DNA of 64,000 nt from an uncultured Gammaproteobacteria bacterium (GTDB lineage: Bacteria; Pseudomonadota; Gammaproteobacteria; Eutrophobiales; Eutrophobiaceae). The notes under the pieces are model-generated. The model had not been told where the DNA came from. It saw only the letters and a program-made list of their open reading frames with translations, and ran no database searches. The stretch is taken from assembly GCA_951812995.1 (NCBI GenBank), contig CATOTD010000001.1, positions 62,001 through 126,000 on the forward strand. Reading direction: 5' to 3'. Both the position numbers and the translations under genes were made by a program. Position 1 is the first letter of the stretch. The number at the start of each line of letters is the position of its first letter. This document shows positions 1 to 64,000 of the stretch, piece by piece.

Positions 1-6
1 GCAACA

Positions 7-78
7 ATGAGCGACAACAAACCCCAGAACAGGTTGCTACTTAAGAGTGCGTTAAGGTCAATCATCGGCAGCTACTGA
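7..78 (+). CDS. Possible 3' end of an unknown gene
   Basis: A short frame open to the left edge of the window ends at TGA 76-78. An ATG lies at 7, but the frame continues to base 1, so this may be the tail of a longer gene. The 23 residues are basic and carry no motif I recognise. It could equally be chance. Confidence 0.15.
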   Translation: MSDNKPQNRLLLKSALRSIIGSY

Positions 79-163
79 GATTTTCGAATGGGCAATTCAC
101 ACCCAGTTAAACAGCGACGTGAGTAAAACGTACGACTTCAACTGTATGTTAGCTGCACTCACC

Positions 164-663
164 TCAGCGAATGTATTCAAATTTAATGTCCAATTGGATC
201 AGAAGATGCCCTAGTTGCGTAATCGTTGTGTCATAGTTTTTGTGAGCCTCCATATAGATGTTCTTGTATTTCAAAGGTACAAAAAATCGTTGCCTTTCGG
301 ATGTTTCGGGGTTTTAGAGAATAGATATCGCCTTGAGCTGGTTTTATATGGAGCCATCTTCTCTAACCTCTCCCAAAGACCTTTGGAGTTAATGTGTTCC
401 ATAACCTGGGTACAGAGGTCGGGAACCGTTGTTGCTGAAATTCGATGACCGTCAAGTTCAACCACTGCACCTCTCTCTCTCGGTGCCCGTGCAATCCGGG
501 ATTCACCACTACTGCCTGCCACTAGGACAGGCTTAGGTCCATCGTTTTTTGTTCCATTTAGAAGTCTTACTATTACATCTTCCGGCTCTCGGTCTTCAAA
601 AGGTCGAGCGAGGGCCTGCAATCGAGCATAGGTTTCATTAGATACAGCGATGTTCTTCGTCAT
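164..663 (-). pseudogene. Unknown protein, frameshifted near its C-terminus
   Basis: The first frame runs from ATG 663 to a stop at 271 and gives 130 residues. The N-terminal 35 residues (MTKNIAVSNETYARL...) resemble the short DNA-binding starts of antitoxin- or SeqA-like proteins. Further on, PRERG and VVELDGHRISA look like a conserved region. At about 271-278 a one-base shift opens a second frame that continues with YKNIYMEAHKNYDTTITQLG to a TGA at 164-166. The SSRRYLF...HPKGNDF...YMEAHK pattern suggests that both frames belong to one protein of about 165 residues. The gene lies alone, tail to tail with nothing, and IS256-1 A begins 175 bases upstream. I do not know its function. Confidence 0.5.
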
Positions 664-837
664 AGATAATCTCCATTTCTCAAGATATGGGGAGTATAAA
701 CATATTAAATGTATTGCTGTAAAGAGTTTTATGTATTATTTGATCTAGTTAGAGTGCACCCATTGGGCTAACAACCCAAATTAAACGTCCGAGGGGAGAA
801 CCACGGCTTCAACTTATTTTTACCTGGCTCCCTCTAG

Positions 838-2221
838 GAGTTATAACCGAATCTGGTGTCTGAATAGGTTGAAGTATGCGGCGTGCCTTGTTGGAATCGG
901 TTTTGTCTAGCAATCAAAAGTAACAAGAGGAGTACGCCACACATGACAAACAATACTGTGATTGATCTGGGTACACCAGAGGGAATTGATCCACTGACAG
1001 AGTTACTCAGATCTGGTGCGAGGCAGTTAATCACCGAAGCTGTCCAGGTAGAGCCAGATGAGTTGATGAGGCAGTATGATGATCAAAAAACGGCTGACGG
1101 ATGCCAGCGCGTTGTCCGCAGTGGCCATCATCCAGAACGAGAGATCATCATCGGGGTTGGCAAGGTCAGCGTCGAGGTGCCCAATATCCGTAGCCGTGAG
1201 GGTGAGTCGGCGAGCTTTCAATCTTTGCTTGTACCGCCCTACATCCGGCGCACAGCGACCCTGGATGCGGCGATACCCTGGCTTTATTTAAAGGGTATCT
1301 CGAGCGGGCAGATGCACAGCGCACTGGAAGCCCTTGTTGGACCAGAGGCCAAAGGTTTATCTGCCAGTGTTGTGGGTCGTCTGAAACGGCAATGGGAAGT
1401 TGCATACAAGCACTGGTGTACTCGTAGCGTGGCTGATGAGTGGGTCTATATTTGGGCTGATGGTATCTACAGCGGCCTAAGAGGCGATGATGGTAGATTG
1501 TGCTACCTTGTGATCATCGGCGTGAACAGCCGCGGCCAGAAGCACTTTCTGGCGATTGAGGATGGAGTCAGAGAGTCGAAACAGAGCTGGCGCGAGGTTT
1601 TGTTGTCGTTGAAACAGCGAGGTTTGAGACAGCCACCGAAGCTGGCGATTGGCGACGGTGCTCTGGGGTTTTGGGCAGCACTGGAAGAGGTCTATCCTGA
1701 GACTGCCGTTCAACGTTGTTGGATGCACAAGACTGGCAATGTGTTGAACTATCTCCCTAAGTCAGTCCAGGAGAAAGCCAAGCAGGGACTGCATGACATC
1801 TGGATGGCAGAGGGTCGGGCTGAAGCAGGCAAAGCTTTTGATGATTTTGTGGAACGCTTCGGCGCGAAGTATCCGAAGGCAGTGGAATGCTTAACGAAAG
1901 ATCGTGACTCATTGCTGGCCTTTTATGACTTCCCGGCAGAACACTGGACACACATCAGAACAACGAATGTTATTGAGTCGAGCTTCGCGACGATCCGACA
2001 TAGAACAAGACAAGCCAAGGGCTGTGTCACCCGCATCACGATGCTAACGATGATTTACAAGATGGGATTATGCGCAGAAGATTCCTGGCGCAAGCTGAGA
2101 GGCTTCAGACACCTGGCGAAGGTGATTGAAGGCGTGAAGCTTAAAGATGGAATCGAGGTAACTGAGGACGACAAGGCTGCCGCATGATCAAATTGTCAGA
2201 CACTACTTTTGACAATAGCTC
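838..2221 (+). mobile_element. IS256-1 copy A, complete element
   Basis: The 1384-bp element is bounded by imperfect inverted repeats: left GAGTTATAACCGAATCTGG TGTCTGA at 838, and right end reading GAGCTATTGTCAAAAG TAGTGTCTGA on the minus strand, ending at 2221. Copy D (41088-42470) has the same ends and nearly the same length. The 8 bases on each side (830-837 and 2222-2229) do not match, so no target duplication is visible. The right end cuts directly into the helicase-nuclease remnant, so recombination or deletion accompanied its arrival. Confidence 0.85.
943..2187 (+). CDS. IS256-family transposase (intact)
   Basis: The protein has 414 residues and starts at ATG 943, preceded by AAGAGGAG; an upstream in-frame start at 883 would lie in the terminal region and lacks a binding site. 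The DDE (RNase H-like) triad of mutator-type transposases is visible as IWADGIYSGLR (first Asp), LAIGDGALGFW (second Asp) and TTNVIESSFATIRHR (Glu). The CWMHK motif seen before the last catalytic segment in this family is also present. It is the only undamaged IS256-1 transposase among five copies here and could supply activity to the others. Confidence 0.92.
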   Translation: MTNNTVIDLGTPEGIDPLTELLRSGARQLITEAVQVEPDELMRQYDDQKTADGCQRVVRSGHHPEREIIIGVGKVSVEVPNIRSREGESASFQSLLVPPYIRRTATLDAAIPWLYLKGISSGQMHSALEALVGPEAKGLSASVVGRLKRQWEVAYKHWCTRSVADEWVYIWADGIYSGLRGDDGRLCYLVIIGVNSRGQKHFLAIEDGVRESKQSWREVLLSLKQRGLRQPPKLAIGDGALGFWAALEEVYPETAVQRCWMHKTGNVLNYLPKSVQEKAKQGLHDIWMAEGRAEAGKAFDDFVERFGAKYPKAVECLTKDRDSLLAFYDFPAEHWTHIRTTNVIESSFATIRHRTRQAKGCVTRITMLTMIYKMGLCAEDSWRKLRGFRHLAKVIEGVKLKDGIEVTEDDKAAA

Positions 2222-2720
2222 CAACAAGCAAACGGGCAATGCTATTGAGGCAATAAGCAAAGGCTTAGCCGAAGAGGGGATGAAAGACCTTCGCCGTTAT
2301 ATAACCACCACAGAAAAAACCCCAAACCCAAAGCAAAAGATTAACCGCCGTAAGAAATTTGAGAACCTTAAAATTATCTTGCCAAAGGTGTTAGTAAAAC
2401 AGAATGGTAAATATAAACAACTAGATTATGAAGCCGATTTATTGGCTAAAGTGCCATACGAAAAAATACAAGCAGGTGATATCCCCATCAACACCCGTAA
2501 TAGTCATCCTAATACTAATACCACTGCTGTAGATATAGGCGGAAGTGCCCGCCTTACTTCCACAAGGTTGCTAGATAGTGGGCCTGTGAGCATTGATTTT
2601 TTCTGTCGTCAGTTAGCAGATATAATCCCCAATCCATTCCAAATTGCAAGAATAGTTCAAGATTGGCTAGCCGACAACAAACTGGATATGGATAAACTAG
2701 CCCACAAGAAATTTCCCTAG

Positions 2721-3893
2721 GGAACATCTGATCAATTAAGGATTTTCAAGCAAGTGGGCATCACTGTGCTCGATAGTAGCGAGCATTGAACGTCTTGCTC
2801 ATTACTCTCTTTCATTTCTCTTGTCCCGGCCTACTGTTTTCAGCTATCGCCCCTATTCCAGGCGTACTAAGCCACTGATAGCCGTAATAATTGTTTCTTT
2901 GATAGCATAAGATTAATCAGGGCACAGTGGGCAAACAGGTGGTTCGCATTCTTGCCTGGCCCTTTGAATCTGACTTTGGTAAATCCATATTGTCGCTGCA
3001 TGATATGAAAGACATGCTCAACCTTGGCACGGACTTTGGATTTGTGCCGGTTTTTAGCCTTGTCCTGTTCGGTCAGTTTGCGGTGACGTGCGCCTTTGAC
3101 CTGGGTGTAGTCTTTTGCCTTGGGGTCATTATCCTTGAGTACGGATTGCTGACCCGCATAGGCACTATCTCCCCAAAGACGGGTCTCTTCTCCATGCAGT
3201 AGGCCTCCAAGTACCTGTGAGTCGTGGACATGGGCTGGTGTGGCAGCAACAGAGTGTATCAGTTTGGTTTTGCTATCCACACCGATGTGTGCCTTCATGC
3301 CAAAGTACCATTGCTTGCCTTGTTTGGTCTGATGCCTATCAGGGTCACGGGTGTTGCTTTTGTTCTTGGTGGCGGTAGGCGCATTGATGATGGTCGCATC
3401 AACAATAGTGCCTTTGGATACTTTCATGCCGTTTTCCTCCAGATAGACGGCAACAGCATCAAACAGGGCAACTCCGAGGTTGTTCTCCTCCAGCAGATGA
3501 CGGAATTTACAGAGGGTGGTTGCATCTGGCACGGGTTCCTGACCTAAGTCTATCTGGGCAAAGCACCGCATGGCAGGTGTGTCATATAAAGCCGCTTCTG
3601 TGGCAGGATCAGATAAGGCAAACCAGTGTTGCAGGAAGTCAATTCTCAGCATGCGTTCCAGGCCCACCGGACGGCGACCAGCACCCCGGGGGTTGGGGTA
3701 ATGAGGCTCAATTACTGCAGTCAGCGCTTGCCAGGGAATGAGCTGATTCATCTCTTCGAGAAATATCTCTTTGCGTGTCTGCTTGCGGTATTTCTCGAAT
3801 CCAGATACTGCCAAGCTTTTTTGTTGCATCTTTTGACCCTCCACTTAAAACATTGCGGTATTATCGCATATTATGGAATTAATCAGAGGTTCC
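2721..3893 (-). mobile_element. IS5-A copy a, complete
   Basis: The 1173-bp element has ends GGAACATCTGATCAATTA (2721) and, read inward from the other side, GGAACCTCTGATTAATTCC (3893). It is flanked by CTAG on both sides (2717-2720 and 3894-3897), a 4-bp YTAR duplication typical of the IS5 family. It interrupts the helicase-nuclease remnant. Confidence 0.92.
2867..3829 (-). CDS. IS5-family transposase (intact copy a)
   Basis: The protein has 320 residues. ATG 3829 is chosen because GGAGGGT sits 7 bases upstream; an in-frame GTG at 3844 overlaps that site. Catalytic DDE residues are visible in IVDATIINAP, LWGDSAYAG and RAKVEHVFHIM. The reading frame through the NPRGAGRRPVG segment is unbroken, unlike copies b, c, d and e, which lack 5 bases there. 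This is the only full-length frame among seven IS5-A copies. Confidence 0.93.
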   Translation of the reverse strand: MQQKSLAVSGFEKYRKQTRKEIFLEEMNQLIPWQALTAVIEPHYPNPRGAGRRPVGLERMLRIDFLQHWFALSDPATEAALYDTPAMRCFAQIDLGQEPVPDATTLCKFRHLLEENNLGVALFDAVAVYLEENGMKVSKGTIVDATIINAPTATKNKSNTRDPDRHQTKQGKQWYFGMKAHIGVDSKTKLIHSVAATPAHVHDSQVLGGLLHGEETRLWGDSAYAGQQSVLKDNDPKAKDYTQVKGARHRKLTEQDKAKNRHKSKVRAKVEHVFHIMQRQYGFTKVRFKGPGKNANHLFAHCALINLMLSKKQLLRLSVA

Positions 3894-4589
3894 CTAGTGT
3901 ATTACTTGAGAGAAAACCTAAAAAAAGAAATAGATAATTATACCAAAGATATTTACCTAAATAACTTTAAAAACAAAAACTTCGTATTTAAAAATGTAAT
4001 GGAGAATAAAGACCTCTACTATGAAGTAGCCGAACACCTATATGGTTCATCTAAAGCATCCAACCCTTTACTAAAAACAAATGGCGAGCCCTTACAAAAA
4101 TCTTTGTTTGAAACCGAATACGAAGCAGGGGTTAATAAATTTGAAAAGCAAGTTGCCCTCTACCTGGGCGCACAAACCTCCGTGGATTGGTGGTGGAAAA
4201 TGCTTTCTAGGCGAGATTACGGTATTCAAGGTTGGCTCAAGGATACCATTTACCCGGATTTTTTATTTGCTTGGAATCACAACGAACCAGTGAATAAAAA
4301 GTGGTTAATAGTAGCCGAACCAAAGGCGATCACCTAGCGGGCAACGAAGACACCAACTACAAAGCCGAAGTGATAAAAGAGCTAGAAGATCATTACGATG
4401 AAGTGGGCGAGGTAGCATTAGTGGAAGAACATAACCCAATGGAAGAGCCAAAACCCGTAACCAATAACCTCAAAATAAAACTATTCTTCCAGCAAAACTG
4501 GGAACAAAGTATTGGTGAATTGTCAAATCTTTAATTCCCGTTAAACAAGAACCAAATAATTTAAACTATGTGCGTAAGATAAATAACAA

Positions 4590-4748
4590 ATGAAACAAAA
4601 AGATATAGATAAAGCTACCAAAATACTTCTAAATGCTGGTCAGCTTCCCAATCATAAGCGGCCAATACCCAGTGCAAAAGATTTGAAACGGCGATTTGTC
4701 CTGCGGATAGACCAGTGTGGAAAACCCACACTAAAAGAAGTCAAATAA
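4590..4748 (+). CDS. Small 52-residue protein next to an IS1595-like end
   Basis: ATG 4590 to TAA 4748 encodes a basic protein (MKQKDIDKATKILLNAGQLP...). Its middle, IPSAKDLKRRFVL, resembles the PPLKKELERRFKL segment of the small gene at 56469-56623. Both lie just upstream of an IS1595-like right end and downstream of a damaged restriction-type gene. No ribosome binding site stands out. Function unknown; a small partner of the neighbouring enzyme is possible but not shown. Confidence 0.45.
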   Translation: MKQKDIDKATKILLNAGQLPNHKRPIPSAKDLKRRFVLRIDQCGKPTLKEVK

Positions 4749-4767
4749 TTAGTGATCTTGTCAAGTT

Positions 4768-4782
4768 AAATACATAATTCCC
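4768..4782 (+). repeat. IS1595-like right terminal repeat (variant)
   Basis: AAATACATAATTCCC closely matches AAGTATATAATTCCC, the right end of the IS1595-like element at 60474-61760. The methyltransferase frame begins immediately afterwards, so this marks the junction between an element on the left and its target gene on the right. The left end of that element has been lost behind IS256-1 A. Confidence 0.5.
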
Positions 4783-5001
4783 TAAAATTATCCTGGATAG
4801 GATATTTGGGTAGGGCAATTTTAGGAATGAGATTGTGTGGTGTTATAAATCCGGAGGCGCGAGTCCTCATCGCTATTTCAGCAAAAAACACGATACTATC
4901 TTTTGGTATTCTAAAAATAGAGACTACATATTCAATCCGCAAACTGAAAAATCATACAATCGCGGGTTCAAGCCGTATAAATTCAAGAATGTTGATGAAT
5001 T
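4783..5001 (+). pseudogene. N6/N4 DNA methyltransferase, internal fragment
   Basis: The frame reads KIILDRIFG, an in-frame TAG at about 4811, then GNFRNEIVWCYKSGGASPHR and HDTIFWYSKNRDYIFNPQ, ending at KPYKFKNVDEL. FRNEIVW and KHDTIFWYSK...YIFNP are characteristic of the N6_N4_Mtase family used by type II and III modification enzymes. The catalytic DPPY and the FxGxG regions lie outside the piece. It is cut on the left by the IS1595-like end and on the right by IS5-B copy 1, so it cannot be functional. Confidence 0.7.
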
Positions 5002-6299
5002 GAAACCTCTAAAAACCGTGCATTTTGTGGTACGATCTGATTCACTTGATGTGGGAGGATTTTGTTTATGCACGCACCTGGATTGTTTGATTTGACGGAT
5101 CATTTGGCGCGGCTTTCGGCGATGGGAGATCCGCTTGAAGCTCTGGACTGTCATGTGAATTTCGAAGTGTTTCGCCCAGTTCTTGTTGAAGCGCTTGGCT
5201 ATGGGGAACGTCCCAAAGGTGGTCGCCCGCCCTATGATGCCGTTGTGATGTTCAAGGTGCTGGTGTTGGCCTCGATGCACAATCTGAGCGATGAGCGGAT
5301 GGAGTTTCTCATTCGTGACCGTTTCAGTTGGCTGCGGTTCCTGGGATTTCAAATCGGGGAGCCGACACCTGATCAGAAGACGATCTGGCTTTTCAAAGAG
5401 AAGCTGACCCAGGCGGGTGTCTTCAAGGCCCTGTTTGCCGCGTTTGAAGCTCAGCTCTGCGCGCGGGGATACAAACCGACCGGCGGTCAGATTGTGGATG
5501 CCACGTTGGTCTTTGCCCCGCGCCAGCGGATGACGAAAGAAGAGAAAGCGCGCGCCAAGGCAGGTGAGGCTGCATCTGACATCTGGCCCGATGATCTGTC
5601 CAAGGCAGCGCAGAAAGACACCGATGCGCGTTGGACGGTCAAGTATTCAAAGGCCAAGACGACCAAGGAGGGTGAGGAGGATACTGGCCTTGTCGATATC
5701 TCGGTTCCCCACTTTGGGTATAAGAACCACGTGTCCATTGACCGCAAATGGCGCTTCATCCGGGGTGAGACTGGCACGAATGCGGCTCGCTACGACGGGC
5801 ATGAACGCTCCTCGGTTCTGGACGAGACAAACAGCTCGAAGGCGGTTTGGGCCGATACCGGGTACCGCTCGGCCAGGAATGAGGCTTGGCTGAAGGCGCA
5901 AGGGTACCGCTCACATATCCATCGCAAGAAGCCACGCGGCAAACCCATGGCCAGGCATATTCGTCGGGGCAACGCGACACGCTCCGCCATCCGCGCCTGT
6001 GTTCGGCTACGAGAAAGGGCCCATGGCTCTGACCATCCGCTCAATCGGCCAAACCCGTGCGAAGGCCCGCATGACCATGGCCAACCTGAGCTACAACTTC
6101 CGCCGTCTCATCTTCCACGAGCGACGACAGGCCACAGCCTGACTCCGCCCAAATTCCGGAAATACCCGACCTGGCAGACCCAAACAGCACAACACAGCCT
6201 CAAATACCACCGACCTTGACCTTCACACCCACTATGCGGGTGACAACGACTGGTGCTCGCGTCAAAATCCATCCAGAATCAGCGTTGTTCGAGGTCTCC
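5002..6299 (+). mobile_element. IS5-B copy 1
   Basis: The element begins GAAACCTCTAAAAACCGTG and ends, read inward from the right, GGAGACCTCGAACAACGCTG. The flanks are AATT (4998-5001) and AACT (6300-6303), one mismatch from a 4-bp target duplication. The right flank leads within about 20 bases into truncated IS256-1 B. Confidence 0.88.
5068..6142 (+). pseudogene. IS5-family transposase, copy 1 (catalytic Glu deleted)
   Basis: ATG 5068 follows GGGAGGA. The frame matches intact copy 5 (39095-40180) until RSAIRACV; an 11-base deletion then removes the VEHVFG segment with the third catalytic residue and shifts the frame, which runs on to 6219 with unrelated residues. Asp-containing motifs QIVDATLVFAP and VWADTGYRS remain. 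The same deletion is present in copies 2, 3, 4 and 6. The coding DNA is visibly GC-richer than the host genes, which suggests an outside origin. Confidence 0.88.
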
Positions 6300-6322
6300 A
6301 ACTGGAAAGTGATTGCAATAGT

Positions 6323-7634
6323 TACCTCGATTCCATCTTTAAACTTCACGCCTTCAATCACCTTCGCCAGGTGTCTGAAGCCTCTCAATTTGCGCCAGGA
6401 ATCTTCGGCGCATAATCCCATCTTGCAGATCATCGTCAGCATCGTTATTCGTGTGACACAACCTTTAGCCTGGCGTGTCCTGTGCCGGATTGTCGCAAAG
6501 CTCGACGGGGTGACATTCGTTGTCCTGATATGGCTCCAGTGCTCTGCTGGAAAGTCATAAAATGCCAGCAACGCATCACGGTCTTTCGATAAGCATGCCA
6601 CTGCCTTGGGATACTTTGCACCGAAACGTTCCTCAAAGTCATCGAACACCTGCTCTGCGTCAACGCGGCCCTCTGCCATCCAGACCCTGCTTTGCTTTCT
6701 CCTGAACAGACTTGGGCAGATAGTTCAGCACATTGCCGGTCCTGTGCATCCAGCAACGTTGCACATCAGTCTCTGGATACACTGCCTCAAGGGCTGCCCA
6801 GAAACCCAAAGCACCATCACCAATGGCCAGCTTTGGTGGCTGCCCCAAGCCTCTTTGTTGCAACGACAACAACACTTCACGCCAGCTCTGTTTTGACTCC
6901 CTGACACCATCTTCGATTGCCAGGAAGTGCTTCTGGCCTCGGCTGTTCACGCCGATGATGACCAGGCAACACAATCGACCATCGTCACCTCGAAGACCAC
7001 TGTAGATGCCATCAGTCCAGATATAGACCCATTCATTAGACACGGAACGTGTACACCATTGCTTGTATGTAGCTTCCCATTGCCGTTTCAAACGTCCCAC
7101 GACATTGGCCGACAGCCCTTTAGCCTCCAGTCCGACAATCGCTTCCAGTGCACTTTGCATCTGACCACTCGAAACACCTTTCAAATAAAGCCAGGGAATC
7201 GCCGCATCCAGGGTCGCTGTGCGCCGGATGTAGGGCGGTACAAGCAAAGATTGAAAGCTCGCCGACTCACCCTCACGGCTACGGATATTGGGCACCTCGA
7301 CGCTGACCTTGCCAACCCCGATGATGATCTCTCGTTCTGGATGATGACCGCTACGGACAACGCGCTGTCGTCCGTCAGCCGTCCTTTGATCATCATACTG
7401 CCTCATCAACGCATCTGGCTCTGCCTGGACAGCTTCGGTGATTAACTGTCTCGCACCAGATCTGAGTAACTCTGTCAGTGGATCAATGCCCTCTGGTGTA
7501 CCCAGATCAATCACAGTATTGTTTGTCATGTGTGGCGTACTCCTCTTGTTACTTTTGATTGCTAGACAAAACCGATTCCAGCAAGGCACGCCGCATACTT
7601 CAACCTATTCAGACACCAGATTCGGTTATAACTC
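6323..7634 (-). mobile_element. IS256-1 copy B, 3'-truncated, transposase frameshifted
   Basis: The left terminal repeat lies at 7634 (GAGTTATAACCGAATCTGG on the minus strand) and the transposase starts at ATG 7529. At about 6680 an 11-base deletion between two copies of GGATGGCA (compare copy D) shifts the frame after AKQGLDG; the rest continues in another frame as MAEGRVDAEQVFDDFEERFG. The last residues and the right end are missing at the border with IS5-B copy 1. At its 7634 end it is inserted in IS256-2. Confidence 0.88.
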
Positions 7635-8785
7635 GAGTTGCCATCCGGGAATGCACACACTACTCGTGTTCGCCGCCTGATTTCTCGGATGATCCGCTCC
7701 AAAGGATTGTTAGTCCGAATGCAAATCCAGTGCTCTTCTGGAAACCGATAATACGTCAGGGTCTCTGCCACGCACTACCCAGCCAATCCGCCGCACTCGA
7801 TAACTTCATGTCCCTGAGTTTCTTCTCGACCTCCGTGGCCTTATGCCTGGCAGATTCCAGATATTCAGATGCATGGATAGCCTGCAACATGCGAGAGACT
7901 TCTTTGACACGACCACGAGGCACATGACTGAAGACGTTGCGGTAGAAGTGCACAATACAACGCTGCCAGCCAGCTTCAGGGTAGAAGTCACCGATCGACT
8001 CCTTGCGCCCAAGACAGGCATCACTGAGCACCAACCTGATGCCCTTGAGACCGCGTGCCTGCAAATGACGCAGGAATCCTGACCATCCCACCTTATCCTC
8101 CTTAGTACCTTCAACAATCCCTGGAATGCGGCGGTAGCCATCGTCCCCAACACCGATGGCGACTAGAACAGAAACGTTCTTCACTGCACCGCCCCAACTG
8201 CGTTTGAGTACAACACCGTCCAGGTATACATAAGGGAAATCGCCCTCTATGGGGCGATTACGCCACTCTTCAATCTGCCCATAGATACGCTGGTTGAGCT
8301 TTGAAATAGTCCCTGAGCTAACACGGGTACCCCACAATGCTGCGGTGACATCCTCCACCCGTCGGACCGATACGCCAGCCAGATACATCTCGATCAGTGC
8401 CTCTTCAATTGACGCTACACGGTGCCGATAGCGCTCTATGATGGCCATCTCAAAGGTCTGCTTGCGTAGCTTCGGCATCTTTAACTCAAGCTCTCCGGCC
8501 CTTGTGTGGCACTTCCTGGTGTAGCTACCAGACCGGTCGTCTTTGCGCGTCTCAGTGCGTTCGTATCGATCAGCACCCACCAGCGCATCAGCCTCAGCGT
8601 CCAGAATCTGGTTGCGGGTGTCTTCCACAGTCTTCAGTACCACTTTGTTGAGATGGCCCTGCAGTTCCTGTTCATCAATAGGGACTACGTTGTTCAAGTG
8701 CTTGTTTGTATCATCGCTCATGGCGACTCTTCTCCTGGTCAAATAAATGGTTATGTCACTTTTTATTTAACCAGATAAAGGAAAA
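7635..8785 (-). mobile_element. IS256-2, truncated IS256-family element
   Basis: A second IS256-family type. Transposase starts at ATG 8721 (AGGAGAAGAG upstream) and reads MSDDTNKHLNNVVPIDEQEL, with catalytic Asp in VYLDGVVLKRSW and LVLSDACLGRKE. The frame breaks at about 7770 after DWLGSA and resumes as AETLTYYRFPEEHW...RTNNPLERIIREIRRRT, which holds the catalytic Glu. It ends at VVCAFPDGNS, cut by IS256-1 B at 7634. Its outer end near 8785 abuts the acyltransferase remnant; that boundary is approximate. Confidence 0.82.
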
Positions 8786-9010
8786 CCGCCTCTTCAAATT
8801 TGCGAAAGATAATTTATGTTATCGAATAATAGAAGTAATGAGATAACCGGAAATAACAAAGAATATGTCTATGCCGATGAAACCACCCTTGAATGGATCC
8901 CAATCAAAGGACTTCAAATCCATCTCACTATGGAACAACACCACCGCCAGAACAGCTATGGCTCTTAGCCCATCTATTTCAGGGCGATACTTGATTGGCT
9001 TGGATGACAT
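8786..9010 (-). pseudogene. OafA-type acyltransferase, N-terminal fragment
   Basis: ATG 9010 begins [20 protein letters not shown] and continues through [21 protein letters not shown] and [27 protein letters not shown] and [17 protein letters not shown] are hallmarks of the membrane acyltransferase_3 family that acylates cell-surface sugars. An in-frame TAA follows at 8819-8821, after which the same frame still reads KLSFANLKRRF, as expected for the family. IS256-2 then removes the rest. A full gene would be 350 to 650 residues. Confidence 0.8.
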
Positions 9011-9160
9011 ATTTGTGGCAATTTATAGGGGTAGTAAACGCATTGTAATGCTGTTTTTAACACTCACATCAAAAAATGTTGTGGCCAAGAAATCGTGCCC
9101 CGTTGCAGTGTTTTTCACAAACCTAGTGCTCCTGATACTAATAAAGTTGTCATTATCTAA

Positions 9161-10243
9161 AGGCAACCTCTATTAATGCAATCACTTTCCAATTTATTGG
9201 CTCAGAGAGGTTAAAAAAACCAATTTGATCCAAAAAGCCGGTAGTGTCCGTACAGCCCTTGTCTCGGCTTTACTTCGTTTTCAAGACGCACTGACCCGTG
9301 CCAGAAAGCATAAACGCCTCATGTTGTACCTTAGATTCATCAAACCGATATGCATGTTTGTGCGCGTAATGCCAATGCAAGGAACCGCTTTGCGGTGTAA
9401 ATTGCGCTGTGCTCCAAACACAGGTTCGACCCGACTACGAACTTTGGAGCGCGTGCGCTTACCTTGCGCCTTGAGAAACGCTACTTTTTCCTCTGACCGA
9501 TAGGCACTGTCAGCCCAGACATCTTTACTGGTATTGCTGTCATCTGGCAGGTCGGCAAAAACCTGCGCATCATGGACGCTGGCATCAGTGACCTGATAGT
9601 CACGAATCAACTTGTTGTCATGGTCTATCTGTATGTGGTTCTTGTAAGCAAAATGGCTACGGCTATGTTTCTTCGTCCAGCGGGCCGGGACAGTGCCTGC
9701 CTTAATCCGGGCATTGTATTCCCGAAGGTTACGCGGCAACAGTGCCGGAATGATCGAGGAGGCAACTATCTGACCCTTGCGAGTGATATAAGCCGCCTGG
9801 TTCAACGACAACTGCTCAAACAACGATGCCATCAGACCCAGCGCCGCTAACCGATGCTTGAATGCCCAGCAGGTTTTGGTATCAGCGACTCGTTGCTGCC
9901 TAGCAAGACCCAGAAACTGCTGAAAACTGCAACGGTCTTCGATTTGGTATTCCAACTGAGCATCGCTAAGACCATACAGATTTTGCACAAGCAGTCCCTT
10001 GAACATCATCACTACGTCTGTTGGGCGTTGCCCGCCTGACGCTTACGTTGTTTCTCATGAACCTTGTTCAACAACGACCGAAAAGCTCCCTAGTCAACCG
10101 TCTTTTCCAGTTCAGGCAGAGGATTACCCAACTGTTTGAGACGATAGTCTTGAAGATTAAACAGAGAACCGAAAATGTCATTGCTCATGGAAGTTTCTTT
10201 GTCAGTTTGGAAACTTCAACATTGTAACAAATAGAGTCATTAA
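9161..10243 (-). mobile_element. IS5-C, degraded IS5-family element
   Basis: Terminal repeats ACCTCTATTAATG occur inward-facing at about 9165 and 10243. The transposase pseudogene runs from ATG 10188 ([20 protein letters not shown]) to about 9281. It has a TAG at about 10090, a frameshift at about 10025, and an apparent internal deletion before the last catalytic segment RSKVRSRVEPVFG. Remaining motifs include QIVASSIIPALLPR (the expected catalytic Asp is not seen here) and DVWADSAYRSEE. It cuts speD. Confidence 0.8.
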
Positions 10244-10248
10244 TAGAG

Positions 10249-10385
10249 GTACTTTTAATATAATCCATATACGTTTTAACATCGTCTTCCGTTGCGGCAT
10301 AACGTACATCATAGATATTAAAGCTCAGCGTTTTTGTAAGATTATTAAACCCGAATAGACGGGTCTTGTGCGTTTTGTTTGTCAT
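10249..10385 (-). pseudogene. speD: S-adenosylmethionine decarboxylase, N-terminal fragment
   Basis: ATG 10385 begins [20 protein letters not shown] and continues [24 protein letters not shown] before IS5-C sequence takes over (frame stops at 10185). [17 protein letters not shown] is the conserved start of the long gammaproteobacterial SpeD, about 260 residues, which decarboxylates AdoMet for spermidine synthesis. The pyruvoyl-forming serine region is gone. The remainder of the gene is not on the other side of IS5-C in this window. Confidence 0.85.
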
Positions 10386-10425
10386 TATTTATCAAGTGAA
10401 TGCGGTGACAAGGTTGCGGACATTA

Positions 10426-10441
10426 CACTGGCTAACCAGTG
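10426..10441. promoter_or_regulatory. Perfect 6-bp inverted repeat between speD and purC
   Basis: CACTGG-CTAA-CCAGTG lies in the 127-bp divergent gap between the speD start and purC. It could be an operator or short hairpin; there is no T-run, so it is not a terminator. Confidence 0.25.
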
Positions 10442-10512
10442 CTGGCAATAGCCGAATTAGCAGGAGTATGGGAGAATAATATCTATGCAAGAGAACCCGT
10501 TACTTGTTAATT

Positions 10513-11406
10513 ATGAGATCTGAATCAGACACACTCTATCATTCTAACCTTAAGTCTTTGCCGCTCATTGCGAAGGGTAAGATCAGGGATATTTATAATA
10601 TCGACGATCAATATATGTTGATTGTTACCAGCGACCGGATATCGGCCTTCGATGTGGTTTTGCCAGATCCGATTCCTGGTAAGGGATCGGTTTTGATGGC
10701 GGTTGCAAATTTCTGGTTTGATCGTTGCAAAGACATTATCCCTAATCATCTAACCGATATTGCAGTTAAAGATGTTATCTGGCATGAAGATGAGCTTGCA
10801 GGCTTGGAGAGTCGCTCAATGGTTGTCCGAAAGTTGCAGGCCCTACCGATTGAAGCGGTCATCCGTGGCTATTTGATCGGCTCTGGCTGGCAAGAGTATC
10901 AAGTGTCTGGTTCGGTTTGTGGTATCCGTTTGCCGCAAGGTTTGCAACAGGCTGAAAAATTACCCACACCTATTTTTACGCCCGCGTCCAAGGCCGCTGT
11001 CGGTGCGCATGATGAGAATATTGATTTTAGCAAGACGGTTGATCGAATAGGCCTAGATCTTGCGGAGCAAGTGCGCGATATAAGCCTAAAACTTTACACG
11101 CAAGCCGCAGCACACGCCTTGAAAAAAAACATTATTATCGCCGATACCAAGTTTGAGTTTGGGATTGATGAAAATAATCAACTCGTTTTGATTGATGAAG
11201 TACTGACCCCGGATTCGTCGCGTTTCTGGCCCATGGCATCTTATAAACCAGGCACTAACCCCCCCAGTTTTGATAAACAGTATGTACGTGATTATCTGGA
11301 AAAATCCGGTTGGAATAAAAAAGCACCAGGCCCACGTTTGCCTGATACGGTCATCCAAAATACGGCGCGAAAATATACAGAGGCGAGAAATAGGCTTATA
11401 ACATAG
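10513..11406 (+). CDS. purC: SAICAR synthetase
   Basis: This enzyme joins CAIR and aspartate with ATP in purine synthesis (cytosol). The protein has 297 residues from ATG 10513; an in-frame TTG at 10504 is also possible and no strong ribosome site decides it. It is the long form of the family rather than the E. coli 237-residue form. Conserved segments are KGKIRDIY, VTSDRISAFDVVLPDPIPGKG, IPIEAVIRGYL-like LPIEAVIRGYLIGSGW, ADTKFEFG and LIDEVLTPDSSRFW. It is followed after 19 bases by can, and divergent from the speD remnant. It appears intact. Confidence 0.95.
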   Translation: MRSESDTLYHSNLKSLPLIAKGKIRDIYNIDDQYMLIVTSDRISAFDVVLPDPIPGKGSVLMAVANFWFDRCKDIIPNHLTDIAVKDVIWHEDELAGLESRSMVVRKLQALPIEAVIRGYLIGSGWQEYQVSGSVCGIRLPQGLQQAEKLPTPIFTPASKAAVGAHDENIDFSKTVDRIGLDLAEQVRDISLKLYTQAAAHALKKNIIIADTKFEFGIDENNQLVLIDEVLTPDSSRFWPMASYKPGTNPPSFDKQYVRDYLEKSGWNKKAPGPRLPDTVIQNTARKYTEARNRLIT

Positions 11407-11425
11407 CGGATTTTGAGGTATAAAA

Positions 11426-12073
11426 ATGAATGAAGTAAAACAGTTAATTGATGGGTATCGGCGGTTTCATAAAAAATATTTCCAGGAGTTGCCCGCAATA
11501 TATAACAGTCTTTTTGAACAAGGCCAGGCACCCAAGATTCTGGTGATTGCCTGTTGCGATTCGCGCGTTCATCCAGCGCAGATATTAGACACGGAGCCGG
11601 GCGATATTTTTGTTATTCGCAATGTTGCAAACCTGGTTCCGGCCCATGCAGTCGATGACCGCCCGCATGGCACCAGTGCTGCCATGGAATTTGCAGTTAA
11701 ACATCTTGGCGTAAAACACATCATTGTTTTTGGCCATGGTCAGTGTGGCGGCATTAAAAGTTTGATGGAAGGCGAGCATCTTGATCCAGACTATAGTTTC
11801 ATCGATCCCTGGATGAAGATTGCGCAGGCGGCAAGAGATGATGTCATAAAACGGCATGGGGAAGCGGATTTTGCCAAACAATGTGCCTATGGTGAACAGG
11901 CGGCCATAAAAATATCATTGCATAATTTGCTGACCTTTCCCTGGATAAAAGAGCGCCATGGCGCAGGTACTTTATTCATACATGGCTGGTATTTCGACAT
12001 AGAGACCGGCGTTTTATTGGCTAAACAGGGCGATCAATTTGTGCATATTAACGATACCCAGATCAGCAATTAA
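11426..12073 (+). CDS. can: Beta-class carbonic anhydrase
   Basis: It interconverts CO2 and bicarbonate; bicarbonate is used, among others, by carboxylases. The 215 residues show the beta-class zinc site: Cys44 in ACCDSR, His104 and Cys107 in FGHGQCGG, with the Asp45-Arg47 dyad. DIFVIRNVANLVP is also typical. It lies 19 bases after purC and 16 before a small lipoprotein gene, so the three probably form one transcript. Confidence 0.95.
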   Translation: MNEVKQLIDGYRRFHKKYFQELPAIYNSLFEQGQAPKILVIACCDSRVHPAQILDTEPGDIFVIRNVANLVPAHAVDDRPHGTSAAMEFAVKHLGVKHIIVFGHGQCGGIKSLMEGEHLDPDYSFIDPWMKIAQAARDDVIKRHGEADFAKQCAYGEQAAIKISLHNLLTFPWIKERHGAGTLFIHGWYFDIETGVLLAKQGDQFVHINDTQISN

Positions 12074-12089
12074 ATAACGAGGCAATAAT

Positions 12090-12296
12090 ATGAAAAACCT
12101 ATATAAAATCATCCTGATATTGGTTTTCATGGTGCCGATGACAGGATGCTCCGATGTGAGTAATACGGCAGATACTAATAAGGATCATGTCTGGAAAGCG
12201 CAAACCGACACCATCAACAAAGCCCGTGAAGTAGAAGGCATTTTGCGAGATTCAGCCGCCGCAACCAGAAAATCAATCGATCAACAGAGCGATTAG
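12090..12296 (+). CDS. Small lipoprotein
   Basis: The 68-residue product has a hydrophobic start (MKNLYKIILILVFMVPMTGC) with a lipobox ending at Cys20, so a 49-residue mature lipoprotein is expected. The mature part is hydrophilic and rich in Lys, Asp and Thr (KAQTDTINKAREVEGIL), probably helical. CGAGGCA lies just upstream of the ATG. Role unknown. Confidence 0.75.
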   Translation: MKNLYKIILILVFMVPMTGCSDVSNTADTNKDHVWKAQTDTINKAREVEGILRDSAAATRKSIDQQSD

Positions 12297-12418
12297 TATG
12301 CTTGTGGTGCGAGGGCGTACCAGAACCGCTATACAGTTTATTTGTCCGTAGCAAACGACCGCAAGATAGCTTGCACAGATCGTAACGTTGCCCAAGCTAA
12401 TAGGGTTTTTTATATATC

Positions 12419-12706
12419 GAGACCTTTGCACTAAAGCACTACTAGTCTGGCTTGACCTACGTTCAATCCGGCCCGTCTCGAATCAAGCCCAGCTCAGATC
12501 AACCTAGCTCAACTTGACTCCGCCCGCCCAACTCAGATCAACCCAGCTCAGCCCGACCCGTTTTGACCCAGCCCAACCCGACTCGAACCCCGCCTAGCTC
12601 AGATCAACCCGACCCCGATCAGCCCGGCCCGACCCACGGCGGGCATCTGGAAATCAAACCATTGCCGGGATAATATTCAAATGAGGTGTTTTGTGCAAAG
12701 GACTCA
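12419..12706. repeat. IR-bounded non-coding element filled with degenerate 5-bp repeats
   Basis: The ends are inverted copies of each other: GAGACCTTTGCACTAAAG at 12419 and, read inward from 12706, GAGTCCTTTGCACAAAAC (15 of 18 identical). Between about 12460 and 12640 the sequence is a degenerate pentamer array; on the minus strand it steps through units such as GGGTT, GATCT, GAGCT, GGGCT. It carries no gene. It behaves like a MITE or a REP-like element. Related sequence occurs at 60002-60324. Confidence 0.6.
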
Positions 12707-12875
12707 AGCGATAACCGCAACGCTGTCATTTACGGCGATAAAAAAATAAAATGGCCGCAAAACCCGTTTATTCGACTTAACGGGACAACAATGATTTCAC
12801 ATACAAAAAATTACCGTTATCATAAGCCACAAGATAATTTGTACCGGTCATTCTTATTTAACAACGTTGCCGTTC

Positions 12876-13853
12876 ATGCTGATAGGGGCCCATCATCTTA
12901 AAAATAATCTGGTACTTGCGCCGATGGCAGGTGTCACGGATCAACCGTTTCGGTTGTTGTGCCGCAAGTTGGGAGCGGGGCTTGTTGTCTCCGAGATGAT
13001 CACGTCAAACCCGGCCTTGTTTCACACGCGCAAGACCCAGCTACGTTTGCGCAATACAGAAGCGTCCGCGCCACGAGCGGTGCAGATTGTCGGTGCCGAC
13101 CCAGCGCAAATGGCGCAAGCCGCCGTGTTTAATGTCGATCTAGGCGCAGAGATTATTGATATTAATATGGGTTGCCCAGCTAAAAAAGTATGCCATGTTA
13201 TGGCGGGTTCTGCGTTATTAAGAGATGAAAAACTTGTAGCGCGCATTCTTGCGTCTGTTGTTGGTGCGGTCAGTGTGCCAGTCACATTGAAAATAAGAAC
13301 AGGTTGGGATAAAGAAAATCGCAATGCCGTCAATATTGCGAAGATTGCCGAAGCGTCCGGTATACAAGCGTTGACCGTGCATGGCCGCACCCGCGCCTGT
13401 GCCTTCTCTGGCAGGGCCGAGCATGAGACGGCTGGCGCAATAAAATCACAGGTCAACATTCCGGTTATTGCCAATGGCGATATAACATCACCAGAAAAAG
13501 CCGCAGAAATACTAAAAAAATATAATGTAGACGGTCTTATGATTGGCCGGGCCGCACAGGGAAACCCATGGATTTTTCGAGAAATAAACCATTATCTGGC
13601 TACCGGTGAAAAACTTGATTTGCCGGATGCCGATGAGGTAGGCACGACACTGCTGAATCATATAATGCACTTGCACCAATTTTATGGAGAATTGCAAGGC
13701 GTACGTATTGCACGCAAGCATATAGGCTGGTACTGCAAGTTGCGACCAGATGCGGATACATTGCGGGCCATGATAAATCAGGTGGAAACAGCCCATCAAC
13801 AAATAGCATTATTGCAACATTATTTTCAACAACAACAAACATTAGCAGCATGA
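12876..13853 (+). CDS. dusB: tRNA-dihydrouridine synthase B
   Basis: A flavin enzyme that reduces uridine in the D-loop of tRNA. The 325 residues begin at ATG 12876 (a TTG at 12867 is in frame). Family marks are LAPMAGVTDQPFR, EMITSNPALF, DINMGCPAKKV with the catalytic Cys, TVHGRTRACAFSG, IPVIANGDI and GLMIGRAAQGNPWIF. The stop overlaps the fis start by ATGA, the classic dusB-fis arrangement, in which fis is translated from the dusB message. Confidence 0.95.
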   Translation: MLIGAHHLKNNLVLAPMAGVTDQPFRLLCRKLGAGLVVSEMITSNPALFHTRKTQLRLRNTEASAPRAVQIVGADPAQMAQAAVFNVDLGAEIIDINMGCPAKKVCHVMAGSALLRDEKLVARILASVVGAVSVPVTLKIRTGWDKENRNAVNIAKIAEASGIQALTVHGRTRACAFSGRAEHETAGAIKSQVNIPVIANGDITSPEKAAEILKKYNVDGLMIGRAAQGNPWIFREINHYLATGEKLDLPDADEVGTTLLNHIMHLHQFYGELQGVRIARKHIGWYCKLRPDADTLRAMINQVETAHQQIALLQHYFQQQQTLAA

Positions 13854-14131
13854 TAAAAGCAAAACCTGAAACGCAAACAACGATAGACCGTAACGTAGCG
13901 CCAGAAAAATGTTTGGCAGACAATGTCAAACGCTCAATCCAGGTTTATTTTGATGATCTCGACGGACATGAAACAAGTAATCTGTACGCGCTGTTTATGG
14001 AAGAAGTAGAAAAACCTTTTTTTGAGGTTGTTATGCAATACACACAGGGGAACATAACACATGCTACAAAACTACTAGGCCTTAATCGGGTGACCTTGCG
14101 TAACCGATTAAAAAAGTACGACTTGGGTTAA
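13850..14131 (+). CDS. fis: Nucleoid protein Fis
   Basis: A DNA-bending, growth-phase regulator of rRNA and recombination. The product has 93 residues, close to the usual 98. The C-terminal helix-turn-helix is clear: YTQGNITHATKLLGLNRVTL followed by RNRLKKYDLG. The N-terminal 15 residues are less conserved, as usual. Start ATG 13850 overlaps the dusB stop. Confidence 0.95.
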   Translation: MIKAKPETQTTIDRNVAPEKCLADNVKRSIQVYFDDLDGHETSNLYALFMEEVEKPFFEVVMQYTQGNITHATKLLGLNRVTLRNRLKKYDLG

Positions 14132-14190
14132 TCTATTTACAAATAAATCCGTACGCATGCGAATGATTGTCAACGCGAGGAATTGATACT

Positions 14191-15753
14191 ATGCCTATCG
14201 TAAAACGTGCGCTTGTCAGCGTATCCGACAAGTCGGGTATTGTTGAATTGTGCAGAGGTTTAAATGCGCTTGGTATTGATATTCTTTCAACGGGCGGTAC
14301 GGCGAAATTGTTAGCTGAAAATAATATAGATGTTGTTGAGGTTTCTGATCATACGGGTTTTCCGGAGATGATGGACGGTCGCGTCAAGACCTTGCATCCC
14401 AAGATCCACGGCGGACTTTTAGGGCGGCGTGGTATGGATGATGAGATTATGCAGCAGCACGGCATAGAGGCGATTGATCTTGTGGTTGTTAATCTGTATC
14501 CATTTGCAAAGACGGCCAGCAAACCCGATTGCACCTTTGCAGAAGCGATTGAAAATATCGATATTGGTGGCCCTGCCATGTTGCGCTCGGCGGCAAAAAA
14601 TCATGCCGCTGTCGCTGTTGTGGTTGATGTAGCCGATTATGCTGTTGTATTAAATGAGTTAAAAGAAAACGCTGTGAGTATTAGTGATGCAACGCGCTTT
14701 CGATTAGCGCAAAAAGCGTTCGCGCATACAGCGAACTATGATGCCAATGTTGCAAATTACCTTGGTGCGTTAGATGCAAGCAGGCAACCAATCGATTTTC
14801 CATTGACTTACACCACCCAATTCAAAAAACATCAGGTATTACGTTATGGTGAAAACCCGCATCAGTCGGCCGCTTTTTATACCGAGCCTGCGCCGCCGGT
14901 TGGGACTGTTGCCAGTGCCAAACAAATACAGGGCAAAGCGCTGTCGTACAATAATATTGCCGATACCGATGCCGCATTGGAATGCGTGTTGTCGTTTGCA
15001 GAGCCCGCATGCGTGATAGTAAAGCACGCAAATCCCTGTGGTGTGGCCATCGGTGCGACGGTACTCGAAGCCTACGGTCGTGCCTATGCGACTGATCCGA
15101 CATCAGCCTTCGGCGGGATCATTGCATTTAATAAAACACTCGATGCCGCAACCGCCAGAGAAATTATTGCGCGTCAATTCGTCGAGGTTATTATTGCGCC
15201 GACTATTGCACCTGACTGTATTGACATTATAGCGCGCAAGCAAGGCATACGTTTGTTGGAAGCCGGGCAACGTGCAGGGGCTATTCATCAATTAAACATG
15301 AAGCGCGTCAGTGGTGGCTTGCTGATTCAAGACAATGACCGGGGCATGATTACGAAAAAAGATGTGCAAGTCGTGACAAACAGAACGCCTGACAAGCAGG
15401 CGTTGAATGACCTTATCTTTGCCTGGCATGTTGCCAAGTATGTTAAATCAAATGCGATTATATATGCGAAGAATAATCAGACCATTGGTATCGGTGCTGG
15501 TCAGATGAGTCGTGTCTACAGTGCGCGTATCGCGGCCATTAAGGCGGCTGATGAAAAATTGGAAATGGCGGGCTCAGTAATGGCCTCTGATGCCTTCTTG
15601 CCTTTTCGCGATAGCCTGGATGCGGCGGTGGCCGCGGGTATAAAAGCAGTCATTCAGCCGGGCGGCTCGGTGCAAGATGATGAGGTGATTGCGGCAGCGA
15701 ATGAACATGACATCGCCATGGTTTTTACGGGCCTTCGGCATTTCCTGCATTAA
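14191..15753 (+). CDS. purH: Bifunctional AICAR transformylase / IMP cyclohydrolase
   Basis: Catalyses the last two steps to IMP. The 520 residues begin at ATG 14191, preceded by GAGGAAT. The N-terminal MGS-like IMP cyclohydrolase domain (about 1-145) shows [22 protein letters not shown] and [18 protein letters not shown]. The transformylase domain shows [25 protein letters not shown] and the catalytic KHANPCG. It ends one base into purD, so the two are translationally coupled. Confidence 0.96.
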
Positions 15754-17072
15754 TGAAAATACTTATCGTCGGTAGTGGTGGTCGTGAACACGCCCTGGCC
15801 TGGAAGGCGGCACAATCTGATCAAGTGGCGGTGGTTTATGTTGCGCCCGGCAACGCCGGTACTGCAACCGAGGACAAGGTTGAAAACATTGCAATAAGTG
15901 CCGATGACATTATTGGGTTAAAGACATTTGCTGAAACTAAGCACATCGGACTCACTATTGTGGGGCCAGAAATACCCTTGGTCAATGGTATTGTCGATGT
16001 TTTTCAACAAGCTGATCTGCCTTGTTTTGGCCCATCTAAAGCGGCCGCTGTCCTTGAGGGTTCTAAATCATTCAGCAAAGCGTTTCTAAAAAAATATAAT
16101 ATCCCGACTGCCGACTATGGTGTTTTTACAGCGGTTGAGCTGGCGATTGAATATATAAAATCTAAAACAATCCCGATTGTTATCAAAGCCGATGGTTTAG
16201 CGGCAGGCAAAGGTGTCGTTATCGCAAACAGCGAAGCAGAAGCTATCGACACAGTGCATGACATGTTGGTCGCTGATAAGTTTGGTGCAGCGGGCCGACG
16301 GATTGTGATAGAGGAATTTCTTGAAGGCGAAGAGGCCAGTTTTATGGTTATGGCCGATGGTAAAAATATTTTGCCACTTGTGAGCCTACAAGATCACAAG
16401 GCGCGTGATGAAGGCGATACCGGGCCGAACACGGGTGGCATGGGTGCCTATACGCCGGCTCCGGTTATTGATGCCGTGGTGCATGATCGAATAATGAATG
16501 AAGTGATTATTCCAACCGTTCAGGGCATGGAGCGTGCAGGCAGAACCTATACCGGCTTTCTTTATGCGGGGATAATGATTACGCCAGATGGCACACCCAA
16601 AATCCTGGAATTTAATTGTCGATTGGGTGATCCGGAAACACAACCAATCATGATGCGCCTCAAGAGTGATCTGGTTTCCCTGTGTCTTGCGGCAACAAAT
16701 GGAGTCTTGGATGAATGTCATGCCGAGTGGGATGATCGCGCTGCCTTAGGGGTTGTTATGGCCGCCGCTGGTTACCCGGGAAGTGCGTGTAAAGGTGCTG
16801 TTATCAAAGGGCTGGATAATATATACAAAGACACCATCAAGGTGTTTCATGCGGGTACGGCAAACCGTGCGGGTGACATTATTACCGCTGGTGGCCGCGT
16901 GTTATGTGTAACCGGTTTAGGGGAAACAGTGACAGAAGCACAGCGGGAAGTTTATGCGGCACTCGCGAACATTGATTATGCCGGTCTGTTTTATAGGAGA
17001 GATATTGGGTATAGAGCGGTTGCAAGGGAAAATAAGAGAATTATATTGCAAAGTAACATTGCGGGGTGCTAA
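15753..17072 (+). CDS. purD: GAR synthetase (phosphoribosylamine-glycine ligase)
   Basis: An ATP-grasp ligase that joins glycine to phosphoribosylamine. The 439 residues start with [20 protein letters not shown]. Other marks are KADGLAAGKGVV, EEFLEGEEAS, GPNTGGMGAYTPAP and EFNCRLGDPETQP. Its ATG shares one base with the purH stop (TAATG). The last 4 bases overlap the end of a small opposite-strand gene. Confidence 0.96.
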   Translation: MKILIVGSGGREHALAWKAAQSDQVAVVYVAPGNAGTATEDKVENIAISADDIIGLKTFAETKHIGLTIVGPEIPLVNGIVDVFQQADLPCFGPSKAAAVLEGSKSFSKAFLKKYNIPTADYGVFTAVELAIEYIKSKTIPIVIKADGLAAGKGVVIANSEAEAIDTVHDMLVADKFGAAGRRIVIEEFLEGEEASFMVMADGKNILPLVSLQDHKARDEGDTGPNTGGMGAYTPAPVIDAVVHDRIMNEVIIPTVQGMERAGRTYTGFLYAGIMITPDGTPKILEFNCRLGDPETQPIMMRLKSDLVSLCLAATNGVLDECHAEWDDRAALGVVMAAAGYPGSACKGAVIKGLDNIYKDTIKVFHAGTANRAGDIITAGGRVLCVTGLGETVTEAQREVYAALANIDYAGLFYRRDIGYRAVARENKRIILQSNIAGC

Positions 17073-17233
17073 TACCTGTCAGGCCTTGGCTTTCTGACAA
17101 TCTCAGCGTTGAAGATCGTGCGGCGTAACATTTCGTTGTCCGCGCTTGGCATATCGATTTCTAGTTCCAACTCAGATTTGCTTGGCTGATAATCTTTTGG
17201 CGGTAACTCAATCTTGTTTTTCTGCTTTGACAT
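17069..17233 (-). CDS. Small unknown protein, 54 residues
   Basis: ATG 17233 is preceded by GGAGACAGGAA. The product starts MSKQKNKIELPPKDYQPSKS and continues ELELEIDMPSADNEMLRRTI; it is charged, without membrane segments. LPPKDYQPSKSELE and the MPSAD...R pattern look like a conserved small protein rather than chance, but I cannot name a family. It converges on purD with a 4-base overlap. The frame upstream of it is cut by IS5-B copy 2. Confidence 0.45.
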   Translation of the reverse strand: MSKQKNKIELPPKDYQPSKSELELEIDMPSADNEMLRRTIFNAEIVRKPRPDRY

Positions 17234-17361
17234 TTCCTGTCTCCATAAACTTTCTCTGCAACCACTTGAGCACCTTACGTTGGTCGTCGTCGCTCGCCTT
17301 GCGAATTATCGCTCAAAGCCGAGACTCGCTCGGAGGTTCAAGCCCGATGTTCTTTGCACCT

Positions 17362-18660
17362 GGAAGCCTCTAAAAACCGTGCATTTTGTGGTACGATCTG
17401 ATTCACTTGATGTGGGAGGATTTTGTTTATGCACGCACCTGGATTGTTTGATTTGACGGATCATTTGGCGCGGCTTTCGGCGATGGGAGATCCGCTTGAG
17501 GTTTTGGAGCGGCACGTTGATTTCGAAGTGTTTCGCCCAGTTCTTGTTGAAGCGCTTGGCTATGGGGAACGTCCCAAAGGTGGTCGCCCGCCCTATGATG
17601 CCGTTGTGATGTTCAAGGTGCTGGTGTTGGCCTCGATGCACAATCTGAGCGATGAGCGGATGGAGTTTCTCATTCGTGACCGTTTCAGTTGGTTGCGGTT
17701 TCTGGGATTTCAAATTGGGGAGCCGACCCCTGACCAGAAGACGATCTGGCTTTTCAGAGAGAAGCTGACCCAGGCGGGTGTCTTCAAGGCCCTGTTTGCC
17801 GCGTTTGAAGCTCAGCTCTGCGCGCGGGGATACAAACCGACCGGCGGTCAGATTATGGATGCCACGTTGGTCTTTGCCCCGCGCCAGCGGATGACGAAAG
17901 CAGAGAAAGCGCGCGCCAAGGCAGGTGAGGCCGCGTCTGACATCTGGCCCGATGATCTGTCCAAGGCTGCCCAGAAAGACACCGATGCGCGTTGGACGGT
18001 CAAGTATTCAAAGGCCAAGACGACCAAGGAGGGTGAGGAGGATACTGGCCTTGTCGATATTTCGGTTCCGCACTTTGGGTACAAGAACCACGTGTCCATT
18101 GACCGCAAATGGCGCTTCATCCGGGGTGAGACTGGCACGAATGCGGCTCGCTACGACGGGCATGAACGCTCCTCGGTTCTGGACGAGACAAACAGCTCGA
18201 AGGCGGTTTGGGCCGATACCAGGTACCGCTCGGCCAGGAATGAGGCTTGGCTGAAGGCGCAAGGGTACCGCTCACATATCCATCGCAAGAAGCCACGCGG
18301 CAAACCCATGGCCAGGCATATTCGTCGGGGCAACGCGACACGCTCCGCCATCCGCGCCTGTGTTCGGCTACGAGAAAGGGCCCATGGCTCTGACCATCCG
18401 CTCAATCGGCCAAACCCGTGCGAAGGCCCGCATGACCATGGCCAACCTGAGCTACAACTTCCGCCGTCTGATTTTCCACGAGCGACGACAGGCCACAGCC
18501 TGACTCCGCCCAAATTCCGGAAATATCCGCCCTGGCAGACCCAAACAGCGCAACACAGCCTCAAATACCACCGACCTTGACCTTCACACCCACTATGCGG
18601 GTGACAACGACTGATGCTCGCGTCAAAACCCATCCAGAATCAGCGTTGTTCGAGGTCTCC
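17362..18660 (+). mobile_element. IS5-B copy 2
   Basis: The 1299-bp element has ends GGAAGCCTCTAAAAACCGTG and inward GGAGACCTCGAACAACGCTG. Flanks ACCT (17358-17361) and ATCT (18661-18664) differ by one transition. It sits between purD and deaD. Confidence 0.9.
17429..18503 (+). pseudogene. IS5-family transposase, copy 2 (catalytic Glu deleted)
   Basis: Reads like copy 5 up to RSAIRACV, then carries the 11-base deletion that removes the VEHVFG motif and shifts the frame, which stays open to 18580. Substitutions relative to copy 1 (VLERHVDFEV for ALDCHVNFEV) show that it is not a recent duplicate of copy 1. Confidence 0.88.
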
Positions 18661-18883
18661 ATCTTCACGGGCGGTTTTTGTGCAAAGATATCAATCTATC
18701 TCAAGGAATTAAAAAAGGATGTCTTGCCTCAATTTGATTACTAATGGAAACACACCCGCCCCTAGCCAGATTTCAGCTTGTAACAAGCCAATAAGCCCGT
18801 ATACTCGCTGTTCCTGTTTGTCCGAAACAGCACAATACGGATAACAAACTGATTATTGCGTAATGGCGCAAAGGTAGTCTCCC

Positions 18884-20728
18884 ATGAGCAACACGAATTT
18901 CCCCAATGTATCTTTCGACGATTTGTCACTCTTGGCATCTGTTGTAAAAGCCGTAAAGAAAGTGGGCTATGAAACCCCTTCTCCCATTCAGGCTGAAATT
19001 ATTCCACACCTATTAGCTGGTCGGGATGTTATTGGGCAAGCGCAAACCGGGACTGGCAAGACGGCTGCGTTTGCGTTGCCGCTGTTATCAAAAATGGATC
19101 TTAAATTAACGACACCGCAAGTCCTGATTTTGGCACCTACGCGCGAGCTCGCGATTCAGGTTGCAGAAGCCTTTCAGCAATATGCCAGTTTTCTAACTGG
19201 TTTTCATGTATTGCCTATCTATGGTGGTCAGGAATACGGCGTGCAACTGCGTCAACTCAAGCGTGGCGTGCATGTTGTTGTTGGCACACCAGGCCGGGTT
19301 ATGGATCATATGCGTCGTGGTACATTGTTGCTGGATAAATTAACGTGCCTGGTCTTGGATGAAGCCGATGAAATGTTGCGTATGGGTTTTATTGATGATG
19401 TTGAGTGGGTGCTCAAACAATTACCATCGAGCCGCCAGATTGCTTTATTTTCGGCAACCATGCCGCTGGAGATTCGTAAAATATCGAAAAAATATTTAAG
19501 CAATCCAGAACAGATCACAATCAAAACAAAAAGTCTTACCGCCGATACAATTCGACAACGCTATATACGGGTCAATGGCAGACAGAAACTCGATGCGCTA
19601 ACCCGGATTCTTGAAGGCATGACCTTTAATGCGATTCTGATTTTTGTGCGAACCAAGATTGAAACCATTGGCTTGGCGGAAAAATTGGCGGCACGCGGTT
19701 ATGCCTGTGTTGCTTTGAATGGCGATATTACGCAAAAATTACGCGAACAAACGATCAGTAAATTAAAGTCTGGCAAAATTGACATGTTGGTCGCGACGGA
19801 TGTAGCGGCACGCGGACTTGATGTCGAACGTATCAGTCATGTTATTAATTATGATATTCCGAGTGATCCAGAGGCGTATACGCATCGCATTGGTCGCACG
19901 GGAAGAGCAGGTCGTGAGGGTGAGGCGATTTTATTTGTCACAAATCGTGAACAACGTTTGTTGAGTATGATAGAAAAAGTCACCAGCAAAAAGATTGAAC
20001 ACATGACTATGCCGACAACGGATGCTATTAACCAAGAGCGCATACAGCGCTTCAAACAACGAATAACCGACACCTTAGACAGTGCGCATACCGAGCTATT
20101 TCATTCGATCATAACAGAATACCAACTCGAATCAGGCCGTTCAGCGATGGATATCGCCACGGCCTTGGCAAAGATAGCGCAAGGCGATCAACCGTTCTTG
20201 ATGAAATCGCAGCCAGAACAAAGCGGTCGATCCCGCAATAATGAGCGACGTGATTCAGATCACAGTGATCGCCCGCAAAATAGATTACATAAAGAAGGCC
20301 AAAGGAAAAATAAAAGAAAAACCAATAGCGACAAGTCGCGTATTGATAAACAAGACGCACCTCGACAATTAAGGCTGGATCGAAATATGGAGCGGTTTCG
20401 GATAGAAGTCGGCAAGGATCATGGTGTGAAGACGCATAATATTGTGGGTGCCATTGCCAATGAGGCAGGCGTTGACAGCCACTACATCAAGAATGTCACG
20501 ATCTATGAACATTATGCAACGGTAGATCTACCCACAGGTATGCCGCACGATTTATTTAAGGCCATGAAAAAAGTTTGGGTTTCGGGACAACAATTAAATA
20601 TCACGCGGTTGGGCAATAAAGTAAAAATGTCAGATCGATCTGAAAAAAAGAAGGCAAAGCAATCAGCCATTGTAAAAAAGAAACGCATCAAGTCGGCCAA
20701 GAAGCCTAAGACTAGATCTGCCAGTTAA
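18884..20728 (+). CDS. deaD: ATP-dependent DEAD-box RNA helicase
   Basis: Unwinds structured RNA in ribosome assembly, mRNA decay and cold adaptation. The 614 residues show the full motor: AQTGTGKT (I), PTRELAIQ (Ia), TPGRVMDH (Ib), DEAD (II), SAT (III), ATDVAARGLDV and HRIGRTGRAGR (VI). After a basic, hydrophilic linker (about 435-500) comes the CsdA/DbpA-type RNA-binding domain (FRIEVGKDHGVKTHNIVGAI) and a Lys-rich tail. That domain order and length fit DeaD/CsdA rather than RhlE or SrmB. The 3' end overlaps hisH by 17 bases, tail to tail. Confidence 0.93.
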   Translation: MSNTNFPNVSFDDLSLLASVVKAVKKVGYETPSPIQAEIIPHLLAGRDVIGQAQTGTGKTAAFALPLLSKMDLKLTTPQVLILAPTRELAIQVAEAFQQYASFLTGFHVLPIYGGQEYGVQLRQLKRGVHVVVGTPGRVMDHMRRGTLLLDKLTCLVLDEADEMLRMGFIDDVEWVLKQLPSSRQIALFSATMPLEIRKISKKYLSNPEQITIKTKSLTADTIRQRYIRVNGRQKLDALTRILEGMTFNAILIFVRTKIETIGLAEKLAARGYACVALNGDITQKLREQTISKLKSGKIDMLVATDVAARGLDVERISHVINYDIPSDPEAYTHRIGRTGRAGREGEAILFVTNREQRLLSMIEKVTSKKIEHMTMPTTDAINQERIQRFKQRITDTLDSAHTELFHSIITEYQLESGRSAMDIATALAKIAQGDQPFLMKSQPEQSGRSRNNERRDSDHSDRPQNRLHKEGQRKNKRKTNSDKSRIDKQDAPRQLRLDRNMERFRIEVGKDHGVKTHNIVGAIANEAGVDSHYIKNVTIYEHYATVDLPTGMPHDLFKAMKKVWVSGQQLNITRLGNKVKMSDRSEKKKAKQSAIVKKKRIKSAKKPKTRSAS

Positions 20729-21353
20729 GGAAATTTTTCAATAACGCAAGTCCCGCATGTTGACTTTTTTCAGGGTGGAATTGAGTCGCAAATAAGTTAT
20801 CTCGTGCCGCCGCCGCGGTATAGCGGCAGATATACTCGGTCGTGCCGACAATATCTGATTCAAGCGTTGGTTTTACATAATAGCTGTGTACAAAATAGAA
20901 CCAACAATCCTCTTCAATACCCGCCCATAGTGGATGGGATTGTGTCTGCTTGACCCGATTCCAGCCCATTGCCGGTATTTTGTATGAGTCACCATTTTCA
21001 TCTTTTTGCTTATCATGAAAACGAATGACATTGCCAGGCAAAATACCTAAGCCTTTGACACCACCATCTTCATCGCTGTGCGCCATTAGTGATTGCAGCC
21101 CAAGACAAATACCAAAGAAAGGTTTATTAAGAACACATTCACGGATGACCTGATCCAGCCCCTGTTCGTTAAGATGAGCCATGCACTGTCCAATCGCGCC
21201 TTGACCTGGAAAGACGACTTTATCCGCTTTCAGTATTGTTGCTGGATTATTACTAACAGTGATGCTGTGATCATTGCCCGCGACCGTCTCCAGTGCCTTG
21301 GCAACAGAGTGCAAGTTGCTACTGCCGTAATCAAGAACGACCACTTTAGACAT
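20712..21353 (-). CDS. hisH: Imidazole glycerol phosphate synthase, glutaminase subunit
   Basis: Supplies ammonia from glutamine to HisF in histidine synthesis. The 213 residues carry the class I amidotransferase triad: Cys83 in GICLGLQ, and His193 and Glu195 in QFHPEKSQ. VVFPGQGAIGQC forms the oxyanion loop. It follows hisB by 15 bases on the same strand. hisA and hisF are not in this window. Confidence 0.95.
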   Translation of the reverse strand: MSKVVVLDYGSSNLHSVAKALETVAGNDHSITVSNNPATILKADKVVFPGQGAIGQCMAHLNEQGLDQVIRECVLNKPFFGICLGLQSLMAHSDEDGGVKGLGILPGNVIRFHDKQKDENGDSYKIPAMGWNRVKQTQSHPLWAGIEEDCWFYFVHSYYVKPTLESDIVGTTEYICRYTAAAARDNLFATQFHPEKSQHAGLALLKNFLNWQI

Positions 21354-21368
21354 GATGCGGTTTAGCTG

Positions 21369-21962
21369 TTAAAGCGTACCTTTGGTAGAAGGCAATATCC
21401 CGGCCATGCGTGGATCTTGTTCCACAGCAACACGCAAGGCTCGGCCAAAGGCCTTAAAGACAGTTTCTGCGATATGGTGTGCATTGCGGCCACGAAGATT
21501 ATCGATATGTAACGACATCATCGCGTGATTGATAAACCCCTGAAAAAATTCAAAGATCAGATCAACATCAAAATCGCCAATGCGCGCCCGCGGGTAATTT
21601 ACATTGTACTCAAGCCCAGGCCGTCCAGAGCAATCAACCACGACTCGGGACAGTGCTTCGTCGAGCGGCACATACGCGTTAGCATAGCGACGAATACCTT
21701 TTTTGTCGGACAGGGTTTTGGTGAATACCTGGCCAAGTGTAATGCCGACATCCTCAACCGTGTGGTGAGCGTCAACATCGAGATCGCCAGTGGCTTTGAT
21801 ATTGATGTCAAACATGCCATGCCGTGCAATTTGATCGATCATGTGTTCCAAAAAGGGTACACCTATATCAAGTTCCGACTTCCCGGTGCCATCAAGATTT
21901 AATGACACCTCAATTTGTGTTTCTTTTGTGTTGCGTTTAACCGTTGCACGACGATTGTTCAT
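21369..21962 (-). CDS. hisB: Imidazoleglycerol-phosphate dehydratase
   Basis: A manganese enzyme of histidine synthesis. The 197 residues match the stand-alone dehydratase, without the N-terminal phosphatase found in E. coli HisB. The two metal-binding motifs are [10 protein letters not shown] (His66, His67, Glu70) and [10 protein letters not shown] (His162, His163, Glu166). It is the first gene of a hisB-hisH pair; the 72-base gap to divergent hemF must hold both promoters. Confidence 0.95.
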
Positions 21963-22034
21963 GGGCTACCACCTGAAAAAATTAGCATGATAGGATAACC
22001 TTCAGCGGCGTGATTACCAACAGACGGATTAAAA

Positions 22035-22946
22035 ATGATCGATATTGACGGCATCAAACACTATTTGCTGGCCTTACAAGACCGAATTTGTAAGGCACTC
22101 ATACAATTAGATAGCGATCTGGTTTTAAGACAGGACGATTGGGATCGTGCCAGCGGTGGTGGTGGGCAAAGTCGGGTTATGCAGCAGGGTCAGGTTTTTG
22201 AACAGGCAGGCATAAATTTTTCACATGTTTACGGCGATAATCTACCGCCGACGGCAATGGCACATAGGCCGGAGCTAGCCGGTCGTTCATTCCAGGCACT
22301 TGGTAATTCGCTGGTGATTCATCCGTTAAACCCTTATGTACCAACAACGCATCTGAATATACGTTTTTTTGTTGCAGCAAAAGCCGGGGAAGAACCCGTT
22401 TGGTGGTTTGGTGGTGGCTTCGACCTTACGCCGTATTATGGATTCAAGGAAGATGCTTGTTATTGGCATGAAAAGGCAAAGGCAGCTTGCGCTGGTTTTG
22501 GCGGAGAGGATACCTATAAAAAATATAAAGCCTGGTGCGATAGATATTTCTATCTTAAACATCGAGATGAACCGCGTGGCATAGGCGGGTTATTTTATGA
22601 CGATTTAAATGAATGGGGTTATGCGCAGTGTTTTGCTTTTATGCAAAGTGTAGGCAACCATTTTCTGGAAGCATATATGCCTATCGTGATGAAGCGCATG
22701 GACACGCCCTATTCCAAGCGTGAGCGAGACTTTCAGCTTTATCGACGCGGTAGATATGTTGAGTTCAATTTGATCCATGATCGGGGTACGTTGTTTGGTC
22801 TGCAATCGGGTGGTCGGACAGAATCCATCTTGATGTCCATGCCCCCGCTCGTGCGTTGGGAATATAATTGGCGGCCTGAACCCGGATCAGCAGAAGCAGA
22901 GCTGTATGCTGTTTTCCTAAAACCACAGGACTGGCTTGATTATTGA
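22035..22946 (+). CDS. hemF: Oxygen-dependent coproporphyrinogen III oxidase
   Basis: Oxidatively decarboxylates coproporphyrinogen III to protoporphyrinogen IX in haem synthesis, using O2, so the organism lives at least partly with oxygen. The 303 residues match the usual length. Marks are [49 protein letters not shown] and MSMPP. An IS1595-like element begins 71 bases downstream. Confidence 0.95.
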
Positions 22947-23045
22947 ATGTGTGAGTTCCAAAGACAGCATATTTTGCTTAAAGGTATGATTAACATATAC
23001 AATCATAATAAATTTCTGGTAATTATATACTTGTATGATCCAATC

Positions 23046-24017
23046 CTACTTATCTCGGAGTTCTTTTTGTTTACTACTAGGAAGAAAGTTCTCCTCCGTT
23101 ACCACCTTTCTGCCTAATTTTTTCTCGATGTCTTTTCTTGTGGTTCCTGCAATTGCTCCTCCAGATTCGGCAGCTTGTTCATTTTCTGTGTTATCCCTGA
23201 GCATTTGTAGTCCTTGCTATCTCAGCAGTAGTTGTTTCGCCAAGCATCGTTAACGCAAGCTCTAAAGGAGACATATGGTCTCGCAGATTGTGATGGCCTT
23301 TTAACTTTTTAACTTGTTTATGTTGCTTGGTTTTTAACCCAAATGTTTCTCTGGAAATTGCATCAGTTAACATTGCAAACTGTAGCCCTTCATCAACCCC
23401 ACGAGTTGCCCACTCTCTGGTAAGCTCTTTTCTGGATGCTATCGTTTGAAGCCGAGCATTAACCCATTCGTCAAAATAGCCCTTAGCTTTGTAGGTAAGT
23501 ATTGCTCTCTTGATCGCAATCTCAGGGTCTTGTGCTTCCTGAATCCGCTCATAGCCAACCTTAGCTAGCCACCTTTTTATAGGCTCCGCTTTTTTTGAGG
23601 GATTGACTGGACTATACGAAACGCCATTTCAGTATTAACAGCGTCTGTCTTATATAGCTTTCCGTCAGATGATCGCATTTTCAGTTGTCCGATATTTTCG
23701 GACAACTCATAAAATCCTTCTTTTTCAATGAGCTACTTCTTTAGGTCTGATCAATACTTGCCCGGACGGTCACTCCCAGTCATTGCTTCAACAATATCAA
23801 CTACAGAAAAATACCACTCATTATCATGAAACACCTGTCTTATTTCTTTCCCTCTGAAAATGACAAGCTGGGTTTCTCCCTCTTTAAGCAGAGCGACTTG
23901 CGTGCTACCTTTCCCTTGGATTTCCTCTTTGGTTACTTTCGTAAATCTGCTCAGAGTTTCATCCAAGGACATATCAAGGCTTATTGGTTTGTCATATGCT
24001 TTTTTGTCTTTGCTCAT
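23046..24017 (-). pseudogene. BRO-family (phage antirepressor-like) passenger gene, decayed
   Basis: ATG 24017 overlaps the transposase stop. The frame starts MSKDKKAYDKPISLDMSLDE and holds IFRGKEIRQVFHDNEWYFSV VDIVEAMTGSDRP, a BRO-N domain. It is then broken by TGA at 23752 (a Trp codon is expected) and a nearby TAG. Coding resumes with KTDAVNTEMAFRIVQSIP, shifts in an A-run to AEPIKRWLAKVGYERIQEA, continues through LREWATRG-like LTREWATRGVDEGLQFAMLT, shifts again near 23195 and ends EKKLGRKVVTEENFLPSS to TAG 23046. Intact, it would have about 320 residues. BRO proteins are known from phages and mobile elements. Confidence 0.7.
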
Positions 24018-24888
24018 GCTATTAACGCTTCGTATGTCAAACGACCATTACAGCCAGATAAGAAATCGTTAACTCTCTCACCTTCACCTAAATCTCTAGT
24101 GTTATATCTGTAATTAAAATCGCCAAGATATTTATCAAGATGTTTACGGCTAACATAATGATGAATTCCCATCACGCCTCTTTTGAATAATGACCAAGCA
24201 CCCTCAATTGTGTTTGTATGAATATCGCCATTTACATACTCTCCTACGCTGTGAGTGATGTAACGGTGATTGTAATCTGCTGATAGTTGTCGGTAACCTC
24301 TAAACTCTTCTGTCATAACGCTTGCTCCAGATTCTACATTGCCCATGATAATTGGCATATATAGTATCAGAATCAACTTTTGTTATGCTTTGTGTCTGTA
24401 GGCTCCCTCCACGCTCGATCATTCCAAGTACAGCGGTTTTTGTTTTTGTGCTTCTGCCTTGAGTTCCTTTTTCCTTCTTATGTTTGTGTTTGTTTGATTC
24501 TTTTCCTCCAATATAGGTTTCATCAATTTCAACACACCCAGAAAGAGGTTGGTTAAATGATCTTGTTTGACTGGAATAACGCAAACGTTGCAACATAAAC
24601 CAAGCTGTTTTTTGTGTTACTTTAATATCTTTGGCGAGCTGAGTAGAAGCTATACCTTTTTTATGAGAAGTAATTTAAGTAAACAGCAACAAACCACTTG
24701 CGCAAAGCGATTTTGCTATCCTCAAAGATTGTTCCTACCTTTATACTAAACCGCCTGCGACAATCGCCGCATTTATGTGTTTTGTTATCAGCAAAATGAT
24801 AAACCTTTGTGCCACCACAATGAGGGCAGTATGCGCCTTTATTCCATCGAATAGAGGTTAGATCATTTATGCAAGTCTGCTCATCTTG
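24014..24888 (-). pseudogene. IS1595-family transposase, frameshifted and 5'-truncated
   Basis: The readable product starts at DEQTCINDLTSIRWNKG, has a zinc ribbon (YCPHCGGTK...HKCGDCRRRF), then QLAKDIKVTQKTAWFM, VEIDETYIGGKE with the first catalytic Asp, MTEEFRGYRQL, and NTIEGAWSLFKRGVMGIHHY with the catalytic Glu. Single-base changes shift the frame at about 24670 and 24340. The zinc ribbon and DDE pattern with ExxWxxxKR identify IS1595. The start codon region is missing. Confidence 0.85.
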
Positions 24889-24890
24889 TG

Positions 24891-25415
24891 GGGGGGGACA
24901 TGTGAATTGATCATGCGGGATGAGGCGGAATAAGGTGGCATGGGATGAAATGAAAATGCTTTTATGTCAAGTGTTTAAGAAGCCCATAGAAGCCGGAACG
25001 AAGGGCGAAAAAGGCCGATTTAAGCCGCCGCGAGACAACTGAATTGATCATCACGGCGGCACATCTCCTGTCGCATTTAAGTTATTGAGAAAAAGCAATT
25101 TATGCGTTTAAGATGGCATTAAGACGGCTAAAAAGAGTGTTTAAAGCGGTGTTGTGGTTAATTATTAACCATATAAAGCGCATCATTTTCATAACTTATT
25201 GTCTTTATTTATTAAAAAACATAAAAACAACAGAAAATACGGGATATTGCCTGTGGATAATTTTATAAAGGTATCTACAATTTTAGGGTATATAACTTAT
25301 GTAATGGAGTGTTTAATAAGTAACCATCCGAGGCGCGGATTGGGCGGAAAATTGGAGACGCGGTGGGTAGGGAAAAAGGGCGGATTTTTGGGGTGATTTT
25401 CGGGCTGGTTTTCGG
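24891..25415. other. Non-coding stretch of unknown origin
   Basis: No gene is supported in these 525 bases. The 13-base word TGAATTGATCATC-like occurs at 24902-24914 and 25039-25053, and in inverted form at 28764-28777. A single TGTGGATAA at 25252 matches a DnaA box, but one box is not an origin. The last 100 bases are G-rich (GGGTGATTTTCGGGCTGG) and partly resemble the flank at 28.6-28.75 kb in reverse. Confidence 0.4.
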
Positions 25416-25960
25416 TCTGGAATCGCAGGCGAGGGTGGGGCTGGTGACTACAAAGGTTGGGTTGGTACTACAGATGATCCATATCAAAAAGTACGACATC
25501 GAACTAATCGCCTAGGCAAACGTTATGCAATGTTGTGGAAAGAAGGCACCAGCACCAATGCATATAATATTGGTTCTTATAGTAACCCTAATTTTACAGC
25601 TATACTTTTATCAAATAACGTCAAGCCAAATGCTGGGCATGATTGGGTTTGGTGGGTGAGTAATAATGCGGATCAATATCATAGCCAAAACGGCGAGGCT
25701 TTGTTGAGGCGTTTTTATGCTGAACGATATCCACACCGCAGAATAAACAGGGTTGTTGATGATGCATTTAATAGAAAAGGGATTTATTACTATGTTCGTC
25801 CCGATCTCCCTGATTATAAAGATTCAGCTACATTTGCATATACCGCTGGCGATACTTGGGTCGATGGGTTTGAAATATCACCATTAACACCAATTACAAA
25901 CAAAGCAACAGATCAAACAGATCAAAATGTAATAGGTGACAATGCCACCGCCAGCGTTAA

Positions 25961-27008
25961 GAAACCTCTGATTAATGTCATAATATGCGATAATACCGCA
26001 ATGTTTTAAGTGGAGGGTGAAAAGATGCAACAAAAAAGCCTGGCAGTATCTGGATTCGAGAAATACCGCAAGCAGACACGCAAAGAGATATTTCTCGAAG
26101 AGATGAATCAGCTCATTCCCTGGAAAGCGCTGACTGCAGTAATTGCGCCTCATTACCCCAACCCCTGCTGGTCGCCGTCCGGTGGGCATGGAACGCATGC
26201 CAGATGCAACCACCCGCTGTAAATTCCGTCATCTGCTGGAGGAGAACAACCTCGGAGTTGCCCTGTTTGATGCTGTTGCCGTCTATCTGGAGGAAAACAG
26301 CATGAAAGTATCCAAAGGCACTATTGTTGATGCGACCATCATCAATGCGCCTACCGCCACCAAGAACAAAAGCAAAACCCGTGACCTTGATAGGCATCAG
26401 ACCAAAAAAGGCAAGCAATGGTACTTTGGCATGAAGGCGCACATCGGTGTGGATAGCAAAACCAAACTGATACACTCGGTTGTTGCCACACCAGCCCATG
26501 TCCACGACTCACAGGTACTTGGAGACCTACTGCATGGAGAAGAGACCCGTCTTTGGGGAGATAGTGCCTATGCGGGTCAGCAATCCGTACTCAAGGATAA
26601 TGACCCTGAGGCAAAAGACTACACCCAGGTCAAAGGCTCACGTCACCGCAAACTGACCGAACAGGACAAGGCTAAAAACCGGCACAAATCCAAAGTCCGT
26701 GCCAAGGTTGAGCATGTCTTTCATATCATGTAGCGACAATATGGATTTACCAAAGTCAGATTCAAAGGGCCAGGCAAGAATGCGAACCACCTGTTTGCCC
26801 ACTGTGCCCTGATTAATCTTATGCTATCAAAGAAACAATTATTACGGCTATCAGTGGCTTAGTACGCCTGGAATAGGGGCGATAGCTGAAAACAGTAGGC
26901 CGGGACAAGAGAAATGAAAGAGAGTAATGAGCAAGACGTTCAATGCTCGCTACTATCGAGCACAGTGATGCCCACTTGCTTGAAAATCCTTAATTGATCA
27001 GATGTTCC
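25961..27008 (+). mobile_element. IS5-A copy b, internally deleted
   Basis: Flanked by TTAA on both sides (25957-25960 and 27009-27012). At 1048 bp it is 125 bp shorter than copy a. The transposase (from ATG 26025) has three lesions: the shared 5-base deletion at about 26165, a deletion of about 120 bases between GMERM and PDATT, and CAG to TAG after HVFHIM (26731-26733). Copy e has the same TAG. Confidence 0.9.
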
Positions 27009-27046
27009 TTAAAATTATGGGCGACACTTACGTCGCCAGAAAAGCT

Positions 27047-28345
27047 GGAGACCTCGAACAACGCTGATTCTGGATGGATTTTGACTCGAGCACCAGTCGT
27101 TGTCACCCGCATAGCGGGTGTGAAGGTCAAGGTCGGTGGTATTTGAGGCTGTGTTGCGCTGTTTGGGACTGCCAGGGCGGGTATTTCCGGAATTTGGGCG
27201 GAGTCAGGCTGTGGCCTGTCGTCGCTCGTGGAAGATGAGACGGCGGAAGTTGTAGCTCAGGTTGGCCATGGTCATGCGGGCCTTCGCACGGGTTTGGCCG
27301 ATTGAGCGGATGGTCAGAGCCATGGGCCCTTTCTCGTAGCCGAACACAGGCGCGGATGGCGGAGCGTGTCGCGTTGCCCCGACGAATATGCCTGGCCATG
27401 GGTTTTCCGCGCGGTTTCTTGCGGTGAATATGTGAGCGGTACCCTTGCGCCTTCAGCCAAGCCTCATTCCTGGCCGAGCGGTACCCGGTATCGGCCCAAA
27501 CCGCCTTCGAGCTGTTTGTCTCGTCCAGAACCGAGGAGCGTTCATGCCCGTCGTAGCGAGCCGCATTCGTGCCAGTCTCACCCCGGATGAAGCGCCATTT
27601 GCGGTCTATGGACACGTGGTTCTTGTACCCAAAGTGGGGAACCGAAATATCGACAAGGCCCGCGTCCTCCTCACCCTCCTTGGTCGTCTTGGCCTTTGAA
27701 TACTTGACCGTCCAACGCGCATCGGTGTCTTTCTGCGCTGCCTTGGACAGATCATCGGGCCAGATGTCGGACGCGCCTTCGCCCGCTTTAGCGCGCTCCT
27801 TTTCTTCTTTCGTCATTCGTTGGCGCGGTGCTGAGACCAGGGTCGCATCCACGATCTGTCCGCCAGTGGGCTTGTAGCCGCGGTCTCGCAGCTGAGCTTC
27901 AAACGCGGCAAACAGGGCATTGAAGACACCCGCCTAGGTCAGCTTCTCTCTGAAAAGCCAGATCGTCTTCTGATCAGGTGTTGGCTCCCCGATTTGAAAT
28001 CCCAGGAACCGTAGCCAACTGAAACGGTCACGAATGAGAAACTCCATCCGCTCATCGCTCAGATTGTGCATCGATGCCAACACCAGCACCTTGAACATCA
28101 CAACGGCATCATAGGGCGGACGACCACCTTTGGGACGTTCCCCATAGCCAAGTGCTGCCACCAAAACGGGACGGAGTGCTTCGAAATTCACATGACAGTC
28201 CAGAGCTTCAAGCGGATCTCCCGTCGCCGAAAGCCGCGCCAAATGATCCGTCAAATCAAACAATCCAGGTGCGTGCATAAACAAAATCCTCCCACATCAA
28301 GTGAATCAGATCGTACCACAAAATGTACGGTTTTTAGAGGCTTCC
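27047..28345 (-). mobile_element. IS5-B copy 3 with defective transposase
   Basis: Ends GGAGACCTCGAACAACGCTG at 27047 and GGCTTCC at 28345. The flanks AGCT and AACT differ by one transition; the host frame rejoins exactly if AGCT was the target, so this was a simple insertion. The transposase (ATG 28278 to 27204) has CAG to TAG after REKLT and the family 11-base deletion that removes the catalytic Glu. Confidence 0.9.
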
Positions 28346-28577
28346 AACTTCTGATGAGGCCGCTTGGCGAGCGGCCTGGATGAGGTATATATGGAATTCA
28401 AACGCTAATTATCAAACATATATATCTTGCCCTGATTTATCACAATCCGGCAACCCAATTTACACTGAAAACCCAGTGCCGGACAGCACCACCTTGCAGG
28501 AAAATTACACCGTAAATAATGACTATCCGGTTGATGAAATCGAGACCGAAATACCTTCATTTTTAGGCAATCCTTAA

Positions 28578-28782
28578 GCCCAAAAATCAGGCTCAAAAAC
28601 ACCACCAAAATCGACTCAAATATTGGACTTGATTTAACCCCAAATTAAGGGATGTTTAAGCACCCTTAAAACGGCCTAAAAAAGACCCAAAAAATGACCA
28701 CCAAAATCACCCCAATATTGCCCATATCTATGGATAACTCTGTGTATAAGTACCTAAAAAATGATGATCAATTCAGATGTCC
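28578..28782. other. Non-coding gap with inverted copy of the 24.9-kb word
   Basis: About 205 bases without a supported gene. It is rich in AAAA and CCCAA runs. GATGATCAATTCAG at 28764-28777 is the inverted form of the word at 24902 and 25039, and GGGGACAT lies next to it at both places. Confidence 0.35.
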
Positions 28783-29272
28783 CCGTACAGCATTGTGCAT
28801 AGGATCAGGCACGCGATGCAGTATGTTACCTGGAAGGACTACAAGGCGGTTGTAGTCGACTTGTAGCAAATCTACCCGTCAGCTACGGAGGCGGAAGCAC
28901 TGTTGGTGCTTGATGTCTTTGGTGACGAATGGGATGCCAAATACCCTAAGACCAGCCGTTCCTGGCAGAGTCATTGGCAGAACCTCAACACCCTGTTTGA
29001 TTACCCGCAGGACTTGCGCAAGGCAATCTATACCACCAACGCCATTGCATCGCTCAACAGCGTCATCAGGAAAGCCATCAAAAAACGTAAGTTGTTCCCA
29101 ACCGATGACGCTACCAGAAAGGTGAGCTATCTGGCCATTCAAGATGCATCAAAGCAGTGGACTATGTCGATTAAATATTGGAAACCAGCGATGAATCGCT
29201 TTATTATCGAATTCGAAGACCGACTAAAGGATTTCGTTTAAGCAACGGCAGTTACACAGAATTCGGGAAAGG
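28783..29272 (+). mobile_element. IS256-3, C-terminal fragment with right end
   Basis: A third IS256-family type. The frame starts YSIVHRIRHAMQYVTWKDYK, has an in-frame TAG at 28864-28866 (QIYPSATEAEA follows), then SWQSHWQNLNTLFDYPQDLR, YTTNAIASLNSVIRKAIKKR with the catalytic Glu position replaced by Ala (TTNAIES is usual), and ends at TAA 29241. The sequence GCAACGGCAGTTACACAGAA after the stop is shared with the fragment at 42471, so the element end is near 29272. Confidence 0.75.
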
Positions 29273-29306
29273 CTAGATCAAGTTGCCTGATTAACCCTAC
29301 AAGATG

Positions 29307-29771
29307 CTACAAATTATGACACAGTTTTTTTACCTCATCTTTCGCCTTGGCAAGATCAGCCTGGCGTTCTTCTTCAGTGGCACGTCGGCGATTGCCATCA
29401 TCATCCACATAATTAACACGCGGTCTCTCATAACTGGCCTGCACCTTTTTCGCTTTTTCACATTGCGCCTTTTTTTGTGCCAATTCCGACTTTTCTTTTG
29501 CTGTATCTTCAGCTTTTTTTATTCTTTCTTCTCGAAGTTTATTGGCTTTTTCGATAGTAGACATTTCCTTTTTAGTTGCCGCTTCGGAATTTATTGATGG
29601 CGGCGGCGCAATAATATCGGGCACAATATTGGGTGGCGGTGGATTTTGTGTGTAGTGTGTATTACCATTTTCATCCACCCATTTATACATTTCAGCGTGG
29701 GCAATATTGGCAATCATACAACTACCAGACAGTATTACGATGCCGACAATATAAGATAGAATTTTAACCAT
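29307..29771 (-). CDS. Secreted DUF4124-type protein
   Basis: The 154 residues begin with a signal peptide (cleavage likely after AHA at 26) followed directly by EMYKWVDENGNTHYTQNPPP, the DUF4124 pattern found in small periplasmic proteins. A Pro-rich linker, a long charged helical region (about 65-110, coiled-coil-like) and RPRVNYVDDDGNRRRATEEE follow. Function unknown. It is divergent from the next gene, which has a related N-terminal domain. Confidence 0.75.
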   Translation of the reverse strand: MVKILSYIVGIVILSGSCMIANIAHAEMYKWVDENGNTHYTQNPPPPNIVPDIIAPPPSINSEAATKKEMSTIEKANKLREERIKKAEDTAKEKSELAQKKAQCEKAKKVQASYERPRVNYVDDDGNRRRATEEERQADLAKAKDEVKKLCHNL

Positions 29772-29921
29772 ATTTGAGACCTTAACCGATTATGTAACGC
29801 AAAATTATACGATTCAAATAATATTTTGTAACTATTGAATTAACATAAATAAGATCAAATAGTATAATACGCAACGTAGATGCAAAATTATTTATCTGAG
29901 ATAGCCATTAAGGAGCCAATA

Positions 29922-30383
29922 ATGAAATTATTCACACCCATACTGCTTTTATTAACATTTATTTTCACTGCCAGTAATACCATTGCAGCGGTCAATATTG
30001 TTGAATGTGAGGATAAAGAAGGCAATCGAAGTTTCCAGAAAACCTGTCCCCCCGGGTCGAAAATGGTAAGCAAGAAAAAGCTATCCACTGGCAAGAACAA
30101 TAAAAATAGCGATGGCGTAAATATCAGCGCTACGCTTTATGTCGTTCCTGACTGCGATACCTGTGACGAAGTGATAGAGTTTTTACAAGCCCGAAATGTA
30201 ACCATAACAAAGAAAATCGTCGATAAAGATTTGAAATTGCAAACAGAGTTGACTGAATTAACAGGCGGATTGAGAGTGCCCACTACAACAATAGGGGAAT
30301 CAGTCATTATCGGGTATAACCGATCTGAACTAAAAACAGCACTCAAGGCATCTGGATATCAGGAAGAAGATGACAACTCTTAA
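29922..30383 (+). CDS. Secreted DUF4124/glutaredoxin-like protein
   Basis: ATG 29922 is chosen because AAGGAG lies 8 bases upstream; an ATG at 29880 is in frame without such a site. The product has 153 residues: signal peptide to about 22, a DUF4124-like [20 protein letters not shown], then a thioredoxin-fold domain from about 68 with [11 protein letters not shown] (CxxC), [11 protein letters not shown] and [20 protein letters not shown], i.e. glutaredoxin-like. A periplasmic redox role is plausible. Its 3' end overlaps the ispH end by 4 bases. Confidence 0.75.
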
Positions 30384-31333
30384 ACAGTCTCATTTTCCTG
30401 GATAAGATCTTTTGGTAGAGAAAATACTACTTTTTCAGTGATGCCCGGGTTTTCTTCAACCAGGGTCGCACCCCATTTTTCGAGTTTAGCGACAACTTCT
30501 TCAACCAGAATTTCTGGTGCTGATGCGCCAGCAGTCAGGCCAATTTTTTCTTTCCCGTCCACCCATTCTTTTTGAATCTCGGCGGCCGCATCGATTAAGT
30601 AGGCAGGAATCCCCGCTTTTTGAGATAACTCCATTAAGCGTGTTGAATTTGAGCTGTTGGGTGAGCCGACGACCAGGATCAGATCACAGTTTAATACCAG
30701 TTTTTTGACTGCATCTTGTCTATTCTGGGTCGCATAACAAATATCTTCTTTTTTAGGACCCTCGATATTTGGAAATCGTTCTCTTAAGGCATTGATAATC
30801 AGGGCCGTGTCGTCCATTGACAAAGTCGTTTGCGTTACAAAGGCAAGAAATTCGGGATGTTTGACCTTCAGCTTCATCACATCTGCAACTGACTCAACTA
30901 GATACATGCCGCCATTGCCGTTTTTGGATCGATATTGCCCGATTGTGCCTTCAACTTCAGGATGACCTGCATGACCAATCAATATACATTCTCTTTCTTC
31001 ATCCTGATATTTGCCAACTTCCATGTGCACCTTGGTGACCAAGGGACAAATGGCATCAAAGATCCGGAGCTTTCTATGTGCGCCTACTTCACGCACTGCT
31101 TTTGAAACGCCATGGGCACTGAATATGACGGTTGAATCATCAGGCACTTCATCTAGTTCTTCGACAAAAACAGCTCCTTTATTGCGCAGGGAACGCACGA
31201 CATATTTGTTATGCACGACCTCATGCCGGACATAGACCGGGGCACCAAACAAGATCAAGGCCCGTTCAACAATTTCTATAGCGCGATCTACGCCCGCACA
31301 AAAACCACGTGGATTAGCGAGTAATATTTGCAT
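30380..31333 (-). CDS. ispH: HMBPP reductase (isoprenoid synthesis)
   Basis: A [4Fe-4S] enzyme that makes IPP and DMAPP in the last step of the MEP pathway. The 317 residues start [19 protein letters not shown] at ATG 31333, with AAAGGA upstream; an in-frame GTG lies at 31336. The three cluster cysteines are in GFCAG (Cys12), [11 protein letters not shown] and [10 protein letters not shown]. Other marks are [11 protein letters not shown] and [12 protein letters not shown]. It follows lspA by about 96 bases; the fkpB gene often found between them is absent. Confidence 0.95.
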
Positions 31334-31429
31334 CACATTTTATCCTTTAGAAAACTTAAAATGCCCAAGCTAAACCCAGGCTAAACATACTGGACGTAAG
31401 CCAGGCTGGCGACGAGTGTATCATGTAAG

Positions 31430-31903
31430 TCAATTATCAATCTTTTTTTCATTAGAAAAAAAAGCATCAATAAGCAACATCACCGCGCCAACTGTAATGG
31501 CTGAATCTGCAATATTAAAGGTCGGCCAGTAGCTGTTCTGATAATAAACTTCAATAAAATCTACAACATGGCCCAAAAGCACCCGGTCGCAAACATTGCC
31601 GATTGCGCCACCCAACACCAAGGCGAGAGCTGTTAATAACCAACGCTTGTTTGCGGGCAAACCGTGCATCCAGATAATAATTGCAATGCTTATTAATGTG
31701 GCCACACCGATAAAAAACCACCGTTGCCACCCGCTGGCCTCGCTTAAAAAACTAAATGCGGCACCCGTATTATACATTAGGGTCAAATTAAACCCCGGCA
31801 TAACCTGAACTGCTTGATGTAGATGCAATTCCTGATTCGCGTAATATTTTGTTATTTGATCAAGCACAATAACTATGCATGACAAACTCAAGTATTTAAC
31901 CAT
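31430..31903 (-). CDS. lspA: Lipoprotein signal peptidase
   Basis: Cleaves signal peptides from diacylglyceryl-lipoproteins in the inner membrane. The 157 residues have four membrane segments and the catalytic Asp pair in GNVCDRVLLGHVVDFI and FNIADSAITVGAVML. It starts 6 bases after the ileS stop, so the genes are cotranscribed. The small lipoprotein at 12090 would be one substrate. Confidence 0.95.
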   Translation of the reverse strand: MVKYLSLSCIVIVLDQITKYYANQELHLHQAVQVMPGFNLTLMYNTGAAFSFLSEASGWQRWFFIGVATLISIAIIIWMHGLPANKRWLLTALALVLGGAIGNVCDRVLLGHVVDFIEVYYQNSYWPTFNIADSAITVGAVMLLIDAFFSNEKKIDN

Positions 31904-31909
31904 CGTTAA

Positions 31910-34705
31910 TCACTTTTCATGTGTCATACTGATATTTTCAATACAACGATGACACAACTGAGGATGCGCCTCATGTGTTCCAACATCTTCTCGATGATGC
32001 CAGCAACGAGCGCATTTTATATGTTTTGATGCGGTCGCAAGCACAAACAGACCGGGTATTTCAGACGCAACCGCAGTGGTTGGTTTTTGTGCTTCGGTAT
32101 GCAAGCGCGCATCGGATGTAATCAAGATAAAACGTAAATCATCCCCCACTTTTTCAAGCTGCTGCAAAATCCTGGCATTACAATAAAGATCAACTTCCGC
32201 ATCTAATGATGAACCAATACCACCTGCAACACGCAATTTTTCTAGCTGTTTATTAATCGCATCGCGCATTGGGATGATTGCATCCCAAGTGATTTTGCGC
32301 TGCCGTGATGCCGCTACATCGAGCGTCAGCGTATACCAACCTTCCAGAAAAACAGAATCACTACGGTTACCAGGAATATACTGCCAGATCTCATCTGCGG
32401 TGAAACTTAAAATGGGTGCCAACCATCGCGTCATCATTTCAACAAGATGATACATTGCAGTTTGCGCAGATCGCCGTGCCAAACTATTTTCAGGCGCTGT
32501 GTATTGTCTGTCTTTTACAATATCCAGGTAAAAGCCACCCATCTCAATCACACAAAATTGATGTACCATTTTATAAACTAAATGAAATTCAAACTGATCA
32601 TAGGCAACAATAATCTTTTCCTGCAAACGCATGGCGTGTTCAATAGCCCATTTATCCAGCGCCAACATTTCTGCATAGGGCACACTGTTCTCTGCGGGCT
32701 TGAAACCATTCAAGTTTGATAGAAAATAACGCGCTGTATTACGGATACGTCGATAGGCATCTGCCATCCGTTGCAGTATTTCATCAGAAACACTCATCTC
32801 CGTACGATAATCGGCGGCGGCCACCCATAGTCGTAAAACATCAGCACCGAGCCGGTTTACCACTTTTTGCGGGACCACGATATTGCCCCTGGACTTGGAC
32901 ATCTTCATGCCTTTGGCATCGACCGTAAACCCATGCGTCAGCACATTGCGATAGGGTGCATCACCCTTGTGCATCGCTACCGATGTCAATAATGATGATT
33001 GAAACCAGCCCCGATGCTGATCGGATCCTTCCAGATAGAGATCAGCAGGAACGCTTAAATCCTCTCTTTCATTTAGCACGCTATAGTGAGTCACACCTGA
33101 ATCAAACCAGACATCTAACGTATCGGTCACTTTGACATATAGACAAGACGCATCCCCCAGCAAGCTCGACGCATCCAAATCAAACCAGGCCTCAATGCCT
33201 TGTTCTTCAATCAAGTCGGCTACTGTCTCAATCAACGTGGCGGTGTCGGGATGTAACGCCTGTGACTCGCGATGGATAAAGACTGTAATGGGCACCCCCC
33301 AGGTACGTTGTCGCGAGATACACCAATCCGGTCGATTGGTGATCATGTCATGGATACGTTCCTCGCCCCAGGCCGGCACCCAATGTACGTCTTTGATTGC
33401 TGTTAAGGCCTGATGACGCAAACCATTCGCGTCCATACTGATAAACCATTGTGGTGTGGCACGAAAAATAATAGGGGTTTTATGCCGCCAACAGTGTGGA
33501 TAGCTATGGCGCAACGTTTCCTGATGTAACAAAGCGCCTTTTTCTTGCAGGACGTTTAACACAGAGGCATTGGCCTTGGACACATGTTCGCCCGCGAACA
33601 GTTCTGTATTTGGCAAGAAACAACCATTGTCGCCAACCGGATTATCAACCGGCAGGCCATAGCGTAGACCCACTACATAGTCTTCCTGGCCATGTCCCGG
33701 GGCTGTATGTACTGCACCTGTGCCAGCTTCTAACGTGACATGATCGCCTGAGATGATCGGCACCATGCGATCATAAAAGGGGTGTTGGAGTTTTATACCT
33801 TCAAGGGTGGCACCCGTACACGTTCCCAATACCTTATACGCATCAATACTACAGCGAGACATCAGTGCCTGGTGCAAGTCTGCGGCTACCACCAAGGCCT
33901 CATCACCAATTTGCACCAGTACATAATTAAACCCGGCGTTTAATGCCACGGCTTGGTTGGCGGGTAAGGTCCATGGGGTTGTTGTCCAGATTACGACAGA
34001 GACTGCATCGAGTTGTGCGGCAACGGCAAAACATTGCAAAATTGCAGTTTGTTCGATCACTTTAAATCGAACATCGATAGCGGTTGATTGTTTGTCTTCG
34101 TATTCGATTTCCGCCTCAGCAAGTGCAGAGCCACAATCTGTACACCAATGCACGGGCTTCACGCCTTTATGCAGATACCCGGCATCAATAATCTTACCCA
34201 AGGAGCGCACGATATTTGCTTCGGTCTTGAAATCCATCGTCAGATAAGGTCGCTCCCAATCACCCAAAACACCCAAGCGGATGAAATCTTCGCGTTGACG
34301 GTCAACCTGCTTGAGTGCATATTCGCGACAGGCGCAACGAAACTTGTCAGGTTCAACTTTTACGCCTGCTTTGCCAATTTTCTTTTCGACCTGCAACTCA
34401 ATGGGCAAACCATGGCAATCCCAGCCTGGCACATAAGGCGCATCCAAACCGTTCAGCCCCTGTGCTTTCACAATAATGTCTTTAAGTATCTTGTTGACCG
34501 CATGACCAATATGAATATCACCATTCGCATACGGCGGCCCATCATGCAGAATAAATTTTTTCGCGCCCGCTTTCTTTTTTCGTATTTGGCCATAGAGATC
34601 GTTTTCTTGCCAATGCTGCAACATACGAGGCTCACGTTGGACAAGATTGGCTTTCATGGGAAATGCCGTATTCGGTAAGTTTAGTGTGTCTTTGTAATTC
34701 GTCAT
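31910..34705 (-). CDS. ileS: Isoleucyl-tRNA synthetase
   Basis: Class I synthetase charging tRNA-Ile. ATG 34705 ([19 protein letters not shown]) gives 931 residues, close to the E. coli 938; the frame is open further upstream, but that part lies in IS5-A c. HIGH appears as [16 protein letters not shown] as [10 protein letters not shown], and the C-terminal zinc site as [10 protein letters not shown]...[11 protein letters not shown]5-A c ends 31 bases before the start codon and separates ileS from any upstream ribF, so its promoter may now lie in the IS end. Confidence 0.95.
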
Positions 34706-34735
34706 CGTTTTATTATTATTGGGTTGTATGTTTAA

Positions 34736-35913
34736 GCAACCTCTGATTAATGCCATAATTTGCCATAATATGCGATAATACCGCAATGTTTTAAGTGGAG
34801 GGTGAAAAGATGCAACAAAAAAGCCTGGCAGGTTCTGGATTCGAGAAATACCGCAAGCAGACACGCAAAGAGATATTTCTCGAAGAGATGAATCAGCTCA
34901 TTCCCTGGCAAGCGCTGACTGCAGTAATTGAGCCTCATTACCCCAACCCCTGCTGGTCGCCGTCCGGTGGGCATGGAACGCATGCTGAGAATTGACTTCC
35001 TGCAACACTGGTTTGCCTTATCTGATCCTGCCACAGAAGCGGCTTTATATGACACACCTGCCATGCGGTGTTTTGCCCAGATAGACTTAGGTCAGGAACC
35101 CGTGCCAGATGCAACCACCCGCTGTCAATGCCGTCATCTACTGGAGGAGAACAAGCTCGGAGTTGCCCTGTTTGATGCTGTTGCCGTCTATCTGGAGGAA
35201 AACGGCATGAAAGTATCCAAAGGCACTATTGTTGATGCGACCATCATCAATGCGCCTACCGCCACCAAGAACAAAAGCAACACCCGTGACCCTGATAGGC
35301 ATCAGACCAAACAAGGCAAGCCATGGTACTTTGGCATGAAGGCGCACATCGGTGTGGATAGCAAAACCAAACTGATACACTCTGTTGTTGCCACACCAGC
35401 CCATGTCCACGACTCACAGGTACTTGGAGACCTACTGCATGGAGAAGAGACCCGTCTTTGGGGAGATAGTGCCTATGCGGGTCAGCAATCCGTACTCAAG
35501 GATAATGACCCTGAGGCAAAAGACTACACCCAGGTCAAAGGCTCACGTCACCGCAAACTGACCGAACAGGACAAGGCTAAAAACCGGCACAAATCCAAAG
35601 TCCGTGCCAAGGTTGAGCATGTCTTTCATATCATGCAGCGACAATATGGATTTACCAAAGTCAGATTCAAAGGGCCAGGCAAGAATGCGAACCACCTGTT
35701 TGCCCACTGTGCCCTGATTAATCTTATGCTATCAAAGAAACAATTATTACGGCTATCAGTGGCTTAGTACGCCTGGAATAGGGGCGATAGCTGAAACCAG
35801 TAGGCCGGGACAAGAGAAATGAAAGAGAGTAATGAGCAAGACGTTCAATGCTCGCTACTATCGAGCACAGTGATGCCCACTTGCTTGAAAATCCTTAATT
35901 GATCAGATGTTCC
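34736..35913 (+). mobile_element. IS5-A copy c, upstream of ileS
   Basis: Ends GCAACCTCTGATTAATG at 34736 and, inward from the right, GGAACATCTGATCAATTA at 35913. The flanks TTAA (34732-34735) and TTAT (35914-35917) differ by one base. The 1178-bp element points away from ileS. Transposase pseudogene from ATG 34810 to 35767: the shared 5-base deletion in the NPRGAG segment splits it into 62 residues and a 279-residue second frame that keeps all three catalytic motifs. Confidence 0.9.
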
Positions 35914-36023
35914 TTATATTGTATACTTTATACTTCTCAAGTATGAATCCCAATTAATTGTGTATACTCTGTAAAAAAGACACCCAAAAATAAAAACACA
36001 GCAGTACTATCAGTCTTTATTGA

Positions 36024-36486
36024 GAGCTATTGTCAAAAGTAGTGTCTGACAAGTTGATCATGCGGCGGCCTTGTCGTCCTCAGTGACCTCGATTCCATCT
36101 TTAAGCTTCACGCCTTTAATCACCTTTGCCAGGTGTCTGAGGCCTCTCAATTTGCGCCAGGAATCTTCGGCACATAATCCCATCTTGCAGATCATCGTCA
36201 GCATCGTAATCCGCGTGACACAACCTTTGGCCTGGCGTGTTCTATGCCGGATTGTCGCAAATCTCGACGGGGTGACATTCGTTGTCCTGATGTGGGTCCA
36301 GTGCTCTGCTGGAAAGTCATAAAATGCCAGCAACGCATCACGGTCTTTCGATAAGCATGCCACTGCCTTGGGACACTTTGCGCCGAAACGTTCCTCAAAT
36401 GCATCAAATGCCTTCTCTGCATCAGTGCGCCCCTCTGCCATCCAAATGTCATGTAGCCCTTGTTTCGCTTTCTCCTGGACAGACTT
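36024..36486 (-). mobile_element. IS256-1 copy C, right-end fragment
   Basis: Starts at the right terminal repeat GAGCTATTGTCAAAAG (36024). The transposase piece, ending at 36058, covers SKSVQEKAKQGLHDIWMAEG to the C-terminus EDDKAAA. TTNVTPSRFATIRHR lacks the catalytic Glu of TTNVIESSF. IS5-B copy 4 cuts it at 36486. Confidence 0.88.
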
Positions 36487-37785
36487 GGAAGCCTCTAAAA
36501 ACCGTGCATTTTGTGGTACGGTCTGATTCACTTGATGTGGGAGGATTTTGTTTATGCCCGCACCTGGATTGTTTGACTTGACGGATCATTTGGCGCGGCT
36601 TTCGGCGATGGGAGATCCGCTTGAGGTTTTGGAGCGGCACGTTGATTTCGAAGTGTTTCGCCCCGTTTTGGTGGCAGCGCTTGGCTATGGGGAATGTCCC
36701 AAAGGGGGTCGCCCGCCCTATGATGCCGTTGTGATGTTCAAGGTGCTGGTCTTGGCCTCGATGCACGATCTGAGCGATGAGCGGATGGAGTTTCTCATTC
36801 GTGACCGTTTCAGTTGGCTGCGGTTCCTGGGATTTCAAATCGGGGAGCCGACACCTGATCAGAAGACGATCTGGCTTTTCAGAGAGAAGCTGACCCAGGC
36901 GGGTGTCTGCAAGGCCCTGTTTGCCGCGTTTGAAGCTCAGCTCTGCGCGCGGGGATACAAACCGACCGGCGGTCAGATTGTGGATGCCACGTTGGTTTCC
37001 GCCCCGCGCCAACGGATGACGAAAGAAGAGAAAGCGCGCGCCAAGGCAGGTGAGGCCGCGTCTGACATCTGGCCCGATGATCTGTCCAAGGCAGCGCAGA
37101 AAGACACCGATGCGCGTTGGACGGTCAAGTATTCAAAGGCCAAGACGACCAAGGAGGGTGAGGAGGATACTGGCCTTGTCGATATTTCGGTCCCACACTT
37201 CGGCTATAAGAACCACGTGTCCATCGACCGCAAATGGCGCTTCATCCGGGGTGAGACTGGCACGAATGCGGCTCGCTACGACGGGCATGAACGCTCCTCG
37301 GTTCTGGACGAGACAAACAGCTCGAAGGCGGTTTGGGCCGATACCAGGTACCGCTCGGCCAGGAATGAGGCTTGGCTGAAGGCGCAAGGGTACCGCTCAC
37401 ATATCCATCGCAAGAAGCCACGCGGCAAACCCATGGCCAGGCATATTCGTCGGGGCAACGCGACACGCTCCGCCATCCGCGCCTGTGTTCGGCTACGAGA
37501 AAGGGCCCATGGCTCTGACCATCCGCTCAATCGGCCAAACCCGTGCGAAGGCCCGCATGACCATGGCCAACCTGAGCTACAACTTCCGCCGTCTCATCTT
37601 CCACGAGCGACGACAGGCCACAGCCTGACTCCGCCCAAATTCCGGAAATACCCGCCCTGGCAGACCCAAACAGCGCAACACAGCCTCAAATACCACCGAT
37701 CTTGACCTTCACACCCGCTATGCGGGTGACAACGACTGGTGCTCGCGTCAAAACCCATCCAGAATCAGCGTTGTTCGAGGTCTCC
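36487..37785 (+). mobile_element. IS5-B copy 4 with defective transposase
   Basis: The 1299-bp copy is flanked by ACTT (36483-36486) and AGCT (37786-37789), which do not match. Its left side lies in IS256-1 C and its right side in the cassette array, so recombination with another copy is likely. Transposase from ATG 36554 to 37628 carries the family 11-base deletion. Confidence 0.9.
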
Positions 37786-37811
37786 AGCTACTCAGACCTT
37801 AAAACAAGTGG

Positions 37812-37890
37812 TTTTAACCGTCAAGCATCAGCGGCCAAACCGCGGGCTCAGCGAATGGTTTGGCCCGACTGCAACACCTTGTTGTTATGT
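37812..37890 (-). repeat. attC-like site 3 of the cassette array
   Basis: Read on the minus strand, it runs from ACATAAC (37890-37884) to GTTAAAA (37818-37812) over 79 bp. Inside, GGGCCAAACC and GGTTTGGCCGC form paired arms around a loop. Core boxes are degenerate against RYYYAAC and GTTRRRY, but the folded shape fits attC. It lies 88 bases after the end of gene 37978-38616. Confidence 0.5.
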
Positions 37891-37977
37891 GACCGCTTCA
37901 TTTTTGACTTTTGAGTACGGCACGCATAGTGCATTTATACAAATCTGCCCACGTTAGCCAGCCCATATTATTTGCTA

Positions 37978-38616
37978 CTAATTCAACAGGCGGGATTTAA
38001 TGCCATTAAGGGCTTCTTGTAGTGGTCGCAAGCTATTGTTCCTGCCTTCCTTGTAGTATTTAAATATCCACGCACTCCGCCACTTACTATTTGTAGCCAC
38101 CGCCTGGTGATTCCATTGCGGTTGTCTTATTTTTCCGTTGCACCATCATATCGGCGGGCGCAATGTCCAAGAATAAAAGTAAAATTCCTGGTTACTACCG
38201 ATGCGCGAATCTAGGCCAACCCGCAGCTTCCTGGCGATCTGATCGTGCGGCTTTTCAGGTGGAGCCGCGGGGCTTACCGAAGAATATAGTTTCGCCTCGA
38301 CAAACACTAATACCCCAGGTGCCTCAATACTTGCGTCCACCTCGGTTGATTCTTTCGTCAAGTTACCTTTGTAGGTCTTTCCGATATGTATATTTATATC
38401 ATCGCTACCAATGCCGCGGTCTCGAAACAATAAGGGACTCTTGCCCTGATATGCGTCCTCTAGCAATTCATCCAAGGCAATAACTTTGTCCAGGCATGGG
38501 AAATGAGCCAGCGTATCAAAGCATGACCAGGTGAGGGCATCCTCACTATTTGAGCTGAAAGCGTTTGCAATCTTATGTTGCATTCCCTTGTAGTCTTGCT
38601 TGAGGAATGAACGCAA
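37978..38616 (-). pseudogene. Unknown cassette gene, frameshifted (nuclease-like motif)
   Basis: The main frame starts near TTG 38616 (AGGAAG upstream) with MRSFLKQDYKGMQHKIANAF; an upstream GTG frame is closed by one TAG. It contains LFRDRGIGSDDINIHIG and EVDASIEAPGVLVFVEAKLY, an E...D...ExK-type pattern seen in PD-(D/E)xK-like nucleases. The frame shifts near 38165 and again near 38085, after which NSKWRSAWIFKYYKEGRNNS continues to TAG 37978. Family not recognised; the nuclease idea is inference from the motif. Confidence 0.45.
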
Positions 38617-38688
38617 CGCTTCCTATCGACCTGGAATAATCACATGATTGCGTTGGTAATTATCGTATTTCAAGGGTTTTATTCAGTT

Positions 38689-38733
38689 ACATAACGCCTG
38701 CATAAAAGGCGAACGTTGACAAACTTGTTAGAT
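38689..38733 (-). repeat. attC-like site 2 (short)
   Basis: On the minus strand, ATCTAAC (38733-38727, matching RYYYAAC and containing the stop codon of the upstream gene) is followed by TTCGCC/GGCG paired arms and GTTATGT (38695-38689). At 45 bp it is shorter than usual attC sites, so it may be truncated. Confidence 0.45.
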
Positions 38734-39027
38734 TTCCTTTGGCACATAGTGATATTCCTTTAATCTATTCCGGCAGATTGCAAGCTCTTCGGGAGAAAAC
38801 AATTCGTGCCATTCGATGTTTTCTACAATAAGTGCCTCAACGTTTAGGTCTAACCGTCCAAGCTCCCACAATGCTGTATAACCGTCAGAAACTGTCCGTG
38901 AATGAATTAATCTACGAGCTGTTTCTAGCCCTCCAAGCTCATGGAGCATTTTTAGAAATCTTGATGCTTGATAGCCGGTTTCGGATAGTGCACTACGATA
39001 GATATCCTCCATTGCTGTATTGAAGTT

Positions 39028-40337
39028 GGAAGCCTCTAAAAACCGTACATTTTATGGTACGATCTGATTCACTTGATGTGGGAGGGTTTTGTTTATGCAC
39101 GCACCTGGATTGTTTGACTTGACGGATCATTTGGCGCGGCTTTCGGCGATGGGAGATCCGCTTGAGGTTTTGGAGCGGCACGTTGATTTCGAAGTGTTTC
39201 GCCCAGTTCTTGTTGAAGCGCTTGGCTATGGGGAACGTCCCAAAGGTGGTCGCCCTCCTTATGACCCAGTTGTGATGTTCAAGGTTCTGGTCTTGGCCTT
39301 GATGCACAATCTGAGCGATGAGCGGATGGAGTTTCTCATTCGTGACCGTTTCAGTTGGCTACGGTTCCTGGGATTTCAAATCGGGGAGCCGACACCTGAT
39401 CAGAAGACGATCTGGCTTTTCAGAGAGAAGCTGACCCAGGCGGGTGTCTTCAAGGCCCTGTTTGCCGCGTTTGAAGCTCAGCTGTGCGCGCGGGGATACA
39501 AACCTACCGGCGGTCAGATTGTGGATGCCACGTTGGTCTTTGCCCCGCGCCAGCGGATGACGAAAGAAGAGAAAGCGCGCGCCAAGGCAGGTGAGGCCGC
39601 GTCTGACATCTGGCCCGATGATCTGTCCAAGGCAGCGCAGAAAGGCACCGATGCGCGTTGGACGGTCAAGTATTCAAAGGCCAAGACGACCAAGGAGGGT
39701 GAGGAGGATACTGGCCTTGTCGATATTTCGGTTCCCTACTTTGGGTACAAGAACCACGTGTCCATTGACCGCAAATGGCGCTTCATCCGGGGTGAGACTG
39801 GCACGAATGCGGCTCGCTACGACGGGCATGAACGCTCCTCGGTTCTGGACGAGACAAACAGCTCGAAGTCTGTTTGGGCCGATACCGGGTACCGCTCGGC
39901 CAGGAATGAGGCTTGGCTGAAGGCGCAAGGGTACCGTTCACACATTCACCGCAAGAAACCGCGCGGCAAACCCATGGCCAGGCATATTCGCCGGGGCAAC
40001 GCCACGCGGTCAGCCATTCGGGCCTGCGTCGAGCATGTGTTCGGGTACGAGAAGGGACCCATGGCTCTGACCATCCGCTCAATCGGTCAAACCCGTGCGA
40101 AGGCCCGCATGACCATGGCCAACCTGAGCTACAACTTCCGCCGTCTCATCTTCCACGAGCGACGACAGGCCACAGCCTGACTCCGCCCAAATTCCGGAAA
40201 TACCCGCCCTGGCAGACCCAAACAGCGCAACACAGCCTCAAATACCACCGACCTTGACCTTCACACCCGCTATGCGGGTGACAACGACTGGTGCTCGCGT
40301 CAAAATCCATCCAGAATCAGCGTTGTTCGAGGTCTCC
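39028..40337 (+). mobile_element. IS5-B copy 5, complete and intact
   Basis: The 1310-bp element is flanked by AGTT on both sides (39024-39027 and 40338-40341), the only perfect duplication among six copies. It is 11 bp longer than copies 2, 3 and 4, which is exactly the deletion in those. The interrupted gene is restored by its precise removal. Confidence 0.95.
39095..40180 (+). CDS. IS5-family transposase (intact copy 5)
   Basis: The 361 residues start at ATG 39095 after GGGAGGG. It reads MHAPGLFDLTDHLARLSAMG, with an N-terminal DUF772-like region (RPPYDPVVMFKVLVLALMHN LSDERMEFLI). Catalytic residues are in GGQIVDATLVFAP, VWADTGYRS and RACVEHVFGYEKGP. Only this copy keeps the last motif. 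The DNA is GC-richer than host genes. It is the likely source of activity for the defective copies. Confidence 0.93.
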   Translation: MHAPGLFDLTDHLARLSAMGDPLEVLERHVDFEVFRPVLVEALGYGERPKGGRPPYDPVVMFKVLVLALMHNLSDERMEFLIRDRFSWLRFLGFQIGEPTPDQKTIWLFREKLTQAGVFKALFAAFEAQLCARGYKPTGGQIVDATLVFAPRQRMTKEEKARAKAGEAASDIWPDDLSKAAQKGTDARWTVKYSKAKTTKEGEEDTGLVDISVPYFGYKNHVSIDRKWRFIRGETGTNAARYDGHERSSVLDETNSSKSVWADTGYRSARNEAWLKAQGYRSHIHRKKPRGKPMARHIRRGNATRSAIRACVEHVFGYEKGPMALTIRSIGQTRAKARMTMANLSYNFRRLIFHERRQATA

Positions 40338-40381
40338 AGTTTTTGATTAAGGTTACATCAGGCATATACGCTCCTTATGAT

Positions 40382-40447
40382 ATCTAACGCCGCCAGTAGG
40401 GGTTGACAAACCATAGAGAAGCAGCGGTTTGGCTGGCCTTGTTATGC
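40382..40447 (-). repeat. attC-like site 1 (best match)
   Basis: On the minus strand it starts GCATAAC (40447-40441) and ends GTTAGAT (40388-40382), a perfect GTTRRRY core. Paired arms AACgCCgCCAG with CTGGccTTGTT and AAACC with GGTTT leave unpaired bases on one strand, as in attC hairpins. It is 66 bp long, begins 6 bases after the stop of the upstream gene and ends 16 bases before the next start. Confidence 0.7.
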
Positions 40448-40453
40448 GATTTT

Positions 40454-41068
40454 TCACAGTCTTACAGCTCTAACTCTGACATCAAGCACCCTTTTCGTTT
40501 TCGGGTTTAAATCACACTCATATATATAGTTTTCCCATGAACCAAATCCATTTTGGAATTTGATCTTGTCACCTATGTATGTGATGTAGCCTTTGCTTTT
40601 ATCCTTCCATTGAAATTGACTGAACTTTGGCTCAAGCATTCCATCGGTCCATTCATGTGAATATTTTGCCAATTTCTCAACATAAATATCGTAATACATG
40701 CCAGCCGAGAGGTTGTGCTTATCGCCCCAACACTGCAGGTCTTGCCTACAAACCGCCTCTGCCGCTTGTTTTGATGCTTCTGACTTTTCATCATCACCAC
40801 CGCCCGTGCATTTGACGAAGCCCCAAGCGAGGAGGCCCAGGAGTCCCAAAAGAATGGCAATCAAAATAATTCTGATTACAAGTTCCTCCTTAGCCGACAG
40901 ACCAGGATCTTCAACACCGCAATGTGGGCACGTCTCGGCACTTGTTGAAACTTCCTTTCCACACTCTTTGCACTTCGTGGCCGACACACCAGGGTTTTTA
41001 ACATCGCAATGTGGGCACGCCTTGGCACTTGTTAAAACTTTCTTTCCACATTCTTTGCACTTCGTCAT
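40454..41068 (-). CDS. Double zinc-ribbon membrane protein (cassette gene)
   Basis: ATG 41068 gives 204 residues. Two zinc ribbons come first: Cys4, Cys7, Cys18, Cys21 and Cys33, Cys36, Cys47, Cys50 (CKECGK...CPHC twice). One membrane segment follows at about 64-86 (IILIAILLGLLGLLAWGFV), then a mature part with CRQDLQCWGDKHNLSAG and SQFQWKDKSKGYITYIGDKI. The ribbons are expected in the cytosol. Function unknown. IS256-1 D ends 19 bases upstream, so the native promoter or preceding cassette is gone. Confidence 0.75.
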   Translation of the reverse strand: MTKCKECGKKVLTSAKACPHCDVKNPGVSATKCKECGKEVSTSAETCPHCGVEDPGLSAKEELVIRIILIAILLGLLGLLAWGFVKCTGGGDDEKSEASKQAAEAVCRQDLQCWGDKHNLSAGMYYDIYVEKLAKYSHEWTDGMLEPKFSQFQWKDKSKGYITYIGDKIKFQNGFGSWENYIYECDLNPKTKRVLDVRVRAVRL

Positions 41069-41087
41069 TTCCCATTCTTTAGCCGGC

Positions 41088-42470
41088 GAGTTATAACCGA
41101 ATCTGGTGTCTGAATAGGTTGAAGTATGCGGCGTGCCTTGCTGAAATCGGTTTTGTCTAGCAATCGAAAGTAGCAAGAGGAGTACGCCACACATGACAAA
41201 CAATACTGTGATTGATCTGGGTACACCAGAGGGCATTGATCCACTGACAGAACTAATCAAATCGGGTGCGAGGCAGTTAATCACCGAAGCGGTCCAGGCA
41301 GAGCCAGATGAGTTGATGACAAAGTATGATGGTCAAAAAACGACTGACAGATGCCAGCGCGTTGTCCGCAGTGGCCATCATCCCGAACGAGAGGTGATTA
41401 CAGGGGTTGGCAAGGTCAGCGTTGAGGTGCCCAATATCCGTAGCCGTGAGGGTGAGTCGGCGAGCTTTCAATCTTTGCTTGTACCGCCCTACATCCGGCG
41501 CACAGCGACCCTGGATGCGGCGATTCCCTGGCTTTATTTGAAAGGTGTTTCGAGTGGTCAGATGCAAAGTGCACTGGAAGCGATTGTCGGATTGGAGGCT
41601 AAAGGGCTGTCGGCCAATGTCGTGGGTCGTTTGAAACGGCAATGGGAAGCTACATACAAGCAATGGTGTACACGTTCCGTGTCTGATGAATGGGTCTATA
41701 TCTGGACTGATGGCATCTACAGTGGTCTTCGAGGTGACGATGGTCGATTGTGTTGCCTGGTCATCATCGGTGTGAACAGTCGCGGTCAGAAGCATTTTAT
41801 GTCGATTGAAGAGGGTGTCAGGGAATCGAAACAGCGCTGGCGAGCAGTGTTGTTGTCGTTGCAACAAAGAGGCTTGGGGTAGCCCCAAAGCTGGCCATTG
41901 GCGATGGTGCTTTGGGTTTCTGGGCAGCCCTTGAGGCAGTGTATCCAGAGACTGATGTGCAACGTTGCTGGATGCACAAGACCGGCAATGTGCTGAACTA
42001 TCTGCCCAAGTCTGTTCAGGAGAAAGCAAAGCAGGGTCTGGATGGCATTTGGATGGCAGAAGATCGAGCTGATGCAGAGAAGGCATTTGATGCATTTGAG
42101 GAACGTTTCGGTGTCAAGTATCCCAAGGCAGTGGCATGCTTATCGAAAGACCGTGATGCGTTGCTGGCATTTTATGACTTTCCAGCAGAGCACTGGAGCC
42201 ACATCAGGACAACGAATGTCACCCCGTCGAGCTTTGCGACAATCCGGCACAGGACACGCCAGGCTAAAGGTTGTGTCACGCGGATTACGATGCTGACGAT
42301 GATCTACAAGATGGGATTATGCGCAGAAGATTCCTGGCGCAAATTGAGGAGCTTCAGACACCTGGCGAAGGTGATTGGAGGCGTGAAGCTTAAAGATGGA
42401 ATCGAGGTCACTGAGAACGACAAGGTAGCCGCATGATCAACTTGTCAGACACTACTTTTGACGATAACTC
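41088..42470 (+). mobile_element. IS256-1 copy D, full length, transposase broken
   Basis: Both ends are present: GAGTTATAACCGAATCTGG (41088) and the right end GAGTTATCGTCAAAAG read inward (42470); 1383 bp. Transposase from ATG 41193 is stopped at 41882 by CAG to TAG after QQRGLG and shifted by a one-base loss just after; the rest reads LAIGDGALGFW... to TGA 42436. The catalytic Glu position reads TTNVTPSSFATIR. Flanks do not match. Confidence 0.9.
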
Positions 42471-42778
42471 AGAGTCATTGGCAGAACCTCAACACCCTGT
42501 TTGATTACCCGCAGGACATGCGCAAGGCAATCTATACCACCAACGCCATTGCATCGTTCAACAGCGTCATCAGGAAAGCCATCAAAAAACGTAAGCTGTT
42601 CCCAACCGATGACGCTACCAGAAAGGTGATCTATCTGGCCATTCAAGATGCATCAAAGCAGTGGACTATGTCGATTAAATATTGGCAACCAGCGATGAAT
42701 CGCTTTATGATCGAATTCGAAGACCGACTAAAGGACTTCGTTTAAGCAACGGCAGTTACACAGAATCAGGGAAAGGCT
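42471..42778 (+). mobile_element. IS256-3, second C-terminal fragment
   Basis: Begins mid-gene at SHWQNLNTLFDYPQDMRKAI directly after the end of IS256-1 D and runs to TAA 42745. About 95 residues remain, nearly identical to the fragment at 28783. GCAACGGCAGTTACACAGAA follows the stop as in that copy. Confidence 0.75.
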
Positions 42779-43039
42779 CGGTGGCTTCAGTGCCAGCCGC
42801 GGAATTTTGTTTGCAACTTGAGCACAGGCCGGAAAATACCGCCATTGCGGGTGATGTCACCGGTAAAATCAGCGGCAGCTTTGCGGCACTGTACAGGTTT
42901 GAATGTGGTTTGAGTCGCGGTACAATCTGTTACGGCAAGTGTTTTCTGGCATATCTAAACGATTACAATTTTACTGTGCATTATTCTTGGCAATTAAAGG
43001 GACTTATCTTAGTGATGCAATAATTGGATCTGGTAAATA
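42779..43039. other. Gap without a recognisable gene
   Basis: About 260 bases between IS256-3 and IS5-A d. An open frame crosses it, but only as an extension out of the transposase, and shows no motif. Nothing else is seen. Confidence 0.3.
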
Positions 43040-43043
43040 CTAA

Positions 43044-44222
43044 GGAACATCTGATCAATTAAGGATTTTCAAGCAAGTGGGCATCACTGTGCTCGATAGT
43101 AGCGAGCATTGAACGTCTTGCTCATTACTCTCTTTCATTTCTCTTGTCCCGGCCTACTGGTTTTCAGCTATCGCCCCTATTCCAGGCGTACTAAGCCACT
43201 GATAGCCGTAATAATTGTTTCTTTGATAGCATAAAATTAATCAGGGCACAGTGGGCAAACAGGTGGTTCGCATTCTTGCCTGGCCCTTTGAATCTGACTT
43301 TGGTAAATCCATATTGTCGCTGCATGATATGAAAGACATGCTCAACCTTGGCACGGACTTTGGATTTGTGCCGGTTTTTAGCCTTGTCCTGTTCGGTCAG
43401 TTTGCGGTGACGTGAGCCTTTGACCTGGGTGTAGTCTTTTACCTTGGGGTCATTATCCTTGAGTACGGATTGCTGACCCGCATAGGCACTATCTCCCCAA
43501 AGACGGGTCTCTTCTCCATGCAGTAGGTCTCCAAGTACCTGTGAGTCGTGGACATGGGCTGGTGTGGCAGCAACAGAGTGTATCAGTTTGGTTTTGCTAT
43601 CCACACCGATGTGCGCCTTCATGCCAAAGTACCATTGCTTGCCTTTTTTGGTCTGATGCCTATCAAGATCACGGGTTTTGCTTTTGTTCTTGGTGGCGGT
43701 AGGCGCATTGATGAGGGTCGCATCAACAATAGTGCCTTTGGATACTTTCATGCTGTTTTCCTCCAGATAGACGGCAACAGCATCAAACAGGGCAACTCCG
43801 AGGTTGTTCTCCTCCAGCAGATGACGGAATTTACAGCGGGTGGTTGCATCTGGCACGGGTTCCTGACCTAAGTCTATCTGGGCAAAACACCGCATGGCTG
43901 GTGTGTCATATAAAGCCGCTTCTGTGGCAGGATCAGATAAGGCAAACCAGTGTTGCAGGAAGTAGATTCTCAGCATGCGTTCCAGGCCCACCGGACGGCG
44001 ACCAGCAGGGGTTGGGGTAATGAGGCTCAATTACTGCAGTCAGCTCTTTCCAGGGAATGAGCTGATTCATCTCTTCGAGAAATATCTCTTTGCGTGTCTG
44101 CTTGCGGTATTTCTCGAATCCAGATACTGCCAGGCTTTTTTGTTGCATCTTTTCACCCTCCACTTAAAACATTGCGGTATTATCGCATATTATGGCAAAT
44201 TATGGCATTAATCAGAGGTTCC
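43044..44222 (-). mobile_element. IS5-A copy d, transposase split
   Basis: Flanked by CTAA on both sides (43040-43043 and 44223-44226), so a simple insertion. 1179 bp. Transposase from ATG 44148 to 43191 has the shared 5-base deletion near 44005; the second frame (279 residues) keeps IVDATLINAP, LWGDSAYAG and VEHVFHIM. Confidence 0.92.
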
Positions 44223-44226
44223 CTAA

Positions 44227-44680
44227 TACAGATACAGGCTGTCCGAGAAATAAAGAGCATATAGTGTTGATAACTTTGCAATTAAATCGGTTCAATAATT
44301 AAGCGGGACAATCATTATTACCCCGATTATTTGTAAACTGTCTATTCAGCACGTTGTGATGATTTATTATCAGGGCGCATCACGACGGCCACTAACAAAC
44401 GCATAATCACAAGGTATTAAAACTGTATGTGAATCGCAATGACATAACGCGGGGCTAAATGATTTTGTGACAGGATATACCGAGTTTCGGGATTTCAAAC
44501 CAGGGCACTACATTTAATCGAAGCACTCAGGATAGATACATTACGCAGTAGGCCGACACAGCGTTGGCACAATCTGGCTTTTCTTGTGGGCCCCCTTTTT
44601 TGACGCACAGCAATATTGGGTAACACAGATACTTAAGATTTACGCGCATAAATATCATTGATGAAAGAGTTTTCAATCGT
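44227..44680. other. Upstream region of the ABC exporter
   Basis: About 450 bases without a supported gene on either strand. It presumably carries the promoter of the exporter; I see no convincing operator or terminator. Confidence 0.3.
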
Positions 44681-46537
44681 ATGGCAACAGCAGTAAATTC
44701 AAATCAACTTGCGACTAACATTGCAAGCGGCAATGGCGCAGTAAAGGAATATAATTGGCAATACATAATCAATGTCGCAAGACAACATAAACGCCCGTTA
44801 ATTATTGCGCATATTATTGCCGTTATTGCGATGCTGGTGAGTGTGCCAGTGCCGTTGTTAATGCCATTATTAGTTGACGAAGTGCTGCTGAACAAACCCG
44901 GTTTTGTCGTTCAATCCATTAATAACATGACTCCCACAGCATGGCACACACCCGTCTTGTATATTCTTTGTATTCTCATCCTTACCTTTTTGTTACGTCT
45001 ATCGGCATTGGTTTTGAATGTTTTTCAAACACGACAATTTACTATTATTGCCAAAGATGCAATTTTCCTGATGCGGCGAACTTTATTATCGCATTTAAAT
45101 AGTATATCAATGTCTGAATACGAAACATTGGGTAGCGGCACCGTGGCATCTTATTTTGTGACCGATCTTGCGACAGTAGATGAGTTTGTCGCATCAACCG
45201 TCAGTAAATTATTAGTCGCTGTATTAACCATCATGGGTGTTGCCATCATCTTGCTCATCATGCACTGGCAGATGGCGTTGTTAATACTCTTTGCTAACCC
45301 AATCGTCATTTATTTCACAACGGTGTTAGGTAAGCGCGTAAAGGATTTGAAGAAAAATGAAAACGCGGCCTTTGCCATTTTTCAGCAAGCATTAATCGAA
45401 ACGCTGGATTCGATTCATCAGATCCGTGCCAGTAATCGAGAAAAACATTACTTAAAACGCATAATAGATTACGCCGAAGCAGTTAAGAATCACGGTATTG
45501 CATTTGCCTGGAAGAGTGATGCAGCTAATCGTTTCAGTTTTGTCATCTTTCTTTTTGGCTTTGATATTTTTCGTGCGGTTGCAATGCTGATGGTTATATT
45601 TTCTGGATTAAGTATTGGTCAGATGTTTGCTGTCTTTGGTTATCTCTGGTTTATGATGGGACCAGTTCAGGAAATTTTAAATATTCAATACGCATTTTAT
45701 AATGCTACGGCGGCGCTATCGCGTATCAATAAATTATTAAAACTTGCACAAGAACCCTGCTATCCCCATATTGCTAATCCTTTTGCGAACAAGAATACAG
45801 TGGGTATTACTATTTCTGATCTACATTTTTATTACGACGACACTCTTGAGAGCGGCCATCAAGATATACTAAATGGCATTAATCTTACTATAAACCCAGG
45901 GGATAAAATTGCGCTTGTGGGTGCTAGTGGGGGCGGGAAATCAACTTTGGTGCAAGTGTTAATTGGCTTGTATCCCGCCAAGAGCGGCAATATTTTTTAT
46001 GATAATGTGCCAGTCACGCAAATTGGGTTGGACGTAGTACGCGAACATGTGGCCACGGTGCTACAAAATCCGGTTTTATTCAATGACAGCGTCAGGATCA
46101 ATCTAACCCTAGGACGTGAACTTGATGATAATCAATTATGGCATGCGTTAGAGACCGCACAGTTACAAGAAACCGTCGCCCAGCTCCCGCATAGACTTGA
46201 CACCATTGTTGGTCGGCAAGGCGTACGCTTGTCGGGTGGACAACGGCAACGGCTCGCTATTGCACGCATGATCTTGAGTGCACCGAATGTTGTTATTCTT
46301 GATGAGGCAACCTCCGCATTGGATGTCGAAACTGAATATCATTTACACGCTGCGCTGGCCGATTTCCTGGAAGATAAGACAACTATCATTGTTGCACATA
46401 GGCTGAGCGCGATTAAACAAGCTAACCATGTCTACGTGTTTGAAGCCGGGGCGATCGGGGAACAAGGCACTCATCAAGAACTGCTTTCCCAAGATGGCCT
46501 TTATGCAAAATTGTACGGGGTTACACAGTCGCATTGA
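44681..46537 (+). CDS. MsbA-like ABC exporter (fused membrane and ATPase domains)
   Basis: The 618 residues form a half-transporter: six membrane segments in about 45-330 and an ATPase domain from about 375. Walker A is GASGGGKST, the signature LSGGQRQRLAIAR, Walker B VVILDEATSALD, and the H-loop VAHRLS. Such proteins dimerise in the inner membrane and export lipids, peptides or drugs. The N-terminal 35 residues are soluble. Substrate cannot be read from sequence; it stands alone with long gaps on both sides. Confidence 0.88.
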   Translation: MATAVNSNQLATNIASGNGAVKEYNWQYIINVARQHKRPLIIAHIIAVIAMLVSVPVPLLMPLLVDEVLLNKPGFVVQSINNMTPTAWHTPVLYILCILILTFLLRLSALVLNVFQTRQFTIIAKDAIFLMRRTLLSHLNSISMSEYETLGSGTVASYFVTDLATVDEFVASTVSKLLVAVLTIMGVAIILLIMHWQMALLILFANPIVIYFTTVLGKRVKDLKKNENAAFAIFQQALIETLDSIHQIRASNREKHYLKRIIDYAEAVKNHGIAFAWKSDAANRFSFVIFLFGFDIFRAVAMLMVIFSGLSIGQMFAVFGYLWFMMGPVQEILNIQYAFYNATAALSRINKLLKLAQEPCYPHIANPFANKNTVGITISDLHFYYDDTLESGHQDILNGINLTINPGDKIALVGASGGGKSTLVQVLIGLYPAKSGNIFYDNVPVTQIGLDVVREHVATVLQNPVLFNDSVRINLTLGRELDDNQLWHALETAQLQETVAQLPHRLDTIVGRQGVRLSGGQRQRLAIARMILSAPNVVILDEATSALDVETEYHLHAALADFLEDKTTIIVAHRLSAIKQANHVYVFEAGAIGEQGTHQELLSQDGLYAKLYGVTQSH

Positions 46538-46886
46538 CAGGTTTATGTAGCATAGACTAGAAGCGACTGTACGCTGGCAAAGCGTTCGCATTTTAGCCAA
46601 ACGGCAATACATTTTGATAGATGTATAAAGAGTCCATGGTTTTCTTAAATGGTTTTCTTAATTTGATGTACTCACAACCGCGCTTACAAACTCCTGGCAT
46701 TGATTTTTAGCTAGCGCAATTTTATGGCCTTAATCAAGTATTTATTTGTAATTTCTTGATGGACTGGTAGGATGGCGAAGCATAAAATATAAATTTTGAA
46801 CAGATTTTTCTACGTGTAAATAATACAAAGTAATAAACAATCTTTTGTATACATTACACTCTCTCGAATGAGGTTCTCTTAAGTCT
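46538..46886. other. AT-rich gap before the phosphatase gene
   Basis: About 350 bases, strongly AT-rich toward 46886, with no gene. A promoter for the PP2C fusion gene is expected here, but I cannot place it with confidence. Confidence 0.3.
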
Positions 46887-48773
46887 ATGGTGCTTGATTT
46901 TGAATTGGCTGGAGTGCAAATTGATGGTGCTAGAGACTATCAAGAAGATGCCTTTCTTATTACTAATTTAACCGATGCAGACGGCAGGCCAAGTGCGCTT
47001 GTTATTGTTGCCGATGGTATGGGGGGGCATGCTGCTGGAAATGTCGCCAGCAACATGGCCGTACAGGCATTTAACAAGCATATATCTGCCAACTATCCCA
47101 CCACGAATATTGCTGAAATCCTTGAACAGGCCGTAATCAAGGCTAATAATTCTATTAAAGAAACAATTGCTGAGACACCTGCATTATCGGGCATGGGATG
47201 CACTATGGTCGCCGCCATTTTGGAAGATGGCAATATCTGGTGGGGCAGTGTTGGCGATAGCCATTGTTATTTAATACGCAATCAAGAATTAATTAAGAAA
47301 AACGACGACCATAGTTATGGTGGTTTTCTTGATAGAATGGAAGCTCAAGGTGTCCCGATGGAACCAGAGCCTGGTTTAGCACGCAACATGTTGATGAGTG
47401 CGCTCACTGGGAAAGACATCAATGAAATTGATATATCGTCGGAACCGTTTGCATTAGAGATGGGCGATAGAATTATTTTGTGTAGTGATGGCCTTGACAG
47501 CTTGAGTGCTGAAACGATCCTGCAACACTCAGAAAGTGCTGAATCACCAAAAGAATATGCTGATGCGCTTATGGCCGCAATTGAAGAGGCTAATGTACCG
47601 CGCCAGGACAATGCGACTGCGGTCGTGGTGAATGTTAAAGAGGCGGTTGACTTAACAGCGACTGGCATGTTCGCTGCTACAACACGAGAAGCGGATGCGC
47701 AACTGAGTCAACCCGCATCTCTTCAACAAGAGACCACCATCCCTGATGAGCCTAAAAGCAAAACAGGCATGATGATAGGTATCGTAGTGGCTGTCATTTT
47801 GGCTATCGGTGGTATTGTTGCCTTCAATATGATGGAGATGGGGACGCAAACCGAGCCGACTGTTGCTGATGTCGAAATGGACATGGAAGACGTGGAAGAC
47901 ATAGAAACAGAGACTGTGGCGGACCGGATTGATGATGAAGCTCAGGTTGAGGCAACCGTTGTTGACAGTGCTGAGCAAGCCACAACCACTAAAGCAGAAA
48001 AAGTAGCGCCAGTCGTTGCAACGCAACCTGAAAAAATTGTTGCGGACAAAATAATTCAAGATGATCTCAAATCTGGCGGAAAAGGACCTTTGATGGTCGT
48101 CGTCCCGGCGGGTAAATTTGCCATGGGTAGCACCAGTTCCAGAAACTCAAATGAGCGGCCGCGCCATGATGTTGTCGTTGAACAATTCGCTGTCAGCCAG
48201 TATGAGATTACTTTTGCGCAATATGATCTGTTCGCTAAAGCGAACGGGCGTAAACTACCTGATTCGCTCTTTTTAGATAGAAAAACACATCCGGTTGTTT
48301 CCGTTTCTTGGGATGATGCCTATAACTACACGAGATGGTTAAGCTCTGAAACAGGCCATAAATATCGCCTTGCAAATGAGGCTGAATGGGAATATATGGC
48401 TTCAACTGGTAAAAAATTGCCCTTTTGGTGGGGGTATGATGAAGAACCTAATCGAGCGCATTGCTTCGGTTGTGGTACGAACCTGAATCCTCGAAAACCC
48501 ACAAAAATAGGCAGCTTTGAACCCAATGCCTTTGGCATTTATGATACCGCTGGTAATGTTGCAGAATGGGTGCATGACTGTTGGCACAATAATTATAAGG
48601 GCGCACCCGAATATGCCGAAATATGGGAAGGCGGTGATTGCACCTTCCGTGTCGTAAGAGGCGGCGCATACAGCACGCCCGCACAATCAATCCGCAATGC
48701 AAAGCGAGACAAGTTCAGATCGGATAAAGTTTATGACCATGTAGGCATACGTGTCGTCAGGGAAATTCGTTAA
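46887..48773 (+). CDS. PP2C phosphatase - membrane anchor - FGE/sulfatase-modifying-like fusion
   Basis: The 628 residues contain three parts. Residues 1-250 are a PP2C Ser/Thr phosphatase with metal-binding Asp43 (VADGMGGHAAG), Asp201 (CSDGLD) and Asp241 (RQDNATAVVV). A membrane segment follows at about 294-314, then an acidic, Pro-poor linker to 395. Residues 401-628 form an FGE-sulfatase (C-type-lectin-fold) domain with VPAGKFAMGS, YRLANEAEWEYMAS, DTAGNVAEWVHD and FRVVRGGAYS. The cysteines that do chemistry in true FGE are not seen near SIRNAKRD, so the domain is probably for binding. It would place a phosphatase in the cytosol and a sensor in the periplasm. Confidence 0.85.
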   Translation: MVLDFELAGVQIDGARDYQEDAFLITNLTDADGRPSALVIVADGMGGHAAGNVASNMAVQAFNKHISANYPTTNIAEILEQAVIKANNSIKETIAETPALSGMGCTMVAAILEDGNIWWGSVGDSHCYLIRNQELIKKNDDHSYGGFLDRMEAQGVPMEPEPGLARNMLMSALTGKDINEIDISSEPFALEMGDRIILCSDGLDSLSAETILQHSESAESPKEYADALMAAIEEANVPRQDNATAVVVNVKEAVDLTATGMFAATTREADAQLSQPASLQQETTIPDEPKSKTGMMIGIVVAVILAIGGIVAFNMMEMGTQTEPTVADVEMDMEDVEDIETETVADRIDDEAQVEATVVDSAEQATTTKAEKVAPVVATQPEKIVADKIIQDDLKSGGKGPLMVVVPAGKFAMGSTSSRNSNERPRHDVVVEQFAVSQYEITFAQYDLFAKANGRKLPDSLFLDRKTHPVVSVSWDDAYNYTRWLSSETGHKYRLANEAEWEYMASTGKKLPFWWGYDEEPNRAHCFGCGTNLNPRKPTKIGSFEPNAFGIYDTAGNVAEWVHDCWHNNYKGAPEYAEIWEGGDCTFRVVRGGAYSTPAQSIRNAKRDKFRSDKVYDHVGIRVVREIR

Positions 48774-49083
48774 GACAACCCTTACAACTAATCGCGCGAT
48801 CTCCAGCCTTAGCGAAACAGCAGGAATAGCCCCGCTCCTAGAATGATCTTAAAATTTTATTCGTTTCAAAAAGGGGTAAGCCCATAACTCCGTTACTCGA
48901 CAGTGATAGTCATAATAAAAAACACATGGATGGAGTGGATTTAAATGGGAATTATATACTTAAATAAAAAAAGCAATTAATTATATATTTATTATCAATA
49001 GTTTACAATACATTTTTATATTTAGATACTGATCGGTTAATAATAAGCATATTGCATTCAATTACTTAATCCAATCATAAATT

Positions 49084-49414
49084 ATGAATATCAGAAAAAT
49101 AGCAGATACAATCAGTATTACAGATTTATTTAAACTATTTTCAACAGAGCATAAAGCCATTAAATGGCTAGAAAAAATCAGATGGAACAACAAAAAACCT
49201 ATATGCGGGTTTTGTGGCACTCAAACAGATATAAAGAGCTTACCATCACATAAACATGGTTATTGGTGCAAAGCGTGCAGAAAGATATTTACGATAAAGA
49301 CAAACACCTTTATGCACGCTAGTAAAATACCAGTGACTAAATGGGTTATAGCCCTATATCTTATTGTTACAGCCCGCAAAGGCATATCTAGTTTACAGTT
49401 AAGTAAAGAACTAA
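49084..49414 (+). pseudogene. IS1595-family transposase, N-terminal part
   Basis: ATG 49084 begins MNIRKIADTISITDLFKLFS. A zinc ribbon (ICGFCGTQT...YWCKACRKIF) is followed by PVTKWVIALYLIVTARKGIS SLQLSKEL, as in the transposases at 24014 and 60548. IS5-A e cuts it after about 110 residues; the catalytic domain is absent. Confidence 0.85.
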
Positions 49415-50591
49415 GGAACATCTGATCAATTAAGGATTTTCAAGCAAGTGGGCATCACTGTGCTCGATAGCAACGAGCATTGAAAGCCTTGCTCATTACT
49501 CTCTTTCATTTCTCTTGTCCCGGCCTACTGTTTTCAGCTATCGCCCCTATTTAAGGCGTACTAAGTCACTGATAGCCGTAATTATTGTTTCTTTGATAGC
49601 ATAAGATTAATCAGGGCACAGTGGGCAAACAGGTGGTTCGCATTCTTGCCTGGCCCTTTGAATCTGACTTTGGTAAATCCATATTGTCGCTACATGATAT
49701 GAAAGACATGCTCAACCTTGGCACGGACTTTGGATTTGTGCCGGTTTTTAGCCTTGTCCTGTTCGGTCAGTTTGCGGTGACGTGAGCCTTTGACCTGGGT
49801 GTAGTCTTTTACCTTGGGGTCATTATCCTTGAGTACGGATTGCTGACCCGCATAGGCACTATCTCCCCAAAGACGGGTCTCTTCTCCATGCAGTAGGTCT
49901 CCAAGTACCTGTGAGTCGTGGACATGGGCTGGTGTGGCAGCAACAGAGTGTATCAGTTTGGTTTTGCTATCCACACCGATGTGCGCCTTCATGCCAAAGT
50001 ACCATGGCTTGCCTTTTTTGGTCTGATGCCTATCAAGATCACGGGTTTTGCTTTTGTTCTTGGTGGCGGTAGGCGCATTGATGATGGTCGCATCAACCAT
50101 GGTGCCTTTGGATACTTGCATGCCGTTTTCCTCCAGATAGACGGCAACAGCATCAAACAGGGTAGCTCCGAGGTTGTTCTCCTCCAGCAGATGACGGAAT
50201 TTACAGCGGGTGCTTGCATCTGGCACGGGTTCCTGACCTAAGTCTATCTGGGCAAAGCACCGCATGGCAGGTGTGTCATATAAAGCCGCTTCTGTGGCAG
50301 GATCAGATAAGGCAAACCAGTGTTGCAGGAAGTAGATTCTCAGCATGCGTTCCATGCCCACCGGACGGCGACCAGCAGGGGTTGGGGTAATGAGACGCAA
50401 TGACTTCAGTCAGCTCTTGCCAGGGAATGAGCTGGTTCATCTCTTCGAGCAATATCTCTTTGCGTGTCTGCTTGCGGTATTTCCCGAATCCAGATACTGC
50501 CAGGCTTTTTTGTTGCATCTTTTGACTCTTACTTAAAACATCGCGGTATTATCGCATATTATGGCAAATTATGGCATTAATCAGAGGTTGC
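49415..50591 (-). mobile_element. IS5-A copy e, recombinant flanks
   Basis: 1177 bp. The left flank is CTAA (49411-49414) but the right flank is TTAG (50592-50595), so it is not a simple insertion. Transposase from ATG 50518 to 49561 has the shared 5-base deletion and the CAG to TAG change after HVFHIM that is also in copy b, 24 kb away. Confidence 0.9.
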
Positions 50592-53042
50592 TTAGGTATA
50601 ACGAGCGGTCGTGGGCCATTGATCTAATTGGCCATATCAAATCTGTGGTATCCGCACAGAATCGTGCCATCAAAGATGCTGGTGGTGAACAAACAATCAT
50701 AACAGACGGGGGGAGTTTATTCCCGGATGTGTTGCTGTTTGGAGACCGTTCCCTTGCCCTTATCTTGCAAGGGTGGGAATTGAAAATGCCAGATACGAGC
50801 ATTGACGACCACGAGTTCCAACACAACGCGACACAGAAGGCAATCGCCTTGGGGCTGGATAGCTTTGTTTTGTGGAATGTTTCTTATGCTCACTTGTATA
50901 TTAAACAAGGTGATAAATACACCTGCCGGAAAAAATGGGATACTCTTGCTCATATCAAGAGCCGCAATAGTGTTTCCAGCAACAGAGCGCAATGGGGAGC
51001 CCTTGCCACAGAAATCATCAATTATGTGAATGACCTATTCGACCGAAAGTCATTGGAAGGTAGGCAGTTCGTTGAAGCCTACAAAAGCGGCGGCATTACT
51101 TCTCTTATCATGGAAAACACGGACGATGTAGCCAATGCATTGGAAGCAGAGGCTCGGCGGAATTCCAATCTAGGGGCAGAAATAACACTGTGGTGGAAGC
51201 GGCATAAATCCGAATACGGCGGCGGCGATGACCTATATAAAAAACTAGCACAGTCCAATATTGCCAACTGGATTGGCAAATTCTTGTTCGCACATATCCT
51301 GCAAGGACGGGATAGCCGAGCGCAGGCCGTCACCCAGATAGGGGACATCACTACGCCGCTTGAGGCGCTGAAGATATTCGAACGCCTGTCACAGGATTGC
51401 AATTTCTGGACGATCTTTTTTGGCAATATCGATCTTGTTGTCATGCCGGAACAAGCATGGAAACAGATGCGGCAACTGAACAAGCTGCTTACGGACCTAA
51501 GAATTGGCGCAATTGAGCAAAGCCAGTTTTCCAGGATTCTTGAGGCCACGGTTGAAGTAGCGGTTCGCAAGTTGCGTGGACAATACCCAACCCCGCCAAC
51601 TCTGGCAAACCTTCTGGTACAGCTATGCGTGGATAACATTGAAGATGACAGGGTGCTTGACCCGTGTTGCGGTAGCGGGACTATTCCGCGCGCCGCACTG
51701 GAGCAGAAATTAGCCGCTGGCGTTGCTTCGGAACAAGCATCATCATCCGTATTTGCAGGAGATGAAGACTCACAGGCTATTCAGATTGCCGCCTTTGCAA
51801 TGACAAAGCCAGACCTGATGAACATCCCCTTGCGTCTGTTTCGGCGGGATGCTTTTTCCCTCAAGCCTGATACCACATTAGAGTTTAGCGATCCTAGCAC
51901 TGGGCAACCGTTCACCGAGCAGGCCGGGCAATTCAATGCTATCACCAGCAATCTTCCCTTTGTTGCACAGGAGGGACGCACCCAATACGGTAACGCTATT
52001 ACACAGGTCACAGCATCTTTTGGGGCAGGTACTGGCAGGTTGCCGCAAACTGCTGATGTTGCGGCTTACTTGCCATTTGCATTGCGTTCGCTTTTGGTTG
52101 AAGGGGGAAAACTGGGAGTTATCATAACAAATTCGTGGCTTTCGACTACGTGGGGTGAAGCGTTCTTTGATCTCTTGGGGCGTTATTATCATTTGCGATT
52201 TGTTATCACATCTGACGCAGGCCGCTGGTTTCAAAACAGCACCGTTGTGACGAATATTCTTGTTATGGAGAAGAAGAACAACTTGGACGAAGCGGATAAG
52301 CTGATTAATTTTGTGGTTCTTACCCGCCCGTTGGAAGAATTGTCTGATATTGCAGACATCAACCTAACTGCCTCACAAATCCGGCTTGCAAATCAGCATG
52401 ATGATACGATGACCATTCGCAGCGTGGCGCGAGACAGCATCCAACAGTTCCGGTCCTACGGATTAGGTGGCAATGCTCAGTTTGTGGATTGCAATTGGGT
52501 GCTAGACTTTCCCCTTGTGCCGGTTAAGTCACTGTTCCAAATCCGGCGTGGTGCGCGCAGAGGGTGGGACAGATTGTTCTATCCAGAAGCAGGTCACGAC
52601 ATCGAGGTAGCCTACATCCGCCCTGTTCTGAAAAACCCAAAAGAAATAAGTCGCTACACAACCACCACAGGTAGCGATGCTTTTAGTTGTTCCCTTAAGC
52701 ATTGCGGAACTGGAACAGGCTGGTCATACTGGTGCGTTAAACTGGATACGCACGTTTTGAAAATGCCACAAACGAAACAGGCACCACCCTCACCCAAACA
52801 TTGGCCCGCAGGGGACTACATTGGTATGAGATGGGAACGGACGCGCTTGCCGATCTGGTCATGCCACTGAATTTCGGTAACAGGCTGTTTGTGTCTCGTA
52901 TGGTGCCCGCCGCCTTTGCTAATCAACGTCTCATTTGTTTCAATGCCAAGGATGGAGTTGATCTTGATCTGTGCCATGCCTTACTGAACTGTGCCATTAG
53001 TCTGTTTATGATTGAAGGGATGGGCTTTGGGCGTGGACAAGG

Positions 53043-54276
53043 GAGCTATTGTCAAAAGTAGTGTCTGACAATTTGATCATGCGGCGGCCTTGTCGTCCTC
53101 AGTGACCTCGATTCCATCTTTAAGCTTCACGCCTTTAATCACCTTTGCCAGGTGTCTGAAGCCTCTCAATTTGCGCCAGGAATCTTCTGCGCATAATCCC
53201 ATCTTGCAGACCATCGTCAACATCGCATTGCGCGTGACACAACCTTTGGCTTGGCGTGTTCCATGCCGGATCGTCGCAAAACTCGACTCAATGACATTGG
53301 TTGTCCTGATATGGGTCCAGTGTTCCGCTGGAAAGTCATAAAATGCCAGCAACGCGTCACGGTCTTTCGATAAGCATTCCACCGCCTCGGGGTACTTTGC
53401 ACCGAAACGTTCCTCAAAATTATCGAACGCCTTTGCTGCATCAGCTCGATCTTCTGCCATCCAGATATCATGCAGACCCTGCTTCGCTTTCTCCTGGACA
53501 GACTTCGGCAGATAGTTCAACACATTGCCGGTCTTGTGCATCCAGCAACGTTGAACATCCGTCTCTGGATACACTTCCTCCACTGCGGCCCGGAAGCCCG
53601 GGGCGCCGTCTCCAATTGCCAACTTCGGGGGTTGGTCCAGACCCCGTTGTTTCAGGGACAGCAACACCTCGCGCCTGCTCTGTTTTGACTGCCTGACACC
53701 ATCTTCGATTGCCAGGAAGTGCTTGTGACCCCGGCTGTTCACGCCGATGATAACCAGGCAGCACAATCGGCCATCGTCGCCTCTGAGACCACTGTAGATG
53801 CCATCCGCCCGGATATGGACCCATTCATCAGACACCGCTCGAGTACACCATTGCTTGTATTCAGCTTCCCATTGCCGCTTCAAACGCCCCGCGACATTGG
53901 CCGGCAGCCCTTTAGCCTCGGGTCCGACAATAGCTTCCGGTGCGCTCTGCATCCGGCCACTCGAAACACCCTTCAAATAAAGCCAGGGGATCGCCGCGTC
54001 CAGCGTCGCCGTTCGCCGGATGCAGGGCGGTACAACCAGGGATTGAAAACATTCCGGCGTACCTTCACGGCTACGGATCTTCGGCACCTCGACGCTGACC
54101 TTGCCAACCCCTGTAATCACCTCTCGTTCGCGATGATGGCCACTGCGGACAACGCGCTGTCGTCCGTCAGCCGTTTTGTGACCATCAAACTTTGTCATCA
54201 ACTCATCCGGCTCTGCCTGGATCGCTTCGGCGATTAACTGCTTCGCACCCGGTCTGAGTAGTTCTGTCAGTGGATC
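53043..54276 (-). mobile_element. IS256-1 copy E, 5'-truncated
   Basis: Right terminal repeat GAGCTATTGTCAAAAG at 53043. The transposase frame is unbroken from DPLTELLRPGAKQLIAEAIQ (54276) to TGA 53077 and keeps all three catalytic motifs (IRADGIYSGLR, LAIGDGAPGFR, TTNVIESSFATIRH), but the first 15 or so codons and left end are replaced by IS5-A g. Several substitutions set it apart from the other copies. Confidence 0.88.
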
Positions 54277-54544
54277 ATGGATTTACCAAAGTCAGATTCA
54301 AAGGGCCAGGCAAGAATGCGAACCACCTGTTTGCCCACTGTGCCCTGATTAATCTTATGCTATCAAAGAAACAATTATTACGGCTATCAGTGGCTTAGTA
54401 CGCCTGGAATAGGGGCGATAGCTGAAACCAGTAGGCCGGGACAAGAGAAATGAAAGAGAGTAATGAGCAAGACGTTCAATGCTCGCTACTATCGAGCACA
54501 GTGATGCCCACTTGCTTGAAAATCCTTAATTAATCAGATGTTCC
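54277..54544 (+). mobile_element. IS5-A fragment g (right end only)
   Basis: Starts at YGFTKVRFKGPGKNANHLFA, about 40 residues of transposase end, and runs to the right terminal repeat at 54544; the next bases are CTAA. The left part was lost at the border with IS256-1 E. Confidence 0.9.
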
Positions 54545-54586
54545 CTAAATGTTGGGCAACGAAAAACTAATCATAGGAGAATCATA

Positions 54587-54868
54587 GTGGCGACAGTAGT
54601 AGAACTTCGAAATGCAATCGCTGAGTATTGCGATAAATACAGGAAAGTTGATCTGCCGGAGTTGGAGAAGAGTCAAATCTATAGTCTCGATAAAACCAAA
54701 GTAATTGAGGGACTTAATGCTGAGCTATTTTGGCCAGATACTTGGCCACATAGCAACAGGAACGGGATATATGCAATTTTTAGCCAGTAGCAATTACTCT
54801 ATATCGGCAAGGCCTCATTGCGGGGATTAGGCTGTCGACTAAGTTCGTATTTCCGATACGACAAAGCT
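54587..54868 (+). pseudogene. GIY-YIG nuclease-like protein, N-terminal remnant
   Basis: GTG 54587 follows AGGAGAATC and starts MATVVELRNAIAEYCDKYRK. A TAG at 54788 (Gln expected) interrupts NGIYAIFSQ-*-QLLYIGKASLRGLG, whose GIY...YIG pair is the signature of GIY-YIG nucleases. IS5-B copy 6 cuts it after SSYFRYDK. The remainder is not found on the other side. GTTGGGC at 54551-54557 fits an attC core, so it may have been a cassette gene. Confidence 0.65.
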
Positions 54869-56125
54869 GGAGACCTCGAACAACGCTGATTCTGGATGGA
54901 TTTTGACGCGAGCACCAGTCGTTGTCACCCGCATAGTGGGTGTGAAGGTCAAGATCGGTGGTATTTGAGGCTGTGTTGCGCTGTTTGGGTCTGCCAGGGC
55001 GGGTATTTCCGGAATTTGGGCGGAGTCAGGCTGTGGCCTGTCGTCGCTCGTGGAAAATCAGACGGCGGAAGTTGTAGCTCAGGTTGGCCATGGTCATGCG
55101 GGCCTTCGCACGGGTTTGGCCGATTGAGCGGATGGTCAGAGCCATGGGCCCTTTCTCGTAGCCGAACACAGGCGCGGATGGCAGAGCGTGTCGCGTTGCC
55201 CCGGCGAATATGCCTGGCTATGGGTTTTCCGCGCGGTTTCTTGCGGTGAATGTGTGAACGGTACCTGGTATCGGCCCAAACCGCCTTCGAGCTGTTTGTC
55301 TCGTCCAGAACCGAGGAGCGTTCATGCCCGTCGTAGCGAGCCGCATTCGTGCCAGTCTCACCCCGGATGAAGCGCCATTTGCGGTCAATGGACACGTGGT
55401 TCTTGTACCCAAAGTGCGGAACCGAAATATCGACAAGACCAGTATCCTCCTCACCCTCCTTGGTCGTTTTGGCCTTTGAATACTTGACCGTCCAACGCGC
55501 ATCGGTGTCTTTCTGCGTTGCCTTGGACAGATCATCGGGCCAGATGTCAGATGCGGCCTCACCTGCCTTGGCGCGCGCTTTCTCTTCTTTCGTCATTCGC
55601 TGGCGCGGGGCAAAGACCAACGTGGCATCCACAATCTGACCGCCGGTGGGTTTGTATCCCCGCGCGCAGAGCTGAGCTTCAAACGCGGCAAACAGGGCCT
55701 TGAAGACACCCGCTTGGGTCAGCTTCTCTCTGAAAAGCCAGATCGTCTTCTGATCAGGTGTCGGCTCCCCGATTTGAAATCCCAGGAACCGTAGCCAACT
55801 GAAACGGTCACGAATGAGAAACTCCATCCGCTCATCGCTCAGATTGTGCATCGAGGCCAACACCAGCACCTTGAACATCACAACGGCATCATAGGGCGGG
55901 CGACCACCTTTGGGACGTTCCCCATAGCCAAGTGCTACCACCAAAACGGGACGGAGCGCTTCGAAATTCACATGACAGTCCAGAGCTTCAAGCGGATATC
56001 CCATCGCCGAAAGCCGCGCCAAATGATCCGTCAAATCAAACAATCCAGGTGCGTGCATAAACAAAATCCTCCCACATCAAGTGAATCAGATCGTACCACA
56101 AAATGTACGGTTTTTAGAGGCTTCC
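54869..56125 (-). mobile_element. IS5-B copy 6, defective
   Basis: Flanked by AGCT (54865-54868) and AGTT (56126-56129), with unrelated genes on the two sides, so recombination is likely. 1257 bp, 42 bp shorter than copy 2. Transposase from ATG 56058 to 55026 lacks 14 codons (SARNEAWLKAQG region) and has the family 11-base deletion. Confidence 0.9.
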
Positions 56126-56468
56126 AGTTGGATACTGAACAAGCAAACCAAATCAAGGCAGCCTTTGCCCCTTTGATGAGACGTGACTTGCAGCAGGTAG
56201 CCGATGAGTTGGAAAAAAACGACCGCAAGCATTTTGATGCAACCGTTATCAGGGCTTTTGGCCTGAGTGTCACACGAGATCAGGTCTATGACAGCCTTGT
56301 CCGCCTTGTTGAAATCAGACAAACAGCAGTCGAAGTATTTGACTGATATATCACGGGAGCATTGGTAGAAAAAAGGTATCTGACGCATCCTTCTCAACTT
56401 GCGCCCAATATCCTGTAAAATAATGTATTTGGGTGGTTTTGTACCTTAACAACAAGGGTAACTAAACA

Positions 56469-56623
56469 ATGATCACACAAAAGCAATTTGCTAAAACAGT
56501 TAAGAAAATAGCATCCTACAAACCTAAAAAGGCTTATCGAATGCCAAACAACCCCCACTGAAAAAAGAGCTAGAGCGGAGGTTTAAGCTAATAAACGGTA
56601 AAGTTATTGAAAACACAGATTAA
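56469..56623 (+). pseudogene. Small gene with a C-run frameshift
   Basis: ATG 56469 reads MITQKQFAKTVKKIASYKPK KAYRMPNNP, then stops at 56559; one base shift in a run of five C gives PPLKKELERRFKLINGKVIE to TAA 56623. About 51 residues in total. The second half resembles the 4590-4748 product. The stop TAA is part of the TTAA target of IS5-A f. Confidence 0.45.
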
Positions 56624-57797
56624 GAAACCTCTGATTAATGCCATAATATGCGATAATACCGCAATGTTTTAAGTGGAGGGTGAAAAGATGCAACAAAAAA
56701 GCCTGGCAGTATCTGGATTCGAGAAATACCGCAAGCAGACACGCAAAGAGATATTTCTCGAAGAGATGAATCAGCTCATTCCCTGGCAAGCGCTGACTGC
56801 AGTAATTGAGCCTCATTACCCCAACCCCCGGGGTGCTGGTCGCCGTCCGGTGGGCATGGAACGCATGCTGAGAATCTACTTCCTGCAACACTGGTTTGCC
56901 TTATCTGATCCTGCCACAGAAGCGGCTTTATATGACACACCTGCCATGCGGTGTTTTGCCCAGATAGACTTAGGTCAGGAACCCGTGCCAGATGCAAGCA
57001 CCCGCTGTCAATGCCGTCATCTACTGGAGGAGAACAAGCTCGGAGTTGCCCTGTTTGATGCTGTTGCCGTCTATCTGGAAGCAAACGGCATGCAAAGTAT
57101 CCAAAGGCACTATTGTTGATGCGACCCTCATCAATGCGCCTACCGCCACCAAGAACAAAAGCAACACCCGTGACCCTGATAGGCATCAGACCAAACAAGG
57201 CAAGCCATGGTACTTTGGCATGAAGGCACACATCGGTGTGGATAGCAAAACCAAACTGATACACTCTGTTGTTGCCACACCAGCCAATGTCCACGACTCA
57301 CAGGTACTTGGAGACCTACTGCATGGAGAAGAGACCCGTCTTTGGGGAGATAGTGCCTATGCGGGTCAGCAATCCGTACTCAAGGATAATGACCCCAAGG
57401 TAAAAGACTACACCCAGGTCAAAGGTTCACGTCACCGCAAACTGACCGAACAGGACAAGGCTAAAAACCGGCACAAATCCAAAGTCCGTGCCAAGGTTGA
57501 GCATGTCTTTCATATCATGCAGCGACAATATGGATTTACCAAAGTCAGATTCAAAGGGCCAGGCAAGAATGCGAACCACCTGTTTGCCCACTGTGCCCTG
57601 ATTAATCTTATGCTATCAAAGAAACAATTATTACGGCTATCAGTGGCTTAGTACGCCTGGAATAGGGGCGATAGCTGAAAACAGTAGGCCGGGACAAGAG
57701 AAATGAAAGAGAGTAATGAGCAAGACGTTCAATGCTCGCTACTATCGAGCACAGTGATGCCCACTTGCTTGAAAATCCTTAATTGATCAGATGTTCC
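56624..57797 (+). mobile_element. IS5-A copy f
   Basis: Flanked by TTAA on both sides (56620-56623 and 57798-57801); 1174 bp. Transposase from ATG 56688 keeps the 5 bases lost elsewhere, but one extra A after ATGC at about 57095 shifts the frame (NGMQSIQRHYC). The remainder reads correctly from VSKGTIVDATLINAP to TAG 57651. Confidence 0.92.
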
Positions 57798-57858
57798 TTA
57801 AATCATATCTTGTGGCATTAAGTATATAATTCCTCAAAAAAGATGAACAGAAAATTAA

Positions 57859-58869
<1,011 letters not shown>

Positions 58870-59994
58870 GTGAGCGACGAACGCAAGAAAATAAAAGACG
58901 CGCACCGCTGGATTATCAAGATTGGTAGTGCATTGCTTACCAATAATGGCTGCGGTCTTAAACACGAATTGCTCGATAACTGGGTACAACAGATTGTTGC
59001 GCTCAATAAACGTGGCATTGAGGTTGTCATCGTGTCATCAGGTGCGGTTGCCGAAGGTATTGCCCGCTTAGGCTGGAAATCTCGACCTAATGTCATCCAT
59101 GAATTACAAGCCGCCGCCGCTGTAGGGCAGATGGGATTGATACAGGCCTATGAAGCCTGTTTCCGAAAATACGGCAAACACACGGCACAGATATTGCTAA
59201 CGCATGATGATATTGCCAATCGCGCCCGTTATTTAAATGCGCGTACCAGTTTAAAGACTTTGCTCAAGTTGGGTGTCGCGGCCATTGTCAATGAGAATGA
59301 CTCGGTCGCGACAGACGAAATTCGTTTCGGTGATAACGACACGCTAGCGGGCTTGGTAGCCAATTTGATCGATGCAGAATTACTTGTTTTATTGACTGAT
59401 CAGGAAGGTCTATACACAGCGGATCCGAAAAAAAACAGTGCGGCAAAATTAATTGAACAAGCGGCTGTCACTGATACATCCTTAGCAGATTATGCGGGTG
59501 CGGGCAGTGGTCTTGGTCGGGGTGGTATGCGGACTAAATTGAAAGCCGCCCTGATTGCTGCGAAATCGGGTACGCAAACGGTTATTGCTTCTGGCAGTAC
59601 CCGCGATATATTACGCAATATTGCAGATGGAGCGAACATAGGGACGCTGTTGACGACATCGACAGAACCAACGCAGGCGCGTAAGCGGTGGTTGGCTAAT
59701 CAGACGCATGTACAAGGTGCCCTGATACTCGATAACGGTGCCGTTGCCGCCATAGTGAAACATGGCAAGAGTCTACTGCCGGTTGGCATCAGCGCGGTTG
59801 AAGGTGAGTTTAAGCGTGGTGAAATTATTGCTTGTTTGGATCAAGCCAGGCAAGAGATCGCACGTGGATTGACAAACTATGATTCTGTAAAGGCCAGACT
59901 GGTGATGGGTAAATCGACCAAAGAGATTCAGATATTACTCGGTCAGCTTGATGAAGTGGCGTTGATACACAGGGATAATTTGATCCTGACGTAA
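58870..59994 (+). CDS. proB: Glutamate 5-kinase
   Basis: Phosphorylates glutamate in the first step of proline synthesis. The 374 residues start at GTG 58870, the codon after the obgE stop. The kinase domain shows WIIKIGSALLTNNG, VSSGAVAEG, AAAAVGQMGLIQAYE, VNENDSVATDEIRFGDNDTL and GSGLGRGGMRTKLKAA. A PUA domain occupies about 280-360. obgE-proB is a common gammaproteobacterial pair. Confidence 0.95.
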   Translation: MSDERKKIKDAHRWIIKIGSALLTNNGCGLKHELLDNWVQQIVALNKRGIEVVIVSSGAVAEGIARLGWKSRPNVIHELQAAAAVGQMGLIQAYEACFRKYGKHTAQILLTHDDIANRARYLNARTSLKTLLKLGVAAIVNENDSVATDEIRFGDNDTLAGLVANLIDAELLVLLTDQEGLYTADPKKNSAAKLIEQAAVTDTSLADYAGAGSGLGRGGMRTKLKAALIAAKSGTQTVIASGSTRDILRNIADGANIGTLLTTSTEPTQARKRWLANQTHVQGALILDNGAVAAIVKHGKSLLPVGISAVEGEFKRGEIIACLDQARQEIARGLTNYDSVKARLVMGKSTKEIQILLGQLDEVALIHRDNLILT

Positions 59995-60001
59995 TCACTG
60001 C

Positions 60002-60324
60002 GCGGTGTGCGGTTGGGTGTCGTCGGCTCGGGTCAAGCGTGGTCGGGCTGGGTTGGACGTGGGTCGGGTATCGTCGTCTACGACCAGTACAAGCGGCACC
60101 ACACTGACCAGCGATGCGCAGTGGCTTATCCGTCTCGCCTGCTGTCGTCTCGGGCTGGGTTGATCTGAGTCGAATCAGGTCAAGCGTGTTCGGGCTGGGT
60201 TGGACGTGGGTCGGGTTGAGCTGGGTCGGGCCGGGCGTGGTAGAGTCGAGTCAGGATGAAAAATGATCTTCAAGGAACGGGACTTTATTGTAATAAACCA
60301 GTACCACTTTAGGGCAAAGGTCTC
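60002..60324. repeat. Degenerate 5-bp repeat region with a 38-bp direct repeat
   Basis: The 60002-60255 part steps in units of five (TCGGG, CTGGG, TTGAT, CTGAG...). A 38-bp word beginning GTCAAGCGTG occurs at 60032-60069 and 60179-60216 with one mismatch. The region ends with CTTTAGGGCAAAGGTCTC (60307-60324), matching the end of the element at 12419-12706. No gene. Confidence 0.6.
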
Positions 60325-60547
60325 AACCTATGCTAGCGTTCAAACGATTGTCGCATTAATCAATGTGGTCGGCTCGAACGGGGGTCGCGGATGATATCCA
60401 CTCGCCAGACCACCTACGGTTTGCCTAACAAGCAGATCAAACGGAAAACATCTTATGCTAGGATATAAATTTTGGGAATTATATACTTGAATCCAATAGA
60501 TAACCCGTATAATCTACCATAAAGTGCGATCAAACGGAGGGTCATCA

Positions 60548-61308
60548 ATGAAAGACAATACCATATCCACATTTGAGTTATTTCACCAGTTTCCGGATGC
60601 TGAAGCCGCTAGATTGTATTTTGAGGGACAACGCTGGAGAGATTACATATCCTGTCCTCATTGTGGGGAATTTAAGCGTATTACCCCGCGCAAAGGAAAG
60701 CGGACAGGATATTACTTATGCCGGGACTGTAAGAGTGAGTTTACGGTGAGAACCGGCACCATCTTTGAACGTTCTCATGTTCCACTACATAAATGGCTAT
60801 ATGCTATTTACTTAACTGTCACCTCGCGCAAGGGCATATCTAGCTTGCAGTTATCTAAACAAATCGGAGTAACTCAAAAGACCGCCTGGTTTATGCAGGC
60901 CCGCATTCGTGAATCCTGTAACGATAATACAGATAATTTACTTTCTGGCATTGTTGAGATTGATGAGACCTATATCGGTGGGAAGGAACATAACAAACAC
61001 AAACACAAGAAAGTCCGCGCAGGCCGTGGCGTAGCTGGCAAGCAGGTAGTGGTCGGAATGCGTGAGCGCGGTGGCCGCACAAGGGCTAAGCCTATCCCAT
61101 CAACTGATATACCGACCCTGCACAAAGAGATTGGCTGTTCAGTGGAATATGGCATCATGCCAGCACTAAACACTTACATCGCTATGTGAACGAAGTGACT
61201 TTTAGACTGAATAACGGACCATGTAAGTTACCAACCAATCAACGTATAGAATCACTTATAAGCAACGCGATAGGTAAACGGATTACCTATCGCGAGGTGC
61301 TAGCATGA
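60548..61308 (+). pseudogene. IS1595-family transposase, core deleted
   Basis: ATG 60548 follows GGAGGG. It reads MKDNTISTFELFHQFPDAEA, a zinc ribbon (CPHCGEF...CRDCKSEF), QIGVTQKTAWFMQARI and VEIDETYIGGKEHNKHKHKK. After LHKEI at about 61126 a deletion has removed the second Asp and the Glu region and shifted the frame; the rest reads WHHASTKHLHRYVNEVTFRL to EVLA and TGA 61308. It overlaps ATG 61305 by GCATGA, the same junction style as in element B. Confidence 0.85.
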
Positions 61309-61348
61309 GCAAAGCAATGGAAATAGAATGCGGATATACAGGACGATA

Positions 61349-61668
61349 ATGAGAGCAGGTTACATCAAAGACTATATAAGTGGTGAAGAAGTAAAAGCTA
61401 CGCCAGAAGAAGTAGAAGCAGTACAAGTCTTTTCCGAAACACTTGTCGAAGATTACGGATACCCCAAAGAACAATTACAAACACGCCCACAGTGGCGTGT
61501 AAAAGTAAGGCCATCTGATACCAAAAAAGAGTATCCGCTTGATATTGCAGTATTCAACAAAGATAAAAAACCGATAAAAACCTTTTTATTGTCGTTGCGT
61601 GCAAACGAAAGACAAGAAAAGATGGTTTAACCCAAAATGGAGTGCAATTGAAAAATTGCATAAGGTAA
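61349..61668 (+). pseudogene. HsdR N-domain-like passenger, fragment
   Basis: ATG 61349 reads MRAGYIKDYISGEEVKATPE, EVEAVQVFSETLVEDYGYPK and DTKKEYPLDIAVFNKDKKP. After a one-base shift near 61585 it continues FIVVACKRKTRKDGLTQ. This matches the HSDR_N (type I restriction R subunit) pattern with D...(E/A)-C-K, in which the usual Glu of ECK reads Ala. Only the N-domain remains. A third frame, KRWFNPKWSAIEKLHKVTGE to TGA 61697, may be the tail of another passenger. Confidence 0.5.
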
Positions 61669-61760
61669 CAGGTGAGCATGGTGAGCTTGTTACTTGAAAA
61701 AACTAACAAATCATTGTGTTTGTATTTTGTAGTGAAGTTGGAGTCAAGTATATAATTCCC

Positions 61761-61966
61761 ATTAAAAATGCCCAACAAGGCACTACATGCGGACAAATTT
61801 TCTGCGGTGCTCCAAATTTGCCACGGAGTAAGACGTTAAGAGTCAGCCGCAAGCAACCAACTTTAACAGGATCGCAGCGGACTTGTTTTATTTGCTATGA
61901 CCTTTGGTTTAGTGACCACTTTTTCAAAACCTTAACCAATCTGTTGTGCTGTGCAAAGGTCTCGGC
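61761..61966. repeat. Gap with another GTGCAAAGGTCTC end
   Basis: No supported gene; a weak open frame on the plus strand ends NLLCCAKVSA. GTGCAAAGGTCTC at 61951-61963 matches the ends at 12419, 12693 and 60312, so an old IS or MITE end is likely. Confidence 0.35.
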
Positions 61967-61968
61967 CT

Positions 61969-61996
61969 AAAAAAACCGGCATTTAAGCCGGTTTTT
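61969..61996. terminator. Rho-independent terminator (usable both ways)
   Basis: Stem CCGGC/GCCGG around ATTTAA, with seven A before and five T after. On the minus strand it ends rpsT transcription, 23 bases after the stop. Confidence 0.75.
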
Positions 61997-62018
61997 ATCC
62001 ATTGTGCCGTTTGACTTT

Positions 62019-62279
62019 CTAAAGTGCTTTTACATGACTATTTAAGCGCGATTTATGTCTGGCGGCCTTGTTTTTGTGAATTATTCCTTTTGAAACCATC
62101 GCATCAATAACAGGAACAGCCGCTTGATAAGCATTTTGTGCCGCTTCTTTGTCTTTTTTTGCAATCGCTGCGACCACTTTCTTGATTTGCGTACGCAACA
62201 TGGAACGCTGACTCGCATTGTGCAGGCGTAGCTTTTCATTTTGCCGCGCACGCTTCTTCGCTGATGCAATATTGGCCAC
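62019..62279 (-). CDS. rpsT: 30S ribosomal protein S20
   Basis: Primary 16S rRNA-binding protein of the small subunit. The 86 residues read [20 protein letters not shown] and [20 protein letters not shown]. It starts with GTG at 62279 after CAGGAGT; a non-ATG start is known for rpsT in E. coli (TTG), where it limits expression. It is divergent from murJ, as in most gammaproteobacteria. Confidence 0.95.
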
Positions 62280-62450
62280 TCTTACAAACTCCTGATCATA
62301 TTTAAAGGCACGCCATAATACGTATATTAAGTCTGTTTGTCAACGCTTGTGCCGTATATGCTATCCTTTAACGGTTTGGTTTAATTAGAAATAAAAACAA
62401 GCAGATAGGTCATATACTTAACAATGAAATTGACTATGGGAATTACTTGA

Positions 62451-63983
62451 ATGAGCAACAGGTTATTGAAATCAACCTTTATAGTGGGTGGGATGACAAC
62501 GATCTCACGCATTTCAGGACTGATACGCGATATTGTAATCGCCCGACTGTTTGGTGCAGGCGTGGGTGTTGATGTCTTTATTGTGGCCTTTCGTATACCC
62601 AATTTTCTGCGCCGTCTCTTTGCCGAAGGTGGTTTTTCTCAGGCCTTTGTCCCCATTTTGGCTGAATATAAAGAACAACGTAATGCCGCCGCGGTTAAAT
62701 CTCTGGTTGATCAAACGGCCGCTACGTTGGGAGTGGTTTTGTTTTTGGTGACATTGATTGGCGTACTGGCCGCGCCGTTGCTGGTTAAGTTGTTTGCCAT
62801 GGGTTTTGATGACACCAGGCATATCATGGCGAGCGATCTCTTGAAAATCACCTTTCCCTACATTTTGTTTATCTCTTTGACGGCCTTTGCGGGCAGCATT
62901 TTGAATACCTATAAACAATTTGCCGTCCCGGCATTTACACCCGTATTGTTGAATCTTTCTCTCATTATTTGTGCTGTCTGGTTGGCACCCAAAATGGCTG
63001 TTCCGGTTACCGCATTGGCCTGGGGCGTTTTGATTGCAGGTATTGCGCAACTCTTGTTTCAGCTACCTTTTTTATTCCGCATGAATCTATTACCACGACC
63101 TGGCTTCAATAAAGACCAGGCCGGCGTGCAGCGCATATTAAAATTAATGCTGCCGACATTATTTGCTGTCTCTATCGTCCAGATCAATTTGCTGGTCGAT
63201 ACGTTGTTCGCATCGTTTCTGGTTGATGGCAGTATTTCCTGGTTATATTTTTCTGATCGTATGGTTGAATTTCCTCTGGGTGTCTTTGGGATCGCATTGG
63301 CGACGGTTTTATTACCGCATTTATCCAGCGTTCATGCGACAAATGCGGCGGCAAAATTTTCCAGCATGATGGATTGGGCCTTGCGCTGGGTTTTTGTAGT
63401 GGCGATCCCGGCTGCATCCGGCCTCGCCGTGCTGGCGGTTCCAATTTTGACGACCCTGTTTCAATATGACGCATTCACACCCTATGCGGCTATCATGTCA
63501 GGAAAAAGTTTATTGGCATACGCATTAGGTTTACCGGCATTCATCCTGATCAAGGTTTTTGCAACGGGCTTTTTTTCCAGACAGGATACAAAAACACCCG
63601 TCAAGATCGGTGCTGTTGCCATGCTGGCAAATATACTATTCAATTTTTTGTTAGTTGCGCAGTTGGCCCATGTTGGGCTGGCTTTGGCGACATCATTATC
63701 GGCTATCTTGCAAGCTGGCTTATTATTTTGTCTGCTAAAAAAAGCGGGCGTTTATAATCCAGCATCCGGTTGGATAAAATTTATCTTGCAGATCATTGTT
63801 GCAGCGACCGCCATGGTGCTCTTGATTATTTATTTTGTAGCAGCACCAGAACAATGGTTTGCCTGGGAAATGCACCAACGTGCCGGGCAGTTAGCGGTGG
63901 CGATTCTTGCTGGCACTGTTTGTTATCTCACCATGCTGTGGATGACAGGGATGCGCTGGCACAGTATGACAGCGCGGCACTGA
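62451..63983 (+). CDS. murJ: Lipid II flippase
   Basis: Moves lipid II across the inner membrane for peptidoglycan synthesis. The 510 residues from ATG 62451 start with the diagnostic MSNRLLKSTFIVGGMTTISR and contain ARLFGAGVGVDVFIVAFRIP NFLRRLFAEGGFSQAFVPIL, and about 14 membrane segments. The length matches the family. In many gammaproteobacteria ribF-ileS-lspA-ispH follow; here the window ends, but ileS-lspA-ispH lie at 30-35 kb. Confidence 0.95.
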   Translation: MSNRLLKSTFIVGGMTTISRISGLIRDIVIARLFGAGVGVDVFIVAFRIPNFLRRLFAEGGFSQAFVPILAEYKEQRNAAAVKSLVDQTAATLGVVLFLVTLIGVLAAPLLVKLFAMGFDDTRHIMASDLLKITFPYILFISLTAFAGSILNTYKQFAVPAFTPVLLNLSLIICAVWLAPKMAVPVTALAWGVLIAGIAQLLFQLPFLFRMNLLPRPGFNKDQAGVQRILKLMLPTLFAVSIVQINLLVDTLFASFLVDGSISWLYFSDRMVEFPLGVFGIALATVLLPHLSSVHATNAAAKFSSMMDWALRWVFVVAIPAASGLAVLAVPILTTLFQYDAFTPYAAIMSGKSLLAYALGLPAFILIKVFATGFFSRQDTKTPVKIGAVAMLANILFNFLLVAQLAHVGLALATSLSAILQAGLLFCLLKKAGVYNPASGWIKFILQIIVAATAMVLLIIYFVAAPEQWFAWEMHQRAGQLAVAILAGTVCYLTMLWMTGMRWHSMTARH

Positions 63984-64000
63984 TCGGTATAATCCATAGC

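Follow-up and report, generated by a model that had tools for sequence, protein, structure and literature searches.

The 64-kb window is the whole stretch of DNA that was analysed (64,000 nucleotides). Within it, a non-coding element is flanked on the left by a carbonic anhydrase gene and a small lipoprotein-like gene, and on the right by dusB (Table 1). The preliminary description had placed the element between the carbonic anhydrase operon and dusB, with ends matching in 15 of 18 positions, an interior of about 180 bases in five-base steps, and no coding capacity. The neighbours are as stated, and no convincing reading frame was present inside. Direct comparison of GAGACCTTTGCACTAAAG (12419-12436) with GAGTCCTTTGCACAAAAC, read from 12705 on the minus strand, again gave 15 matches in 18 positions. 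The core was located by a five-state HMM, and its lag-5 signal lay beyond that of all shuffles. The left end of the proposed span, 12419-12706, is correct; the true right end is 12705, and the length is 287 bp. The terminal inverted repeat of the family is 13 bp. A lone exact terminal repeat, GTGCAAAGGTCTC, was also seen at 61951-61963 of the window, with no recognisable left-end (LE) or right-end (RE) module.

Table 1. Features of the element, its flanks and the second, partial copy in the window
Feature	Position	Strand	Basis or remark
MITE copy from end to end, 287 bp	12419..12705	+	terminal repeats; member of the family
Left terminal inverted repeat GAGACCTTTGCAC	12419..12431	+	exact family 13-mer
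Left-end module (LE), family consensus GAGACCTTTGCACTAAAGCGATACTTGTCC	12419..12456	+	LE model R2 match C1:74419-74456, E=3.5e-8
Degenerate pentamer array, unit YYRRC on + strand	12463..12636	+	five-state HMM and autocorrelation
Right-end module (RE), reading inwards from right terminal repeat	12629..12705	-	RE model R1 match C1:74629-74705, E=9.8e-20
Right terminal inverted repeat GAGTCCTTTGCAC, 1 mismatch	12693..12705	-	matched to family repeat
G-quadruplex motif GGGTTGGGCTGGGTCAAAACGGG	12557..12579	-	motif scan
G-quadruplex motif GGGTCGGGCCGGGCTGATCGGGG	12613..12635	-	motif scan
Left flank ATATC	12414..12418	.	not duplicated in the right flank, AAGCG at 12706-12710
Box ATTACCGTTATCATAAGCCA upstream of dusB, common to congeners	12810..12829	+	synteny break between box and element
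Second, partial window copy	60011..60324	-	LE 60297-60324; arrays 60150-60255 and 60011-60069; no RE detected
G-quadruplex motif of second, partial copy	60208..60230	+	motif scan

The core consists of degenerate pentamers. At lag 5, the window copy has an identity of 0.51 at the level of bases and 0.83 at that of purine/pyrimidine classes. The maxima of 2000 dinucleotide shuffles over lags 3-12 were 0.45 and 0.66, respectively, so that every shuffle fell short of the window copy. Tandem Repeats Finder returned only short period-15 fragments, owing to the degeneracy of the units. Copies were then read as individual stretches of the host genome, and the five-state model trained on copies delimited 81 arrays of 29-473 bp. 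The results showed that the unit YYRRC is composed of C/T (67/31%), C/T/A (75/13/11%), G/A/C (43/39/16%), A/G (57/40%) and C (84%), so that its purine/pyrimidine frame reads Y 98%, Y 88%, R 82%, R 97% and C 84%. There were 163 distinct units, the commonest being CCGAC, CCAGC, TCAAC, CCAAC and TTGAC, and identity between units was approximately 0.54. Adjacent units were less alike than shuffled units (lag-1 z approximately -10), and even lags mostly exceeded odd lags; this alternation is beyond what simple slippage predicts. The length of the array is variable and its layout is not fixed, and longer internal duplications were visible in the arrays of three stretches (L189, L012 and L029).

The element belongs to a family in the host genome. 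A nucleotide search of this genome with the element gave 80 matches. There were 41 occurrences of the 12-mer GAGACCTTTGCA and none of its reversed control; the 13-bp terminal repeat occurred 35 times, with 0 for the reversed control and 0-1 per genome in 11 congeners. At E<=0.01, the end models gave approximately 60 RE matches and 70 LE matches in the host genome, and the two end sequences are distinct beyond their common terminal repeat. Most ends are unpaired, some of them because the partner has decayed or an insertion sequence is nested in the copy (as in L031 and probably also in L040). The preliminary description, which had spoken of MITE-like ends, named the lack of further paired copies in the genome as the outcome that would count against it. 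The opposite was found, with 22 paired copies available for flank analysis and dozens of single ends, and five of the pairs carry perfect 5-bp target duplications, which bears out the MITE-like reading. The orientation of the array is constant: 88 junctions between array and end were in the correct sense, and a further 12 in the opposite sense are accounted for by short hits to the terminal repeat that LE and RE share. Among 21 copies checked, 14 had no frame of at least 120 aa crossing an end, whereas 79% of nearby random positions fall inside such frames; this indicates that the copies are mostly intergenic.

The five perfect direct repeats among the 22 paired copies were AGCAT, GGCCT, GCATT, GCATT and AGACT; the copies concerned lie at C1:49504, C2:760968, C2:600249, C2:797643 and C8:27904. 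Over all pairs, 68 of 110 flank positions matched, compared with 41.3 on random re-pairing, and 0 of 10000 re-pairings were as good. The flanks show a preference for AGNCT. Several paired copies have no target duplication, and the window copy is one without it (1 of 5 flank bases matching). Elements bounded by this terminal repeat and carrying 5-bp duplications were also found in LS06H_Bin4, Thiomicrorhabdus, Thiotrichaceae, Marinomonas, Arenicella and Flavobacteriaceae. In the first three of these, the repeat bounds 159-bp MITEs, many with 5-bp duplications and none with an array (the stretches behind this observation include L059, L061, L077, L079, L082 and L105).

Two autonomous elements with these ends were found in other organisms. 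In Flavobacteriaceae CAR3_bin_11 (L085), the terminal repeats bound a 1401-bp element with the duplication TATAT and a single transposase of 367 aa, which belongs to the IS5 family (NCBIfam NF033581, E=1.6e-72; Pfam domain DDE_Tnp_1). In Arenicella (L143), they bound 1202 bp with the duplication AGCGT; the transposase frame of 181 aa is shorter than the L085 protein, and the left end has its first 18 bases in common with the LE of the host genome. The host genome itself holds remnants of such a transposase. One, at C1:301392-301649, has 72% identity to the L143 protein and three stops, in the order RE - array - transposase. A second, small remnant has 60% identity to the same protein and two stops. 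At C3:1744, the order is LE - transposase N-terminus - array. Besides the two remnants, none of the host-genome matches listed exceeded 33% identity to the L143 protein, and no intact matching transposase was found in this genome. Since only one remnant has the array together with RE to one side of the transposase, the layout of the parent is a reconstruction: the autonomous element probably read LE - transposase - pentamer array - RE and would now be dead in this genome.

Other candidates for the parent were rejected. The IS at 9281-10012 of the window is IS5-like, yet no GAGACC-type end lies nearby. The 1388-bp interval in L031 was considered as an autonomous copy but proved to be a MITE that contains a nested, unrelated IS5 element. 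The L040 gene, which we take to be IS256-like, most likely lies nested within a left end. Unrelated IS5-family elements ending in GGAAGCCTCTAAAAACC apparently have more than 100 copies in the host genome (for example, L031 2300-3480, L036 51-1208 and L263 from 2345). Many of them share an in-frame TAG (REKLT-stop), where L263 has CAG. This points to amplification in trans of a defective lineage or, alternatively, to readthrough of the TAG.

The pentamer core has a narrower distribution than its ends. A strict word of five units occurred 226 times in the host genome and 0 times in 11 congeners; in all other same-family genomes searched, it was found in one place only. The relatives serve as the control for this word; the reversed word is unsuitable, since it also matches these arrays. 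The array was absent from all 103 retrieved stretches that carry the terminal repeat in other organisms. An exact search for LE in viral contigs gave no match. A match in a plasmid of Mycetohabitans endofungorum was rejected as a relative, being an ordinary (CAGCC/CAGCT)n microsatellite. It is intergenic (L265 1484-1598; L266 1363-1573), and its length differs between the two strains.

Overall, the window element is an IS5-family MITE that has been orphaned, and its pentamer core is degenerate, oriented and G-quadruplex-prone; the element is of a known kind, and the core is new. The element has the length (287 bp, within the range of 50-1000 bp) and the terminal inverted repeats of a MITE and lacks a functional transposase, its copies are dispersed, and the 5-bp target duplication is evident at the level of the family. 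The IS5 origin follows from its ends, which match those of the autonomous elements in L085 and L143 and those of the host remnants. We are highly confident that it is a non-autonomous, internal-deletion derivative of an autonomous IS that carried the pentamer array. An IS with the order LE - transposase - array - RE would have given rise to the MITE by internal deletion, and its transposase, acting in trans on the GAGACCTTTGCAC ends, would have moved the MITEs. Insertion would have been mostly intergenic, with 5 bp of target duplicated, preferentially of the form AGNCT. We infer that this mobility has since ceased, and that the array has grown by block duplication of pentamers and hitchhikes on the element instead of serving transposition.

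The paired ends might be due to chance, or to a non-mobile repeat spread by recombination alone, and many unpaired ends and several copies without target duplications would suit this. The 12-mer counts (41 against 0), the 5-bp duplications and the same ends on IS5 elements elsewhere have already refuted it, and we give it almost no weight. A further possibility concerns only the core and is compatible with the MITE reading: an ordinary pentanucleotide microsatellite, present by chance in the founder IS, has decayed. We consider the chances of this evenly balanced. Real bacterial pentanucleotide microsatellites exist, such as that of Mycetohabitans, and the longer duplications in L189, L012 and L029 fit such an origin. 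However, slippage alone does not give 163 units with a preserved purine/pyrimidine frame and unlike neighbours, and the array does not consist of the near-identical tandem units of a microsatellite.

The array may also be a functional and selected module, either a G-quadruplex/i-motif or a protein-binding one, which was spread by the MITE and acts on transcription, replication or recombination near genes. The opposite strand of the array reads GGGNN-like. A G-quadruplex motif was present in 50 of 81 arrays, compared with 24 in dinucleotide shuffles. The window as a whole has just three such motifs, all within its two copies. The kept purine/pyrimidine frame and the avoidance of likeness between adjacent units point in the same direction. 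However, permutation of the units gave an equal number (51.8), and unit composition thus accounts for the motif. The same holds for folding of the G-strand RNA, with z of -4.3 against dinucleotide shuffles and -0.9 against unit permutation. The variable length and unfixed layout also speak against function, and we regard selection as unlikely. It is equally doubtful that the array is a transposon-borne, selected and strand-oriented G-quadruplex/i-motif track, preserving its frame as individual bases change, and that the dispersal of this track drives chromosome rearrangement or local regulation in the species. A structured RNA was rejected: the Rfam search of the element gave zero family matches, RE has no conserved fold, and the strong folding of the G strand is explained as above. 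Hitchhiking with block duplication remains our default for the core. Neighbouring units are less alike than chance, which argues against hitchhiking alone, so the array could have some role.

The site next to dusB may record a rearrangement. In several congeners, dusB is preceded by another gene, presumably of the DUF3426 type, and the carbonic anhydrase gene is not there. The host counterpart of this upstream gene lies on another contig (C8:101506-101967), and LE and an array begin 25 bp past that match (C8:101506-102250; L263, L231). The C8 gene and the window dusB each adjoin a copy; thus, both sides of the broken ancestral junction border the family. The simplest reading, which is suggestive only, is that recombination between copies may have parted dusB from its ancestral upstream gene and removed the target duplication of the window copy. 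The C8 copy is flanked by ATTTT, which does not match the right flank AAGCG of the window copy and is unlike a clean reciprocal exchange, and no RE was detected there. From the right end to the box at 12810, approximately 100 bp have no recognisable counterpart in relatives. No pair of filled and empty sites was recovered, as gene order around dusB differs in the 11 congeners and is not collinear with the host.

The preliminary description could not name this combination of ends and core. The closest named structure is the BrickBuilt MITE of Porphyromonas gingivalis, to which the only full-text literature match of GAGACCTTTGCA led (PMC4596501); for the degenerate pentamer core, no named match was found. 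BrickBuilt has IS5-type terminal repeats, a leader, a core of 23-nt minisatellite repeats and a tail. Its 19 copies are intergenic, variable in core length and without transposase, GAGACCTTTGCA occurs in copies 4 and 5, and its target duplications vary (CT, GAAA, AAAAA) (PMC4596501). The two families share the IS5-type end GAGACCTTTGCA, distinct leader and tail modules (here LE and RE), a tandem-repeat core of variable length and intergenic location. They differ in the repeat, regular and 23 nt long there but degenerate with period 5 here, and in the host, which is a member of Bacteroidota for BrickBuilt. No BrickBuilt copy has a transposase remnant, whereas here remnants adjoin ends and array. 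By its terminal repeat and layout, the present family would thus be an analogue of BrickBuilt, not a member, given the different repeat unit. ISNme1 of Neisseria meningitidis, as cited in PMC4596501, likewise is of the IS5 family, with the terminal repeat GAGACCTTTGCAAAA and a MITE derivative, ATR; that account describes ATR as AT-rich and contains nothing suggesting a pentamer core, which would set it apart. The elements in L085 and L143 and the 159-bp MITEs of LS06H_Bin4 have the same terminal repeat and 5-bp duplication but no pentamer array. The Mycetohabitans endofungorum repeat shares the 5-bp period and has units within the YYRRC class, but it has two main unit types in near-exact tandem at one place per plasmid record, and no terminal repeats of the host MITE kind were seen. 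In a 2024 review of prokaryotic MITEs (PMC10969869), we found minisatellites mentioned only in the cited title of the BrickBuilt paper.

With the present family, an IS5-type MITE that combines the GAGACCTTTGCA end with a tandem-repeat core is now known from two unrelated phyla, one case in each, which suggests that such cores may recur in this IS group. Unlike in BrickBuilt, remnants with array and ends attached indicate the position of the core in the parent. Dozens of oriented, G-quadruplex-prone arrays, two of them at a broken ancestral junction, also offer a natural test system for array-promoted rearrangement. Elsewhere in the host genome, a block that has a tmRNA-like 3' end and is followed by LE occurred three times (C3, C7 and C9), partly near contig ends. 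It lies at L036 1640-2170, in L042 from approximately 1440 and in L047 from 3900, and L036 also contains a transposase remnant.
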